This document shows positions 1 to 59,035 of a stretch of DNA of 59,035 nucleotides, piece by piece. The notes below the pieces were generated by a model, which did no database searches, was not told the DNA's origin, and saw only the letters and a list, made by a program, of their open reading frames with translations. Source of the stretch: Parapedobacter tibetensis (GTDB taxonomy: Bacteria > Bacteroidota > Bacteroidia > Sphingobacteriales > Sphingobacteriaceae). The DNA lies in contig NZ_JAMXBE010000020.1 of assembly GCF_024704835.1 (NCBI RefSeq), positions 1 through 59,035 of the forward strand, read 5' to 3'. The translations under genes were made by a program, and so were the position numbers. Every line of letters starts with the position of its first letter. Within the stretch, counting starts at the first letter, position 1.

Positions 1-2292
1 CGCCAACTCCCAATTGTCTTTACCTAATTCAATAAGCCGCTGGCTTAACCGTACAATGTCTTGGAAATGCACATTCACATCCACCATACCATGGCACATC
101 AAGAGGTGGCCTTGTAATCCTTCTGCAAAATAGATGGGAGAAGAGCGTTTGTAAGCAATGGGGTCGGCAAACGGCTCATTCAGAATGTTTGCGGTATACC
201 CATGGTTATAATGTGCCCAATCGGTTACCGACCGTAAAGCTGCCCCTGCCGCAAACACTTCCGGTTCGTTAAATAGGGCCATCAATGTGATGAATCCACC
301 ATACGATCCCCCGTAGATACCGATATTCTTAGCATTTACACCGTATTTTTCTACCAGCAATTTCGCGCCATCCACCTGGTCACTGAGGTCCTTACCTCCC
401 ATATGCCGATAAATTCCGGTACGATGGTCGCGCCCATAACCCGAGCTGGCGGTATAGTCTATATCCAGTACGGTATAGCCCAGGTCTGCCAATAAGTTGT
501 GGAACATATATTCCCTAAAATATTGGCTCCACCAGTAATGTACATTTTGCAAGTACCCAGCGCCATGCACAAAGATTACGGCAGGTTTATTGGGTTTGGG
601 ATTAGCGGGTTGATAGAGACGGGCATATACCTCGTCGCCATGCCTATTTTCAAATGAAATCACTTCCGGCTCACGCCAAGGATAAGCATTGAATTCATCG
701 GTAAGTGACTCCGTGATTTTCACGGCCTGCGCGCCAGGTTTATTTTCTTGGAGGTACAGTTCCCATGGTTTATTTGAATAGGAATGGCGTATGGCCAGCC
801 ATTTTTCATCGGGAGAAAGGGAAATCTCATTGCCTCCTTTCATGTGGGTAAGCTTGGTGGCTTCGCCCCCTGCAACCGGGATACGATAAAAATGGGTAAT
901 CCCCGGATGCTCCATATTGGCCGTCAAATAAAAGTGCTTTTTATCTGTCGACAACTGTAGGCTCCGCACCTCCCATCGCCCCGAAGTAAGCTGCCACTTT
1001 TCACCCGTTCGCACGTTGGCGCTATAAGCATGCGAATGCCCAGAAGCCTCACTTTGGAAATAGATGGTTTCTGTATCGATCCATCCCACATTGCCTCCTC
1101 CCCAAGACCCGCCTATGCCGGGCCCTGCAATCCATGCCTCATCACGTTGCCGGTCAATCAAGTGCAATGATCCATCTTCGGGATCCAACCGCATAATCCA
1201 CCTATCCTTATTGTCGGCTGCCGTTATGACCACAAAAGCTAGCGTGCCAGCTTCGTTCCACGCCACTTGGCTTACATGTACTTGCCGGTCCTCATTTTCC
1301 TCCAATATCGCGGCTTTCTGCTCGGGATATTCGTCCCAGAAATCGGGCAGGTCTTTAATGCCCGGTATCGCTGTGGTATTCACCTTATATACGGTGTCAC
1401 GTTGCCTATCGTAAATGTATGTCTTGGATGTAGACAAGGCATTGCCCACTTTCGTTCGAGCAGAGATATCTTCTGTATAACTAGATTCGGTCACATAATT
1501 GGGCACGATGGTATTTTTATTGCCTTCCGCACGCGATGTAACCCGGTATGTGATGTATCGTTCACTTGGATCCAGTTGCTGCATGGACAGCATGTCTTCA
1601 CCGATATGGATTAGCTTTACATCCGGTGCCGGGCGATTGGAGCGCCGCTGCTCGTTCCTGACCGAGTCTCGTCTTTTCCTATCTTTCAACACGTCAAACA
1701 GCTCAAGTTGATCATTTTGCACCCATTTGTTTTGTGCGGTTATTTGGCCCGCACGGTCACGTTGCCTACCCCCAGACGTGGCTCCTCCCTTGTTGAAATT
1801 GCTAAGCTGCACCAATTCATGTTTATCCAGTGAAATGGCAAATAGGTTGTCACCCTGCAGGAAGATTACATGCTTATCGTCCTTGCCAAAACGTGGGGCA
1901 CTTTCCTGCGCCGTTGTATGGGTTAGACGTGTTTCATCCCCCGATTTCAATTCCCGCATATAAATGTCGCCATCTCGCTCGAACAAAATCCGGCTTCGCG
2001 ACTTGTTATACGTGTATTGGCGAATGATCGCCTTCCGATCATGATCGTTTACTTTCTCGGGCGTACGGTTTTTGGTCGAAATGCGATACAACGATGCTAA
2101 ATCTGCTGCTTCCGGATTCCAATTGAAATAAAGCCGGCCAGTACCCAGATCCCAGGACACGTTTTCAGGAGTGGAACCTATCCATTTAGGATCCTGCATG
2201 ATTTTTTCGACTGTGAGTGCCGAATGCTGTGCGTATGTTGGTAAATATAGGCCAACGAAAGCGACGATAACTAATTTTTTATACATCAACAT
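1..2292 (-). CDS. Secreted S9 (DPP IV-like) peptidase, C-terminus cut by window edge
   Basis: Prolyl-oligopeptidase-family serine peptidase, probably a periplasmic or surface dipeptidyl peptidase. The first 764 codons lie in the window. The N-terminus (MLMYKKLVIVAFVGLYLPTYA) reads as a signal peptide; a second ATG two codons downstream (2286) is equally possible. The nucleophile motif GGSYGGF is present, with Ser codon at 304-306 (residue 663). The HGMVDVNVHF stretch near positions 75-105 carries the expected catalytic Asp. The window ends at NWELA, just before the region where the family has its catalytic His. The large beta-propeller N-terminal half is typical of DPP IV (S9B). It is 131 nt downstream of the amine operon and on the same strand, but nothing ties it to that pathway. 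Confidence 0.88.
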   Translation of the reverse strand, partial: MLMYKKLVIVAFVGLYLPTYAQHSALTVEKIMQDPKWIGSTPENVSWDLGTGRLYFNWNPEAADLASLYRISTKNRTPEKVNDHDRKAIIRQYTYNKSRSRILFERDGDIYMRELKSGDETRLTHTTAQESAPRFGKDDKHVIFLQGDNLFAISLDKHELVQLSNFNKGGATSGGRQRDRAGQITAQNKWVQNDQLELFDVLKDRKRRDSVRNEQRRSNRPAPDVKLIHIGEDMLSMQQLDPSERYITYRVTSRAEGNKNTIVPNYVTESSYTEDISARTKVGNALSTSKTYIYDRQRDTVYKVNTTAIPGIKDLPDFWDEYPEQKAAILEENEDRQVHVSQVAWNEAGTLAFVVITAADNKDRWIMRLDPEDGSLHLIDRQRDEAWIAGPGIGGSWGGGNVGWIDTETIYFQSEASGHSHAYSANVRTGEKWQLTSGRWEVRSLQLSTDKKHFYLTANMEHPGITHFYRIPVAGGEATKLTHMKGGNEISLSPDEKWLAIRHSYSNKPWELYLQENKPGAQAVKITESLTDEFNAYPWREPEVISFENRHGDEVYARLYQPANPKPNKPAVIFVHGAGYLQNVHYWWSQYFREYMFHNLLADLGYTVLDIDYTASSGYGRDHRTGIYRHMGGKDLSDQVDGAKLLVEKYGVNAKNIGIYGGSYGGFITLMALFNEPEVFAAGAALRSVTDWAHYNHGYTANILNEPFADPIAYKRSSPIYFAEGLQGHLLMCHGMVDVNVHFQDIVRLSQRLIELGKDNWELA

Positions 2293-2423
2293 GATGGTCT
2301 TTGAGGTTGGAAAACTACTGGCTAATGTAATTACTTTTTAAATAATCGAGATGTAACAATTTGGATTGAGAGCCCATCTGCCCCGTATAAGGATCGGTTT
2401 TGGTATGTTTGTCGGACTCGAAA

Positions 2424-3788
2424 TCAACCATTCAGATGCCAAGCCTTGGGTTTGGTAAATGCCCGCAGTCCTTGGTGCGACAAGGTAGCGCCTATTCCGG
2501 AATGCCGGCGACCACTCCATGGTAGGGCGGCACTCACACGATCGCAGCAATTCCAGTAAGCCGACCCGACATCGAGCCGAGAGAGTATAGCCGTCGCCCG
2601 GGTTTTATCTTGCGTATACACCCCTGCCGTGAGGCCATAGGCGGTATCCTGCATCAACGTAAGCGCCTCATTGTCATCTGCCACTTTCATGATGCCGATG
2701 ATAGGGCCAAAACTCTCTTCGCGCATGACTGCCATGCGATGGTCTACATCTACCAGCACGGTAGGTGCAAAATAATACCCCTTCCCTTCCAACCGATGGC
2801 CTCCCGTCACTACCTTAGCCCCTTTAGTTACCGCATCGGCAACCTGTTCTTCCAGTATACCTATTTGATTGGGACGGGTGAGTGGCCCGAAGTATATGCC
2901 TTCATCGGTCGGACTCCCTATTTTCCAAGAGTTTATCTCCGCCGTGAAAGCCGCTACATACGCTTCATAAACCTTTTCATGTACGTATATCCGCTCTACC
3001 GAGCAGCAGCTTTGCCCATTGTTGTAAAACGCACCATCAGCCGTGGCCGCGGCTACAGCTCCAATATCATCTAAGTTATCCGTGATATAAATAGGATCCT
3101 TGCCCCCGAGCTCCAACTGGCAAGGCACCATCTTTGGGGCTACTTGCTCGTAGATGAACTTACCCGTTGCATGGGACCCTGTAAAGAAGTACCCATCTAA
3201 TTCCATTCCCAAAAGCATCTTTCCCACTCCGCCTGCACCCATGGCCACTTGAAAAGCTCCATCAGGCACCCCGGCCCGTTTCAGTAGCCTCTCGATCTGC
3301 AACCCCGTTTGGGTGGCATATTCCGATGGCTTGTATAAGACCGCATTTCCAGCCAACAAGGCAGGCACAAATACATTTACCCCAACGAGATAGGGATAGT
3401 TCCAAGCGGAGATGTTGCCTACCACACCCAAGGGTTCGTAGCGGATTATTTCCTCACGAGTACCATTGGATACCATCGTTTCATCCGACAAATACCGCAC
3501 TGCATGCTCAGCCAACCAAGCAATACGGCCGATAGCTCCTTTAACCTCATTCTTCGCCTGCCATAGCGGCTTACCTGTTTCCGCGGTCAACGTGGCTGCC
3601 AACATAGCCGTGTTCGACTCCAACAGTTCCATGAATTGTTTTATGATATCTACGCGTTCCAGCAGTGTTTTACGCGACCAGTGGGGCTGGCCAGCTCTTA
3701 ACAACAGGTATTTAGCGGATAGGGTCTCCGCTGTGTCTTCCTCCAGTTCCACTAAGATTTCTTCCGTAGCAGGATTAATGACCTTCAT
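2424..3788 (-). CDS. NAD(P)-dependent aldehyde dehydrogenase of the gamma-glutamyl amine operon
   Basis: 454-residue aldehyde dehydrogenase. Visible landmarks are catalytic Asn130 in SAWNYPY, the nucleotide-site FTGSHATGK (202-210), general base Glu226 in ELGGK and nucleophile Cys261 in NNGQSC. It is the last gene of a five-gene minus-strand operon and overlaps the preceding amidotransferase gene by 14 bp, so the two are probably translationally coupled. In context it would oxidise the gamma-glutamyl aldehyde made by the neighbouring alcohol dehydrogenase to the acid. The substrate is inferred from neighbours only; the family itself is broad. Confidence 0.88.
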   Translation of the reverse strand: MKVINPATEEILVELEEDTAETLSAKYLLLRAGQPHWSRKTLLERVDIIKQFMELLESNTAMLAATLTAETGKPLWQAKNEVKGAIGRIAWLAEHAVRYLSDETMVSNGTREEIIRYEPLGVVGNISAWNYPYLVGVNVFVPALLAGNAVLYKPSEYATQTGLQIERLLKRAGVPDGAFQVAMGAGGVGKMLLGMELDGYFFTGSHATGKFIYEQVAPKMVPCQLELGGKDPIYITDNLDDIGAVAAATADGAFYNNGQSCCSVERIYVHEKVYEAYVAAFTAEINSWKIGSPTDEGIYFGPLTRPNQIGILEEQVADAVTKGAKVVTGGHRLEGKGYYFAPTVLVDVDHRMAVMREESFGPIIGIMKVADDNEALTLMQDTAYGLTAGVYTQDKTRATAILSRLDVGSAYWNCCDRVSAALPWSGRRHSGIGATLSHQGLRAFTKPKAWHLNG

Positions 3789-4500
3789 GCGTTTTATGAT
3801 TAAATTCCTTCACTTCTTTTATAAACGTTTCACGAATGTTTTTCACAAACGGGGCTTCGTGGTCTTCCATTCTTTCTGGATGCCACTGTACCAAGCACAT
3901 AAACGCGTGTTTCTGTAGCTCCTTCCACTCCAAAGCCTCTACCACACCGTCTATGGACATGGCCGAGGCCGCCAACCCTTTGCCGATTTTGCCTGCGCTT
4001 TGGTGGTGCAAGCTGTTGACGGTGCCCTCCGATTGACCGATTATTCCATATAGCTGCGAATGATTGTCCACATAAATGGTGTGGTCCCGTTCCTTGCCAT
4101 CTGGTAGTTTCGTTGCGTGGTCAAATTTCCCCCAGCTTGGTATGTCGGGAATCAATGTGCCCCCATGGAATACGTTGATGAGTTGTAGCCCCCGGCATAC
4201 GCCCAACAAAGGCATGGGTCTATTGAGTGTATATCGCAGCAATTGGAATTCAAATTCATCGCGGCGTTCATCGAAATCAGGCGGTGAGCAATAGGATAGG
4301 TATTCCAACTTGCCATAATAGGATGGGTGTACATCTTCCCCCCCTGTAAATACCAGACCTTGGCACTTCTCTACCTCGCCAAAATTATCCAACGCATACC
4401 CCAGCCGGATGATTTCCACATCCGCAGCGTGGCCAACTACCCAATCGGCATACTGTTCATACATCCGACCATCCGTCATTCCAATTATTAACTTACTCAT
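3775..4500 (-). CDS. Class I glutamine amidotransferase-type gamma-glutamyl hydrolase (PuuD-like)
   Basis: 241-residue peptidase C26-type hydrolase. The nucleophile elbow is LLGVCRGLQL with Cys102, and the partner residues are His207 and Glu209 in VQWHPER. GGEDV at 53-57 matches the oxyanion region of PuuD proteins, which cleave gamma-glutamyl-GABA. Its start overlaps the stop of the alcohol dehydrogenase gene by 4 bp (ATGA). In this operon the likely reaction is release of glutamate from a gamma-glutamylated amino acid, gamma-glutamylglycine if ethanolamine is the starting amine. That product assignment is inference. Confidence 0.85.
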   Translation of the reverse strand: MSKLIIGMTDGRMYEQYADWVVGHAADVEIIRLGYALDNFGEVEKCQGLVFTGGEDVHPSYYGKLEYLSYCSPPDFDERRDEFEFQLLRYTLNRPMPLLGVCRGLQLINVFHGGTLIPDIPSWGKFDHATKLPDGKERDHTIYVDNHSQLYGIIGQSEGTVNSLHHQSAGKIGKGLAASAMSIDGVVEALEWKELQKHAFMCLVQWHPERMEDHEAPFVKNIRETFIKEVKEFNHKTHEGH

Positions 4501-5645
4501 AAAGCCTGCTCGTATAATGCCTTAAAATCAGTGCGGCTCACCGGTTTGGGATTATTGGGATGGGCAAAGTCAGCAATGGCCATATCAGCCAACGTATCGA
4601 GCTGTTCCGATTTCACCCCGATATCACGCAAGCGGCTGGGTATGTGTATACGTTCATTGAGCTCCTTAATGTATTTCACCACCGCTTCACCGGTTTCTTC
4701 CTTCAATTCAAGCGTTCGCGCTATGCGCCTGAATTGCTCTTCACAACCGATGATATTGAACGCCATGCCATACGGAAGGTTCACCGCATTGGCCAGTCCA
4801 TGGTGTGTATCCAATAGCGAAGACAATGGGTGCGCCAGGGAGTGCACCACGCCGAGTCCTTTCTGGAAAGCTATGGCACCCATCATGGAAGCCAATAACA
4901 TATTGGCTCTTGATGTCTCATCAGGTTGTCCTACCGCGTTTTCGAGCGACCGCCCGATCATACGTATCCCTTCCAGCGCAATACCATCACATATCGGGTT
5001 CGGATTTTTGGCTAAAAATGCTTCAAGATTATGGGTTAATGCATCCATTCCTGTTGCCGCGGTGATGGGTGCCGGCAGGTCCATGGTCAAGAGCGGGTCG
5101 GCAAAGACCACCTTGGCCATCAGTTTTGGTGAAAAAAGGATTCGCTTTTGGTGGGTTTCATCATCGGCAATGATGGCACTCCTTCCTACCTCGCTACCTG
5201 TACCTGCCGTAGTGGGAATAGCAATGAAATGTGGCACATCATTCGTCACATAAACATCTCCTCCAATGAGGTCATCGTATTTGAATAAATCTTCCCGATG
5301 GTTTACACGAAGCGCGATTGCACGGGCAATATCCAATGCCGCTCCGCCACCGATCCCGATAATGCAATCGCGTTTGGTGTCATCCCATACCTGTGTTCCT
5401 TTGTAAACATCAGACTTTACGGGATTTTTATGGGTATCAGCAAACACTTCCACTCCGATACCCTTGGCCATGAGCTCATTCACAATGCCTTTGAAAAAGG
5501 GCAATTGGGCAATTACCGCATCCGTGACTACCAATGGCCGCGACAAATTTTGTTGCCGCAGGTAAGATGGCAGTTCTTTCACTGCACCGCAACCAAAACG
5601 GATGGTCGTGGGAATATTAAATTGTATGATTGGATCTATATTCAT
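4497..5645 (-). CDS. Iron-containing alcohol dehydrogenase
   Basis: 382-residue group III (iron-dependent) alcohol dehydrogenase. The dinucleotide-binding GGG motif is at 99-101 (IIGIGGGAALD). The four expected metal ligands are Asp201, His205, His268 and His282, with the same spacing as in FucO-type enzymes. It sits between the glutamine-synthetase-like ligase and the hydrolase. An alcohol dehydrogenase, rather than the amine oxidase of the Puu putrescine pathway, suggests that the glutamylated substrate carries a hydroxyl group. It is coupled to the next gene by an ATGA overlap. Confidence 0.9.
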   Translation of the reverse strand: MNIDPIIQFNIPTTIRFGCGAVKELPSYLRQQNLSRPLVVTDAVIAQLPFFKGIVNELMAKGIGVEVFADTHKNPVKSDVYKGTQVWDDTKRDCIIGIGGGAALDIARAIALRVNHREDLFKYDDLIGGDVYVTNDVPHFIAIPTTAGTGSEVGRSAIIADDETHQKRILFSPKLMAKVVFADPLLTMDLPAPITAATGMDALTHNLEAFLAKNPNPICDGIALEGIRMIGRSLENAVGQPDETSRANMLLASMMGAIAFQKGLGVVHSLAHPLSSLLDTHHGLANAVNLPYGMAFNIIGCEEQFRRIARTLELKEETGEAVVKYIKELNERIHIPSRLRDIGVKSEQLDTLADMAIADFAHPNNPKPVSRTDFKALYEQAL

Positions 5646-5715
5646 TTTTTATAGCTATCGGCTCTGGACTTCCAGTCCTCGGACTCTTGTCTTCGATTTT
5701 CCCAACTCCCCCACT

Positions 5716-7074
5716 TCAAATAATTTCAAAATACCGCTTCAATTCCCAATCGGTTACCGCCTTGGCGAATTGCTTCCATTCCCATTCTCGTGTACAACAA
5801 AAATGGTCAACAAACGCTTCACCGAAAAGTTCTTTCGCGATTTCGGAGTGTTTCATCTGCTGGGTCGATTCATATAAATTAGCCGGCAATGTACCATTTG
5901 ACTCATCACGGTATCCATTGCCTACGGTAGCGGGTTGGTTTAAGGTAAGGCCATGTTTGATACCGTATAAGCCCGAGGCCAAGCAAGCAGCCATGGCCAA
6001 GTATGGATTGGTATCTGAACCCACAACGCGGGTCTCCAATCGGGCCGATTTCTCCCCTTCTGATAGTACGCGCAAGGCCACGGTACGGTTATCTACCCCC
6101 CAGGTGCGCGTAGTGGGTGCCCATGCGCCTTCCACCAACCGTTTATAGCTGTTGACGTTGGGTGCATACATCGGTAGTACATGTGGCAAGCAATACAGTT
6201 GCCCAGCGATATACCGCTTCATGAGTGTGCTCATCTTTTGGGAATCGCCATCTTCATAAAACAAATTCCGTTTCGTTTCCCCATCCCACAAGCTTTGGTG
6301 CACATGCCCACTGCACCCCGGTAAGCTTTCGTTCCATTTAGCCATAAATGTGGCGATAATCCCATGTTTATAGCCAATTTCCTTAACCGCGGTTTTAAAC
6401 AGCACTGCCCTATCCGCCGCTTCCAACGCATGGGTATACGCAATGGCCGCCTCATATACACCAGGGCCTGTCTCTGTATGCAGCCCTTCCAATGGCACGT
6501 CAAAAGCTCTCAGCAACAAAAACAAATCACTGCTAAACTCATTTTTTAGTGAGCTCCTCAAGATGGAATATCCAAACATCCCCGGTGTCAATGGCTTCAA
6601 CCCCTGAAAGCTTTTCTGATACAAGCTATCCGGCGTTTCGGAGAAGTTGAACCATTCAAACTCCTGAGCAAAAAAAGGTTTGAATCCCATTTCATGGCAC
6701 TTCCCGATAACTTTACGGAGCAGCTGCCGGGGGCAAACGGGGGCAGCGTTTCCCTCCTCGTCCACAAAATCGCCCAGTAAAAAGGGCAGTTCATTTTCCC
6801 AAGGGATCTTCCGGAACGTATTGCCATCCAGCTGGAGTTGCATATCCGGATAACCTGTATGCCAACCTGTAAACCGGGCATTGTCATAAGCCAAGTCACT
6901 TGAATCCCAACCGAAAACCACATCGCAAAAACCCAATCCTTTGTCGGCTACCGTGTTGAATTTCTCGGCAGAAATATATTTCCCCCGTAGTACGCCATCA
7001 ATGTCACAGGCCGCCAATTTGACTTTTGACGCCGGATGGACATTGATATATTCCTTAATCTGTTGAACTATCAT
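5716..7074 (-). CDS. Glutamine-synthetase-family gamma-glutamyl-amine ligase (PuuA/GlnA4-like)
   Basis: ATP-dependent ligase of the glutamine synthetase family, 453 residues from the chosen start MIVQQIKEY at 7074. This start makes a 4-bp ATGA overlap with the permease stop; an upstream start at 7143 would run deep into the permease gene. Active-site blocks are present in variant form: ETGPGVYEAAI, GCSGHVHQSL, NSYKRLVEGAWAP and RLETRVVGSDTNPYLAMAA. The operon lacks ammonia-assimilation genes and contains a hydrolase, so it probably glutamylates an amine rather than making glutamine. By gene context the amine is ethanolamine, which is inference. Confidence 0.85.
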   Translation of the reverse strand: MIVQQIKEYINVHPASKVKLAACDIDGVLRGKYISAEKFNTVADKGLGFCDVVFGWDSSDLAYDNARFTGWHTGYPDMQLQLDGNTFRKIPWENELPFLLGDFVDEEGNAAPVCPRQLLRKVIGKCHEMGFKPFFAQEFEWFNFSETPDSLYQKSFQGLKPLTPGMFGYSILRSSLKNEFSSDLFLLLRAFDVPLEGLHTETGPGVYEAAIAYTHALEAADRAVLFKTAVKEIGYKHGIIATFMAKWNESLPGCSGHVHQSLWDGETKRNLFYEDGDSQKMSTLMKRYIAGQLYCLPHVLPMYAPNVNSYKRLVEGAWAPTTRTWGVDNRTVALRVLSEGEKSARLETRVVGSDTNPYLAMAACLASGLYGIKHGLTLNQPATVGNGYRDESNGTLPANLYESTQQMKHSEIAKELFGEAFVDHFCCTREWEWKQFAKAVTDWELKRYFEII

Positions 7075-8375
7075 CGCCTGAAGTGTTTGAAAAGACCATA
7101 AAACACGCCTAAAATAGCTATGTAAATTAAACCAATTTCCCAATTATAAACAAACATGGCTATCAGGGATATGCTGCCCACCACAAGCACAATACCTGGA
7201 AATACCGGATACATTGGCACCCGGAAAGGCCGCTCCAACGCAGGTTCCTGCTTCCGTAAGCGAATAAGCGCCACCATAGCAATCACATAGAGCGTGAGCG
7301 CCCCGAAGACGGCCATGGTGATGATTTCTCCCGTTCGCCCAGAAAACAAAGCCAGCAGACCCACCACCATATTACCCAACAGCGCATAAGCGGGTGTGCG
7401 GAACTTATTGGATACCCTGCCGAAAATACTGGGGAAATTACGCGCTTTGCCCATTTCATAGGTCGATCGCCCGGCGGCTAATATCAGTCCGTGGAATGAT
7501 GCCACCAACCCGAATAACCCCACAGTAATCAGTAGGTGGTACATCAGGTGGTTATCGCCTGTCACGATGGAAAGCGCCAAGGGCAAGGGCGAATCTGATG
7601 TTGCTCCACTTACGCCATTTTGATAAACAATGGCTTCCCAACCACCTACTCCCACCGACGATATAAAAACCAACGCGCACAGCATGGCGAGGGTAAAGAT
7701 GGCCCAACCAAAACCTTTCTGGATGTCACGTTGCGGGTTTTTGGTTTCCTCGGCCACATTGGCAATGCCTTCGATACCGAGGAAGAACCAAATGGCAAAA
7801 GGGATAGCAGCGAATACACCCGACCATCCATTTGGAAAAGCATTTCGGCTCAGGTTGGCTGCGTCGAAGTTTGGCGTAACGATGCCGACAAAAAGCAGCA
7901 ATTCGCCAACAGCCAGTACGGTGATGACCATTTCGAAGATGGCCGCTACCTTGACACCAATGATATTGAGCCCGGTGAACAACAGGTAGGCAACAACTGC
8001 ACTGGCAATAATGGGTACATCTGGGAAAAAAGCATTGAAATATGCGCCGATGGCAAAGGCAATGGCCGGAGGGGCAAACACAAACTCCACGGTTTGGGCA
8101 ATACCCGCAATAAATGCAACATTCTTGCCAAGGGCACGTTCAGCATAATCAAACACTCCCCCAGCCTTGGGGATGGCACAAGCCAGTTCCGAATAGCTGA
8201 AGGTAAAGGTAATGTACATCAGCATCACGGCTACCGTGGCTATGGCCATGCCCAGCGTGCCCCCCTTTTCCAAGCCCAAATTCCAACCGAAATACATGCC
8301 GGAAATCACGTAGCCCACCCCCAGTGCCCAGAGTGCAAAGGGGGAGAGCGTTTTTTGTAGGTTTACTGTACTCAT
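7071..8375 (-). CDS. APC-family permease, ethanolamine permease type
   Basis: 434-residue integral membrane transporter with about twelve hydrophobic segments. The N-terminal block GYVISGMYFGWNLG and the block FVFAPPAIAFAIGAYFNAFFP are typical of the ethanolamine permease branch of the amino acid-polyamine-organocation superfamily. It is the first gene of the minus-strand operon, so uptake and glutamylation are co-transcribed. The 291 nt between this start and the divergent gene at 8667 must hold the operon promoter; I see no clear paired -33/-7 elements there for this direction. Confidence 0.87.
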   Translation of the reverse strand: MSTVNLQKTLSPFALWALGVGYVISGMYFGWNLGLEKGGTLGMAIATVAVMLMYITFTFSYSELACAIPKAGGVFDYAERALGKNVAFIAGIAQTVEFVFAPPAIAFAIGAYFNAFFPDVPIIASAVVAYLLFTGLNIIGVKVAAIFEMVITVLAVGELLLFVGIVTPNFDAANLSRNAFPNGWSGVFAAIPFAIWFFLGIEGIANVAEETKNPQRDIQKGFGWAIFTLAMLCALVFISSVGVGGWEAIVYQNGVSGATSDSPLPLALSIVTGDNHLMYHLLITVGLFGLVASFHGLILAAGRSTYEMGKARNFPSIFGRVSNKFRTPAYALLGNMVVGLLALFSGRTGEIITMAVFGALTLYVIAMVALIRLRKQEPALERPFRVPMYPVFPGIVLVVGSISLIAMFVYNWEIGLIYIAILGVFYGLFKHFRR

Positions 8376-8666
8376 TTGTTGAGTTTTAATGTTGGAAGAC
8401 GGAAAACCGAAGACCGAAATTGGAGGATCAAGGACCAGAGCCAGGAGATCGAAGTCAGAAGGCTTACTGCTTCAAAGGGTTCCTATGCCCCGCTAAATAT
8501 AGGAAAAATACTTAATCCATTAAACGCTGTGGTGTTCGGCAGGGGCACAATGTTAATATAGATGCTAGATTAGTGAATTTAGATATGTAGTTTTGTGTTA
8601 TGTATTAAGGAAACAGGTTGAAATATAGTTAGAACCTGTTGCTGGACAGTATAAACTTAATTATGT

Positions 8667-10040
8667 ATGACACGCTCACTTCGTATTTTAACGTTAATAC
8701 TTACCTCGTTCATACTGTCTTGCAATTCCGGATCAACGGAAAAAGAGGATGGAAAATTAGACAACACGGTTCCAACAGTAGTTACGGCCGATATAGAAGC
8801 GGGGATTAAAGCCCACATAGACGAACAAGTAAAAAAGGGCGGCGGGTATTTCCACATGAAAACAGCTGACAAAGATTTAAAACTGGAGTTGGTACGCGTA
8901 CACACCGAATACCTTGCCAATTTGGGGCCACGTAGTCATTTTGCCTGTGTGGACCTTGCCGATGTAAGTGGCGATGTGTATGATGTTGATTTTTTCTTGG
9001 AGGGTGATCCCGGCGAAATGAACGTTACAAAAACAACCCTGCACAAGTTAAACGGGAAACCTTTTTACACATGGAAGCAGCACAAAGATAAAACGTGGCA
9101 TAGGGTTCCCGTTGAAGCTGCTTCAAATGAACTATTGGGGGTTATAGAAGGGGTGGATACGTTTGAATTCCGTTACGAGGTTACCCTGCCCGAAATGAAA
9201 GACAATGCTAAAATGTGGGTGCCTGTACCGGGTAGCAACCGTTTTCAAACGGTTGAATTACGATCGATTGAAGTTCCCGGAAAACACAAAATGCTAGAAG
9301 AAAAAAAATACGGCAATACGATCATGTACATGGAGTTTTCCCCTGAGGATAGTGGCAAAAAAGTAGCATTGGTTTATCAGGTAACAAGTCACGAAAAGAA
9401 CCCATATGAAGAAGCAACTACCAATCCCGGCCGCTATTTGGAGGCTAATTCACTATTGCCTGTTGATGACCGTTTCAGAAAGCTGGCGGACTCTATCATA
9501 GCCCAGAAAAAAGACGAAAACACCCTGATGCAAGCCCGTGCGCTATACGATCATATTATAGATAATATGCGCTATATGAAATTTGGCGAGTTTGGTACCG
9601 GCGATGCGGTTTATGCCTGCGATGCCCTTACAGGTAACTGTACCGAATTTCACTCGCTTTTTATTTCCTTGGCAAGATCGGCAGATATACCTGCACGTTT
9701 TGCTATAGGAGCGGCTATTCCCGCTGAACGCGATGAAGGAGGTATTGACGGTTATCACTGCTGGGCAGAGTTTTATGCGGAAGGAAAATGGTGGCCTATA
9801 GACATCAGTGAAGCCAATAAGTATACGGCACTTGCTACCTATTATTTTGGCCGTAACCCGGCAAACCGTATCGAATTCAGTCGCGGGCGCGATTTAAAAG
9901 TAGAACCAGGGCCCAATTCGGGGGCAATCAATTTTTTTGCTTACCCCGTTTTGGAAGTTGGGGGTACTCCGGTAGCCGCAGCGACATTCTTTTCGTTTAA
10001 CAGAAAAAAAATGGAACTAACAGCCAACTCAAAGTCATAA
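8667..10040 (+). CDS. Transglutaminase-like lipoprotein
   Basis: 457-residue exported protein. The lipobox ends FILSC with Cys19, so it is probably a membrane-anchored lipoprotein. The C-terminal transglutaminase-like core shows the papain-type triad: Cys325 in TGNCTEFHSLF, His364 in GYHCWAEF and Asp379 in PIDISEA. The middle part (about 150-250) looks like the beta-rich domain that often precedes this core. The role could be proteolysis or crosslinking at the envelope; no substrate is evident. It is transcribed divergently from the permease operon. TAGTTTTG at 8588-8595 fits a Bacteroidota -7 box, without a convincing -33 partner. Confidence 0.8.
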   Translation: MTRSLRILTLILTSFILSCNSGSTEKEDGKLDNTVPTVVTADIEAGIKAHIDEQVKKGGGYFHMKTADKDLKLELVRVHTEYLANLGPRSHFACVDLADVSGDVYDVDFFLEGDPGEMNVTKTTLHKLNGKPFYTWKQHKDKTWHRVPVEAASNELLGVIEGVDTFEFRYEVTLPEMKDNAKMWVPVPGSNRFQTVELRSIEVPGKHKMLEEKKYGNTIMYMEFSPEDSGKKVALVYQVTSHEKNPYEEATTNPGRYLEANSLLPVDDRFRKLADSIIAQKKDENTLMQARALYDHIIDNMRYMKFGEFGTGDAVYACDALTGNCTEFHSLFISLARSADIPARFAIGAAIPAERDEGGIDGYHCWAEFYAEGKWWPIDISEANKYTALATYYFGRNPANRIEFSRGRDLKVEPGPNSGAINFFAYPVLEVGGTPVAAATFFSFNRKKMELTANSKS

Positions 10041-10053
10041 AAAAGTTAATTCC

Positions 10054-10260
10054 CTAATTATCTGGATGTTCAGAACTATCGGTCGGATGTTCCTCAGAAG
10101 AATCAGTCGGATGCTCATCTTGAGCCTCTGATCCATCTGTTTGTTCGATGTCACCTTCCTTTTGGCCGGTATTGTTACATGCGGTTAGCGATGTAGCAAA
10201 CACAAAACCAAACAAAAGCATTGCCCAGCTAAGGTACTTGAAATTTTTAATTCTGTCCAT
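10054..10260 (-). CDS. Small acidic lipoprotein with EHPTDSSE repeats
   Basis: 68-residue protein with a signal peptide and lipobox (ATSLTAC, Cys28). The mature part is only about 40 residues, strongly acidic, and ends in a repeated EHPTDSSE-like octapeptide. It is convergent with the transglutaminase-like gene, with 13 nt between the stops. No domain is recognised. Low-complexity lipoprotein tails of this kind are common in Bacteroidota, and the function is unknown. Confidence 0.6.
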   Translation of the reverse strand: MDRIKNFKYLSWAMLLFGFVFATSLTACNNTGQKEGDIEQTDGSEAQDEHPTDSSEEHPTDSSEHPDN

Positions 10261-10328
10261 TATTTAAGATTTTTTAATTGAACTCATTTAAACTTTTTTA
10301 ATTGAAGTGAAAAGATCATTTTGCAACC

Positions 10329-10354
10329 AACCTGCCTTTGCCGGAAGGCAGGTT
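10329..10354. repeat. Perfect 9-bp inverted repeat (REP-like palindrome)
   Basis: AACCTGCCT and AGGCAGGTT flank an 8-nt loop in the 267-nt gap between the small lipoprotein and the terpene synthase. It lies inside a longer imperfect inverted repeat whose outer arms are GATCATTTT (about 10315) and AAAATGATC (about 10385). No T-tract follows on the minus strand, so a dispersed palindromic repeat is more likely than a terminator. Confidence 0.5.
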
Positions 10355-10527
10355 AGAAAAAGTTTAAACAAGTTGATATTCTTGTTAAAATGATCCCTAA
10401 GAATAAAGTCAAAAAAAGGTATCAACTCCAGCCTTTTCACAGGAAGCTTTTTTCATTGACAATAAATGTCAGTCCATCCTCTATTGTCTACCTCAAAATG
10501 GTAATGGAAGTTTTGAAATGATAGATG

Positions 10528-11685
10528 CTACTCTATCATTTCTGCAAACTTATGTATTATGATATCTGGGTTTTGTTCATTCTCTTTGTGGTAAACTGTT
10601 CCCTCTGAGCTCCATTCCATATAACCTGTTGTAATAACACCTTCCCAGTTTCTACCATGGTACCGTTTGCTTTGACGATGCCAATAAGAATTTCCAGACA
10701 TATAGTATTCCATTCCATTGATAAACGTACGTACGGCTTTTGAAATATTTTCCCCACTATTATACCATTTATCCTTAACTCTTATATATTCATGACGCGA
10801 CCACTCAATCTGGCTGCATACCTCCTCAACGGCTTCCTGCAGATTCATTTTTCCATTGCTGACCATAATAGCAATAATATTATTCACATTTTCCAATGTA
10901 CCATGCTTACATTCCTTAAATAAAGAAAATAAATCATTCACTAATGCTACTTGCCAGGTGCATAATCTTTCCAGCTCCTGTACATTAGGATGATAGTATT
11001 CCTCATCCGTCATTTCAACATCATACAGATATTCTATCATTAATGTACAAGGTATGGATGCCAGGCTGTTAATACGATAAGCTTTATAGGTTTGTAAATC
11101 CAATTCTTTTTCTTTTCCCTGCATTTGAATTTGTACTGAAGCACCTTCTATATATTCTTTAAAGCGGTTAATATATCTGTTACGAATTGTAGGAGACTGA
11201 GAATCCAGTATTTTTTTCATATAATCAAATATAGCCCGTTGATAAGGACGAGCTGCCGTTGCCATTGAAATATTACGCAATAATTTTTTATGCCAAGGCG
11301 TATTATCCCGCAGGGTTTCTAATAATGCTATTGCACGCTTCCAATATTTTTTTGTTGCTTCTACATTATTACTTCCATCTCCCCACGGTTCTTCGGCATG
11401 GTCGTCATTTATAGTAAAGAGTTGAAAATACTTGCTAATTGTACAAAACTTTTCCATACTGATAGTAAATGGAAAGCACAAAGCTCCCCAATATACACAA
11501 TTACATTCAATAGTATGTAATGCCGCTTCACGGGTTTTAAAATTGCCTCTTGCCAATGCCCAGTTTATCAGTTCATCTTTTATTTTTTCATTGTAAAAAG
11601 AGCTGCATTTGATTTCAAAAGGGTCATAAAGCTCCCGCATATAAAAACGAAGCGAAGTTGTTTCGGTGTTAATTGTTGTTTTCAT
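10528..11685 (-). CDS. Class I terpene synthase
   Basis: 385-residue terpene cyclase. The Mg-binding acidic motif is DDHAE at 94-98. The NSE triad is complete as NDLFSLFKE at 250-258. Arg204 sits exactly 46 residues upstream of the NSE motif, where bacterial cyclases have their pyrophosphate sensor. An RY pair is at 341-342. All catalytic features are therefore present and the enzyme is probably active on a prenyl diphosphate such as FPP or GGPP. The gene is more AT-rich than its neighbours and lies directly downstream of a dead transposase, which suggests lateral acquisition. No prenyltransferase or P450 is nearby, so the product cannot be guessed. Confidence 0.87.
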   Translation of the reverse strand: MKTTINTETTSLRFYMRELYDPFEIKCSSFYNEKIKDELINWALARGNFKTREAALHTIECNCVYWGALCFPFTISMEKFCTISKYFQLFTINDDHAEEPWGDGSNNVEATKKYWKRAIALLETLRDNTPWHKKLLRNISMATAARPYQRAIFDYMKKILDSQSPTIRNRYINRFKEYIEGASVQIQMQGKEKELDLQTYKAYRINSLASIPCTLMIEYLYDVEMTDEEYYHPNVQELERLCTWQVALVNDLFSLFKECKHGTLENVNNIIAIMVSNGKMNLQEAVEEVCSQIEWSRHEYIRVKDKWYNSGENISKAVRTFINGMEYYMSGNSYWHRQSKRYHGRNWEGVITTGYMEWSSEGTVYHKENEQNPDIIIHKFAEMIE

Positions 11686-12408
11686 GTTGAACTCGTTTTA
11701 ATTTTTTTCTTTTTGATGGGTTTGAACTTTTTCAAAGGTAACACAATAAAAGCAAGATAGTTAAACCCTGCCCTTATCACCATTACACCTGTTGAAGCAG
11801 ATTTTGGCATTGATTTCCTTTTGGGCACCAGCCTGTCGGAAATCCTTGGAATCAAAGCCCGCATCAGCATTGAGGAACAACCCATCCACACGGAGGTCAG
11901 CATCTTCCAGAGTACCAGTGACTACTTCGAACTGCACCTCAATGTTATACAGGTCGTTATGATTGCCTGTGACAGGTTCAGACATAGCTAAAGGTAGACC
12001 CTGCCTTTCGCTAAGGTATAGAGCATTGGTGGTTTTACGCTTCTTATGGCCTTGGTATTCCACTTGTTCCCCGCCCCTGATGGCCGAGGTGTGACTGCCA
12101 TCCAGATCCACGCTGGAAAGGTCGAGTTTTGATTTATGGCGGTTGAGGAAGCTCACCCAACAGTCTTTCCAAAACCCGCACAGGCACCACTTCCGGTAAT
12201 GGTAATAAACCGACTGCCAACTTAGCACTTTACTGTCAAAAAGAGCCTTTACAGGCAATTGATGCCACTGGACACCGCTCTTGAGCTTGTAGAGGATTGC
12301 GTTAATAATCTCAGCCAATGGAACAGTCGGGGCAAATCCTAGATTAGTCTTGGGTATGTAGGGGACAATTTCCATTTCTATCGTATCTTTGTCAAGTACA
12401 AAGTACAT
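11682..12408 (-). pseudogene. IS5-type transposase remnant with internal deletion
   Basis: The first 215 codons (12408 to 11761) encode the N-terminal and central part of an IS5-family DDE transposase, with the first two acidic residues visible (Asp103 in DLDGSHTSA, Asp182 in NADAGFDSKDF). After CFNRCNGDKGR the reading frame stops. The shifted frame continues straight into GFNYLAFIVLPLKKFK, which is the normal C-terminal tail of these transposases. The segment between these two blocks, which carries the catalytic Glu, is missing. A deletion that also shifted the frame is the simplest explanation, so the element is immobile. Its 3' end abuts the terpene synthase start. Confidence 0.85.
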
Positions 12409-12606
12409 AAAGGGTTGGTTTAGATAATTGTATGTTTCGCAACATAAATATCTTCAACCCTTTTTATATTTAATAAAAGTTTAAATCACTTCATTAATTA
12501 AATATGATTGCTCGAAGGTAGTAAATATTAATCAAACCTCATTATGAGTGCGTTGGTTTGAATTTAAAAGGTTCAGCCCGCGAAACGGCGAGCTGAACCA
12601 TCATGG

Positions 12607-12777
12607 CTATCTTCGCCGCTGCCAGCGTTGCAACAGCAACGTTACGGCAAAGCTTACCGCCGCACCTATGGCTGCCAATACAGCCGTTTTCAGCACATCG
12701 TGCAGGCCAAGCTGGCCGATGATGCCCAGCAAGGTACCACCGGTGGTGCCGATGCCAAGTTGTTGGCTAGCTCGCAT
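12607..12777 (-). CDS. Small single-span membrane protein
   Basis: 56 residues from the start MRASQQLGIG at 12777, which overlaps the previous gene by 11 bp. Longer starts up to 12840 would overlap it by 74 bp. One transmembrane segment (about 30-48) is followed by a basic tail (LLLQRWQRRR). The size and topology are holin-like, but no family is recognised. It is last in the four-gene GC-rich minus-strand cassette 14074 to 12607. Confidence 0.5.
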   Translation of the reverse strand: MRASQQLGIGTTGGTLLGIIGQLGLHDVLKTAVLAAIGAAVSFAVTLLLQRWQRRR

Positions 12778-13012
12778 CAGTCGGGGCCTCCCCTCCTTCC
12801 GCGGGCTTGTCGGTACTGTTTGTTTGCCGCTCGATGGCATCCAGCAATCCGATGGCCAGCGCCACGTATTTGGCCGCAGCCACCACCTTGGTGGGCAGTT
12901 TCAGCGGGGCGCTGATGATTACCTGGGCCGCCAAGGCAAGCCCGTTTTTGATTTTACCATACCATGTCGGCTTCTCCGCATTGGGAAGCCCTGTTGTTTT
13001 GTTGTTTTCCAT
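12767..13012 (-). CDS. Small hydrophobic protein of the DUF5675 cassette
   Basis: 81 residues. The N-terminus is polar, the middle (about 23-60) is hydrophobic to amphipathic (LALAAQVIISAPLKLPTKVV and KYVALAIGLLDAI), and the C-terminus is acidic. No recognised domain. It lies 19 nt after the DUF5675 gene and overlaps the next small membrane protein, so it belongs to the same operon. Confidence 0.5.
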   Translation of the reverse strand: MENNKTTGLPNAEKPTWYGKIKNGLALAAQVIISAPLKLPTKVVAAAKYVALAIGLLDAIERQTNSTDKPAEGGEAPTDAS

Positions 13013-13031
13013 TGCTTTTTTTGTTTATTTG

Positions 13032-13451
13032 TTAAACCACCTCCAGCCATACATCCTCCCCGGCTTCCAGCACCGGTACCACCACATTCTCCACACGTTC
13101 CATTGCTACGCGGCTATGGATACCCCTGCCAGGTCCGGTATGTTTCGTCACCGGCGCAATACAACCCCGCAGTTCCGTCACCGCGTTATTAGCCGCATGG
13201 ATGAGGATACCGCTCCGGCCGGGCACACCTTCCACGATGATCCGCATACCGAAGCGTTTGGAGGGGTAAAGCCTCAAGCGGTAGCGGCCTTCGGGGATGC
13301 AGCTTACATTTCGTCGGTTATTCCGCCAAGGCAGCTCGATGGTGTGGCAGATGGGCTTTCCGTGCACCAGCAATGTGCCGTTGGTGCCATTGGGAAGGTA
13401 CCCACGCTCCAACCGGAGCGTGAGGTACCCTTGGGTTAGAGCGCTATGCAT
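13032..13451 (-). CDS. DUF5675 family protein
   Basis: 139 residues from the start MHSALTQGYL at 13451, chosen because it overlaps the preceding stop by only 16 bp and has GGAG about 12 nt upstream. The pattern RNVSCIPEGRYRL, followed by VPGRSGILIHAAN and ending in a GCI segment, matches DUF5675, a family found in phage and phage-like regions and sometimes grouped with lysis genes. No enzymatic activity is established for it. Confidence 0.75.
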   Translation of the reverse strand: MHSALTQGYLTLRLERGYLPNGTNGTLLVHGKPICHTIELPWRNNRRNVSCIPEGRYRLRLYPSKRFGMRIIVEGVPGRSGILIHAANNAVTELRGCIAPVTKHTGPGRGIHSRVAMERVENVVVPVLEAGEDVWLEVV

Positions 13452-14074
13452 GATGCTGGTTCGCTCCATTCCGATTTGCCATAGCCATTGCACGCACGGG
13501 CTTGCGCGTAATAGCGCACCGTCTCCGTTGCCGGGGCGATTACATTGCCCACGGACGAGGTCGTCACGAATGGCTCCCCCCATTGAGGCTCGGCATCGCC
13601 TTCGGCCTTCGTTCCGTAGCGGTACTCATAGTAGAGTGCACCTACCACTTTGTACACGCTGAATACCAACTGGCCCGATTGGCGGCCGCGCGCCAGCAGG
13701 GCTCCGAAGGGCTGTGCCGGCACCCGTCCTTGCTGCGGGTAGGCCGTGGCCCGGAATCCGGAACTGAGCAACACCGTCAGGTTGCCGTTGGCCGTGGTGC
13801 TTACATAGAAGGCCAGCCGTTTAAGCAGGTCGGCCAGTACCAGCCGCGCATCGTTCTTGGCCGATGTTTCCTCCGGGCCACTGCGTTTGCGGGCAATGGC
13901 CAGCTTGGCCGAGAAGTCGTCGCGGGCTGCCGTCACCTCAGCCAGGTCCGGCGTAGGGGTTGGGAAATTGGCATTGCCATCCATGGCCTGCAGTACTGTG
14001 CTAGCCTGGACCAGCAATTCGTCATCGGGGAATTTGGTGAAGCCTCCCCGGGCTTGGTGCTTAATGTTCATCAC
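13436..14074 (-). CDS. Hypothetical protein with Fn3-like C-terminal half
   Basis: 212 residues. The N-terminal half is helical (TPDLAEVTAARDDFSAKLAIA). The C-terminal half from about residue 115 has the alternating pattern of a fibronectin type III fold, with a YEYRYG turn, SSVGNVIAPA and a terminal Y-Y-A-Q-A-R-A-CNGYGKSEWS segment. First gene of the cassette. Such proteins commonly occur next to DUF5675 in Bacteroidota; the role is unknown. Confidence 0.6.
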   Translation of the reverse strand: MMNIKHQARGGFTKFPDDELLVQASTVLQAMDGNANFPTPTPDLAEVTAARDDFSAKLAIARKRSGPEETSAKNDARLVLADLLKRLAFYVSTTANGNLTVLLSSGFRATAYPQQGRVPAQPFGALLARGRQSGQLVFSVYKVVGALYYEYRYGTKAEGDAEPQWGEPFVTTSSVGNVIAPATETVRYYAQARACNGYGKSEWSEPASCIAL

Positions 14075-14246
14075 ATTAAAAATTTAAGTGAAACCATAAC
14101 AACCGGGACCATCCCGGTCTATAAGAGCAAATTAGCATGGGTCGGCGGGATGGAAAGAATTTTGGCGGCAAATGGCGGGAATTGGCGGGAATCGCCGCCA
14201 AACAGCGCCAACTATTGCCCGCCAACCGATGGTTTTATGGAATATA

Positions 14247-14302
14247 TTTGGCGAACAATAGCATTATTATTTGCCAAATCATATAAAAATTATCTACATT
14301 TG
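14247..14302 (+). promoter_or_regulatory. Promoter with three TTTGGCGA half-sites ahead of the AAA ATPase
   Basis: An inverted repeat TTTGGCGAACAATA / TATTATTTGCCAAA with a 4-nt spacer covers 14247-14278. A third half-site, ATTTGGCGAGTAATAG, follows at 14299. TTTG at 14270-14273 and TACATTTG at 14295-14302 fit the Bacteroidota -33 and -7 elements with 21 nt between them, so the half-sites overlap both promoter elements. The ATG is 24 nt further on. A repressor site is the natural reading. Confidence 0.55.
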
Positions 14303-14326
14303 GCGAGTAATAGAAATTAAACCGGT

Positions 14327-15763
14327 ATGAGCAAAACGATCATCGGCAGGGCAGCGGAACAGGAAATCCTGGCACGTTTGCTAGCGAACAAGCAATCAGA
14401 CTTACTGGCGATCTATGGGAGGCGCCGGGTCGGGAAAACCTTTCTGATTACCCAGTGCTATGCAAAAAATCTACGATTTTATTGTAGCGGGCAGCTGGAA
14501 GGCAATTTGCAGGTACAGCTCTATAATTTTAAAGCGCAATTGGAGGCCTATTTCCCGAATGAAACCCTGGACATACCCGGGAACTGGCAGGAAGCCTTTT
14601 CACTACTTCGCACATGCATCAATGGACTGCGCGGAGCCGACAAAAAAGTACTCTTCTTCGATGAACTACCTTGGTTGGATACCCACCGATCGGGTTTCCT
14701 TGCTGCTTTCGGCTACTTTTGGAATGTATATGCCTCCCAACGCACGGACCTTTTGGTAGTCATCTGTGGTTCCGCAGCCTCATGGATGATCAGAAAAGTG
14801 GTCAACAACAAGGGGGGGCTCCACAATCGGATCACGCAACGCATACGCTTGATGCCTTTTTCGTTGCAGGAAACCGAGGCCTACCTAAAGGCAAAAAACA
14901 TCCATTTCAACAGGTATCAATTGCTGCAGCTCTATATGGTCATTGGCGGCATACCCCATTACCTCAACGCTGTCCAAAGGGGGTTGAGCGTACCACAGAT
15001 CATCGACCGGAGCTGCTTTCACAAAGAGGGTGTGTTATACCACGAATTCAGCAACCTCTACCACGCGCTATTTAAAAATGCCACCATACACCTCACGCTC
15101 ATCCGGGCACTGGCGAGTCGTCCCATGGGGCTTACCCGGACACAGATCCTTGATGCATCCGGCCTCGATACCGGCGGTGGGGTAACCACGGCATTGGAGG
15201 AGCTGGAGGAGAGCGGCTTCATTGCCAAGGCGCTTCCCTTCGGGAAAAAACTCAAGGACACCCTATTCCGGCTTGCAGACGAATATTCCTACTTCTACCT
15301 CCGGTTCATTGAGGGAAAGCTTTCCACCGAGCGGGGGCAATGGATGGCACTGAGCCAATCGCCTGCTTACCGTGCTTGGTGTGGCTATGCGTTTGAAAAC
15401 TGCTGTTTACGGCATATCGGCCAAATCAAGCGGGCGCTTGGCATACCCGGTGTCGCCACCACGCAATCATCATGGCACCTCGCCGGAAACGGCACCAAAG
15501 ACGGGGCGCAGGTAGACTTGCTGATCGATCGCGCAGACCAGACCATCAATCTCTGCGAAATGAAATTCAGTGAGCAGCCTTTTGTGATCAATAAACCCTA
15601 TGCAGCGATACTTCAACGGAAGATACTGGCTTTCAAACAAAACACCCAGACGAAAAAAAACACGCAACTCATCCTGATTACCACGTACGGCGTCGACGAC
15701 AACGCTTACCGGCAGCAGCTGGTGGATGGCGAAGTGACCATGGATAATCTTTTTGGGGAGTAA
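14327..15763 (+). CDS. AAA family ATPase with DUF234-type C-terminal domain
   Basis: 478 residues. P-loop GRRRVGKT at 31-38, Walker B VLFFDEL with Asp112/Glu113, then a winged-helix-like region and a C-terminal PD-(D/E)xK-like segment (GAQVDLLIDRADQTINLCEMKFSE). This is the architecture of the archaeal-type ATPase plus DUF234 family. These proteins are widespread in prokaryotes, are often near mobile DNA, and have no settled function. The gene starts 252 nt after the divergent cassette and is preceded by a strong operator-promoter array. Confidence 0.82.
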   Translation: MSKTIIGRAAEQEILARLLANKQSDLLAIYGRRRVGKTFLITQCYAKNLRFYCSGQLEGNLQVQLYNFKAQLEAYFPNETLDIPGNWQEAFSLLRTCINGLRGADKKVLFFDELPWLDTHRSGFLAAFGYFWNVYASQRTDLLVVICGSAASWMIRKVVNNKGGLHNRITQRIRLMPFSLQETEAYLKAKNIHFNRYQLLQLYMVIGGIPHYLNAVQRGLSVPQIIDRSCFHKEGVLYHEFSNLYHALFKNATIHLTLIRALASRPMGLTRTQILDASGLDTGGGVTTALEELEESGFIAKALPFGKKLKDTLFRLADEYSYFYLRFIEGKLSTERGQWMALSQSPAYRAWCGYAFENCCLRHIGQIKRALGIPGVATTQSSWHLAGNGTKDGAQVDLLIDRADQTINLCEMKFSEQPFVINKPYAAILQRKILAFKQNTQTKKNTQLILITTYGVDDNAYRQQLVDGEVTMDNLFGE

Positions 15764-15775
15764 TTGACGCGCCAG

Positions 15776-16868
15776 CGGGAGAAAAAAGCCCTTTCCCCAG
15801 GCTGGCCGGACGCTTCCCCGAGGTAGCCTGCCACTTCCCCGTAGGAGCTGGCCCTTTCCCCGGACAGGGAAGCGGCAACGCCGTATGGGGACATCCTTTC
15901 CCCGGGCAGGGAAGCCGTAAAGGCATGCGGGGAAGCTCCCTTCCCGTATGGGGAAGCGGTTCCGTCGTACGGGGACAAGGCTCCGAAGTACGGGGAGGAG
16001 ACTTCCCCGGGGTAGCCCGCCACTTCCCCGTAGGAACCGGCCATTTCCCCGGACGGGGAAGCGGCAACGCCGTATGGGGACATCCTTTCCCCGGGCGGGG
16101 AAGCCATAAAGGCATACGGGGAAACGCCCGTCCCGTATGGGGAAGCGGTTCCGTCGTACGGGGACAAGGCTCCGAAGTACGGGGAGGAGACTTCCCCGGG
16201 GTAGCCCGCCACTTCCCCGCAGGAACCGGCCATTTCCCCGGACGGGGAAGCGGCAACGCCGTATGGGGACATCCTTTCCCCGGGCGGGGAAGCCATAAAG
16301 GCATACGGGGAAACGCCCGTCCCGTATGGGGAAGCGGTTCCGTCGTACGGGGACAAGGCTCCGAAGTACGGGGAGGAGACTTCCCCGGGGTAGCCCGCCA
16401 CTTCCCCGCAGGAACCGGCCATTTCCCCGGACGGGGAAGCGGCAACGCCGTATGGGGACATCCTTTCCCCGGGCGGGGAAGCCATAAAGGCATACGGGGA
16501 AACGCCCGTCCCGTATGGGGAAGCGGTTCCGTCGTACGGGGACAAGGCTCCGAAGTACGGGGAGGAGACTTCCCCGGGGTAGCCCGCCACTTCCCCGCAG
16601 GAACCGGCCATTTCCCCGGACGGGGAAGCGGCAACGCCGTATGGGGACATCCTTTCCCCGGGCGGGGAAGCCATAAAGGCATACGGGGAAACGCCCGTCC
16701 CGTATGGGGAAGCGGTTCCGTCGTACGGGGACAAGGCTCCGAAGTACGGGGAGGAGACTTCCCCGGGGTAGCCCGCCACTTCCCCGCAGGAACCGGCCAT
16801 TTCCCCATGGCGGGAAGCCGTAAAGACATACGGGGAAACCCGCGATCCTACCGCCGGAGCCGGCATTC
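15776..16868. repeat. Hierarchical GC-rich satellite: 21-bp units in 189-bp blocks
   Basis: The marker AGCGGCAACG recurs at 15871, 16060, 16249, 16438 and 16627, always 189 bp apart. Each 189-bp block is made of nine 21-bp units; in one minus-strand frame they read as heptads such as SPYFGAL, SPYDGTA, SPYGTGV and SPYAFMA. Inner blocks are nearly identical and the outer ones diverged. Because 21 and 189 are multiples of three, several frames on both strands stay open; I do not call any of them a gene. Almost every unit carries a TTCCCC or GGGGAA core. Confidence 0.9.
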
Positions 16869-16989
16869 CCTCCTGGTTTACCTTTTCCTTTTTTACTTTT
16901 TTAAGTGTTTATTGCCTTGTAAAAATGTATTATAAAGAAGGGAATTGCCTTTCCTTTTTGTACTTTTGTAGACAGAATGATAAATAGCT

Positions 16990-17121
16990 ATGTATTTAAA
17001 AAGGTATATTGATCGGGAGTTAGCCAATTGGAGTGAAATCAGGGGAAAAAGGCTCCATGTAGAGTTTACATTTATTTATGCAGGAAAAGAACGTGTCCAC
17101 GGGAATACGCACCTCTCTTGA
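16990..17121 (+). pseudogene. N-terminal stub of a DUF4143-type AAA ATPase
   Basis: 43 codons starting MYLKRYIDRELANW and ending in a stop, just where such ATPases would continue to LLRGARQVGKS. The opening matches the usual N-terminus of AAA_14/DUF4143 ATPases; the P-loop is replaced by unrelated residues. TACTTTTG at 16961-16968 looks like a surviving -7 box. The rest of 16869-17221 holds nothing else I recognise. Confidence 0.45.
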
Positions 17122-17221
17122 AAACTTCGGAAAAGTAAACTTGATACAAATATATCCGTTATATGCCGTGTCGACAATAAATAAACCAAACTAGTACAGT
17201 AAAATAGTAAGCCTTGCAGGC

Positions 17222-17605
17222 CTACACCCGCCCTTTCTTGCGGCTTTCTTCCATGGCCTTCTCCAAATCCTCGGGATAGTAGAAATCTTGGCCTATGCCG
17301 TGCGGCTTCAGCAGGCCTTTGGCCTTATGGCGGTCGTAGGTGCGCTCGCTGATGCCGAGCAGCTTGATGGTTTCCTGCTTGTAGATTTTGCGCTGCACGA
17401 GGAGTGGCGAGGCCATCAACGGCTTGGTATTGGCCGCGATTTCGGCGAGGCGGTCGGCCATCATCTGCTGTGCGGTGGTCTGCGCAACGGGCAAATCTAC
17501 CGCACGGCAGCATTGATGATTGTCTTTCTGCAGGGCCACTAATGTTTCCATAAGCTGGTGCATGTTTTCTACAGCCTTGCGGATGCGTGATAGTTCTTTT
17601 TCCAT
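17222..17605 (-). CDS. Helix-turn-helix (excisionase/MerR-like) protein
   Basis: 127 residues from the start MEKELSRIRK at 17605. A start at 17671 would overlap the RteC-like gene. The N-terminus (1-60) is helical and probably coiled coil. The C-terminal domain (about 75-118: IYKQETIKLLGISERTYDRHK, then GIGQDFYYPEDL) has the winged helix-turn-helix plus wing of the HTH_17 class found beside RteC-like genes in conjugative elements. It is last in the minus-strand operon 21443 to 17222. Confidence 0.65.
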   Translation of the reverse strand: MEKELSRIRKAVENMHQLMETLVALQKDNHQCCRAVDLPVAQTTAQQMMADRLAEIAANTKPLMASPLLVQRKIYKQETIKLLGISERTYDRHKAKGLLKPHGIGQDFYYPEDLEKAMEESRKKGRV

Positions 17606-17645
17606 AGGTATTAGGAATTCAAGGCCGGAGCCGCGGGATAAGTCT

Positions 17646-18224
17646 TCAGCCGCGGGGAAGCCCCTGGTCAATACGCCTGATCAGGTTCATCAGGATTTGT
17701 TTTACTTTTTTACGTGATCCTTCGTGCCGCAGACTATAGCGCTTTTTCAGGCTGTCGTACGATAACTTGCTGTGCCGTTCGGTATGCCCGTACCGGCTCA
17801 GGTAGCGGAATACCGGCCGCAGGGTCTCGGTCTGGATGACCCCCTCTTCAATCAGGAGGCGCACTAGGAAAAGCACTTCCAGGGTGGTCATCGAAAACGT
17901 CACGGACGCCGATTCGTCGTAATTGAAGTGCCGGTCCATCCGTTCTACCAGATCCGCATAAAACGCATGCTGCTCGTTCCACCACAGCCGTTTCATCCGC
18001 TCCGCCTCGGGCAGCGCACACAGGATACGTTGCTGCAGTTCCTGGCGGGCATCCACTTCCAGCTGCCATTCTTCCAACTGGCTGTCCGTCTCGGCGATCA
18101 GATCGCTCAGCCCGTCATTCAAGCGGCGGAGCGTTGTTTCATCCCAGGGTATGGCCCCGCGGTCAGTGTCCCACACCCGCTCAATCTCGCGGCTGATCCG
18201 ATCCAGTTGCTTGCTCACCATCAC
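17646..18224 (-). CDS. RteC-like regulator
   Basis: 192 residues. Helical N-terminus, a central segment NEQHAFYADLVERMDRHFNY, and a C-terminal winged-helix-like segment (HSKLSYDSLKKRYSLRHEGS, then VKQILMNLIRRI) that match RteC, the tetracycline-responsive excision regulator of CTnDOT-type elements. It starts 6 nt after the LytTR regulator stop, so it is co-transcribed with a two-component pair. That recalls the RteA-RteB-RteC set, although the upstream regulator here is of LytTR rather than NtrC type. Confidence 0.7.
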   Translation of the reverse strand: MMVSKQLDRISREIERVWDTDRGAIPWDETTLRRLNDGLSDLIAETDSQLEEWQLEVDARQELQQRILCALPEAERMKRLWWNEQHAFYADLVERMDRHFNYDESASVTFSMTTLEVLFLVRLLIEEGVIQTETLRPVFRYLSRYGHTERHSKLSYDSLKKRYSLRHEGSRKKVKQILMNLIRRIDQGLPRG

Positions 18225-18230
18225 CTGCGA

Positions 18231-19004
18231 TTACCGTACGCCCAATGTTTTTTCCACCCGATACCGGTATTTCTCCCCTACCGGCAGCATGCCCTTCTCC
18301 CTATCGTTCTCCCAGATGGAAACCGCATCTTCGTGCAGCTCCACCCACCAGTGCTTCGTCCCGAATTGCGCCCCCGGCAGGTACTCGCTTACCGCTTCCC
18401 GCCTGACGATGAATCCACGCTGGTTGCGGATAAAATCCGCCGGGTTCAACCGGACCTGCAGGTCACGGAGGAGCATACTGGCAAGCATTTCCCGTCCGTG
18501 TGTCAGGAATAGGCGGGCGCATTTTCCTTCCGAACGGGCATACACCAATTCGGCAACGCGCACATTCACGTAGGCATTACCTTCCTCCGGCAGCACGGCA
18601 ATGGTTGAAGGATAAGTTCGCATTTCCCGCTCACGCTCCAGCAATTCCAGCTGGCGCAGCGCCCGGTCTATAGCAAAATTAAACCGATCTTCCTGCACCA
18701 TTTTCACCACATAGTCTATCGCCCCCGCCAATAAAGATTCCGACCCTTCGTTGTCAGAAGCCGTACACACGATGATCTGCGTGGGCGGTTCCACGGCGCC
18801 CATCAGTGTATAGCCGCTTTCCACCCGCAGGTCGAGGTCTACCACCAGTAGGTCAATATCATGTTCGTCCAGGTAATCGTACGCCTCCTGAAAACGGGTG
18901 GTTTCCAAGGCGATTTCCAGGTCCAGCCTTTTGCCAACCAGCGTCTTCAAAATTTCCAGTGCAGGGCGTTCGTCATCCACCAATACAACTTTTCGTCTTT
19001 CCAT
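18231..19004 (-). CDS. LytTR-type response regulator
   Basis: 257 residues. Receiver domain (1-120): acidic pocket Asp10/Asp11, phosphoacceptor Asp56 in LLVVDLD, Thr81, Lys101. The C-terminal LytTR DNA-binding domain (about 145-250) is recognisable from ELVYARSEGKCARLFLTHGR and FIRNQRGFIVRREAV. It lies 6 nt from the kinase stop and 6 nt from the RteC-like start. LytTR proteins usually control extracellular or peptide-related genes, which fits the peptide gene upstream. Confidence 0.87.
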   Translation of the reverse strand: MERRKVVLVDDERPALEILKTLVGKRLDLEIALETTRFQEAYDYLDEHDIDLLVVDLDLRVESGYTLMGAVEPPTQIIVCTASDNEGSESLLAGAIDYVVKMVQEDRFNFAIDRALRQLELLEREREMRTYPSTIAVLPEEGNAYVNVRVAELVYARSEGKCARLFLTHGREMLASMLLRDLQVRLNPADFIRNQRGFIVRREAVSEYLPGAQFGTKHWWVELHEDAVSIWENDREKGMLPVGEKYRYRVEKTLGVR

Positions 19005-19010
19005 CGGCTG

Positions 19011-20063
19011 TTATTTTGTTAAGGTTAGTCTAGTTTCGTACCACCCTTCATCGGTTTGCAGGGTATCCAGGTGTGCCTGATCGCCATAGATCAGCTTTAA
19101 GCGTCGCTGGATGTTTTCGTTGCCGATGCCGGAAGAACGTTGTTCGCTTTTATGGGGGTTGATCTTATTCCGTACCACAACCTCCAGCTTGCTCGCACTG
19201 CATTCCACCCGGAGTACTATCGGGGCCTGGCTATCCCACGAAATACCGTATTTGAAGGCGTTTTGCATGACCGAGGAAATCGATAGCGCCGGTACGTACC
19301 AATCCCATAGCTCCTCCGGGACTTCCATGCCAACGTACACCTCGTCAAACCGGCGGTTGTTGACCGCTACAATGCGTTTGCAGTGTGTCAATTCATCACC
19401 CAGCGGCACTTCGCCTTCCACATCCCTGGCTTTTTCCTGCACGTATTGCGTGTACGATTTCAGCTCATCCAACGCCTTAGCGACCTTGCTTTCCCCGCTT
19501 TTGAGTGCCAGGGCATACGGAATATCCAACAAATTGTATTGCTCATGGGGTTCAATCTGTGCCATGAGAAACTGGAGCTGGGTACGGTGGTTTTCTTGCA
19601 TCAGCTTCCGTTTCTGCCGTTCGTTTTTCAGTACGCGATAAATGGCGGCCAGCAGACCTGCCTCCACCATGGAATGGTACCAGTAGAGGAACATGGTAAA
19701 TAGGTAAGCACCCATGGCAAAAGCCACTTCCGAGCCGAGCAGCCGTTTACCGAAAGGCTTATGCCATACAAATGCGACGAGGTAAAACAGCATCGCATAC
19801 AGGGCAAACATGGCTACGAGCACAAAGAATGTCTTCATAGCAGGCTTTAGGTCCCTCAAAAAGACATAGACGATCGAATACACGATAGCCATAACAAACC
19901 CGATGGTAAGCAGCACCTCCCACCAACGGAAAGGCTGCGCCAAAAAGCTGTTATTCATAAATGTGAAGCCGGAATACCCGATCCAGTAAATCGCTTGGTA
20001 GTACTCGAACCGGTAGGCTTGCAGCCATTGCTGCCAAGGCTTCGGTAGGTAAAGATTTTTCAT
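19011..20063 (-). CDS. LytS/YehU-type sensor histidine kinase (PF06580)
   Basis: 350 residues. Four or five transmembrane segments lie between about 25 and 145, followed by a short coiled coil. The phosphoacceptor box is AQIEPHEQYNLLD with His173 and Asn177, where the family norm is QINPHFLFN. The ATPase domain has NAFKYG (Asn268) and SGIGNENIQRRL. It has no separate sensory domain, so the membrane bundle probably senses the signal. It is 145 nt downstream of the acyltransferase gene. Confidence 0.85.
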   Translation of the reverse strand: MKNLYLPKPWQQWLQAYRFEYYQAIYWIGYSGFTFMNNSFLAQPFRWWEVLLTIGFVMAIVYSIVYVFLRDLKPAMKTFFVLVAMFALYAMLFYLVAFVWHKPFGKRLLGSEVAFAMGAYLFTMFLYWYHSMVEAGLLAAIYRVLKNERQKRKLMQENHRTQLQFLMAQIEPHEQYNLLDIPYALALKSGESKVAKALDELKSYTQYVQEKARDVEGEVPLGDELTHCKRIVAVNNRRFDEVYVGMEVPEELWDWYVPALSISSVMQNAFKYGISWDSQAPIVLRVECSASKLEVVVRNKINPHKSEQRSSGIGNENIQRRLKLIYGDQAHLDTLQTDEGWYETRLTLTK

Positions 20064-20208
20064 TCAAATAAATTGTTTTTTTAAAGGCAATGAAGCTTGC
20101 ATGTGCTGATTATTCATGTTCTTTTTTGAGCGGAAGCTCATGCAGGTTTCATTATGTGAGTGTTTGGAAAGCTGAAAATACAAAGTGCAGTCATAACATC
20201 CCCATTTG

Positions 20209-21216
20209 TCACCGATTTTTTGCACAATGCCCAAGAATATCCATGTAGTTTTCAGGCAGCGCAAGGGTGTGGTAATCTCGTCGCTCAAACAAAAAATATG
20301 TGTCGCCACCCTTTAATATCCCGTATCGGTCGCTCAGGTTACGGCCGGCCTCGACAAAAAAACGTTCGGGCAGCGCCATGCGATGCAAATGGGTCCACTT
20401 GTCCCACTGCGCTGGAAAATGAATGAAGTATGGCGAAAAAAATTGGACGACGGACTGCAGTGCAAGCCGGGTAAAATCCTTCCCCCGGTAATGCTGCGGA
20501 CAGCGTTCGGTTCCCTGATGTACCCCCACCGATCCATCGCGTTGGCGGAAGGCAACCACGGGCACAATCGGAGCCTGCGTGACCTTTGACAAGAAAGCGA
20601 TGCCCCGTTGCAAGCGGATATGCTGGCCCAGCAACGGTACGCACACTTGATGCAGGCCGTCATCACCCCCACTGTGTTCTTCCCCATCCCAATAAATCAG
20701 CAGGCTAACGCCCGCCTGTACAAAACGGACCAGCTGACGCAAAGCCGACGACGACGATGCATCCACGATCTGAGGCAATACGATGGATGGGTCTTTTTCG
20801 GCTGCCGCCTTCCAGAACTTTTTCAACGGCTCGACCAGGTGGCTTACCACCAACAGTGCCAGGGGCACCTGCGCCTTTGCCAGGAGCAATCCGATAAGCA
20901 TATGCGCTCCCATATGTGCGCAGGCGATGATCCCCACGCGGTGCCTTAAGCTATTGGCCCATTCGGGATCCCACCCACTGATGGGGGGCAGATACCCTGC
21001 TACCCCGTAGGAAAGGTCCAACCCGCTCAGCCGTTGGTAAACCAGTGTCTCTCTGAAAAGCTCTTCATGTTGCGCTGCCGGCACCATGGGAAGAAAGTGT
21101 TCGATATTGGCACTGAAAAAGGTATACTGGTTGTGGATGGTTGGCGAAGCACCGATGTCGAGGCGTTCCACCTCCCTGTAGATTTCGGCATGCTCCTTTT
21201 TGTAACGATTTTCCAT
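20209..21216 (-). CDS. LPLAT (LpxL/HtrB-like) acyltransferase beside a peptide gene
   Basis: 335 residues from the start MENRYKKEHAEI at 21216. A start at 21306 would run through the terminator hairpin and the end of the peptide gene. The central part resembles the lipid A lysophospholipid acyltransferase superfamily: CAHMGAHML (100-107), LLVVSHL, GVSLLIYWDGEE (169-180) and the APIVPVVAFRQ strand. The usual HX4(D/E) motif appears as HMGAHM, with no acid at the last position, so catalysis may differ. In context it may acylate the neighbouring peptide or act on lipid; that is inference. Confidence 0.65.
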   Translation of the reverse strand: MENRYKKEHAEIYREVERLDIGASPTIHNQYTFFSANIEHFLPMVPAAQHEELFRETLVYQRLSGLDLSYGVAGYLPPISGWDPEWANSLRHRVGIIACAHMGAHMLIGLLLAKAQVPLALLVVSHLVEPLKKFWKAAAEKDPSIVLPQIVDASSSSALRQLVRFVQAGVSLLIYWDGEEHSGGDDGLHQVCVPLLGQHIRLQRGIAFLSKVTQAPIVPVVAFRQRDGSVGVHQGTERCPQHYRGKDFTRLALQSVVQFFSPYFIHFPAQWDKWTHLHRMALPERFFVEAGRNLSDRYGILKGGDTYFLFERRDYHTLALPENYMDILGHCAKNR

Positions 21217-21231
21217 AGACCGTATGATTAA

Positions 21232-21267
21232 AGGGGCACCTTCCGGATGGAGCCGGAAGGTGCCCCT
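21232..21267 (-). terminator. Hairpin attenuator between peptide and acyltransferase genes
   Basis: A perfect 15-bp stem (AGGGGCACCTTCCGG and its complement) with a 6-nt loop, followed on the minus strand by TTTTAAT. It begins 5 nt after the peptide stop and ends 16 nt before the acyltransferase start. It looks like a partial terminator that allows many peptide transcripts and fewer read-through messages. Confidence 0.75.
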
Positions 21268-21272
21268 GGGGG

Positions 21273-21443
21273 TTAACGAAATAGTTTGATAATAGGTGTT
21301 TGGCAACTCGGCTGATCCGGGATAAACGGATTACTACCTCCCGCCATCAAGTCGTTTACAGGTATCGCGTCGGATAGCCTGTCGGCGATGACCCGCAACA
21401 CGTCGGTATTATTGACCATTTCTAACAAATCTTTGATTTCCAT
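21273..21443 (-). CDS. Candidate secreted/modified peptide precursor with double-glycine leader
   Basis: 56-residue ORF. The N-terminal 36 residues (MEIKDLLEMVNNTDVLRVIA...) form an amphipathic leader ending LMAGG, a typical double-glycine cleavage context. The predicted mature part is 20 residues, with four prolines, one Cys and a basic end (KLFR). The start at 21443 is the only ATG before the hydrophobic leader. A strong hairpin follows the stop, then an acyltransferase and a two-component system. No lanthipeptide, radical SAM, ATP-grasp or C39-peptidase exporter gene is in the window, so the processing machinery is unknown. Confidence 0.6.
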   Translation of the reverse strand: MEIKDLLEMVNNTDVLRVIADRLSDAIPVNDLMAGGSNPFIPDQPSCQTPIIKLFR

Positions 21444-21991
21444 TTTTTTGATTTTTTACGTTTAACCATTGCCCGTTCCAAGCTTGCATTCAGGCATTTA
21501 CTAACGTGATCACCCTGCAAACATGCAACACCAATTCCACCGGTCAAAGACAAAAGAACCAAATGGGAAATAGCGGAATAAGACCCCCTAATTCCGGAAT
21601 GAAATTCCGGCCTCGCCCAATCCGGGTTCCATCAAACCCCTATTTGGCGAGGCGAGTGGCGACTAAATTAATCGAGTGATTCCATCGATTTCAACATTGC
21701 CACCATCCCCTAGCCACTGCCAATCTCTCAGGCATCAGGAGTACTTTCTAGCCAAAAAACATTCCGTTGCAGTGGTATTCCTACCGAAAGCACGCCTTTC
21801 TGCTAAATCGATGGCCCCAAATCAATACGTAATCATCTTTTTTCATTTTCTTGGATCTAGGGTTCCACCAAAATATCGCTGTTGAAGCGCCCTGATGTGC
21901 CTCACCTCCCCAACGGACTACCACAGTTCCACCTCTTCCATTGACGCGCCTTCCATAAACCCTTAATTTCCCACCGTTAACTAACCTTTCG
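21444..21991. other. 548-nt intergenic region between divergent peptide and Crp-like genes
   Basis: No ORF with coding character. It should contain the promoters for both directions. The one structured site I see is CCGGAAT-gaa-ATTCCGG at 21594-21610, about 150 nt upstream of the peptide start. This could be a regulator site; I cannot connect it to a protein. Confidence 0.4.
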
Positions 21992-22582
21992 ATGGAACGG
22001 CTATTCACCTATTGGATCAAGCATTACCCTGCTTTAGGAGCGGATAGCCGGTCGTTTGTCCGCAGCCGTTCGATGGTAAAGTGGTATGGCAAAAAACAGG
22101 TCATCAAGCTGGAAACCGAACGCTTTCCTTTCTTTTGCGTGGTGCTTTCGGGCCTCGTGGCCGGCTATGGGAAGAACAGTGAACGCCAGTCCATCCTATG
22201 TGAGCTGATGCAGCCGATGGACTATTTCACCGGCACACAGCATCCGTTCACCCCGCGCCTCCGCGAAGCGGAATACGTAGCCATCGAAAACACGACGCTC
22301 CTATTGGTGCCCGTAGCGGAAGCCCGTGAGGCTCAACGGCGCTTTCCAGCATTTGCCGAACTGGTGCAGGTGATGAAGCAACGCAAGATCAACTTCTTTG
22401 AGTTACTTATCGCATTAACCAACGAACAATCATGTTATACTCGTTACTGCGTCTATATGGATCGCTTTAGCCACCAAGCCGTCCAGTTGCCCGATGCTCC
22501 CCAATGGCAGTTGCTACGCATGGGCCGGAGCACCTATTACCGGATGAAAAGCCGTTACCTTAGAGAAAAATCCCGCAAATAG
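21992..22582 (+). CDS. Crp/Fnr-like transcription regulator
   Basis: 196 residues. The N-terminal two thirds has the cyclic-nucleotide-binding-domain pattern (VVLSGLVAGYGKNSERQ, LREAEYVAIENTTLLLVP). The C-terminus (WQLLRMGRSTYYRMKSRYLRE) replaces the canonical Crp winged helix with a short HTH-like segment, a form common among Bacteroidota Crp-like proteins. It precedes the MauE/DUF6520 genes on the same strand and may regulate them or the facing SusCD operon. Confidence 0.7.
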   Translation: MERLFTYWIKHYPALGADSRSFVRSRSMVKWYGKKQVIKLETERFPFFCVVLSGLVAGYGKNSERQSILCELMQPMDYFTGTQHPFTPRLREAEYVAIENTTLLLVPVAEAREAQRRFPAFAELVQVMKQRKINFFELLIALTNEQSCYTRYCVYMDRFSHQAVQLPDAPQWQLLRMGRSTYYRMKSRYLREKSRK

Positions 22583-22634
22583 TCTCCCTAAGGTGGGACG
22601 CATAGGGGGCGAGACCTACCCTACCTTTGTTTCC

Positions 22635-22874
22635 ATGAAGGCAACAAAGGACATCATCATTGAAGCAACCGACGTCATCGAACGAGCCAAAGCTATCCGG
22701 TCCGTCCCGGCCACCACGCCGGAGATGATCGGGCACTATCGGCGGCACCTCCAGCTGAATCATGCTGAAACGGACCTACTGATCACGCCCACGTTTGCCG
22801 CCCATGGGCCAATGGCCATTGAGGCCAGGTTCGTTCGTATCCACAAACCCGTAATAGACCCAAACAACGCATGA
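22635..22874 (+). CDS. Small conserved-context hypothetical upstream of MauE
   Basis: 79 residues from the start MKATKDIIIE at 22635; an ATG at 22593 would add 14 poorly coding residues. The -7-like TACCTTTG at 22622-22629 ends 5 nt before the chosen ATG, so the transcript may be almost leaderless. A central HYRRHLQLNHAETDLLI helix is the only notable pattern. It overlaps the MauE gene by 4 bp (ATGA), so the two are co-translated. Function unknown. Confidence 0.5.
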   Translation: MKATKDIIIEATDVIERAKAIRSVPATTPEMIGHYRRHLQLNHAETDLLITPTFAAHGPMAIEARFVRIHKPVIDPNNA

Positions 22875-23407
22875 AAATCGAACTGACATATGGCGGCCCA
22901 ATCAAGGGCATGAACCTCTGGCGGTTTTTCGCCACGGTAGCCCTCATGGGGCTTTGGATGGTTGCTCTTTTCAACCAAGCGTATGGCTTTACCACGTTCG
23001 TAAACGGTATGCTCAAGCATGATTTTCCGAACTGGCTGGGGTACACCTTCATCGTGCTGCTTCCATTGGCGGAAACTACTGCCATTGTCCTGCTGGTTAT
23101 CCCGAAAACCAACCGTTACGGCTTTCTGCTTTCCTCGGCCATGCTACTTACCTTCACCGGATACATCGCCGCGGCACTGTTCGCTGGGTGGGCCTCCTTT
23201 GATTGTCTTTGCAGCAAATTCAATAGTGGATGGAGCTGGATGGCGCATTTCCGGTTCAACCTCTGGTTTCTCATGCTGGCCATCGCTGGCCTGCTTTTAT
23301 CATTATACATACGAAAACAAGGCAGCGGAGCCGAGGGCACCGCTGCCGAGGGCGGGTCGGCCAAAAGACCGATAATCAATAAAATTTTAAAAACAGTAAA
23401 TCCTTGA
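22871..23407 (+). CDS. MauE/DoxX-like redox membrane protein
   Basis: 178 residues with four hydrophobic segments (about 17-37, 55-76, 82-104, 123-145) and a Cys pair in FDCLCSKF that could carry electrons. This fits the MauE/DoxX-like family, which is thought to move reducing power across the membrane for periplasmic disulfide chemistry. The TlpA-type redoxin in the facing operon is a plausible partner. Confidence 0.72.
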   Translation: MKIELTYGGPIKGMNLWRFFATVALMGLWMVALFNQAYGFTTFVNGMLKHDFPNWLGYTFIVLLPLAETTAIVLLVIPKTNRYGFLLSSAMLLTFTGYIAAALFAGWASFDCLCSKFNSGWSWMAHFRFNLWFLMLAIAGLLLSLYIRKQGSGAEGTAAEGGSAKRPIINKILKTVNP

Positions 23408-23410
23408 AAA

Positions 23411-23707
23411 ATGAAAAAGGTAATTAAAGTAAATTTAGGAGTAGTAATGGCGCTTTTTGCTGCCTTTGGTTTGATGTCGTTTCGATTGATTGGCAGCGCA
23501 ACTACCGTCAATCAGACACCGATGTATTGGTACACCCAACAAAGCCCAAACAATTGGGAGCTGGAGAGTACAACACCAAGTCTGGAGCCCGATGAACAGT
23601 GCAGAGAAGATGAAGGAGATCGTTGCGTCAAAGGTTTTGAAACTCAAATTCCGGAAGGAAGCATCAGTGACGTTACCGAAGCAGATCAAGAGTACTTTCG
23701 GGAGTAA
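23411..23707 (+). CDS. DUF6520-type secreted small protein
   Basis: 98 residues with a signal peptide (KVNLGVVMALFAAFGLMSF) and a short mature region containing PMYWYTQQ and two Cys residues (CREDEGDRC). This pattern matches the DUF6520 family of Bacteroidota, short exported proteins frequently found beside MauE-like genes. It starts 3 nt after the MauE stop and ends at a bidirectional terminator. Function unknown. Confidence 0.65.
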   Translation: MKKVIKVNLGVVMALFAAFGLMSFRLIGSATTVNQTPMYWYTQQSPNNWELESTTPSLEPDEQCREDEGDRCVKGFETQIPEGSISDVTEADQEYFRE

Positions 23708-23730
23708 GCGTACCTTTACTCATTAGACAA

Positions 23731-23776
23731 AAAGCGAACAGGCTGCCTACCTCCGGGAAGACAGCCTGTTTGCTTT
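23731..23776. terminator. Bidirectional terminator
   Basis: A 15-bp stem (AAAGCGAACAGGCTG with CAGCCTGTTTGCTTT, one G-U pair) separates the DUF6520 gene from the convergent SusD gene. A-rich and T-rich flanks suit termination in both directions. Confidence 0.8.
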
Positions 23777-23781
23777 ACCAA

Positions 23782-25176
23782 TTACCGAATGACGACCTCT
23801 GGTGGCAAAGGCCATGTCCATCGGGGATCGTTTGGTGGCAGGGTATACGCTTGACCGTTTATTTTTCTATTGATGGTTACATTATACCCTTCTTGGTTCA
23901 TTCTCCGTAAGTCCGTCCACCTCAATCCCCTATACAGCAATTCTTTCCTCCGTTCATCAAGAATGAGTGACAAGGTTTCCTGATCGTCCAAGCCCTCGTA
24001 TGGCACAAAACTCGCATCCTCATCCCATCTAGCAAGAAGTAATCGACGAAGGTCGGCCAATGCTTCGTCTATACTTCCCAGCCTTGCATTGCATTCGGCC
24101 CGTGTAAGCAAAATCTCGTCGACAGCCAAACCAGAAAAGTAATGGGTACGCCCCCTAAAACTATAGCTACCTCTGAAACGATGGCCAGAAACCCGTTCCG
24201 AAAAAAACACTTGGCGCCGCAGGTCATTTTCGTGATAAGAAGCATACAATGCGGAATCAATCAGTGAATAGCTAAAGGTTGTGGGAAAGCCTTGGCTTGT
24301 AGCGCTTAGCATTGCCGAGAAAAAGATAATTTCCTGATTTATCGCATGGGTGAATCCTGTTCCTTGAAACGGACTGTTAACGCTTGTATTTACCAGATTA
24401 AAATCATGTAACTCGCTCTGAATAGCCAAACAGGAATCCGCATACCTTTTTGCCGTTTCATAATCCCTCATCGCCAAGAATGTCCGAGCCAACAATGCGT
24501 AAGCGGCCTGTTTAGACGGCCTGGTCTTATATAAGGGTTTGGTATCCAGTAGCGGAACCGAATTAATGAGGTCGTCAATTATTTGCTCATAGGTTTCTTC
24601 CACCGTTGCACGCGTTAGCTTCTCATTGATATCTGCACGCTTCCTAAGAAATATACCCGGTTCGGCATTTTCTGTGTCAGGATTATAAGCCGGTGCAAAC
24701 ACCTGAGCTAGTTGGTAGAACATATGAGCGCGATGAAAAAGGGCTTGTCCGACAATATTGTCGTACTGTTCGCGATTCTGTCCATTGCGTTCCAAGCCTT
24801 TAATACCTTCGAGCACCGTATTGGCATACAACACGGCCTCGTAAGGATAAGCGTAGTCTGCGACGGTGACACCCACATATGGACTTTCAGACCAGATGTA
24901 GTAGTTCTGCATTTGCGGCCGTAAGTTAGCATTGAACTCTCCGTCCAACAGGTAAAAGTTGTCAGAACCGGATTCACCCAACTGCGGTGTAACCCCAGCT
25001 TGGTTGGCACCGTTCATGATGTCGTCGGCGTCTAGCATTGCCTGAAAATGCGCCAATGTATTCGGTATCAGCAGGGATTTCTGGGGCTTTTGATTTAAAA
25101 AATCGGCTTTGCTACATCCGAAAAAAAGAAAGGCACTCAAGAAACAGATAATTGTTAACGATATGGTTATTTTCAT
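23782..25176 (-). CDS. SusD/RagB-type outer-membrane lipoprotein
   Basis: 464 residues. Lipobox FFFGCSK with Cys21, then the SusD N-terminal region (FLNQKPQKSLLIPNTLAHFQAMLDADD), TPR-like helices and the C-terminal LLTRAECNARLGSIDEALADL and DERRKELLYRGLRWTDLRR blocks. It caps the TonB-dependent channel encoded 3 nt upstream and binds the ligand at the cell surface. No glycosidase or sulfatase is nearby, so the ligand could be peptide rather than glycan. Confidence 0.92.
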   Translation of the reverse strand: MKITISLTIICFLSAFLFFGCSKADFLNQKPQKSLLIPNTLAHFQAMLDADDIMNGANQAGVTPQLGESGSDNFYLLDGEFNANLRPQMQNYYIWSESPYVGVTVADYAYPYEAVLYANTVLEGIKGLERNGQNREQYDNIVGQALFHRAHMFYQLAQVFAPAYNPDTENAEPGIFLRKRADINEKLTRATVEETYEQIIDDLINSVPLLDTKPLYKTRPSKQAAYALLARTFLAMRDYETAKRYADSCLAIQSELHDFNLVNTSVNSPFQGTGFTHAINQEIIFFSAMLSATSQGFPTTFSYSLIDSALYASYHENDLRRQVFFSERVSGHRFRGSYSFRGRTHYFSGLAVDEILLTRAECNARLGSIDEALADLRRLLLARWDEDASFVPYEGLDDQETLSLILDERRKELLYRGLRWTDLRRMNQEGYNVTINRKINGQAYTLPPNDPRWTWPLPPEVVIR

Positions 25177-25179
25177 GAT

Positions 25180-28100
25180 TTAAAGCGTTAGGTTCATACC
25201 CAAGGAAAAACGGGGTTGTTGCAATGGAACATTGTTATAGTAGGGGTCTATTCTCCAGTCGTTGGCTTTCCAAAGCACACCTATATTGGAAACATAGGCA
25301 AAAAGCCGAATGGATTTTAGCGGGGAAGATGCCCGTGTTGGAATAATATTATAGCTGACATTTACATCCTCCAACCGGATATGATCGCCCTTTTCCACCA
25401 ACGTAGATGAATACCGGTAAAATACATCCCGGTTGGGAACAGATGGATAAAGGAATGAAGGGATATCGGTCGTTAATTCATCGCCGGGTTGCTGCCACCG
25501 GTTGGCATAGTCTCCATGGCCTTTCCAGTCATTATCGACTAAACTGGTGTAATCGATAGATGACCGCCTGAAATAATACCCAAACTTGTAGCTGATATTA
25601 AAAGACAGGTTTATGTTGCGATAGGAAAACGTATTCCTCACAGCCCCGAAATTGGTAGGCTGTGCCGTACCAAAGAAAACCAGCTCGTCCAAGGTGGTGT
25701 TATTGTATATGGTGTTGTAATCCATGCTCCGTTCGCCATTGACCAATCCGATGGGATCACCGGTCGCGGGATCGAGTCCCTCCCACGCCAACGCAAACAC
25801 GCTGTAAAGCGGCTTTCCCAACAACGGATTGACGAGTGAAACGGGCAGGTAGGTTCTACCTGTGGTCGCTACGGGCATGAGGTAATTGGTCACTTTAGAC
25901 GATGAATGACTGAAGATCCACACTGTTTGCCACTGAAATGCCCTGTTTATATTGATCGAGTTGATTTGAATATCCACCCCTTTGCCCCGCATATCTGCGA
26001 CGTTCATGTACATCGATGTGACGCCGTATGTCGGATCTACCGGAGTTTGTGCCAGCAGGTTGGTTGCATTTTTATCGTAATACTCAATTGTACCGGACAA
26101 TCGCTTATTCGACGTCGCAAAATCAACCCCAATATTCAGCTGTTTTATCTTTTCCCAAGACAATTCCCTATTGGGTGCCGACCCAATCGTGGCTCGTGGC
26201 GAAGCGTGGGAATAACCACTATTAACAAGAGATATGGTAGATAAAGCATGGGCACTTCTGGAAATATTGCCATTGATCCCGTAGCTTGCTCTTGCCTTCA
26301 AAAACGGCAGCCAGGAGACCCCGTAGAACGGTTCGTTGCTCAGTTCCCAAGCACCACCGACCGACCACAGCGGTGTTCCCTTCTGGTTGGCATTAAGCCC
26401 GAACAGATTGGCCTCGTCTTTCCTGAAACTGGCCGACACGGTATAGCGATTGCCATAGGTATAGGCTGCATTGGAAAAATAAGACACAAAGTTGTCTTTC
26501 AATTCGCCGGTATGGGCATAACGGAAGATTCTTGATGCGCCTGGCACGGAAATACGCGGGTAATAGGTCTCGGTATCCACATTGGTGTTGATGACACCCG
26601 TATCTTCATTATATCCAAAATTTTGGTTAACGTCTGATGTGGTAGTGAGTTGCCTGATTTCGAATCCAGCCAGCGCGATGATTGTATGTTTTCCGTTCCA
26701 AGCTCTGTTGAAATTCAGCTGCCCCCTACCCTGGTGCGATAGGGTTTCAACATTATCGACCTGCAAGATCCCTCCCACCGGAAATGGGTATGAGGCTAGG
26801 CCTGTCAATGGGTTGATTTGTGTATAGTCATTGATTAGATTCCGCGCATAATATGACTGCTCCCGGTAAAGTGCCTCTGATTTTCGCAGCTGATTCTGGA
26901 ATTGATATTTCACCTGCAATTCAACCCCTTCCAGCAACTGGTATGTGGAGCCTACATTCACGAGGTAATCACGGGTATCAGTGGTATGCCTTTCGTTGTC
27001 TATCTCGTCGTACGGTCGATAATTCCAGTCCAACAGCCTGCCATTGTCAACTGTATCGACATATCCTTTCCGTTTTGATAGGTAAACCGGCAGTGCATTG
27101 TTTTCATCATCTACCAATTTCGTGTATGGAGAGAGTGAACTGGCCGCCGAAGCGGAGGTATAATAGCCGCTGTTGTCGCCACTTACTTCATTGACCCAGA
27201 AAAAATTGATGGTCGCCTCAATTTTCAACCTATCATTCACCTTAAATGTATTGCCAGACCGAAGAGAAACCCGGTTATACGTTTCTCCGACCAAGTTCGA
27301 AAGATTCCGGTCGAAACCACCCGACATATAATAGGCGATGCGGTCTTGGCTTCCGCTTACATTCAGGTTGTATTGTTGATTGGTGGATGTACGATAAAAA
27401 TAATCTGCCAGATCATCCCTTACATCGCGAGTAGCCAGTTGTGCCAGTCTTGATTCGAGATCATTCGGGTTTGCGATCATCAGCTCCACCGCTTGGGGTA
27501 TCGGGTTCGTTTTACTTTGTAATGTGGCGGGATTGATGAATCCGTCGTATCGGCCGTTTTCGAATAGGTACCGCTCCAATTCGATCCGTTCGGCAGACGA
27601 CAACTGGCTGACGTTGAAAAGATCCGGCCTTCCCTGGCTAGTCACATTGCTGGCCACCTCGATCCTGGGCATCGTGGTGGTTCCGCGCTTTGTCGTGATC
27701 ACGATCACCCCATTGCCTGCACGTGCACCCCATATGGATGCCGCCGCTGCGTCTTTGAGCACAGAAACCGATTCGATGTCATTCGGGTTTATATTGTTCA
27801 GGTCCCCGTCGTAAGGAAAGTCGTTCAGAACAATCAATGGTCGCGCCTCTGCCGTGATTGTACTCCGTCCACGTATGAGAAAAGGGTCGGTATCGGCCGC
27901 ATCCCCCCGATTGAATAACAACCCCGGGGACAAGTTTTCCAACCGGGTTAACAGGTCGGCAGACACACTCCGGTTAATCAGCTCGTTGTCAATCACATCA
28001 AAACTTCCTGTGGCACGCTCCCTTGGTATGTGCTGGTATCCGGTGTTGACCACCACCTCGTCTATCGTATTTTCAGATTCAACAAGCACTATGCGGAGGG

Positions 28101-28422
28101 GCCCCTGATGTTGTGCTGTATACTCCCGCAATACCGTCTTATAACCAATATAGGATATTTCCAACGTTCCCTCTCCGGACGGAACCGTGAGCAGAAAGCT
28201 GCCCAGGCTATCGGTCTTCACAGCATTGCCGCTTGGCAACGATTTGACGGTAGCGCCTCCCAACGGGGCACCGAATCTATGCGAAAACACAGTTCCCGAA
28301 ACCGTCATGGTCTCCCTTTGTTGGGCAGCTCCCAATCCGTTCAAGCCGATGATAAAAAGTATAATGGCCGAAATCCGCCCGATTACATGGCGATAGGATT
28401 CCGGGTTATAAAAAGAATTCAT
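25180..28422 (-). CDS. SusC/RagA-type TonB-dependent transporter
   Basis: 1080 residues. Signal peptide, CarboxypepD-type beta-sandwich (about 40-115, VSGTVFSHRFGAPLGGATV), TonB-box-like DEVVVNTGY, plug domain with FLIRGRSTI and WGARAGNGVIVITTKRG, and a 22-strand barrel ending in PRFSLGMNLTL. No N-terminal STN domain, so it is not of the sigma/anti-sigma transducer type. It lies 42 nt downstream of the TlpA-type gene and 3 nt upstream of susD. Confidence 0.93.
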   Translation of the reverse strand: MNSFYNPESYRHVIGRISAIILFIIGLNGLGAAQQRETMTVSGTVFSHRFGAPLGGATVKSLPSGNAVKTDSLGSFLLTVPSGEGTLEISYIGYKTVLREYTAQHQGPLRIVLVESENTIDEVVVNTGYQHIPRERATGSFDVIDNELINRSVSADLLTRLENLSPGLLFNRGDAADTDPFLIRGRSTITAEARPLIVLNDFPYDGDLNNINPNDIESVSVLKDAAAASIWGARAGNGVIVITTKRGTTTMPRIEVASNVTSQGRPDLFNVSQLSSAERIELERYLFENGRYDGFINPATLQSKTNPIPQAVELMIANPNDLESRLAQLATRDVRDDLADYFYRTSTNQQYNLNVSGSQDRIAYYMSGGFDRNLSNLVGETYNRVSLRSGNTFKVNDRLKIEATINFFWVNEVSGDNSGYYTSASAASSLSPYTKLVDDENNALPVYLSKRKGYVDTVDNGRLLDWNYRPYDEIDNERHTTDTRDYLVNVGSTYQLLEGVELQVKYQFQNQLRKSEALYREQSYYARNLINDYTQINPLTGLASYPFPVGGILQVDNVETLSHQGRGQLNFNRAWNGKHTIIALAGFEIRQLTTTSDVNQNFGYNEDTGVINTNVDTETYYPRISVPGASRIFRYAHTGELKDNFVSYFSNAAYTYGNRYTVSASFRKDEANLFGLNANQKGTPLWSVGGAWELSNEPFYGVSWLPFLKARASYGINGNISRSAHALSTISLVNSGYSHASPRATIGSAPNRELSWEKIKQLNIGVDFATSNKRLSGTIEYYDKNATNLLAQTPVDPTYGVTSMYMNVADMRGKGVDIQINSININRAFQWQTVWIFSHSSSKVTNYLMPVATTGRTYLPVSLVNPLLGKPLYSVFALAWEGLDPATGDPIGLVNGERSMDYNTIYNNTTLDELVFFGTAQPTNFGAVRNTFSYRNINLSFNISYKFGYYFRRSSIDYTSLVDNDWKGHGDYANRWQQPGDELTTDIPSFLYPSVPNRDVFYRYSSTLVEKGDHIRLEDVNVSYNIIPTRASSPLKSIRLFAYVSNIGVLWKANDWRIDPYYNNVPLQQPRFSLGMNLTL

Positions 28423-28464
28423 TGTGGATAGGTGTTAATGTAAGTTTAAAAAATCGACTAACTG

Positions 28465-29808
28465 TCAGTTCAAGCGTTTACTTGGCTCCCGCTCAGTGAT
28501 AAAATACATCGTAAGCGGACGCGTTTCCTTCTTTAGGATGAGGCCTAGGGCTTCCAGCTCCTTTTTTACTTCCGATGGCTGGTATTTCATGGATTTCACC
28601 GAGTTGGGTGAAATCATCACGTGACCAGAATAGTGGGATTCGTTGATGTATACGGGGAGGCCGGGTTTCCAGCTAACAAAGTCGTTGAGCAAGCTTGTCA
28701 ATGATGCCAGTGTATAGGCCTGTTTCGACTTTGGAGCTTTCGTCGAATCCGGTCGGTTACCCCTTGGCTCGGCATCATGAATCACATAACAATCGACGTC
28801 CGTGACCTGGCTATCTACAACCAATTGAAAATTGTAGTCCAAGTCGCCGAGGATACGCTGTTTAAGCACATTGCGGTCGGTGTTTAGCGGGACTATTAGC
28901 TGGTATGAGAAACGTTGATGATTGTCATCGCTACCGCTTTCATAAGCATATTTGGAAATATCGCTCCCCCGAACCATTATACGGTTATTCGGAACCTGCA
29001 ATGTCCGTTGGTACATCTTCACAATGGATACATTGGTATAAAAAACAATGAAGTTGCGATCCGTTTTCGTCCTTCCCACACTGGCAGGTATGCCCTCGAT
29101 ATGCCCGGTTAATGCGGAAGACATAAAAACGGGCGAACCTACGCGGTCGGCATATGTGGAAATAGCCTTGGTCTTGTCATAGTTCAATATATCTCGCTTG
29201 GTATGCAGTGTATGCCCATCGCTTTGCAACATTCGATGTATGTTGGCCGCTATCGCGTCTTCGGCATGCGTAATACCGCTGACAATATTGTCCTTTATCC
29301 AGATTTGATGCGGGATGCTCCTGTAGGGAAAAAAACGCCTCAACATCGTCTGCGACACCGCGGTGGGCAGCGACCAACCCCTAGCGGCGAAAAACGGACG
29401 GGCTTTGTCCGCATCTTCATAGGTAACCGGGATGACGGCCACGGCCTCTTTAAACTCCTTTTGCAAAGTATCGAGCTTTTCGATAGACTTGATACAGGGT
29501 ACACACCATGTAGCCCAAAAGTCGATGATGATAAGCTTGTGCTTGTAATCTGCAAGCGTAATGGTTTGTTTACCTTCTGGATGGTTCACCACTTGAAGCG
29601 GCACTTGCCACAGGTATTCGGGTATGGTATCGCCGATCTGTAAAGCCTTTATGCTGTCGATGCAATCACCCGATAACACAGTGGAGCGTTGAGCAGGGCT
29701 CCCGACCGAGGTCGGGACTTCGCTTCGCTCCGGCTGTGCGCGGGCCTCCAAACACATGTAGGTTATTATCGGCCATAGCATGGCCGTTAAGCGTAAATTT
29801 CGCTTCAT
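28465..29808 (-). CDS. TlpA-type thioredoxin-fold protein of the SusCD operon
   Basis: 447 residues. The thioredoxin domain (about 58-200) has FWATWCVPC with Cys102/Cys105; the remaining C-terminal 240 residues resemble the extension seen in SusCD-linked redoxins (about 390-440: SVKSMKYQPSEVKKELEALG). The N-terminus has a weak signal sequence, then a segment (residues 25-38) encoded by a palindromic repeat that appears inserted in frame. It is first in a three-gene operon. Likely role: disulfide reduction in the periplasm, perhaps powered by the MauE-like protein. Confidence 0.85.
   Translation of the reverse strand: MKRNLRLTAMLWPIITYMCLEARAQPERSEVPTSVGSPAQRSTVLSGDCIDSIKALQIGDTIPEYLWQVPLQVVNHPEGKQTITLADYKHKLIIIDFWATWCVPCIKSIEKLDTLQKEFKEAVAVIPVTYEDADKARPFFAARGWSLPTAVSQTMLRRFFPYRSIPHQIWIKDNIVSGITHAEDAIAANIHRMLQSDGHTLHTKRDILNYDKTKAISTYADRVGSPVFMSSALTGHIEGIPASVGRTKTDRNFIVFYTNVSIVKMYQRTLQVPNNRIMVRGSDISKYAYESGSDDNHQRFSYQLIVPLNTDRNVLKQRILGDLDYNFQLVVDSQVTDVDCYVIHDAEPRGNRPDSTKAPKSKQAYTLASLTSLLNDFVSWKPGLPVYINESHYSGHVMISPNSVKSMKYQPSEVKKELEALGLILKKETRPLTMYFITEREPSKRLN
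29700..29732. repeat. REP-like palindrome inside the TlpA gene
   Basis: TCCCGAC-CGAG-GTCGGGA at 29700-29717 is followed by CTTCGCTTCGCTCCG. The arrangement resembles dispersed Bacteroidota palindromic repeats, yet it lies in frame in the coding sequence, just after the signal peptide, where it encodes PERSEVPTSVGSP. Confidence 0.5.
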
Positions 29809-30404
29809 TGTAGTAAAGGATTAAACTTTTCATAAAAAGGTTAATGACAACAAGTTTCCTTTACGGCCGGGCGCCCTTTGAGCCGAATAGGATAAGAATG
29901 ACCAAACGGTCAGTTGCCTATTCAGGAGCTGTTATTAAATTTTGTAGCTGTTGCTTTTTAGTTTGGTTGAGCATGTTGTTCGTCCATTTTTGTGAACGAA
30001 CCCTACTTTCATAGTATTCAGACTTTTCGCCTAAAAAGTGGGCGGTCGCTTACTCTACTTTGTAACAGAGGCTCTGGCGGGCCCGCCTACTAATTGCCTG
30101 AGGCCAACTTTCAACTTTACCGAACTCCAAGGAGCCGGATAACCATACAAAGAATCAAGTAAGCGCCAACCCTACCTCAGGAAGTACCTTTGGTCTCCAA
30201 AGATAGGAGATATGACGCGTTACTCACTCTCGTATGGTGAAATTCTTGCCAGATTTCTATTACGAGGGTTCGTTAATATTTTTCCGTATTAATATTCGTT
30301 AAATTAAACTCTCTGGTTTTACTTCGGCTAAGATAAAAATATGTTTTCATAAATACAAATTTAATTCTTTAAAATGAACACAGATTAGATGCTCCATTTG
30401 TAAA
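29809..30404. other. 596-nt intergenic region at the left edge of the AT-rich island
   Basis: No convincing ORF. It contains a 12-bp perfect palindrome GGCGGGCCCGCC at 30076-30087. Base composition drops from about 30250 onward. It must carry the promoters for the TlpA-SusCD operon (leftward) and the XRE gene (rightward). No tRNA or rRNA is visible. Confidence 0.4.
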
Positions 30405-30959
30405 ATGGAAGTGTCAAATAAAAATGATGACTTATCATCTATAGTAGGTCATAATGTCAAAAGTCTACGAAAGCAAGCTGGCTTAACAATTGAGGGATTG
30501 ACATTTGCGTTATCAATCTCAATTAGTTACATGCTCATGATAGAAAGAGGAGCGGCGAATATTTCATCCAAATTGGCAAAGAAGATTGCCGATTTTTTTG
30601 ACGTTGGAGTTGCTCAATTGTACATGGCCAAGCCTGTCAAACTGAAGTCTCCTCTAAAAACCCCTACCATTGCTGCATTTTATAGGGAGAATGTGCAAAA
30701 CCCAAAGTTTTTTATAAGCAGAATAGCTGAATACAGCGTTGCAAATTTCCTCCGTAATATACTTCTTGAGGATTCTATTATGGTGGACGGACACACAGTC
30801 GGTCAATTAGCTGAATACGGCAAAGAAAAATATAAACGTGCCCTTAATAGCCAAGAGTTATCGCGAGAACTCAGGCGTTTATACCAAAAAGGTATACTTG
30901 ATCGAGAAGATAAATTTGGCAATGGGTCGGTTTACCTTTATAAACTGAAAACCGATTAG
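30405..30959 (+). CDS. XRE-family regulator with C-terminal winged-helix-like half
   Basis: 184 residues. The HTH of the Cro/CI type spans about 12-72 (VGHNVKSLRKQAGLTIEGLTF, SYMLMIERGAANISSKLAKKIADFF). The C-terminal half (95-180) looks like a second, winged-helix domain ending LRRLYQKGILDREDKFGNGSVYLYKL. CCATTT-gta-AAATGG at 30394-30408 overlaps the start codon and could be an autoregulatory site. First gene of the AT-rich island. Function inferred as a regulator only. Confidence 0.72.
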   Translation: MEVSNKNDDLSSIVGHNVKSLRKQAGLTIEGLTFALSISISYMLMIERGAANISSKLAKKIADFFDVGVAQLYMAKPVKLKSPLKTPTIAAFYRENVQNPKFFISRIAEYSVANFLRNILLEDSIMVDGHTVGQLAEYGKEKYKRALNSQELSRELRRLYQKGILDREDKFGNGSVYLYKLKTD

Positions 30960-30966
30960 GTTAAAC

Positions 30967-31036
30967 AAGAAACCCGTTACCTAAAAGATAACGGGAGTCC
31001 GCCCCAATGGGATTAGGGGCTATCAACCTAAACCTA
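30967..31036 (+). repeat. 70-bp structured repeat, left copy
   Basis: Two hairpins (CCCGTTA/TAACGGG and GCCCC/GGGGC) are followed by TATCAACCTAAACCTA. A copy with only a few differences lies at 58843-58912 in the same orientation. The sequence after it (31037-31379) holds no gene I recognise. The tail resembles the leader that precedes exported-protein genes in this group (compare 58700-58739). Confidence 0.75.
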
Positions 31037-31379
31037 GCACGAAGATAAGGATTATCGTGGAATCTTCCAAAATCCGTTCAACCATTCCGGCTCAAAACAG
31101 AAGGAAACTATTTCAAGCTTTTACGGTAACCCGTAATTTAACATCAATTAAACTCTCAATTTTGCATCTAGGGATTACGGTTTACAAACCATATATCAAT
31201 TGCCAAATTAAAAAATTGCTTCCGTTGTTCCAAAGAATTTGGATATGGCGAATATACTTGCTACCTTTAGCATAGCCAATGTGACCTGGAACCTGAAGTA
31301 AGCGAAAATTTGGTTGTTTTTAACTCCAAGAGGTTATCTTGAGCGACGTTGGGTGTTGCAGCTTTAATGATGCAAATAT

Positions 31380-32552
31380 TTGAAAGAATACATTAGCCGA
31401 AAGCAACACTTCATACCCGCTTTTAAAAAGCTCTTAGCCTTAAATCACCAACAGATGAAAGAAGAAGAAAAATATCAAAGAAAATTTCTGAAGTTGAAAC
31501 TTCGTGATTTAAAAAGGGAAGCTTCCGCTCCAGTTCCTGAAAAAAAGAATACATCCGAACGGAATCGTAATAGGGCCAAAGTTTATAATAATGGTCCAAA
31601 AAAAGATATTCAGAAAGAGATAAAGCAGCTTGAAGCCAAGCTTCACAATTATGCGTCGTCGGAAAAAGCTTCATCTCTAAAAACAAAAAGAAAAAAAGTC
31701 ACGAAGGATAGAATAAAACGGCCGAAAAACTCTGTGAATCAACCCAGAATAACAAGAAGGAATGCAAAGACAAACCCTAGCCCTGTAGAAAAAAAATATC
31801 AGAAAATCGAAGTAGCATGGAAGAATGCAATTTTTGATGACGGTTTTATCAAAATAAGATTGGAATCTCGAAGGTTTGTGAACTACCCCTACCATCATTC
31901 AAGATCCGCTTTTGAAATGATTAAACCATTGATTATTCGAAAGGATATAGAACCTTTGACTGTTGAAGTCATCGGTTCAAGAATATATTCAATTGAAAAC
32001 CTATCATTACTGTCTGATGTAATGCAATACTTGAAAATTCAAAAGGAATGGAATTTATTTCGGACCGAAAATTCTGGTAACGCTTCAAACATTATTGATG
32101 CTTTATCGAAGATGTCCGCTAAAGCCTTCAACTTATTCTACAAAAACAAAGACTTAACCCCATACTTGAAGGTTTTATGCGAGTTACAATCTGAAACTCA
32201 TAGGGTAATTCCTGTGATGGAAGAATGTAATGGTAAATTTTCAAGTGTAAATGCAAAAGACTCTTTCCTCTTTACGACGGTAAAAAACACCGATATGTAC
32301 ATTATCTGGGAATCTACTGAGGAGCGAAAGGCAACTTACATTTTCAAATCCTCGATCAAGGACTATGAAAAAGAGCGACAGAAAATTTTCGATTACATAT
32401 CGACGGCCCACGATTATAAGCGAACCAACCTCAGATTGGGAATTACCGACAAAAATGAGTCAATTAAGGCCCATGCCACACTAAATCATACCGGAATCGA
32501 AAAATGGAAGGAAAGGCTAAAAGAAAAAACCGGTTTAATAAAACAGGTGTGA
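31380..32552 (+). CDS. Hypothetical island protein with basic N-terminal half
   Basis: 390 residues if started at TTG 31380; the first ATG is at 31455 (MKEEEKYQRK), which would give 365 residues. Residues 30-135 are very rich in Lys/Arg/Glu and probably coiled coil or nucleic-acid binding. The part from about 145 on is a folded, unrecognised domain. It contains FDDGFIKIRLESRRFVNYPYHH and a C-terminal RTNLRLGITDKNESIKAHATLNH. It is followed by the DUF2806 gene on the same strand, 105 nt away. No function can be assigned. Confidence 0.55.
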   Translation: MKEYISRKQHFIPAFKKLLALNHQQMKEEEKYQRKFLKLKLRDLKREASAPVPEKKNTSERNRNRAKVYNNGPKKDIQKEIKQLEAKLHNYASSEKASSLKTKRKKVTKDRIKRPKNSVNQPRITRRNAKTNPSPVEKKYQKIEVAWKNAIFDDGFIKIRLESRRFVNYPYHHSRSAFEMIKPLIIRKDIEPLTVEVIGSRIYSIENLSLLSDVMQYLKIQKEWNLFRTENSGNASNIIDALSKMSAKAFNLFYKNKDLTPYLKVLCELQSETHRVIPVMEECNGKFSSVNAKDSFLFTTVKNTDMYIIWESTEERKATYIFKSSIKDYEKERQKIFDYISTAHDYKRTNLRLGITDKNESIKAHATLNHTGIEKWKERLKEKTGLIKQV

Positions 32553-32657
32553 TATTGATCCGTCCTGTACACATCCCATCGGGCATCTCGGTAAACAAAA
32601 CACCCCTGCCTCTCTTGCCTATATTTGGATTGACCGTAATTAACACATAATATCGCT

Positions 32658-33650
32658 ATGACTGAAGATTCAGGCCTAAATAAAGTAACAGACGTTGTGA
32701 GTACACTCATTGACGGTATGCCTGCACCTATTAAAAGAAATTTCCTAAAGGCATTTGGCCGCCTAAGCACTGCTGCACTTGATATCCCAATTGCTTGGTT
32801 AGAGGGAAAAGCAGATGAAATTCGAGCTAGTTCACAGGCTAGGATTCAAATTATTAAATCCGAAGGTGTTAAATTTTCCACCCAAGTTGAAATTCCACAA
32901 GCGTATATTGATAAAGCTTCGGAAAAGTATGCTGCCAAAATTATCAGAGAGCAAATAAACCTTGATGTTATTTCTCAAAAAGCTGCTGAAGAGCTTTCAA
33001 ATGAAAACTTCACAAATCCAGATGATAGTGATAAGGAAATAAGCGAAGATTGGTTGAATGAATTTGAAACAAATGCTAGACAGATGTCTTCGGAAGAAAT
33101 GAGATTTATTTTCTCAAAAATTTTAGCTAATGAAGCAAAAAGTCCGGGTAATTTTTCCGTCAGGACAATGAGACTAATATCCCAACTTGACAATCAGGCG
33201 GCTAAACTTTTTCAGAAATTATGTTCGTGTGCTATTTCAATGCAAGTTGGTAATCACGTCATTGACACAAGAGTAGTATCACTAGACGGGAGCGCAGCGT
33301 CGAATTCATTGACAAAATATGGACTTCCTTTTGACAACTTAAATGTGTTACAAGAATACGGACTCATTATTTCAGATTATAATTCTTATATGAACTACAC
33401 ACCTTGTGTCGTCAATGAGCAAAATTCTGTCGGCTTACCATTCAAATTATCTGACTCCCATTTTGAATTTCTTCCTTTAGACCGAGATAAATATGATAAA
33501 AATGTAAAACTAAATGGAGTTGCCTTCTCTAAATCAGGGAAAGAATTGTATAACGTTATTCCGAAAGAACCAAACGCAATATACAAAGCCGATTTTGAAA
33601 CTTTTTTAGAAAAACGATATCTAAAAATGGTACCGGTAAAAACAAGTTAA
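32658..33650 (+). CDS. DUF2806 domain protein
   Basis: 330 residues. The middle (about 125-185: EISEDWLNEFETNARQMSSE, MRFIFSKILANEAKSPGNFS, MRLISQLDNQAAKLF) matches the DUF2806 family, cytosolic proteins that turn up in defence-rich regions without a known activity. The N-terminal 70 residues are amphipathic helices. The coding sequence is AT-rich, like the rest of the island. Confidence 0.72.
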   Translation: MTEDSGLNKVTDVVSTLIDGMPAPIKRNFLKAFGRLSTAALDIPIAWLEGKADEIRASSQARIQIIKSEGVKFSTQVEIPQAYIDKASEKYAAKIIREQINLDVISQKAAEELSNENFTNPDDSDKEISEDWLNEFETNARQMSSEEMRFIFSKILANEAKSPGNFSVRTMRLISQLDNQAAKLFQKLCSCAISMQVGNHVIDTRVVSLDGSAASNSLTKYGLPFDNLNVLQEYGLIISDYNSYMNYTPCVVNEQNSVGLPFKLSDSHFEFLPLDRDKYDKNVKLNGVAFSKSGKELYNVIPKEPNAIYKADFETFLEKRYLKMVPVKTS

Positions 33651-33909
33651 CGTGTCCCGCATTATTGGCAATAAGTGGCGATGTTATTACTATGAAACTT
33701 TCGGTGCTAAAGTAGCCTCTCTTGGGCAATTCCCAATCATAACACGGACAGGTTTCATAACCGTAAAATCAAGTTCTATTCTTTTTAGGGCTATCTCAAA
33801 AAACATGCTACCAGCTAAAAAGGTCTGACACTGGCTCAACAAAAGATCTTTTCGAAAAGTCAATACGACGTAGTCATGGAAAATACAAAAACGACGGTGT
33901 GAGATAAAT

Positions 33910-34671
33910 TTACTGATCTACCGTAAAGCGACACGTTGGAAAATTACTGCACCCTGTGAAATTCCCGAATTTGCCAGTGCGAAGAATCAAATCATTGCCA
34001 CATCGTGGGCATCTACTTTGGCTAATTGATTTTTCGCGTGCTTTTAGCTTTTGCCTAATTGCTTTAATGTGCTTACGCTGGCTGTATGTAGCCTTCATGT
34101 TCACGGCATTTAGCCGATCGAATATTGCGTCTTTTTCCTTTTCGGTCAGTATCACTTCCGTATATGTCTTTATAACCTTCAGGAGTTGCGATGAATAGGT
34201 TACGTTTGAGTAAACGGTGATTTTAAGGGTAGCGTCATCAGAGAAAACGATTATTGGTATGTATTTTACATTTGGGAATGCACGGAGGTGGTGCTTTAAG
34301 GCGAATACGTGCCCCCTATTTTGACGGACCGGGCTATAAAATTGCGTTTTCCACTTATAAATAACTTGAGTCCAATACTCCGTATGCTCCCCGCCAAAGA
34401 TCCAGCCTTGGTAATTCTTCATTTCGATAACAAATATGCCGAAATCCGAAACAACTACGTGATCAATCTGTGAAGTCTGGCCCCTAGTTTCTAAGACGAG
34501 GTTATTGATAATGCTATACTTGGATCGATTCAATCTGGAAAGGATGGCCGCCGTAGACTTCTCACCCATATAGCCTTTGATACTCGTCCTAAAAGCTTGG
34601 TAGATGCTGGCCAGGCCCAACGCTATGATAAGCCAGATATACCAGTTTTCCGTGATAAAATCAGTCATCAT
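33910..34671 (-). CDS. NERD-domain protein with topoisomerase-type zinc finger
   Basis: 253 residues: one transmembrane segment (11-26), NERD nuclease-related domain (about 32-150: [35 protein letters not shown] with the Asp-Glu-x-Lys arrangement), and a C-terminal four-Cys zinc ribbon ([13 protein letters not shown], then [12 protein letters not shown]) of the bacterial topoisomerase I type. Probably a membrane-tethered nuclease or DNA-binding protein. Stand-alone gene, convergent with the DUF2806 gene. Confidence 0.83.
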
Positions 34672-34827
34672 TGGTTATCGTTGTGATTACCCTGCCGGTG
34701 CAAGATTGCGTTGATCGTCTCCGATTACGTATTCGGACTCGAAGATAGTATTTATTTACTATTTCCTCTCCGAGAGCCTTTGGATGACTGTCCTGCCTTG
34801 AATGCTATTTCACACAAAGGATTATCT

Positions 34828-34869
34828 CAAAAAAAACCCAGCTCTTTTTGAACAAAATGAGCCGGGGTT
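34828..34869 (-). terminator. Intrinsic terminator of the CBASS operon
   Basis: On the minus strand an imperfect stem (AACCCCGGCTC with GAGCTGGGTT) is followed by eight T residues. It lies 170 nt beyond the stop of the S-4TM gene and is the first terminator after the operon. The rest of the 369-nt gap 34672-35040 shows no gene. Confidence 0.65.
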
Positions 34870-35040
34870 GCAAACCATCCTGTTGAATTGAGCTAAAATT
34901 AAGGATATATTCCGTCGGGCTACGATAGAGGCACCAGTTATGTACGATTGGTGTTTTTGTAAATGCGGATAGAATAAGGCGAGTATTTTGATTTTTTCGT
35001 TTTAGAGGTTGTTTAAAAGCGTGAAATTTGGTTATTTCAA

Positions 35041-35949
35041 CTACATTTGCCGATTATTAATTTCTTCCACCAAAATTTCCGCAGTCCTGTTCATAGTAAG
35101 TTCATCCTTATCCCTGAACCATTTATAAAAAATATCGAAAATCAAAGGCGCATTTACGCGATTATCGTAAATCCCATCCTGTATCCTGCGGGCTTCGATA
35201 TCTAACTCGTTTTTGGAAATTGTATTTGCCAAAATCCCACGCCACGTTTCATTTATATAGCTAGCTAGCTTAGTCAGGCGCCAATCCATATCCTTATTAT
35301 CGTTGTATTGTTTGATCGTGAATTGGAAAAATGGCACGAGGGCACTGGATATAAGCACAAACTGGATGAGTGGAATGTCGTCCAGAAAACCAATGACCAG
35401 GATGGTCAAAGGCACCAGTACGGTTATGGTTTTCAATAGAGCACAATATTTTTTGCGTAGGTTTTTGTCCCACCAGCAACTTGACCGTTGACAGATGATG
35501 CGTGCGATTGAAATGTCGACCCGTGAAACAACTTTTGGATACCAGTCTTTTATCTTTTCAATGTTGGTTGCGATTTTTTTGTGAGCCTCGTAATGCAGGA
35601 GAACTTCTTCCACATTGACGTCTTCCACCACTTTGAGGGGAGAATGGTTTAACGAGAGAACACTGCAATCGAAAAGCTCCTGAATCTTTGCTGCTTTGCC
35701 TTTCTTCCGGCTAATTGCGGGTTCTATAAATAGTATATCCAGCACAAAAACAATAACGCCATATAATGCGGAATATGGCGAAACCCCTACCAGAAAAAGG
35801 GAGAAAACGGATAATATAACCGGAACAAGCAATGTAAGTATGGTTTGTAGACCAAAATAGTTTTTTGCCGCGGAATATAATTCTCGCTGCGCAGCAAGCC
35901 GTTCCAGTTCCCTTGGTTCGTTTTGACGGATTGGTATATCGTTCATCAT
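35041..35949 (-). CDS. S-4TM family putative pore-forming effector of CBASS
   Basis: 302 residues with four transmembrane segments in two pairs (about 35-57, 60-78, 168-186, 190-208) and a long cytosolic C-terminus. The pattern matches the S-4TM family predicted to form pores when activated by cyclic nucleotides. It is the last gene of an operon with a CD-NTase and an E2-like protein, 30 nt downstream of the latter. It would kill or arrest the infected cell by breaching the membrane; this follows from family knowledge and context. Confidence 0.82.
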   Translation of the reverse strand: MMNDIPIRQNEPRELERLAAQRELYSAAKNYFGLQTILTLLVPVILSVFSLFLVGVSPYSALYGVIVFVLDILFIEPAISRKKGKAAKIQELFDCSVLSLNHSPLKVVEDVNVEEVLLHYEAHKKIATNIEKIKDWYPKVVSRVDISIARIICQRSSCWWDKNLRKKYCALLKTITVLVPLTILVIGFLDDIPLIQFVLISSALVPFFQFTIKQYNDNKDMDWRLTKLASYINETWRGILANTISKNELDIEARRIQDGIYDNRVNAPLIFDIFYKWFRDKDELTMNRTAEILVEEINNRQM

Positions 35950-35979
35950 AATTCTGTATTAACTTATTGTTGTATCTGG

Positions 35980-36387
35980 CTATAGACCGTGCGGCACTTC
36001 CGGGCCTATCCAATCCCCATTTTGGAGCCAGTATTCGTAAAAATAGATCCAACCCGCTATCCACCCCATGATTTCATTGGCTACCAACTTGCTTTTTACC
36101 CATTTGAAATTATCGGGGTGGTACAAACATAGCGATTGGGTGTTGGAATATATATGGGGAGCTCCTACTACAGGCACAGGATCAAGTATATACACACGTG
36201 GCGAGTTGTCATCCCTGTAAACCACTTCTATGGTATACACGGGAAGCTCCGGCTTAACTTGCAACGGGCCTTTGAAAGAAATATTCCCGTCTTTCCCACG
36301 CTTTGCTTTGAATTGGGGGTATTTGGATTTCATAGCCATGATTTGCACCGTTGGGTCATATTTTCTATTCTTTTGATAAGCCGCCAT
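35980..36387 (-). CDS. E2-like (Cap2-short type) protein of CBASS
   Basis: 135 residues from MAAYQKNRKY at 36387; a start at 36450 would deepen the overlap with the CD-NTase gene from 23 to 86 bp. The fold pattern fits the prokaryotic E2 family: a beta-meander core with VYTIEVVYRDDNSPRVYIL, the likely catalytic Cys87 in NTQSLCLYHPD, and the signature end AGWIYFYEYWLQNGDWIG. No E1 domain and no JAB peptidase are present, as in short type II CBASS. It would conjugate or prime the CD-NTase. The Cys assignment is inference. Confidence 0.72.
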   Translation of the reverse strand: MAAYQKNRKYDPTVQIMAMKSKYPQFKAKRGKDGNISFKGPLQVKPELPVYTIEVVYRDDNSPRVYILDPVPVVGAPHIYSNTQSLCLYHPDNFKWVKSKLVANEIMGWIAGWIYFYEYWLQNGDWIGPEVPHGL

Positions 36388-37339
36388 GATACCCTCTTGA
36401 TGCGCCGATTGAATAACCCGAAACCGTTGATAATAAACCTGTGCCTGCAACTTTCAAAGTGCCTTCACTGATGGCCTTTGAGAAATTCTTGGCCTCTTCC
36501 GGATCGATGGTAGGGAAGTCTCGTCCGAAAATATCTTTCCATATCAAGATTGCTTCGGACTCTTTAGTTTCTGAGCATTTTCCAGCGGCTTCTTCCAACT
36601 TTTTTACGACCCTGTTAACCTTTTCAATGGCTTTCTCGTATTGGCTATATGATTTGAATGTTGAAGATATCAAATACGATCCGGCATGCTTAAACCACAG
36701 CTCAATTCCTTCCTGGAAATTTTTAAAATCATAGATGGAAAAGATAGTAATGGCCACCTCTTCAATATGGTAAGACAGGATTAGTTTATCCAAATCTCGA
36801 TTCCAATATTTCACGGCCTTGATAACCGGCTTGACTTTATAATACCGTTCTTTATGAATGATATCCAAATCCGTTTGCAATTTTTCAGGATAGCTATACG
36901 TCCAGCCACTAAGGTCATGGTTTGGGATTTGGTACCCACCTCCATATACTTGAAAACAAGGTAGGATATCGAAATGCTTATCCGATAATTTTACGGTAAC
37001 GCAGGGTCTATCCTGTTTCACCTTTCCCTTGTAATCGGGAACATCGTCCAGGTAAGCTTTAATGGTCGTCAACACAGTTTGGGGATTCGGTAATCGGCCA
37101 AAATCATCCTGCCATTTCTCTGTATCCAGTATTGCAAAAACATCAATGTCATTCAAAGGCCTTATAATCGTATCCCGCTCATAAGAACCGTTTGTGAACG
37201 TACGCCTCACATACAGTCCATTGTCCTTGTTCTTAAGGTAATAGTTTATGTTGTCCAAAGAAACTCTGATGCTGCTTTCCTGCCTGTCGGTTACCGAAAT
37301 GTTGTCGATAAATCGATTAATAGCTTGTAATAGTGTCAT
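36365..37339 (-). CDS. CD-NTase (CBASS cyclic oligonucleotide synthase)
   Basis: 324 residues with the SMODS-type nucleotidyltransferase core: NGSYERDTIIR with Gly51-Ser52, metal-binding Asp64 and Asp66 in LNDIDVF, and third Asp124 in HFDILP. The helical C-terminal part is typical of the family. The very C-terminus is glycine-rich (GYHGGLSKE) but ends in Glu rather than the Gly or Ala expected at a Cap2 conjugation site. It is first in the CBASS operon and overlaps the E2-like gene. Confidence 0.87.
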   Translation of the reverse strand: MTLLQAINRFIDNISVTDRQESSIRVSLDNINYYLKNKDNGLYVRRTFTNGSYERDTIIRPLNDIDVFAILDTEKWQDDFGRLPNPQTVLTTIKAYLDDVPDYKGKVKQDRPCVTVKLSDKHFDILPCFQVYGGGYQIPNHDLSGWTYSYPEKLQTDLDIIHKERYYKVKPVIKAVKYWNRDLDKLILSYHIEEVAITIFSIYDFKNFQEGIELWFKHAGSYLISSTFKSYSQYEKAIEKVNRVVKKLEEAAGKCSETKESEAILIWKDIFGRDFPTIDPEEAKNFSKAISEGTLKVAGTGLLSTVSGYSIGASRGYHGGLSKE

Positions 37340-37452
37340 ACTCTTGTGTTTTAAATTTAATTCCTATATTGTTCCGGGATTTTTTTTGCGTCCCGTAAAT
37401 AGTACCAAAACCGTTACCAACGTTTTTAGGTATGTCATTATGACGGCCTTTT
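37340..37452. promoter_or_regulatory. Divergent control region between CBASS and the sigma/peptidase cassette
   Basis: 113 nt. It contains CGGGA/TCCCG arms around a T-rich loop (about 37375-37395) and an imperfect inverted repeat AAAACCGTT-acc-AACGTTTT at 37407-37426, placed almost midway between the two starts. A regulator bound here could act on both operons. No clear TAnnTTTG box faces the CBASS side. Confidence 0.45.
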
Positions 37453-38121
37453 ATGGACTGGAAGGAATTAGAAAGTGAGACCACGGAGACACTGATTCAG
37501 TACATCCAATGGAGAAATGACCCGCAGTTGAAAGATGCGGCCGATGCTGCTTTCAATGCTTTCTGCTTCCGTTTCCAGAAAGATGTGTTTCATAAGTGTT
37601 TGGTTATTTGCCGTAACAGGGGATACGATCAGGAGGTCGCTTACGATTTGGCCCAACGTACGTTTGAAAGGTTTATTAAATATCCGAACTTTGATTTTAG
37701 TAAATCCAAGGTAAAGGATTTCGACAATGGTGTTAGATTTTATCTCTATCGCTTCGCAGCTAATCTGCTCAATGACATGTATAATGAGCAGAATAACCCA
37801 AATCCGAGTCCTTATACCGGGGAAGAGGATTTGGTCTACGAATTTCCTGAGATTCCCGATTCTCATTTTAAATCAGAGCAATTAAGGACTCTAAAAGAAA
37901 AACGGGAGCTCATCTTAAAGACTTTAGATAGATTAGGGCCGAAGCACAAAATTATTTATTTGACTTATCAGCAATATGCAGTGAACGGGTTCAAATTGCC
38001 ACGACAATTGACAGAGAAACTCAGAACACGATTAGAGCTCACGCAGGCAACAATTCAATTTTATAAAAAAGAGGCGTTCGATAAGATCGCAGAATATTTG
38101 GAGATTTATGGCTCAAAGTAA
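37453..38121 (+). CDS. Sigma-70 family (ECF-like) sigma factor
   Basis: 222 residues. Region 2 (about 28-100) includes DVFHKCLVICRNRGYDQEVA, YDLAQRTFERFIKYPNF and YRFAANLLNDM. Region 4 (about 150-215) has LGPKHKIIYLTYQQYAVNGF, followed by an HTH-like TQATIQFYKKEAFDKI. It is transcribed away from the CBASS operon from a shared 113-nt spacer and overlaps the next gene by 14 bp. Its target promoters are unknown; the CBASS promoter is the nearest candidate. Confidence 0.75.
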   Translation: MDWKELESETTETLIQYIQWRNDPQLKDAADAAFNAFCFRFQKDVFHKCLVICRNRGYDQEVAYDLAQRTFERFIKYPNFDFSKSKVKDFDNGVRFYLYRFAANLLNDMYNEQNNPNPSPYTGEEDLVYEFPEIPDSHFKSEQLRTLKEKRELILKTLDRLGPKHKIIYLTYQQYAVNGFKLPRQLTEKLRTRLELTQATIQFYKKEAFDKIAEYLEIYGSK

Positions 38122-38464
38122 AATCCATATCACACCGGACAATATGTCTGAATGGCTTGCGTCCACAGGCTTCCTGTTTCCGAGGAATGAATTGGAGTTG
38201 GCGAGATTTGATAGGCTGTACCCTGTTGAAGAAGAAGGCATTGGTGGTTTTCAAGTGGATTGCCAAGCTATTCTTGATGGTACGGCAAAAACCTCTAAAC
38301 GTATTACCTTAGCACGTGAAGCCAAGGAAGGAGACATTATACCTCTCCGAATGGTGGCAAGGAAAGGCGGTAATTTACCCAAACATATCCTTGACAAAAT
38401 CAAGAAAAATCAGGATGGCCGAAGCAAGGATAATCCCGGATCACCGGAAGAAGGAACTGAATAG
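38108..38464 (+). CDS. 118-aa partner of the sigma factor and ImmA/IrrE peptidase
   Basis: No family recognised. The N-terminal part (MSEWLASTGFLFPRNELELARF) is helical, the centre is compact, and the C-terminal 35 residues are polar and probably disordered (NQDGRSKDNPGSPEEG). It overlaps the sigma gene by 14 bp and the peptidase gene by 50 bp, so the three are produced together. By analogy with ImmR/ImmA and CapH/CapP pairs it could be the protein cleaved by the peptidase, perhaps an anti-sigma factor. That is inference. Confidence 0.6.
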   Translation: MAQSKIHITPDNMSEWLASTGFLFPRNELELARFDRLYPVEEEGIGGFQVDCQAILDGTAKTSKRITLAREAKEGDIIPLRMVARKGGNLPKHILDKIKKNQDGRSKDNPGSPEEGTE

Positions 38465-39239
38465 GATTGCAGATTTCGTATCGTCCATGTTTTCCGACAA
38501 GAATGTGACTCTTTTGGAGGAGATTGTCCGGTTTGAGAATCTGAACCTATACGTGGATCATTATGAGAATTATTTTGACGGGATGCTTGTTTATGATGAC
38601 AACGAGTTTCATATCCACATCAATCAAGACAGAGGCAATGATTTGCATACAAATCGCGGTCGTTTTAGCTTAAGTCATGAATTGGCACATTATTATATAA
38701 ATGAACATAGGATAGGTTTGCAGTCCGGGCTTCTTGAACCTCACGCTTCGTTTACCGACGGCGGCAATAATGACCCCATCGAGTTGGAAGCAGACTATTT
38801 TGCGGGATGCTTATTGATGCCTTTTAAAAAGCTTTATTATTTTGATACGGTGAAGAAATTTTCTTTGGAAAAAATCAAAGCCATATCCGAAAGTTTTAAG
38901 GTAAGCCTGCTCGCTGCGGTTATCCGGTATTGCCAAACCTGCACACAAGAGTTAATGTTTGTCGTTTCAAGAAATAACACAGTGGAATGGTACGATAGAA
39001 ACGACCATTTTCCAAAATGGCCCTTTAGATTTAAGGTCAAGGGATCTTTGCCCCCAACAACAGTTGCTGGTGAATTCTTTACAAAAACTGATGCGAAGTT
39101 TACCACCGTTGAGGAAATCGAGCCGAACGATTGGTTTTATCCATTTCCAAATGACCATAGAGCTAATCGAAAAATGAATGAACAATGTTTTTATTCTGAC
39201 GGGTTTGGTTATGTGATAAGTCTTTTGTGGTTTCGGTGA
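38415..39239 (+). CDS. ImmA/IrrE-type zinc metallopeptidase
   Basis: 274 residues from the start MAEARIIPDH at 38415; 38316 is the first ATG in frame but lies deep in the upstream gene. The zinc motif SHELAHYYINEH has HELAH at 88-92, and ELEADYFAGCLLMP (123-136) supplies the third ligand. The C-terminal half (150-274) has no recognised domain and may be sensory. Family members switch on defence or mobile elements by cleaving a repressor (ImmR, CapH). Here the same strand encodes a sigma factor and a small protein. Confidence 0.82.
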   Translation: MAEARIIPDHRKKELNRIADFVSSMFSDKNVTLLEEIVRFENLNLYVDHYENYFDGMLVYDDNEFHIHINQDRGNDLHTNRGRFSLSHELAHYYINEHRIGLQSGLLEPHASFTDGGNNDPIELEADYFAGCLLMPFKKLYYFDTVKKFSLEKIKAISESFKVSLLAAVIRYCQTCTQELMFVVSRNNTVEWYDRNDHFPKWPFRFKVKGSLPPTTVAGEFFTKTDAKFTTVEEIEPNDWFYPFPNDHRANRKMNEQCFYSDGFGYVISLLWFR

Positions 39240-39314
39240 TGAAAAGTAACTTATAATATCGACATCTGGTAGTGTAACACTAATTGTGTCATCCGGATTG
39301 AGAAAAGGAATACT

Positions 39315-40007
39315 TCATGCATTTTGATTTGCTTTAACCCCTTTAATTACGTATTTAATTAAATCCCTTAAAAACAAAAATATACCATATAGCAATCCCC
39401 AAATTGCCAAAACTGTACATAACTTTCCAAAATTTTCATGCCAGTGATAACGAAAATTGTATAATACTCCATATACAACAAATAACAAAGGAACTATCTG
39501 AATAACCAAAATCGGAATACCTGTGAGTATGAATTTTACTAACGCTGACATACATCCTTTGTCAGTACCCTTAATTTCCATTAATTCGTATAATGGCTTA
39601 TAAGGAATAATTAAGCCCGTTACTTGATCTAATCCCGCTGCGTTCGAAGCTGGACCACCAAACTCTATATGATTGAGTTTTGCAAAGACTTTCCGATATG
39701 TTATTTCCAATTCATTACGAAAAAACATCTGCTTTATGTAAAACGCAAACAATACGGAGATAAAAGCCGGAACTGCTTGACCCACTACTTTCAAATCCTT
39801 GATACTGATGCCCAATAGACTTATCGACGTCTCTTCATTTGACGATAGGAGTAAGAAATGTATCAATACCAACCCAAACATCCATTTGTGATACAAATTA
39901 AGTCGGTTGGCTGTATTATTTAATGACTCGAATATTCTGTTTTCGAATCCTTTAAGGCTTTCATTTTCCCTGCCGTTAATAAACTGTTCAACAATCGGAT
40001 TGATCAT
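39315..40007 (-). CDS. Four-span membrane protein, unknown
   Basis: 230 residues with transmembrane segments near 42-56, 76-94, 158-182 and 193-212. The cytosolic middle (95-155) includes NELEITYRKVFAKLNHIEF. No family recognised. It lies 64 nt downstream of the RES gene and could be the last gene of the sce7726-sce7725-RES operon, or independent. It converges with the ImmA/IrrE gene. Confidence 0.55.
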   Translation of the reverse strand: MINPIVEQFINGRENESLKGFENRIFESLNNTANRLNLYHKWMFGLVLIHFLLLSSNEETSISLLGISIKDLKVVGQAVPAFISVLFAFYIKQMFFRNELEITYRKVFAKLNHIEFGGPASNAAGLDQVTGLIIPYKPLYELMEIKGTDKGCMSALVKFILTGIPILVIQIVPLLFVVYGVLYNFRYHWHENFGKLCTVLAIWGLLYGIFLFLRDLIKYVIKGVKANQNA

Positions 40008-40071
40008 AAAATTTTAAATTTATTAAAAAAATGATGTCTTGAAATTTTGTCTAAATAACTCGAAAATTAGA

Positions 40072-41142
40072 TTATACCCATTTGTATTTAAGCCCTTGAA
40101 CCTGATAAAATTTCGCATTTACACACTCCAGCTTGTCATCATTAAATATGGCTAAATTATATCCACTCGCATTCATGGCGCTACGGTATTCAATAGCATC
40201 AAATCCTTTAGATTTGATATACTCGCATAGAAACTGTGTTGGCAAGTAATCCAAATGGACATCTTGCTTACGTACCGGCTTGGAGAGTTCATCTTCCAGT
40301 TTGATCAGATATGGCCTGATCTCGATAAATTCGTCAATGGTAAAACCCATATCTTGAACCTCGAATGGACCGTAATCGGCGATATTCTTTAGCGATATAA
40401 CCTGCAACGGCTTATATACGACAAATTGGCCAATAGAGATACTCTCATGAAGTGCGATACGGGTTTCATACAGTGTGGTTTGCTCGCTATCAGATACATA
40501 AAGGTAAGGAATACCAACAGGATTTGCTCGGCCTGGCGTAGTCGTTTCGACTGGGGGCTTACTTAATTGGATACATTCCAACGGCTTGTCGCTAATTCGA
40601 GCACGATAAAATACATGTCCTGCGGGATAGGTCTTGGCAAATCTTAAAAGCGTAGATTCCAACACATCCAAATCTAGTGCATCGGAAAGAAAGAAACGAT
40701 TTTTATGCTTTATCCCTTTGGCAAAGGAATCCCATTGCAATTCGAGGTCATTGGAGTAGGGTTTATCCTTATCAACAAAAGCCGAAAACTCAACAGGCGA
40801 TTCAAAGAGTTCTTTTGTGGCAAGCCAATACTCTTGACCAATATGACGGACAAGCTGCTTGATATCCTTTTTCTTCAGCTTAGCGATATTGAATAGTCTT
40901 GGCCAATACGTTGCAATATGCTCATGAATTAAAATGGGAGCATCCTTTTTCAACGAGTTGACTGCTGTAGGATGGTTGATGTATAAATTAAATAGTGACT
41001 CAAAACTTTCAGCCAATTCACCACAGTCAATAACGACGCCACCGGTTGATTCGCAAAAATCACAGTTCCCAACCGTTGACGACATGGCCTGAATCCTACT
41101 TTTAAATCCTTGATCGGAAAAGCAGTTTACACAACAATTCAT
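40072..41142 (-). CDS. RES-domain protein with zinc-ribbon and HEPN-like N-terminus
   Basis: 356 residues. The N-terminus has two Cys pairs (CVNC, CDFC) of a zinc ribbon, then a helical region of the HEPN/RES-NTD1 type (about 45-160). The RES domain spans about 180-340, with the conserved Arg in VFYRARI, the Glu region SEQTTLYETRIA and a C-terminal DAIEYRSAM. Characterised RES toxins degrade NAD+ by phosphorolysis. It follows sce7725 by 8 nt, so the three genes are one operon and the RES domain is its probable effector. Confidence 0.8.
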   Translation of the reverse strand: MNCCVNCFSDQGFKSRIQAMSSTVGNCDFCESTGGVVIDCGELAESFESLFNLYINHPTAVNSLKKDAPILIHEHIATYWPRLFNIAKLKKKDIKQLVRHIGQEYWLATKELFESPVEFSAFVDKDKPYSNDLELQWDSFAKGIKHKNRFFLSDALDLDVLESTLLRFAKTYPAGHVFYRARISDKPLECIQLSKPPVETTTPGRANPVGIPYLYVSDSEQTTLYETRIALHESISIGQFVVYKPLQVISLKNIADYGPFEVQDMGFTIDEFIEIRPYLIKLEDELSKPVRKQDVHLDYLPTQFLCEYIKSKGFDAIEYRSAMNASGYNLAIFNDDKLECVNAKFYQVQGLKYKWV

Positions 41143-41150
41143 TGGCCGGT

Positions 41151-42086
41151 TTAGATTAAGGATTGCACTAACTCGATATGATGCATGATGGATAACTTCT
41201 TGATCACACCTAGTCCGGGGAATGCTTGCCGGTCATAATAATCTTGGAATTGCCTAACAGCTACACTATCAATGTGAGCAGCGTCCACGAAAACAATCAA
41301 CTTAGTCAACGCTTCATAAAACTTGCCTGCCGGATCATTATAATCATCGTTGGTATCAGACACGAAATGGTGGATACGGATATCGTCACCTCCCTCATCT
41401 TTGTAGGTTAAATGTATGGCAACTGCACGGGGGAGCATGCCGCCATCTACGAAATCTTCTCCAATGGTAAGATAATCACCAAAAGCAACATACCCTTCTT
41501 CACGATAATACAGGTAATCGCTCGAAAAAATCTCATCATCAGGATCCAAATAATCTGCATTTTTTTGTCGCTTAGTAAATGGATCATTCAAGAATGCCAG
41601 TGGTAGTGGCCGATATTTACGCTGTAGGGCAAACAGTTGGTTAATCTGTATCATATTATACAAACAATTTGTTGTCTTCGCCAATACACTCAACTCATCG
41701 GTGGCGCCAATCTGGTTGAGATGGATAAGGGAATACCCAGTTTGGTCATAGCCTTGCTCACTAATTGTATTTGCGACAAGCAACTGATCTTTATTAGTAT
41801 TTACTAAAAAAGTGGGGATAACGTTCGTCGCACCAGCCGCCGTCAAATGTTCAATTAATGAAATAACTTCATTGGATCGAGCTACAAGATCGCCATATTG
41901 CGGATTAACAATGAGTTGTACACGTATTCCTTTTTTTGCTAGGGCGGATATTGCCGTTTCGACACCTTTGGTATTCCGTTTTAAAGGTTCTATAATTGGT
42001 ATGACTTTATCCGGATTAAGAATACCCGACAACTCACGCAAAGCGATAAGTTCAAATTGCTTGCCCCGTAGGTAAGGAAAATACAT
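41151..42086 (-). CDS. sce7725 family protein (beta-protein-like)
   Basis: 311 residues beginning MYFPYLRGKQFELIALRELS, the hallmark opening of the sce7725/beta protein family. That family is annotated next to sce7726 proteins in many genomes. The fold may be TIM-barrel-like (repeated VIPIIEPL, VIPTFLVN blocks), but no activity is known. It lies 11 nt after sce7726 and 8 nt before RES. Confidence 0.75.
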   Translation of the reverse strand: MYFPYLRGKQFELIALRELSGILNPDKVIPIIEPLKRNTKGVETAISALAKKGIRVQLIVNPQYGDLVARSNEVISLIEHLTAAGATNVIPTFLVNTNKDQLLVANTISEQGYDQTGYSLIHLNQIGATDELSVLAKTTNCLYNMIQINQLFALQRKYRPLPLAFLNDPFTKRQKNADYLDPDDEIFSSDYLYYREEGYVAFGDYLTIGEDFVDGGMLPRAVAIHLTYKDEGGDDIRIHHFVSDTNDDYNDPAGKFYEALTKLIVFVDAAHIDSVAVRQFQDYYDRQAFPGLGVIKKLSIMHHIELVQSLI

Positions 42087-42097
42087 AGGCTGAAGGT

Positions 42098-42982
42098 TTA
42101 AATGTTAGTTTTCAATATCTTCTGTAGGCTAAGATAATGATTTTCATTTAAACCAAGGGTATAAAAAGAGAATTTCAGGTAGTGTGGAAGATCGTATTCG
42201 TCGATAACGCGATTGGTTTCCCCGCAAATACGGCACTTGATGATGAAATGGTAATGATGCTGCACTTCTTCTACAGGAAAATCGGCCAAAATGGCTAAGC
42301 AGGTTTTGAAAAGATGCACTGGGGTGACATCCGGTACAAACCCTACCAGACTTCTTACTAGCTCTAAATATTCGGCCTTACGCAAGGATCTCATCATCGT
42401 GCCGGCATCAAGCAAGCTATTGTCTACCGCGGCTTCACGGCTTTCCAACACCTCCCCACCATCTGTAAACAGGATTAAGCCTACTTTTTCTTCAACCACG
42501 CTACGATACTTTGCTTCTAGCCTTTCATGTACGAAAAGATATACTTGCGAGAAGGCTTTATAATAATCGGCAAGCTGGGTGTTGAGCCGATCGGGAGTGT
42601 CTAACTCAGTCTTGATTTCGAACACCTTGTTTGTCCCATTTACCAGCACGGCATCAGCTACGGATTTACTAATACGAAATTCATTGAGCAGAATTGTATC
42701 GTCTAGTGAATACTTTCGAAGGATATATTGATTTAACAGAGCTGACTTGTATAAGTATTCGTGGCGATATTCCCGGAGCAGGCTTTGGTATGCCGTTGCA
42801 AGCAATTGACTTATGGTTTCCGGCCGGTCTACTTCCATCTGCTCCCAAGAAAGATACCGTTTCATGCGCTTGATATAGCCGGGCCGTTTTGAACCAGTCA
42901 TCAGGTACTTGAACCCAGCATTGGACATCAATTGTGCCAATGAACGGGCATCGACTTTAGGGGCCGTAGCTACAGGGGTCAT
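42098..42982 (-). CDS. sce7726 family protein, PD-(D/E)xK nuclease-like
   Basis: 294 residues. The central part contains NEFRISKSVADAVLVNG followed by KVFEIKTELD, giving the Asp...Glu-x-Lys arrangement of PD-(D/E)xK nucleases, then LADYYKAFSQVYLFV. The C-terminus has a Cys pair (CRICGETN) that may bind zinc. The pairing with sce7725 is a known but unexplained gene association. First gene of the operon. Confidence 0.75.
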   Translation of the reverse strand: MTPVATAPKVDARSLAQLMSNAGFKYLMTGSKRPGYIKRMKRYLSWEQMEVDRPETISQLLATAYQSLLREYRHEYLYKSALLNQYILRKYSLDDTILLNEFRISKSVADAVLVNGTNKVFEIKTELDTPDRLNTQLADYYKAFSQVYLFVHERLEAKYRSVVEEKVGLILFTDGGEVLESREAAVDNSLLDAGTMMRSLRKAEYLELVRSLVGFVPDVTPVHLFKTCLAILADFPVEEVQHHYHFIIKCRICGETNRVIDEYDLPHYLKFSFYTLGLNENHYLSLQKILKTNI

Positions 42983-43008
42983 GAAGCAAAGGTAGGAAAG
43001 ATAATGAA

Positions 43009-43281
43009 TTATCTAGAATATCTTCGATACTCCTTTTTTAGTTTCACCCCGCGGTAGTGCGTTATTGGTGTTGGCTCTCCGGGAGCAACTATCGATGCCG
43101 CAATAGCGACCTCTTCAAAATGCTCATACGGATAATCCCCATCGTCAAGCGGCACTTCATTGTCATCGAAATATTCCATTTGGCGTTCAAACACCGAAGT
43201 GTCAATAACCGGAATCACTTCATAAGCCATTTGGCTACCGCTTTGAGTCGTTCTGAGCCGCATAATTCGTTGTGTCATCAT
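43009..43281 (-). CDS. Small acidic hypothetical protein
   Basis: 90 residues from ATG 43281 (43296 and 43278 are also possible). Acidic centre (EYFDDNEVPLDDGDYPYEHFEE) and basic C-terminus (RGVKLKKEYRRYSR). No recognised family. It lies 26 nt upstream of sce7726 on the same strand, and 35 nt after the proline-rich small ORF. Confidence 0.5.
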   Translation of the reverse strand: MMTQRIMRLRTTQSGSQMAYEVIPVIDTSVFERQMEYFDDNEVPLDDGDYPYEHFEEVAIAASIVAPGEPTPITHYRGVKLKKEYRRYSR

Positions 43282-43316
43282 AGCTAAAATTTTCAAATTA
43301 TAAAAATGGAAAGCTT

Positions 43317-43442
43317 TTATTTCCCCTTCGGTGACTTAGGGGGTGGCGGATTCCTTGAAGTAGGTAGTTGTCCCCCTTTTACTTCTCCTCTAGTTGTACT
43401 TACGGTCGGTTTTGGCGTCGACGCCGGCTTTTGTTTTGACAT
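43317..43442 (-). CDS. 41-aa Pro/Lys-rich small protein
   Basis: A short ORF between the two-span membrane protein (stop 43446) and the acidic protein. It encodes MSKQKPASTPKPTVSTTRGE..., ending in NPPPPKSPKGK. Composition is very basic and proline-rich, probably disordered. ATG placement 3 nt after the preceding stop is the main reason to believe it. Confidence 0.45.
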   Translation of the reverse strand: MSKQKPASTPKPTVSTTRGEVKGGQLPTSRNPPPPKSPKGK

Positions 43443-43445
43443 AGT

Positions 43446-43952
43446 CTATGAATTTTGAGTATAATAATGATTTTCAATATAAATCAAAGCCTTTTTGTCC
43501 GCCTTCTTCTGCCTCCTTTTACCTATGTTAATGCGGAGGTTATTATCGAGCGTTTCAATGTCGATATTACAATCTCGAATCTCGAAATATCGTTCAAACG
43601 CAATGTCTGGATCCAGAGCTTTGATCTTTAATTCACACCACAATTTATCTAGCTTTTCGAACTTATCGGCATACTTTAGACGATATTCGCTAATTGATTT
43701 AATTGTCTTCTCATCGGTGGACAGTAGTGGAACCAGCTTTTCCCCCACTTGAATTAATGTTAAAAGTCCGCAAGCTATTAAAGGCCCGGTTTCGTCCAAA
43801 AAATAAGAAGCACCGCCTAGGAACGTCCCAATTGTAAGTAATATCCGATATCGAGTGTTCCAATCCTTCACACGAGCAAGATGTGCTGTAACGTATTCAT
43901 CACACTTTTTGCAGTCGAGCAATTCATTCCATATCCGCTGTTCTATTGTCAT
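43446..43952 (-). CDS. Two-span membrane protein (SLATT-like)
   Basis: 168 residues from MTIEQRIWNELL at 43952. Two adjacent transmembrane segments (about 37-54 and 57-76) are flanked by a helical N-terminus and a long helical cytosolic C-terminus ending KRRQKKADKKALIYIENHYY. This topology is that of SLATT-type proteins, two-TM effectors linked to nucleotide-signalling systems. The match is by topology, not by a clear motif. Next to small unknown genes on the same strand. Confidence 0.55.
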   Translation of the reverse strand: MTIEQRIWNELLDCKKCDEYVTAHLARVKDWNTRYRILLTIGTFLGGASYFLDETGPLIACGLLTLIQVGEKLVPLLSTDEKTIKSISEYRLKYADKFEKLDKLWCELKIKALDPDIAFERYFEIRDCNIDIETLDNNLRINIGKRRQKKADKKALIYIENHYYTQNS

Positions 43953-44013
43953 CCTACTGTTTCTAATACCCCAACTACATAAATGCATACTTGATGATCA
44001 AGATCATCACAAA

Positions 44014-44739
44014 CTATAACAAATCCCAATTTTCTCTAATCTCCAGAATATTTTTATCAACATCTGTCTCGATACCTGACATGCTAGCGGCCGTGAAAAT
44101 TCTCGAATCAAATACGTCTACAATAAAACAACTCTTCGGGTTTAGTTTGACACCTTTCTTACTGAAAAATTCTTGCAAAACAAACAGCATAGTATCTGCC
44201 TCAACCTTGGACATCTTTTTTGCCGTAAAATTGAATTTTAAAAACCCTACTTGTGTCGCTCCGACATCATCATATATTAACATATCGGCCATCGCCCCAA
44301 TTCGAACTCCATTCTTTGTTATGGAATCTCTTCTGTGGGTTAAATTACTATTTACAGTGTATTTGTCCAGAACCGGAGTTAAAAGTGATGACATCGTACA
44401 TATAGCATTTAACCCATTAGCGGAATAAATTCGATTTTTGTAGCCATCCTTATTTTCTGGATATTCCTTTGCTTCATTTCGATAAACTTGCGCTTGCTTT
44501 TTGAATTCCTCAAAATACAAATCACTGTCTTCAAAATTGGCTGCAAATGTATCGCAAACAAGCTTTCTTGCCATTTCATAAAACTTAGGAATATAATCGC
44601 CAGGGTATTTACATCCACGCAAAATACTGCTCTTTCTCCTCTCTGAGGCAACCATATACTGCGAAAACCGCTTAAGAGAGAGCCGTGGCTCTGCCACAAC
44701 TTTTATAATCTTTAACTCAACTTTTTCTTCGACCATCAT
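44014..44739 (-). CDS. Hypothetical protein, possibly nuclease-like core
   Basis: 241 residues. The centre RIGAMADMLIYDDVGATQVGFLKFNF has an Asp followed by a strand and Lys, weakly like a PD-(D/E)xK core without the Glu. The rest is helical. No family recognised. It is first in a run of minus-strand genes reaching down to 39315 and starts after a 457-nt empty stretch. Confidence 0.5.
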   Translation of the reverse strand: MMVEEKVELKIIKVVAEPRLSLKRFSQYMVASERRKSSILRGCKYPGDYIPKFYEMARKLVCDTFAANFEDSDLYFEEFKKQAQVYRNEAKEYPENKDGYKNRIYSANGLNAICTMSSLLTPVLDKYTVNSNLTHRRDSITKNGVRIGAMADMLIYDDVGATQVGFLKFNFTAKKMSKVEADTMLFVLQEFFSKKGVKLNPKSCFIVDVFDSRIFTAASMSGIETDVDKNILEIRENWDLL

Positions 44740-45196
44740 AAAACACCCTACCTATCCATAAATTTGTTAAACGCTTTACCAAATTAAGAACTACTTAATT
44801 ATGGGCAAAACACATCAAAACAAATTTAATCCATTTAATTTCAGGACGGTAGGAATTGTTATCAACAGATGTTGAATTATTCCCAGTGTGGATAAAAATT
44901 ATAGATTACGTTACGCAATATGACCTAAGTACCAACCAATTACTAATATTTTTATGTTTAAAATTTAATAGTCTGTGGATAACTCACCTTATATTTCGGC
45001 ACATTTATTGACTGGAACAGAACAGTTTATCAAATCATCCGATCTAACCCCGATCAAATATGCTAGTTGGAATCGAGATGGCATTAAGGGAAATCGTAAA
45101 TAAGCTGGTATGCCACTGGAATTTGGCGGAGAATTCGGGTTTATCAAAACATTTCGTAAATTTGTATAAATGCATTTGACAGAAAGGAACATTATT
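44740..45196. other. 457-nt intergenic region
   Basis: AT-rich with no convincing gene. The only short frame (minus, toward 44989, ending SDDLINCSVPVNKCAEI) has no start and may be a relic. TAAATTTG at 45157-45164 fits a -7 box for the antitoxin-like gene at 45197. Confidence 0.35.
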
Positions 45197-45415
45197 ATGG
45201 ATCGCATCGTATTAGAGGTTGATAGTGCGTTGGCCCGAGTTTGGAGAAACAGTGCTCCTGCGCTCAAGGCAGAATATGAGCGTAAAATAGCTGATATGCT
45301 CCGAGAATTGAAGGAAGCCGAATTTGATAAACTATTGGATAAAGCTGGAAAGACGGCGAAAAAAAATGGGTTAACCGAAACCAAACTAAACCAATTACTG
45401 AGTGAAGAGGATTAA
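45197..45415 (+). CDS. Orphan antitoxin-like small protein
   Basis: 72 residues from MDRIVLEVDSALAR at 45197 (ATG 45170 adds nine residues). A beta-strand start, WRNSAPALKAEYERKI and a helical tail resemble the antitoxins that Bacteroidota pair with PIN-domain toxins. The downstream toxin is absent: the thioredoxin-derived repeat begins 20 nt after the stop. Function by resemblance only. Confidence 0.5.
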   Translation: MDRIVLEVDSALARVWRNSAPALKAEYERKIADMLRELKEAEFDKLLDKAGKTAKKNGLTETKLNQLLSEED

Positions 45416-45434
45416 GCTATTTGTATTTGATACT

Positions 45435-45758
45435 GTAATCTTCCCAGAGTTCCGCTACACCCAAAATTGAAAATCCGACTTCACGGTGTAATCCATAATC
45501 GCTGTAAAAGTCGTAAAAAACAAAGTCCCGACACGGGGAGAATAAGATGTGTTTAAAAGGGGTATGAAGACGCTACACGCTATCTTGGTGGGAGTATACC
45601 TTTCGATTACAACCTCATCGAAGGCAGCACAACCGCCCTCAGAAACAGGTGGCGATGCACCGAGGCATGCTAACAAAACCCCTAGTCTGAAGCAGAATGT
45701 AGATGCAAACGTATTTGGAGAATTTAACGGACATTTATCGGACATTTTGCCGTTTTAA
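45435..45758 (+). pseudogene. Thioredoxin-gene fragment A: leader plus N-terminus, then unrelated tail
   Basis: From GTAATCTTCCC at 45435 the sequence follows copies at 46756 and 51720: leader with the hairpin GTCCCGACACGGGGA, ATG at 45564 and the signal peptide MKTLHAILVGVYLSITTSS, up to PPSETGGDA (about 45660). It then changes to an unrelated 32-codon tail ending GHLSDILPF. The signal peptide is intact, but no redox domain remains. Confidence 0.7.
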
Positions 45759-45866
45759 CGTACAGCTTGCGGTAAAGGGCAAAGCACGGGAAGCATATTT
45801 CCAATTGATAAATATTTAGTATTTTTGAGGGTAAATCAGCGTTTGATTAAAAAATAAGCAATTTAT

Positions 45867-46124
45867 ATGGGCGTTACTACATTGAAAGACCTGGCAAAAA
45901 AAGGGAGTGATGCCGTTAGAAGACTTCGGATACAACGGCTTGAAAATGGATTCCCTTTCATGATTAATGCAAGGGAACTGGAAGGCTCGATGTGTTATCT
46001 GGAGTATCCTGACGGGACAATCAATTTGGTCAAACAATCAGCAAACGGCATGGATTTCGAAGTTATTCACACGCTTGACCAACGGGAAGCAAACGACTTC
46101 AGGAACAAGTATCAGTTGCGATAA
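45867..46124 (+). CDS. Putative antitoxin of the zeta pair
   Basis: 85 residues. N-terminal helix (TLKDLAKKGSDAVRRLRIQRL) and a beta-rich C-terminus. It ends 8 nt before the zeta toxin gene and is the only gene in front of it, which is the usual place of the antitoxin. TATTTTTG at 45830-45837 fits a -7 box. Not homologous by eye to the classical epsilon protein. Confidence 0.68.
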   Translation: MGVTTLKDLAKKGSDAVRRLRIQRLENGFPFMINARELEGSMCYLEYPDGTINLVKQSANGMDFEVIHTLDQREANDFRNKYQLR

Positions 46125-46132
46125 CATCCATA

Positions 46133-46759
46133 ATGCCCCACCTATATATCATCACAGGCTCAAATGGAGCTGGAAAATCAACGGTAGGGGCCTCTTATTT
46201 TCCAGAATATGACGGGGAGATTTTCGATGGCGACAAATTGTATCTTCAAAAGAAGTCATCCCTATGGAAAGCCGGCCTGAAAGTACAGAAAGAATTGAAT
46301 AAGCAGGCTTCGGAATTTGTGGAGCAGGTATTTAATCGATTGGTTGAAACAGCCATCCAACACAACACGGACTTCGCTTATGAGGGTCATTTCTCAAGGG
46401 ATGAGAGCTGGGCAGTGCCAGAACGGTTCAAGGCCAACGGATACCAGTTACATCTTGTCTTTATGGGGCTGGGCAATCCGGATATATCCTCCAACCGGGT
46501 ACTTATAAGGGCAAAAGAGGGAGGGCATTTTGTAGACCCCCTGACATTAAGGGAAAACTTTTATGGCAACTTGCGGCAGCTGGACCAACGATTTCAGCTC
46601 TTCGACACCCTGCAAATCCTTGACACCTCGCAACTGGAACATCAGGAATTGGTTTTTATCGAGAAAGGGATAGCCAAAGAAACCTTGGCGCCGACAAATC
46701 TACCCAAATGGTTTGTAGATTACCTGCCTAACTTATCGACTATTCTACATCAATTGTAA
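46133..46759 (+). CDS. Zeta toxin family kinase
   Basis: 208 residues. P-loop GSNGAGKST at 9-17, FDGDKLY (about 31-37), the FAYEGHFSRDESW segment (about 82-94) and a helical C-terminus. Family members phosphorylate UDP-GlcNAc or other small substrates and block cell-wall synthesis. The last codons run into the repeat that starts at 46756: the stop TAA is the second to fourth base of that repeat. The native C-terminus may therefore have been capped by the repeat. Confidence 0.8.
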   Translation: MPHLYIITGSNGAGKSTVGASYFPEYDGEIFDGDKLYLQKKSSLWKAGLKVQKELNKQASEFVEQVFNRLVETAIQHNTDFAYEGHFSRDESWAVPERFKANGYQLHLVFMGLGNPDISSNRVLIRAKEGGHFVDPLTLRENFYGNLRQLDQRFQLFDTLQILDTSQLEHQELVFIEKGIAKETLAPTNLPKWFVDYLPNLSTILHQL

Positions 46760-47476
46760 TCTTCCCAGAGTTCCGCTACGCCCAAAATTGAAAATCCGAC
46801 ATCACAGTGTAATCCATAATCGCTATAAAAGCCGTAAAAAACAAAGCCCCGAAACGGGGAGAATAAGATATGTTAAAAGGGTATGAAGACGCTACAAGCT
46901 ATCTTGGGAGTATGCCTTGCGATCACAATCTCATCGACGGCAGCACAACCGCCCTCGGAAACAGGCGGCGAGGCATTACCGTTATTCAGAAAAGCAGCGG
47001 AAAAGCTCCTGTCGCTTAAAACGATCAGTTACCAATACGTGAGGGAACTTGACTACGCTGCCGAGGCTATCCACTCAACAATGACCGGTAGCATGTATGT
47101 GGATTTTGCCAAAGAAAACGACCTTGCAGGATTCAGGTATCAGTTCTCGCATGCCAATGGGTTCGCTATTTTTAACAATACGGCAATCGTTGACGTCAAC
47201 ACGGGAAGCAAAACCATAACAACCGAAAATAGGGTAGCATCGGTTGCACTGAACAGTCGTTCTGAACTGTTCAATTCCATCGTAACCCTTCGCAACCTCT
47301 TGCCGCTCATCATAGCGGACAGCGGCATTGTAAAATCGATGGCCGACACGGTGATCGGCACGGCAGCCGAGACAGGAGCCGGACAGTCTTCGATGACATG
47401 AACACTGACCCACCGGCCCCAGCCGAGAATTCGTGGTATTACTCCACGTACTTGTCAGACTATGAGCCGGAGACAC
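46756..47476 (+). pseudogene. Thioredoxin-gene fragment B: leader, N-terminal domain and a deletion junction
   Basis: Leader (46756-46882) and ATG 46883, signal peptide and 150 codons of the N-terminal domain (QPPSETGGEALPLFRKAAEKL...). At about 47374 (GTGATCGG|CACGGCAGCC) the sequence jumps, through shared GGCAC/GGCA bases, to the segment that in copy 53.27 kb encodes QDRSRTLFDDM. The frame is lost and it stops at 47401; similarity continues to about 47476. The middle of the gene and the thioredoxin domain are missing. The remainder 47477-47647 holds nothing I recognise. Confidence 0.75.
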
Positions 47477-47647
47477 GTAGAATTGGAGCTTGACCATATC
47501 GCAGCTATATGTTAAATTTGGCGAAAGGCTAAGGCTTGGGCGCGACAGCGTTTAGGTTTAGGTTGATCCGGATGACCCAGTTCCCGTTACACTACCATAC
47601 ATCTTGAAGTGGGTATCGCTGTTTCCGTCTTTCGGGTGCGCAGAAAC

Positions 47648-48820
47648 TTAATTAACCGAAGTTGCCGTCCGCCAGCTTTTAACTTCGTAGCGGGTACGCC
47701 GTTGATTATCGTCGCCACCATACACCAGAATTTTACGTATTGGCGCCGGAATGGTTCCCTGGGCTTGGGCTTCGAATTTATCCAATTGCTTGAAAAGTTC
47801 GCTCGTGATAGTTTTAGTGGCCTTTATTTCTACAGCGTTATACGTGCGGCCTTCTTGCCAAAGTAAGTCGACTTCGTTACCGGAGGAATCCTGCCAAAAG
47901 GAAAAATCGTGATGTTCGTATAGATGAAAATTTCTTTTTTGATATTCGGCAATCATCATATTTTCAAACACGCTGCCTTTTAACCGGTCGGTTTCCAATT
48001 GATCCGCTGTTTTGATGCCTAATAGGTGGCATAACAGACCAGTATCGTAGAAATACAATTTGGGGGTCTTGATAAGTCGCTTATTGCGGTTTTGGTAGTA
48101 AGGCTGGAGGAGAAAAACCAGGTAACTGCTTTCGAGTATAGATAGCCAGGCTTTTGCGGTATTGAAGGCAATATCGCATGCATTAGCCAATGCACTGATA
48201 TTCAATAATTGACCGGCCCTCCCTGCACATAGTGCCAGAAATTGCCGGAATTGCCTAGTATCACGGACGTTCAAGAGCTCTGTGACGTCCTTCTCTACAT
48301 ACGTCTGGATATAGTTCGTATAAAATATATGCGGCTGGATACCGCGATCGAAAATAGCCGGGTATGCCCCGCTGACCGCCGCGGTGGTATAGTCGTCAGC
48401 TAATAATTGCTTCGAGATGAGCTCGGGGAAATCCAGCGGTAGAAGCTTGAATAGTGCCACCCTTCCCGCGAGTGATTGCGTGATGCTTTTCAGTAAATGA
48501 AAATTCTGGGAACCCGAAAGAATGTATTGACCCATAAGTCCGCTTTCGTCTACTCGGCCTTGTATATAAGAAAATAATTGCGGCACACGCTGTACTTCGT
48601 CGAAGATGGCATGGCGCTCGTACCGATCAAGAAAGCCAACCGGATCGGTTTCTGCAAATTGCCGACTATCCGGGTTCTCCAGAGTTACATATTCATACCC
48701 CTCAAAGAGCCGCCGCAGCAGGGTTGTCTTTCCCGATTGGCGGGGGCCGGTAATTGCCAGTACGGGGAATTTGTCCCGTTGCGCGTTAATTTGTTGCGTT
48801 AAGCGTCGTTCGATAAACAT
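47648..48820 (-). CDS. AAA_14/DUF4143 ATPase
   Basis: 390 residues. P-loop GPRQSGKTT at 25-33, Walker B AIFDEVQ with Asp74/Glu75, sensor SGSQNF, and the DUF4143 C-terminal domain with the PD-(D/E)xK-like SGNEVDLLWQEGRTYNAVEIKA. These proteins are abundant, stand-alone and often near mobile elements; the role is unsettled. Promoter TTTG-N18-TACCTTTA and three iterons precede it. Confidence 0.83.
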   Translation of the reverse strand: MFIERRLTQQINAQRDKFPVLAITGPRQSGKTTLLRRLFEGYEYVTLENPDSRQFAETDPVGFLDRYERHAIFDEVQRVPQLFSYIQGRVDESGLMGQYILSGSQNFHLLKSITQSLAGRVALFKLLPLDFPELISKQLLADDYTTAAVSGAYPAIFDRGIQPHIFYTNYIQTYVEKDVTELLNVRDTRQFRQFLALCAGRAGQLLNISALANACDIAFNTAKAWLSILESSYLVFLLQPYYQNRNKRLIKTPKLYFYDTGLLCHLLGIKTADQLETDRLKGSVFENMMIAEYQKRNFHLYEHHDFSFWQDSSGNEVDLLWQEGRTYNAVEIKATKTITSELFKQLDKFEAQAQGTIPAPIRKILVYGGDDNQRRTRYEVKSWRTATSVN

Positions 48821-48851
48821 GTCAATTTGATTTCTCAGTCAGTTCCCTCGC

Positions 48852-48922
48852 GTAAAGGTAGCGATATTGATGAAATTACAAAGCATCTATTGATTAATTT
48901 ACAAGATATATATTGATGAAAT
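48852..48922 (-). promoter_or_regulatory. Promoter with three 23-bp-spaced iterons for the DUF4143 ATPase
   Basis: On the minus strand TTTG (48882-48879) and TACCTTTA (48860-48853) are 18 nt apart. The motif ATATTGATGAAAT occurs at 48864 and 48910, and a variant CTATTGATTAATT at 48887, so all three start exactly 23 bp apart. The first lies in the -33/-7 spacer. Confidence 0.55.
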
Positions 48923-49082
48923 AGCCGAAAAACAAACCCCCGAAGCGCGCCACGGCTCCGTATAATGCTCTGTCAGCTACATCCAAACTAGATAATTTCA
49001 CTACTGCATCAACCCGTCGATGACGTCAGGTAATCGCCTTAATCGTCGCAGCCACAACCCGCGATTGAGTAGTAACTGGACA

Positions 49083-49437
49083 GAAAAGCTCCTTTCGCTC
49101 AAAACGATCCGTTACCAATACGTGAGGGAACTTGACTACCCTGCCGAGGCTATCCACTCAACAATGACGGATAGGATGTATATGGATTTTGCCTAAAACA
49201 GGGTAACATCGGTTGCACTGAACAGTCGTTCTGAACTGTTCAATTCCATCGTAACCCTTCGCAACCTCCTGCCGCTCATCATAGCGGACAGCGGCATTGT
49301 AAAATCAATGGCCGACACGGTGATCGGCAGTGCACCCGCCCACCGTTTAACGTTTGAGATCCAGAACGGCTTTGCCGACTACCTGGGCACCGGGTTTACA
49401 AAGTCCAACGGCAATATCACCATCAACTATGAATATT
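49083..49437 (+). pseudogene. Thioredoxin-gene fragment: central part with internal deletion
   Basis: GAAAAGCTCC onward matches fragment B (47000-47370) but lacks about 80 bases after GATTTTGCC, where a stop interrupts the frame. Beyond GTGATCGG it continues with a stretch absent from B (APAHRLTFEIQNGFADYLGT). This helps rebuild the ancestral order: N-terminal domain, this stretch, then the thioredoxin domain at 53.3 kb. Confidence 0.7.
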
Positions 49438-49445
49438 CGGCCTGC

Positions 49446-49640
49446 CTACGCCGTATGCATAGCATGCAACCGCTCCTTAAAAGAATTGGCAATAACAGCT
49501 TTGATAAAGGGGCTGGCGTTTTTGAAAGTAGTATGGGCTTTGACCGTGGGTAGGTCAAAATCAAGCACGATCCATTGGTTTTCCTCGATGCCTCTAGCAG
49601 TCATCAAGAGGGGCGCATACCAAATTGAGCAACTATTCAA
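49446..49640 (-). pseudogene. Unidentified C-terminal relic
   Basis: A frame with WIVLDFDLPTVKAHTTFKNA that lacks a plausible start; an upstream segment in another frame (ALFITYISNSSDDVRIENM..., about 49740-49645) looks like its continuation. It may be a decayed gene between the thioredoxin fragment and the tRNA. Not identified. Confidence 0.3.
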
Positions 49641-49778
49641 TTTTCAGGTCATTGATGATTTTCCGCATGTTCTCAATCCTTACATCATCTGAAGAATTAC
49701 TGATATAAGTAATAAACAAGGCGATTCCTTTCGCTTTATTGCAACATTAATTATGTTTGCACCCGTAAATTTTACGGT

Positions 49779-49851
<73 letters not shown>

Positions 49852-49871
49852 CTCCATTATATATACCACTT

Positions 49872-49906
49872 AAATCCCTCTATTTCAGTATAGGAGGGAT
49901 TTTTAT
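49872..49906 (+). terminator. Terminator after tRNA-Thr
   Basis: AAATCCCTC and GAGGGATTT form a 9-bp stem around 13 nt, followed by TTATT. It lies 20 nt after the tRNA. Confidence 0.7.
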
Positions 49907-49953
49907 TGGATTTCACGCGGGTGGGTAATTAGCAGATTACGGTCTTTAAAGTC

Positions 49954-50751
49954 TCAAGGCTCATCAAATGTTACCTGAGCCTTGAGTTTTTTTGCCGGAT
50001 TTATAACATACATAAAGCATAACATCGTCACAAAATAGAGAACGGCGAATGCTTTATACGTTGGGATACCCCCTGTTGTTGGCGAGACCGGTAGTGCCAG
50101 CATAGACATATTCAGCATAAACTGTAATAACCATACACAAAGACCACTTTTCGTTTTTCCATAAACAACCGCACACATACCCGCAACGCCCAACATATTC
50201 AGTAATAATGGCCATAGCGGGAGGTCAGGAATAACACCTGCATTGATTAAAACTGACGGTAGCCACCAACAGGTCCAGAAAAAACCGATGATTTGACTTG
50301 CATAAAAAGAGTTTAACGTTTTTGATAATTCACGGATGGCGTAGCTGACCCAGACAACCTCCCCCATGAATGCCCAAGTCAACAAGACGAAGGCGTACCT
50401 TATTGACGGAAAATTAAACTTCATAAGCGAAGAATAATCAATTCCGTAATAAAGGCTTTTAAGTAATAGTGTGAGGGCACAGATTGTCAATGCGAATAAT
50501 AAACTAAATAAATACCATTTAGGATTAATTTTCCATACCAACATAGGCCTGAACAAATCTTTCACCCCTCGTACCCCTCTCGTAAAGGTTATGAGACAAA
50601 CTAAAGATAGCAAAAGGGCATAGAAACGACCGTGTCCGTATACGGAATCACTTATAATTCCTTTGCTGTTGGCATATGTTATAACGGTATTGAGCAAAGG
50701 GGCTAGAGCCAAGAATACCCAGACTTCATATTTCGTAATAAAATCTCGCAT
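49954..50751 (-). CDS. CPBP-like membrane protein with altered active site
   Basis: 265 residues from MRDFITKYEVWVF at 50751 (ATG 50781 possible). About eight hydrophobic segments. The stretch AFMGEVVWVSYAIRELSK resembles motif 1 of the CPBP (Abi) intramembrane proteases, where EExxxR is expected. Here GE precedes and Arg is replaced by Tyr, so protease activity is doubtful. Minus strand, downstream of an XRE/membrane pair. Confidence 0.6.
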   Translation of the reverse strand: MRDFITKYEVWVFLALAPLLNTVITYANSKGIISDSVYGHGRFYALLLSLVCLITFTRGVRGVKDLFRPMLVWKINPKWYLFSLLFALTICALTLLLKSLYYGIDYSSLMKFNFPSIRYAFVLLTWAFMGEVVWVSYAIRELSKTLNSFYASQIIGFFWTCWWLPSVLINAGVIPDLPLWPLLLNMLGVAGMCAVVYGKTKSGLCVWLLQFMLNMSMLALPVSPTTGGIPTYKAFAVLYFVTMLCFMYVINPAKKLKAQVTFDEP

Positions 50752-50904
50752 CAGATTATGAAAATAAAGCCAAAAGTGCAAAAATTTCTATCGGAATAAA
50801 ATAGACCGAGAATACAGCTTGGTTTAAAAACGAAACCCGGAAACTTTAAATTGTATTCAGGAACGACTGGCAATAGATGTTATACTTGCCAACAGGCACA
50901 GCAT

Positions 50905-51108
50905 CTACATATCCGATTCTTCCAATTCAAACAATTCCTCCATTTTTTTTTCTAAAACCCGAGCCAGCTTTAGTGCTAGAACCGTAGAAGGCACATATTT
51001 CGCAGCTTCCAAGGCATTGATTGTTTGCCGGGTTACTCCGACCGCTTGCGCCAATGTTTCCTGAGAGAAGCCTTTGATTACGCGATTTATTTTGATTTGA
51101 TTTTTCAT
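50905..51108 (-). CDS. Small XRE regulator (YozG type)
   Basis: 67 residues, essentially one HTH domain: INRVIKGFSQETLAQAVGVT, TINALEAAKYVPSTVLALKL. It overlaps the membrane gene by 4 bp (ATGA). Pairs of a multi-span membrane protein and a small XRE regulator are common in Bacteroidota. It is the likely ligand of the two operators at 51636-51672. Confidence 0.85.
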   Translation of the reverse strand: MKNQIKINRVIKGFSQETLAQAVGVTRQTINALEAAKYVPSTVLALKLARVLEKKMEELFELEESDM

Positions 51109-51590
51109 TGTCCCCTCCCCTTACTATAACGCCACCACTGAATGTTAAAGATTAAGATAAAAAGGGTCAACAAAAAGTGAGGAAACAAAACCATAAGTGA
51201 TAAATATGGCGTTCCAAATACGAACAAGTTGGCCATTACTGCATACAGTATCGACAAAATAATCGCCCATGACCAAGCGAACAGCCGCAGGCTATTAATA
51301 AACTCATCTTCTATTATTTTTCTGCTGAACGCTATCCCACATAAACCTAAAAGCGCCCCTAAAACGATCAGAATGAAGCCCAGGTTTACATCGGAGAGAG
51401 TAAAATAAACGGGTCCGCCGTTTCTAGCAGGTGTATTATCAGCTATTACAAATGTCCTGAATTTCAAATTAGTGAATTCATAAGTACTCATTGGCAAATA
51501 AAAGTCATTCAGAAAAATCATAACCGATATAAAAACAAGGACAAATCCTAACCAGCGAAAGTATCCGGGCAGCAGTGGTATTCTTTTCAT
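51105..51590 (-). CDS. Four-span membrane protein paired with XRE regulator
   Basis: 161 residues with transmembrane segments near 12-28, 66-87, 101-121 and 127-150. No recognised family (DUF2178-like topology). First gene of a two-gene operon with the XRE regulator. The promoter and twin operators lie directly upstream. Confidence 0.65.
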   Translation of the reverse strand: MKRIPLLPGYFRWLGFVLVFISVMIFLNDFYLPMSTYEFTNLKFRTFVIADNTPARNGGPVYFTLSDVNLGFILIVLGALLGLCGIAFSRKIIEDEFINSLRLFAWSWAIILSILYAVMANLFVFGTPYLSLMVLFPHFLLTLFILIFNIQWWRYSKGRGQ

Positions 51591-51620
51591 AACGTCTTTA
51601 ATTTAAGCAATCATTAGGGA

Positions 51621-51672
51621 CAAAAGTAATAATTGTTTTACATTTTGTAAAATATTTCATACAAAATGTATG
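51621..51672 (-). promoter_or_regulatory. Promoter with twin TACAAAATGTA operators
   Basis: TTTTACA-TTT-TGTAAAA (51636-51652) and CATACA-AAA-TGTATG (51658-51672) share the same 11-bp core, TACAAAATGTA, and their centres are 21 bp apart (two helical turns). The -7 box TACTTTTG (minus, 51628-51621) lies just downstream. A dimeric regulator, presumably the XRE protein of this operon, would bind both sites on one face. Confidence 0.7.
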
Positions 51673-51719
51673 GTATTTTTGTCAATATACCGAATTGGAT
51701 AAATGAAGGAGGTGCTACT

Positions 51720-51882
51720 GTAATCTTCCCAGAGTTCCGCTACATCCAAAATTGAAAATCTGACATCGCAGTGTAATCCATAATCGCTATAAAAGTCGTA
51801 AAAAACAAAGCCCCGAAACGGGGAGAATAAGATGTGTTTAAAAGGCCAAGCAACATTTTAACCTTCACCGCGACAAACAGGT
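51720..51882 (+). repeat. Leader repeat, copy C
   Basis: Begins GTAATCTTCCCAGAG, matches copies A and B, contains the GCCCCGAAACGGGGA hairpin and, unlike them, 30 extra bases before the ATG at 51883. See the fragment at 51883. Confidence 0.8.
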
Positions 51883-52299
51883 ATGAAGACGCTACAAGTT
51901 ATCTTGGGAGTATGCCTTGCGATCACAATCTCATCGACGTCCGCACAACCACCCTCAGAAACAGGCGGCGAGGCATTACCGTTATTCAGAAAAGTAGCGG
52001 AAAAGCTCCTCTCGCTCAAAACGATGATGCTGGTACATGTGTTCTTCATTGCGCTGACCGTTTTCATGATGGACTTGCTATGCGTAGTGCATACGGAGGA
52101 CCTCATCACAACCAGCATGGGTAAGGCAATTTCTTTGGGGTTGGGTATTTTTTGGATTATCCGGCTGTTGATCCAGTTTTTTGGGTACGCGTCAGAACTC
52201 TGGCGGGGGAAGGCGTTCGAAACAACAGTGCATGTGGTGTTTAGCTTATTGTGGATATATTTCAGCGCCGTGTTTCTTTTGGTTGCGATCTCGAGATGA
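51883..52299 (+). CDS. Chimera: thioredoxin-gene signal peptide fused in frame to a membrane protein
   Basis: 138 codons. Residues 1-46 (MKTLQVILGVCLAITISSTS, then QPPSETGGEALPLFRKVAEK) are the N-terminus of the repeated thioredoxin gene. From about residue 47 (MMLVHVFFIALTVFMMDLL) a three-span membrane protein follows in frame, with no redox motif. The membrane part has its own ATG ATG at 52024 and could be made separately. Fusion of leader, signal peptide and foreign gene is visible, but whether the long form is expressed is unknown. Confidence 0.55.
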   Translation: MKTLQVILGVCLAITISSTSAQPPSETGGEALPLFRKVAEKLLSLKTMMLVHVFFIALTVFMMDLLCVVHTEDLITTSMGKAISLGLGIFWIIRLLIQFFGYASELWRGKAFETTVHVVFSLLWIYFSAVFLLVAISR

Positions 52300-52319
52300 T
52301 GGGCAATTCTCGCGGTACG

Positions 52320-52676
52320 TTATGTTGCATCCATGACATCCTTATTGGATAGACGATATTTGGAAAAGTGTCCGACTAAATAACCGCCGGTTAAGCCGGT
52401 CAACAATCCGAACAAAAAATAAGGCGTCATGATGGGATGTCCATCATTCATCCTAGACAAATCGGCTTGAATATCAACACCAATTTCGAGCGCTAGCCCG
52501 AGGATGCCGTACCAGCAAAGGTATTTGAAGACTTCTGTCCGATTGTAATAACTGATTGCAAAAGCCCCAATGAAATAAATTGCGCCGAAATACAGGCTGG
52601 CAATCAACGGGGCATTATGCGGGGGTAGAATACGTGTACTAGCCGCCAATAGCTCGGTGGCAAATCCAGCTACCAA
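52320..52676 (-). CDS. Small multi-span membrane protein
   Basis: 118 residues with three or four hydrophobic segments (about 26-43, 49-64, 84-103). No family recognised. Convergent with the chimera. AT-poor compared with other island genes. Unknown function. Confidence 0.5.
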   Translation of the reverse strand: MVAGFATELLAASTRILPPHNAPLIASLYFGAIYFIGAFAISYYNRTEVFKYLCWYGILGLALEIGVDIQADLSRMNDGHPIMTPYFLFGLLTGLTGGYLVGHFSKYRLSNKDVMDAT

Positions 52677-52777
52677 TAGGAACCAGATAGATGGAAATAT
52701 TGGAACGGCATTGGGAAGGTATAGTAGGATGAAATATGATTTTTACTAAAAATATTATCATTATTAATTAGATTTTT

Positions 52778-52813
52778 TACCTTTGTCACGAGCATGTGAT
52801 CGAAACGGATCAC
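52778..52813 (+). promoter_or_regulatory. -7 box and inverted repeat ahead of the RhuM gene
   Basis: TACCTTTG (52778-52785) fits the -7 consensus. GTGATC-gaaacg-GATCAC (52796-52813) lies just after the expected start of transcription and 30 nt ahead of the ATG at 52843. No clear -33 element. Confidence 0.4.
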
Positions 52814-52842
52814 AATTTCATCATTCATCAATTATGAATCTT

Positions 52843-53230
52843 ATGACCGAAAACCAAATCGAGATTTATCAAAGCAGCGATGGGCAGACGCTAGTAGAAG
52901 TTAAGTTTGAACATGATACCATTTGGTTGAATCAAAAACAGATGGCGGAGTTGTTTGGAAAAGATACCGATACCATCGGTTTGCATCTGCGGAATATCTT
53001 TAAAGAAAAGGAACTAGAAGAAAAATCAACTACCGAGGTTTTCTCGGTAGTTCAAACGGAAGGCAAACGTCAAATACGTCGAAACGTTCAATTCTATAAC
53101 TTAGATGCCATCATTTCAGTAGGATATAGAGTAAATTCAAAACGAGGCACCCAATTCCGCATTTGGGCCACACAACGACTCAGGGAATATCTTGTGCAGG
53201 GCTATGCGATCAACGAAAAGCGGCTTGCCC
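52843..53230 (+). pseudogene. RhuM-family gene, truncated
   Basis: About 129 codons of an RhuM-family (PF13310) protein: MTENQIEIYQSSDGQ, the DNA-binding-like TIWLNQKQMAELFGKD, the SVVQTEGKRQIRRNVQFYNL and ISVGYRVNSKRGTQFRIWAT blocks. It stops resembling the family after NEKRLAQK; from there thioredoxin-gene sequence follows in a different frame. Normal members run on for another 150-200 residues, so the protein has lost its C-terminal half. Confidence 0.75.
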
Positions 53231-53790
53231 AGAAACAACACTGCTACCCCTGTCCTTACTACAGACCAGGCACGGCAGCCAGGACAGGAGCCGGACACTC
53301 TTCGATGACATGAACACCAACCCACCGGCCCCAGCCGAGAATTCGTGGTATTACTCCACGTACCTGGCAGACTATGAGCCGGAGACGCACAGTTCCTTAT
53401 CCATTATCGAGATAGGCGAAAAGGCTCCTGAAATTGACCTGATTGATTTACGTACGGGGAGCCGGAAAACGCTATCAGACTACCGTGGCCGGATGGTGTT
53501 ATTGGAATTCTGGATAACGAACTGCGGCTATTGCATTGAGGCCGTACCGATACTGAACGAACTGGCCGCGCAGAACGATGCGGATGCATTGGTTATTTTG
53601 GGCGTTAATACAATAGACAGCGAAAATACGGTCCGATCCTTCATGCAACGGAACAAGGTAACCTTCGACATGCTTTGGGGAGCCGACGCGAATATCAATG
53701 AGGGATACGGAATCGATGCCTTCCCTCAGGTGGTGCTACTCGATGCGGCTGGCGTGGTCAGTTATTCCGGCCGTCTGGATGTGCAACGGA
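53231..53790 (+). pseudogene. Thioredoxin-gene fragment: C-terminal TlpA domain
   Basis: Begins near ACACTGCTACCCC and encodes QTRHGSQDRSRTLFDDMN, then PAPAENSWYYSTYLADYEPE and a TlpA-type thioredoxin domain with FWITNCGYC as redox site (GEKAPEIDLIDLRTGS, GIDAFPQVVLLD). It has no start of its own; the frame is entered from within RhuM, and it ends near SGRLD. This piece and fragments A, B, C and 49.1 kb together rebuild one gene. Confidence 0.78.
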
Positions 53791-53795
53791 TTATG

Positions 53796-53971
53796 GCCAT
53801 ACAGAGCAGGACGGCTACAAGGATATTGAGGTCATCCGCAAGCTGGACAACGGCATGGTACAGCGCAATTATTTACAGGTAAAGCAGGACGTGCGGGATA
53901 TTATCCAGCCGGAAATGGAGCGGCTGATGGACGATCCTGGGCTAAGTTATTTGGTCGTGAAAAAGGGTTGA
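53796..53971 (+). pseudogene. Tail of an unidentified gene
   Basis: A frame HTEQDGYKDIEVIRKLDNG, then VQRNYLQVKQDVRDIIQPEM and LSYLVVKKG, ends in a stop just before the AbiEi promoter. It has coding character but no start, so it is the 3' end of another disrupted gene. Not identified. Confidence 0.45.
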
Positions 53972-53994
53972 TTATGGCAGGTAGTTGTGTTTCA

Positions 53995-54021
53995 TATCTT
54001 TGTAGGGACTTTAAAAGTCCC
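53995..54021 (+). promoter_or_regulatory. AbiE promoter and operator
   Basis: TATCTTTG (53995-54002) is a -7 box. GGGACTT-taa-AAGTCCC (54005-54021), a perfect 7-bp inverted repeat, lies between it and the ATG at 54025. AbiEi proteins are known to repress their own promoter through inverted repeats, so this is the probable operator. Confidence 0.6.
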
Positions 54022-54024
54022 GAT

Positions 54025-54852
54025 ATGTATACAAGACATAAAACTTTATCGACAAAGTCCGCTAATGTAATCAGGCATTTTACAGATCTGAACCAGCCCG
54101 CTTTTACGCTCGCCGAAGTGTCCGCTTTGCTTAGGCCGTCATCGGACGATGCGGTTAGAAAGCTCGTCAGGGATATGGTAAACAGGGGGCTGTTGTTACG
54201 GCTCAAAGACGGGGTTTACTGGATTATCCCGTATGAACAGGATGCAACCAGTTACTTTCCCGATGTGCATCTGGCTGCTGCTTATCTTGTGGGTGATGCG
54301 GGCTACTATGTGGGCTATTATAGCGCACTGGAACTGCACGGGCTTATTACGCAACCCTCAATGGTGGAACAGGTTGTCGTGGACAGGCAGATCAGGCCAT
54401 CTTTGCTCAACATTGGGAACAACCAGTTCAGGTTTATCTACCACAACGAAACACATTTTTTCGGGGCAAAGAATATCTGGATTGACAGCTATCACAAAGT
54501 GCCTTGCAGTGACCTCGAAAAGACATTTATTGACTGTTTGTACAAGCCAGATAACGGGGGCGGTATTTCAGAAATTACTAAGGCCTTATATAAGGTGAGG
54601 GATAAGGTCGACTACGAAAAACTGCTGTTGTATTGCCAGCGGTTCAGCACACAGGCCGTGATCAAAAGGTTAGGCTTCCTGTTGGAATTGCTGGAAATAG
54701 ACAACCCTATTGCGGATATGCTGCAACAGCTGAAAACAAAATCGTTCACGCTGTTGGAGCCTTCTTACGAAAACAGCGGAAAGCTGAACAGCAAATGGAG
54801 CATACGGCAGAATATAGACACGGAAGATATTGTTTCATCCATATTTACTTAG
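54025..54852 (+). CDS. AbiEi-type antitoxin (type IV toxin-antitoxin)
   Basis: 275 residues from MYTRHKTLSTKSANV at 54025. An in-frame ATG at 53974 lies upstream of the -7 box and cannot be used from that promoter. The N-terminal winged helix (about 15-70: FTLAEVSALLRPSSDDAVRK, VYWIIP) and the AbiEi C-terminal domain (YYVGYYSALELHGL, IDCLYKPDNGGGI) are both intact. The toxin gene follows 3 nt later. Confidence 0.85.
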   Translation: MYTRHKTLSTKSANVIRHFTDLNQPAFTLAEVSALLRPSSDDAVRKLVRDMVNRGLLLRLKDGVYWIIPYEQDATSYFPDVHLAAAYLVGDAGYYVGYYSALELHGLITQPSMVEQVVVDRQIRPSLLNIGNNQFRFIYHNETHFFGAKNIWIDSYHKVPCSDLEKTFIDCLYKPDNGGGISEITKALYKVRDKVDYEKLLLYCQRFSTQAVIKRLGFLLELLEIDNPIADMLQQLKTKSFTLLEPSYENSGKLNSKWSIRQNIDTEDIVSSIFT

Positions 54853-54855
54853 GTT

Positions 54856-55510
54856 ATGATACACCCAAAAGAAATCAATGCGGTGGCGGCAAAAAACAGA
54901 TTGAAAGACACCCAGATTGAAAAGGATTACATATTGAGTTGGATACTGTACGGCATTGCGAAAAATGAACTGCTGTCAAAGCTGCTTGTGTTCAAAGGCG
55001 GGACAGTGCTTAAAAAAACATATTTCCCTGACTACCGCTTTTCGGAGGATCTGGATTTTACCTTGCTGGATGAAAAAATAACCAATGAAGAACTGTTGCA
55101 GGAGTTTGAAAAGATATACGTTTTCGTAAAAGAAGAAGCTAATATTACCTTGCAGTTCGGGGAAGCGAATACGCACGTCAGCGGTAGCATTGCGTTTTAT
55201 ATCAATTACGTCGGCCCCTTGCAGGGAAACATCAATAGCAGGGACGTAAAGATCGATATTACACGGGGCGAAACATTGGAGTACCCGGTAGCGCACCGGA
55301 CTGGAAAGAATGGATACCCGCTACCATAAGCCCGAATTTGAGCGTAAGGCCAAAAATAAAAAGCATGACCCGGATTTGTTTGAAGCAAAGGTTTTGGCAA
55401 AAGAAAAAAACCTGAAGCAAGGCTGGGAAAAGAAGTTGAGTAACCAGATGCATGAAATACCGGACTTTGATGATGTTTTCAGGAGGGCAAAAAGGAATTT
55501 CAAATTATAG
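54856..55510 (+). pseudogene. AbiEii-type nucleotidyltransferase toxin with internal deletion
   Basis: Codons 1-145 encode the NTase core with FKGGTVLKK (Gly48-Gly49) and FSEDLDF (Asp65, Asp67). After TRGETLEYPV the frame ends at 55329. Another frame from about 55316 supplies KPEFERKAKNKKHDPD and QMHEIPDFDDVFRRAKRNF, the normal C-terminus of this family. About 100 residues in between are missing. The toxin is probably dead while its antitoxin is intact. Confidence 0.8.
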
Positions 55511-55928
55511 TGAAACGGCTTAAACTCTGTCCGTAACATCCTGTTACCTTTTGAATAGAGATAAACCCTAAATATTGGGGGCGACCGTAGCACAAATGGT
55601 AAGGCCGATATAGCGGTGAAAAAGGTTTTGCAGAAAGTTTTTTATACATACAATGGGCAATAATATATCGCTGGAGAGAAAGATTAGGTACGGAGGACGA
55701 ACTCTAATCGGACAGCGTACGACATAAAGAAATCATTCCTGCCGGTCTTCGGCCGGTAATTCTTCCCACCGTAGCCCATAAGGTGCACCGCTACGGGAGT
55801 GTAAAACCGCATTTATGGTTGAAAAGAAACTGTAACCCTCCCCTTAGGCACTACGGATCAGGTACAAATGTGCCCCTGCTCGTTCCTCGCCGTTTGATTT
55901 TTGCACGATCGTGGCTAAAAAATTCCCG
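55511..55928. other. 418-nt intergenic region
   Basis: No gene recognised. Base composition rises again here, marking the right edge of the AT-rich island. A small UUCG-type hairpin (GCCGGTCTTCGGC) lies near 55740. No tRNA or att-like repeat was seen. Confidence 0.35.
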
Positions 55929-58466
55929 TTACTTTTTGTTCAATTTCTGTAAACGCTCTTTTGCGGAAGGGATGACGTCATCATCTTCTTCATAATTTTC
56001 AATCACACTTTCCAACGTGCTCTTCGCCTGGAAGTCATCGCCTTTGCCCGCATAGGCATCCGCAAGCAGGATGAAGCTCCTGGCCACCCAGTAGTCATGT
56101 GACCCCATGTTGTTGATCACATCAAAGGCCGTTTCCTGGGCTTTGTCATATTCCTTGTTTTCATACTGCAGTTGCCCCACGCGGTACCGTGCCTCTGCGC
56201 CGACTGCCGTTTGGCTCTTCAGCGCCGCCAGGTTCAGTCCCTTCATGGCGGGCTCCACTTTCCCTTCCCGCAGCATGGCCCGCGCACCGTACAAGTGTGC
56301 CTTGGCAATGTCCTCCTCAGATGACCGATCGTAATTCCTTATCAACTTCGCATACTTGGCCACCTGGTCCAAGTCACCGATTTCGAAATAACAAATCATC
56401 AGGTTAGTTACCGCGTAGCCATAGTTTCCTTTATATTCTGAAGTGAGCTCCAATTTTTTGAGGTGCACGATGGCCTCGTTGTATTCCTCCAAGCTCAGGT
56501 ATAACGCGGCCACCGTCAGCAAGGTGTTCTCCGTATACTGGCTCGTCCAGTCGTTCAGGATAATGTTCAGGTCGTGCAGCGCTTCCTTCGGGTGCCCGGT
56601 ACGGTACGAACTCACCCCGCGGATATAACGGGCATGTTTTTCCTGTATGGGTTTCGGAAATTTATCAAAATACGCATTGATCGCTTCCACAGCCGGTCCG
56701 TATTCCCCCCTGGCAAACAAGGAATGGGCTGCCTGGAAAGCCAGGTTATCCTGCTCCGCGGCACTCAGATCACCGATATTGGTGCTGGTCGCGTAATTAA
56801 TATAACTGGAAGCATCCCCCTGATCCAGGTAGATGTTTTCAATGGAACGCATCGCTTGCCGTGCCTCATCGGTTGTGGCATGTTCCTCCACCACCTTCTG
56901 GAAGGTGGTCTTCGCCGCTTCGGTGTCATCTTTATTGTACTGGACAAGCCCGATGGTCATCAACGCCCGGGGAACATAACTGCTGCGGGGGTATTGTTCG
57001 ATCATCTGCTGCAGCCCCTCGATGGCGGTATCGTAATCTCCCATAGTGAAATACGTGTACGGGATATCAAAGGCCACGTCATCCGCATAGTTCGAACCCG
57101 GGAATTGTTCAGCAACGGACCGCAGGGTGCTGAGCTTGGTTTCATTGTCGCCCTGCAATCCCTGGATAATACCGCGCTGGAACAACGCATAGTCCTGGTT
57201 GGGAGCTTCGCCGTTGATCAGCTGGTCATAGTATTGGTTGGCTCGGCCGTAATCGCGCACGGACAAATACGAATCGCCCAAACGTGCGATTACGTCATGA
57301 CGTACATTTTCCTCCATCGAACTTCCCTCGCTAGCCAAAAAGCGTTCAAAATAATCGGCAGCCATTCCAAAGCTGTTGTTGCGGAACGCCGCATAAGCCA
57401 GGGCATAGTTCGCATAACTGTATACATCGGTGTTTCGTGCGGCGGGCAACTGGAGGAACCGGGAAAAGTTTTCCACCGCCTCCCTGTACTTGCGCACTTC
57501 ATACATCGCCTCCGCTTTCCAATACGTGGCCAACGCCGCCATTTCCGCATCGATCGGGAATTTTTCCGATCGCATGAACATGGATATGCTGTTTTCGAAA
57601 GCGCGCTCGTTATAAAACTCCAATCCGCGGTAATACGTTACTTTTTGATAGGCCATATCGGCTTTCCGCTCCCTGTTGTCGAACGATTCCAGCATATTTA
57701 CCGCTGCGTGGAAATTGCTCGTGCCCAACAAGATCTCGGCCAATAGTGTTTCCGCATTCTCTGTTTTTTTTGCATCAGGATTACTATCCGCATATTCTTG
57801 GGCGATATATCCCTGGGCGACTTCCAGGGCCATCTGGGCGGAATCCAATTCATATAAGATTTTGGCATAGTTAAACAGCCCATCCGCTTTCAATGCCTGA
57901 TCGAAATCCAGTCTGGACGCTTTGACAAACGCATTCCGTGCACGTTGCTTATCGCCGGTTTCCAGGGCAATATGGCCTAAAGCAATTACCGAGCTCTGAT
58001 AAAAGGCATCCGAAGCCGCCAACTTCTCCAGAATAGAGGTTGCTCTTTCGTATTCGCCTGCCTGGTAGGCCAAGAAGCCGATCCGGTAATTATCGATATT
58101 GCTGCGTGAAGCGCCCGGATGCCGTTCCAGCAACCTACCGTAATAAGCTTGTTTGAATTCGTTCTTTGCGAAATAAGTGGCGGCGGCGAGCTGGCGTAGC
58201 TCGATCTCAAGCGCTTCCCGGTCGATACGCATATCGGGGCTCCGCCGGATCTTTACGGCATCGGCCAGCATCGGCCGGTAATCACGTACGACATCGATGG
58301 AATCCAAAAGCGTAGGTTGCCTTTCGTCCCGTTGCTCACCGGGTTGTCGCTTCTCTTCCTGCTGTTCCTCCTCTTCCTGCGCATACCCCATAACCAGCAA
58401 GGCTGAAAAGACACCGGTAAGCAGGTATTTCAGGTAGTTATAGCCGTTCCTTTCTTTCAATATCAT
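55929..58466 (-). CDS. Periplasmic TPR protein, apparent fusion of two neighbouring genes
   Basis: 845 residues. Signal peptide, an acidic-basic linker (EEEEQQEEKRQPGEQRDERQ), then DSIDVVRDYRPMLADAVKIR (about 55-75), followed by some fifteen TPR units to the C-terminus (VIPSAKERLQKLNKK). In related genomes the DSIDVVRDYRP segment opens a separate outer-membrane protein gene that follows a long TPR gene; here it joins directly to TPR repeats. The upstream flank still carries the end of such a TPR gene. I infer a recombination between the tandem genes. Confidence 0.75.
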   Translation of the reverse strand: MILKERNGYNYLKYLLTGVFSALLVMGYAQEEEEQQEEKRQPGEQRDERQPTLLDSIDVVRDYRPMLADAVKIRRSPDMRIDREALEIELRQLAAATYFAKNEFKQAYYGRLLERHPGASRSNIDNYRIGFLAYQAGEYERATSILEKLAASDAFYQSSVIALGHIALETGDKQRARNAFVKASRLDFDQALKADGLFNYAKILYELDSAQMALEVAQGYIAQEYADSNPDAKKTENAETLLAEILLGTSNFHAAVNMLESFDNRERKADMAYQKVTYYRGLEFYNERAFENSISMFMRSEKFPIDAEMAALATYWKAEAMYEVRKYREAVENFSRFLQLPAARNTDVYSYANYALAYAAFRNNSFGMAADYFERFLASEGSSMEENVRHDVIARLGDSYLSVRDYGRANQYYDQLINGEAPNQDYALFQRGIIQGLQGDNETKLSTLRSVAEQFPGSNYADDVAFDIPYTYFTMGDYDTAIEGLQQMIEQYPRSSYVPRALMTIGLVQYNKDDTEAAKTTFQKVVEEHATTDEARQAMRSIENIYLDQGDASSYINYATSTNIGDLSAAEQDNLAFQAAHSLFARGEYGPAVEAINAYFDKFPKPIQEKHARYIRGVSSYRTGHPKEALHDLNIILNDWTSQYTENTLLTVAALYLSLEEYNEAIVHLKKLELTSEYKGNYGYAVTNLMICYFEIGDLDQVAKYAKLIRNYDRSSEEDIAKAHLYGARAMLREGKVEPAMKGLNLAALKSQTAVGAEARYRVGQLQYENKEYDKAQETAFDVINNMGSHDYWVARSFILLADAYAGKGDDFQAKSTLESVIENYEEDDDVIPSAKERLQKLNKK

Positions 58467-58521
58467 TGTTCGTCCGTATTCCTGAGCTTTTCCAAACGTT
58501 CCTTCGGGGGAATGATATTGT
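58464..58521 (-). pseudogene. 3' remnant of an upstream TPR gene
   Basis: Reading toward 58464, the frame NIIPPKERLEKLRNTDEQ ends in a TGA that overlaps the ATG of the 845-codon gene (ATGA). It is clearly parallel to the C-terminus of that gene itself (VIPSAKERLQKL). Upstream it is cut off by leader repeat D at 58522. Confidence 0.65.
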
Positions 58522-58739
58522 AATCTTCCCCTAACTAGCTACACCCAAAACTAAAGAATTCCAATCACAATTATGTAAATCGTCAGCAAAAAGTGAACAC
58601 TAAAAGGCTACTTTTTTGACTTTTGAGGTTTAAATCCGACATTGCAAGGTAACCCGCACTCGCCATAAAAACTGCTAAAACCAAGCCCCGAAACGGGGAG
58701 GATCGGGGCTTGCTAACTAACCAATTATAAACCTAAATT
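58522..58739 (+). repeat. Leader repeat, copy D (longest leader form)
   Basis: Begins GTAATCTTCCCC, diverges, then shares AAATCCGACATTGCA... and the GCCCCGAAACGGGGA hairpin with copies A-C. Here the hairpin is followed by a second complement (TCGGGGCTT) and by CTAACTAACC...AACCTAAATT directly before an ATG. This tail is typical of leaders in front of exported-protein genes in these bacteria. Confidence 0.65.
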
Positions 58740-58811
58740 ATGAAAAGACAAATTTTACTAACTGACTATATAACGCATACCGGCCACGCTTTGTTACAGT
58801 GGGATTGTTAA
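58740..58811 (+). pseudogene. Start of a lost gene after leader D
   Basis: ATG at 58740, MKRQILLTDYITHTGHALLQ, stop after 23 codons. The correct spacing to a complete leader suggests the 5' end of a real exported-protein gene whose body has been deleted. Confidence 0.4.
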
Positions 58812-58842
58812 GATATGTTAAAAAGACAATAGGGTGATAAAA

Positions 58843-58912
58843 AAGAAACCCGTTACCTGAAAGATAACGGGGATCCGCCCCAATGGGATTAGGGGCTATC
58901 AACCTAAACCTA
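58843..58912 (+). repeat. 70-bp structured repeat, right copy
   Basis: Direct repeat of 30967-31036 with only a few differences, including both hairpins and the AACCTAAACCTA tail. The two copies bracket 27.8 kb. The last 123 nt of the window hold no recognisable gene. Confidence 0.75.
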
Positions 58913-59035
58913 ATACAAAAAACGGTGAAACAGTGGGTTTATTTTGTTGGGGGTGAAAAAAATCTGCGAGCCTTGGCTAAGGAGGCGTTTTTTTAAAAGT
59001 ATGATACCCCCCACTTGCTGGACAACTTTTGCACT

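Follow-up and report, generated by a model that had tools for sequence, protein, structure and literature searches.

A sigma factor, a small protein and a CapP-like peptidase as a proposed transcription controller of CBASS and other immune operons in Bacteroidota

CapW, CapH/CapP and CapK/CapS are reported to control CBASS-like operons by lifting a repressor. CapH/CapP is presented as a repressor combined with a metallopeptidase activated by single-stranded DNA, acting over CBASS and other immune operons, and PprI as activated by single-stranded DNA like CapP. The CapK/CapS partners given in PMC13373217 are CBASS, Bub, Bil, MBL and YegP, and also Thoeris and DUF4747. Two systems of CRISPR loci employ a sigma factor. 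CalpL, CalpT and CalpS of type III CRISPR are described in PMC11417357 as a protease, an inhibitor and an ECF sigma factor that form an immune transcription switch. For Csx29, Csx30 and CASP-sigma of type III-E CRISPR, PMC10028731 describes a protease that cuts an anti-sigma factor and frees an ECF-like sigma factor with sites in its own locus.

The window analyzed in this study is a stretch of 59,035 nt from Parapedobacter tibetensis. It contains a 222-aa ECF-like sigma factor, here called type A (37453..38121, + strand), a 118-aa small protein with the motif LRMVARK at residues 80-86, which is our proposed anti-sigma factor and CapP substrate (38108..38464, + strand), and a 274-aa CapP-like M78 metallopeptidase starting from ATG 38415, with GTG 38316 also open (38415..39239, + strand). 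The three frames overlap and form one operon, which is divergent from a CBASS operon encoding a CD-NTase of the SMODS type (36365..37339, - strand; Pfam/PADLOC-type profile matches), an E2-like protein whose real start is probably inside the ORF (35980..36450, - strand) and an S-4TM effector recognised by profile matches (35041..35949, - strand). An intergenic region of 113 nt (37340..37452) lies between the sigma and CD-NTase genes. The original prediction of a coupled trio divergent from CBASS over 113 nt was thus confirmed by the overlapping frames and the CBASS profile matches, and its first and last genes were also named correctly: a sigma-like fold is present in the former, and the ImmA/IrrE-type peptidase is a CapP-like M78 peptidase by profile matches.

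CapH/CapP is the closest described system in genes, and CalpL/CalpT/CalpS and Csx29/Csx30/CASP-sigma are the closest in mechanism. The trio shares with CapH/CapP the CapP-like peptidase, the place beside immune operons and a presumed damage input, but adds a sigma factor; its small protein has no detectable HTH, and the control we propose is positive, instead of or besides repression. In CalpL/CalpT/CalpS the protease is a Lon-SAVED protein activated by cA4, whereas here an M78 peptidase is found beside CBASS and other immune operons, and Pfam and PADLOC gave no match to a Lon or SAVED domain in the trio. Csx29/Csx30/CASP-sigma differs by its RNA-guided TPR-CHAT protease, its CRISPR setting and its lack of an M78 peptidase; profile searches gave no match to a TPR-CHAT protease or Csx30 in the trio. 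Like CapK/CapS and CapW/BrxR, the trio adjoins many kinds of immune operons, and its partner list overlaps that of CapK/CapS, of which Thoeris and DUF4747 were not seen beside the trio. Those controllers are kinase/STAS or WYL repressors without sigma factor or peptidase, and no GHKL kinase or STAS-wHTH repressor was matched in the three trio proteins. ImmR/ImmA and DdrO/IrrE(PprI) likewise use an M78-type metalloprotease to cut a regulator and so release transcription, but the substrate there is an HTH repressor, unlike in the trio as we propose it. A sigma/CapP module is described in no title or abstract of the searched CapP, CBASS and anti-sigma literature. What we propose is an immune-operon controller with a CapP-type protease that uses a sigma factor outside CRISPR.

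We consider it probable that the trio is a self-contained transcription controller of the immune operon opposite it: CapP would remove a small anti-sigma factor, and the freed sigma factor would transcribe the operon. The anti-sigma binding, the cleavage, the single-stranded DNA trigger and the use of the promoter element by the sigma factor are what we infer. The original prediction, which had the peptidase destroy an anti-sigma factor on damage and the sigma factor then transcribe CBASS, is partly supported. In the unstressed cell the sigma factor would be kept inactive by the small protein. On damage or infection, a signal that is most likely single-stranded DNA by homology to CapP and PprI would turn on the CapP-like peptidase, which may cut the small protein, possibly in a conserved and poorly ordered loop at about residues 80-86. 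The freed sigma factor would bring RNA polymerase to a shared near-symmetric promoter element, from which the immune operon would be transcribed, and it would probably transcribe its own operon too. The precedents of CalpL/CalpT/CalpS and Csx29/Csx30/CASP-sigma and the activation of CapP and PprI by single-stranded DNA support this reading.

An alignment of five members of the 118-aa family was scanned against a collection of 84,980 species, each represented by one genome. A total of 30 loci were found, and 29 of them have the order sigma factor, small protein, CapP, with the peptidase gene running off the sequence end in L050 and L066. Between the sigma and small-protein frames there is an overlap of 8-32 nt in 28 of 29 loci (for L041 measured from its aligned start) and a gap of 3 nt in L049. 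A sigma gene followed by its anti-sigma gene is the usual order, so that this arrangement and the nearly constant overlap argue for the proposed controller. The family is carried by five of 395 genomes drawn from the class, the window's own included, and one plasmid record contains the 118-aa protein. The records of the 30 loci are all titled Bacteroidota except L066, which is labelled Thalassovita and is probably a misbinned contig because its locus resembles Fulvivirga loci. In L044 the trio is decayed and the type A sigma gene was not detected; by eye, no immune operon was recognised beside it.

A second trio was found through the CD-NTase of the window, which has matches in seven of the 395 genomes, its own included. 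The closest other CD-NTase in this draw, at L080, is 69% identical; that of L037, an Olivibacter locus from the species-genome scan with a type A trio, is closer (81%). At L080 the same divergent place encodes a protein resembling sigma factors (TIGR02937, 3.4e-5), one of 140 aa and a CapP (7.5e-65); we call this trio type B. The 140-aa protein has no detectable similarity to the 118-aa family, and the sigma sets of the two types align weakly. This repetition of sigma factor, small protein and CapP with a dissimilar small protein supports the proposed controller. Type B trios face Bub (Pontibacter plasmid), BilABCD (L094), CBASS (L102) and YegP (L105), and that of L095 faces QatAB behind two other genes. 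A point against the proposed controller is that no trio was seen beside the other five of the six CD-NTase relatives in the available stretch, which extends upstream only about 600 nt in L085 and about 1.3 kb in L081. By eye, L082 has an XRE-peptidase fusion at the place of the trio, and in each of L081-L085, which lack a visible trio, the CBASS operon has a second gene of nucleotidyltransferase type (264-276 aa) next to it.

In a census of CapP among the 395 class genomes (PADLOC capP, E<=1e-30), the genes before each place were read. Twenty-four CapP-like places were found in 20 genomes, preceded by a sigma factor and a small protein in 16, by an XRE-like protein in seven and by neither in one. 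The XRE-type labels were given by eye; three of the seven come from one genome (G150) and four go with short peptidases of about 175-190 aa. Five of the sigma-type places are type A, three are diverged type A and eight are type B, with the sigma calls of L091, L093 and L106 made solely by similarity to the L080 sigma-like protein. Ten of these 16 places face a recognised immune operon (by E1-like matches only in L101 and L109), one faces YegP, two the same 417-aa protein in copies 72% identical, two an unclassified neighbour (L103 and L093) and one a contig end (L106). Within the 395-genome Bacteroidia sample, CapP occurs mainly in the sigma form.

In the window sigma factor the fold of sigma region 2 was found, from about residue 9, and the match to the region 4 fold is loose. 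This fold, together with the position of the small gene after the sigma gene in 29 loci, supports the proposed controller. TIGR02937 gave 34.9 bits, under its curated cut-off of 42.9, and the protein was therefore termed ECF-like and not filed as an ECF member. The sigma HMM scores of the trio sigma proteins, those of type B too, are under the curated cut-offs, which, with the loose region 4 match, counts against our reading. The type A sigma profile had no match at E<=0.1 among PDB sequences, though fold comparison matches. In viral contigs the sigma profile gave 54 pattern matches, none of which was confirmed.

Residues W16, S19, G21, P25, E30, A84, R85 and I94 are common to 27 aligned sequences of the 118-aa family. 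The AF2 model of the small protein contains only short helices (pLDDT 60, pTM 0.22), and the conserved motif lies in residues 79-87, which belong to the part with pLDDT below 50. Such a disordered model fits a protein that would fold on its partner and expose a protease site, and proves neither; it is also too poor to show an anti-sigma fold, which leaves that part of our reading weaker. The single sequence had no match at E<=10 among solved structures. A ligase structure was rejected as a relative of the family, its profile match (0.6) being at chance level.

The first alternative is that the 118-aa protein is a non-canonical repressor which sits on the palindrome described below and is cut by CapP, with the sigma factor merely amplifying afterwards, in line with the known CapH/CapP logic. 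The PADLOC capH profile does match the protein over most of its length (4.9e-12), each half alone gives a weak match, and a diverged repressor thus keeps some room against our reading. On the other side, Pfam found no HTH in the protein at E<=1, hhalign found no similarity of the type A and type B small proteins to XRE CapHs, and the low-confidence AF2 model has no HTH. The profile concerned (PDLC04142), presumably built from a mixed set, has matches at E<=0.01 in 364 of the 395 class genomes and in every one of the 14 control genomes, and because it matches nearly every genome a capH call alone says little. With these counts and the null XRE CapH comparisons, the match is weakened as a sign of XRE CapH homology, and it suggests that the PADLOC capH name can be assigned to a protein unlikely to be an HTH repressor. 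We lean to the view that the partner protein is not an XRE-type HTH repressor as in CapH. The small protein without Pfam HTH, without XRE CapH similarity and without a confident fold alone suits an anti-sigma factor.

The promoter regions bear on the same choice. The divergent region of the window contains a conserved quasi-palindrome, TACCAAAACCGTTACCAACGTTTTTAGGTA (37403..37432), which is the proposed control element of both operons and the sole zero-mismatch pattern match in its own genome. The site common to 16 type A loci, TACYAAAANCRTTACYAACGSTTTTNNGTA, is near-symmetric and located 9-54 nt before the sigma start. This set is without the nine flavobacterial loci, which by eye have another variant; for L053 an internal ATG was taken as the sigma start, and that of L049 was set by hand and is about 3 nt off. 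The element reaches 24.2 bits compared with at most 11.7 in 12 shuffled sets, though the shuffles ignore common descent. In most single loci the palindrome does not exceed shuffles, and only its recurrence across loci stands out. A plain back-to-back -35/-10 promoter pair was rejected for this element, since no second box is significant: in a set also without L037, the best -10-like box had 3.79 bits on the sigma side (28 of 40 nulls as high) and 4.79 bits on the immune-operon side (4 of 40). Eight type B loci have an element in common that scores 19.7 bits on one strand and 17.8 on the other; the highest values among 20 shuffled sets per strand were 16.4 and 16.2, descent again being ignored. 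Half-sites of TGNN, 18 nt and A(A/G)C(A/T), placed back-to-back with a fixed 18-nt gap, are present in five of nine type B loci and absent from four. A fixed gap is expected of a sigma promoter. Shuffles of those five loci gave the pattern in 0-5 of 2000 cases, a count that is descriptive because the pattern was derived from these sites after they had been seen. The recurrence of both elements favours the sigma-driven controller. Palindromic sites are typical of operators of dimeric repressors, and the palindromic type A element without a significant -10-like box and the four type B loci without paired half-sites speak against it. Overall, we judge CapH-like repression to be unlikely.

Less probable still, and doubtful in our view, is that the small protein acts on CapP as an adaptor or inhibitor, or that the protease cuts the sigma factor itself in a pro-sigma switch. 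Gene order and overlap tie all three proteins equally, and the peptidase lineage tracks the trio type. The window peptidase has the motifs HELAH and ELEADYFA, corresponding to a CapP-type M78 enzyme with HExxH and a downstream Glu, and the profile of the CapP-like peptidases matches structure 7t5t with an E value of 2.6e-21. The downstream-Glu motif was seen in 10 of 11 peptidases checked, L101 being without it. In a tree of 36 peptidases, type A and diverged type A constitute one side of a branch (100/99), and the groups of type B (90/71), of long XRE-linked and of short XRE-linked peptidases are on the other side. The sigma form is not one peptidase clade and thus needs two origins, or losses, under midpoint rooting. 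Against a pro-sigma switch, no pro-domain is evident on the window sigma factor, in which the region 2 match starts near the N-terminus; against both variants, the regulator that is cut in the known M78 and CRISPR-linked systems is a separate protein.

The divergent partners of the type A trio were compared in 25 non-redundant loci kept of 31, window included, after removal of near-copies (L046, L050 and L066 of L045, L061 of L060, L065 of L064) and of the decayed L044. CBASS is the partner in 17, of which 14 were called by PADLOC and three (L037, L048 and L056) were assigned by 78-91% identity to PADLOC-called CBASS loci. A Bub multi-ubiquitin operon is found in three (L039, L040 and L049; PF14452), and Pycsar (L038), an MBL-like operon with E1/JAB (L054) and YegP/DUF1508 (the L045 group) in one each; the partner gene is unclassified in two (L062 and L064). 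A recognised immune operon is thus the divergent neighbour in 22 of 25 loci, or 23 counting YegP. A further trio, on a Chryseobacterium plasmid, faces Pycsar. In some flavobacterial loci about 600 nt with short ORFs separate the trio from the immune operon. A conserved frame of about 40 codons on the - strand, about 100-250 nt before the sigma gene, was noticed by eye in L047, L051, L055 and similar loci.

The trios of L051, L054 and L058 are 88-97% identical yet face three different immune operons, namely CBASS with one cyclase type (and, by eye, a HORMA-like neighbour), the MBL-like operon and CBASS with another cyclase type. The trio therefore travels as an exchangeable cassette, and since the same trio adjoins many different defence operons it is probably a switch turning immunity genes on. 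This exchange among partners of many kinds, close to the CapK/CapS list, supports the proposed controller. The original prediction named a lack of recurring linkage as evidence against itself, and the trio was found to recur by CBASS, Pycsar, Bub, MBL-like/E1-JAB and YegP, and the second trio by CBASS, Bil, Qat, Bub and YegP. The name of CBASS switch proved too narrow for a module exchanged among Pycsar, Bub, MBL-like and YegP partners and, in type B, Bil and Qat. That the trio is an independent defence or toxin-antitoxin unit, which shares defence islands and does not control the immune operon, is suggested by L062 and L064 without a recognised immune operon and by the decayed L044, but is highly improbable in view of the 22 of 25 immune neighbours (23 with YegP, though some flavobacterial loci have the 600-nt spacing), the conserved element in the divergent region and the different trio at the same place in L080.

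Beyond this locus, we are inclined to think that innate immune operons of Bacteroidota are commonly controlled, in a positive sense, by exchangeable sigma factors dedicated to them, each held by its own small anti-sigma factor and freed by a CapP-type damage-sensing peptidase, with a near-symmetric promoter firing both ways. There would be at least two forms, types A and B, making up the majority CapP form in the Bacteroidia sampled (16 of 24 places, 395 genomes). If this is true, a dedicated sigma factor denotes active control of suicidal immunity, as opposed to the lifting of a repressor, and brings innate operons under a protease/anti-sigma/sigma logic known until now from CRISPR loci. The way in which Bacteroidota silence these operons becomes directly testable. 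The signature of sigma factor, small protein and CapP can also be used to search for immune genes not yet described, one candidate being the 417-aa protein found opposite trios of both types.

This protein, of 416-417 aa and 72% identical between its copies, faces the type A trio of L062 (7435-8688, - strand) and the type B trio of L104 (5141-6391, - strand). The L062 copy has no Pfam or PADLOC match, and the protein is a candidate new immune gene. YegP/DUF1508-like proteins that are 62% identical also face both types, in L105 (6335-6679, - strand) type B and in L045 (8916-9269, - strand) type A. Beyond the peptidase gene of the window, positions 39315-42982 on the - strand encode a 230-aa protein without matches, a RES/HEPN-RES protein, a sce7725-family protein and a sce7726-family protein, the last with a PADLOC cll match as well (5.5e-13); this is possibly a further defence or toxin cluster.
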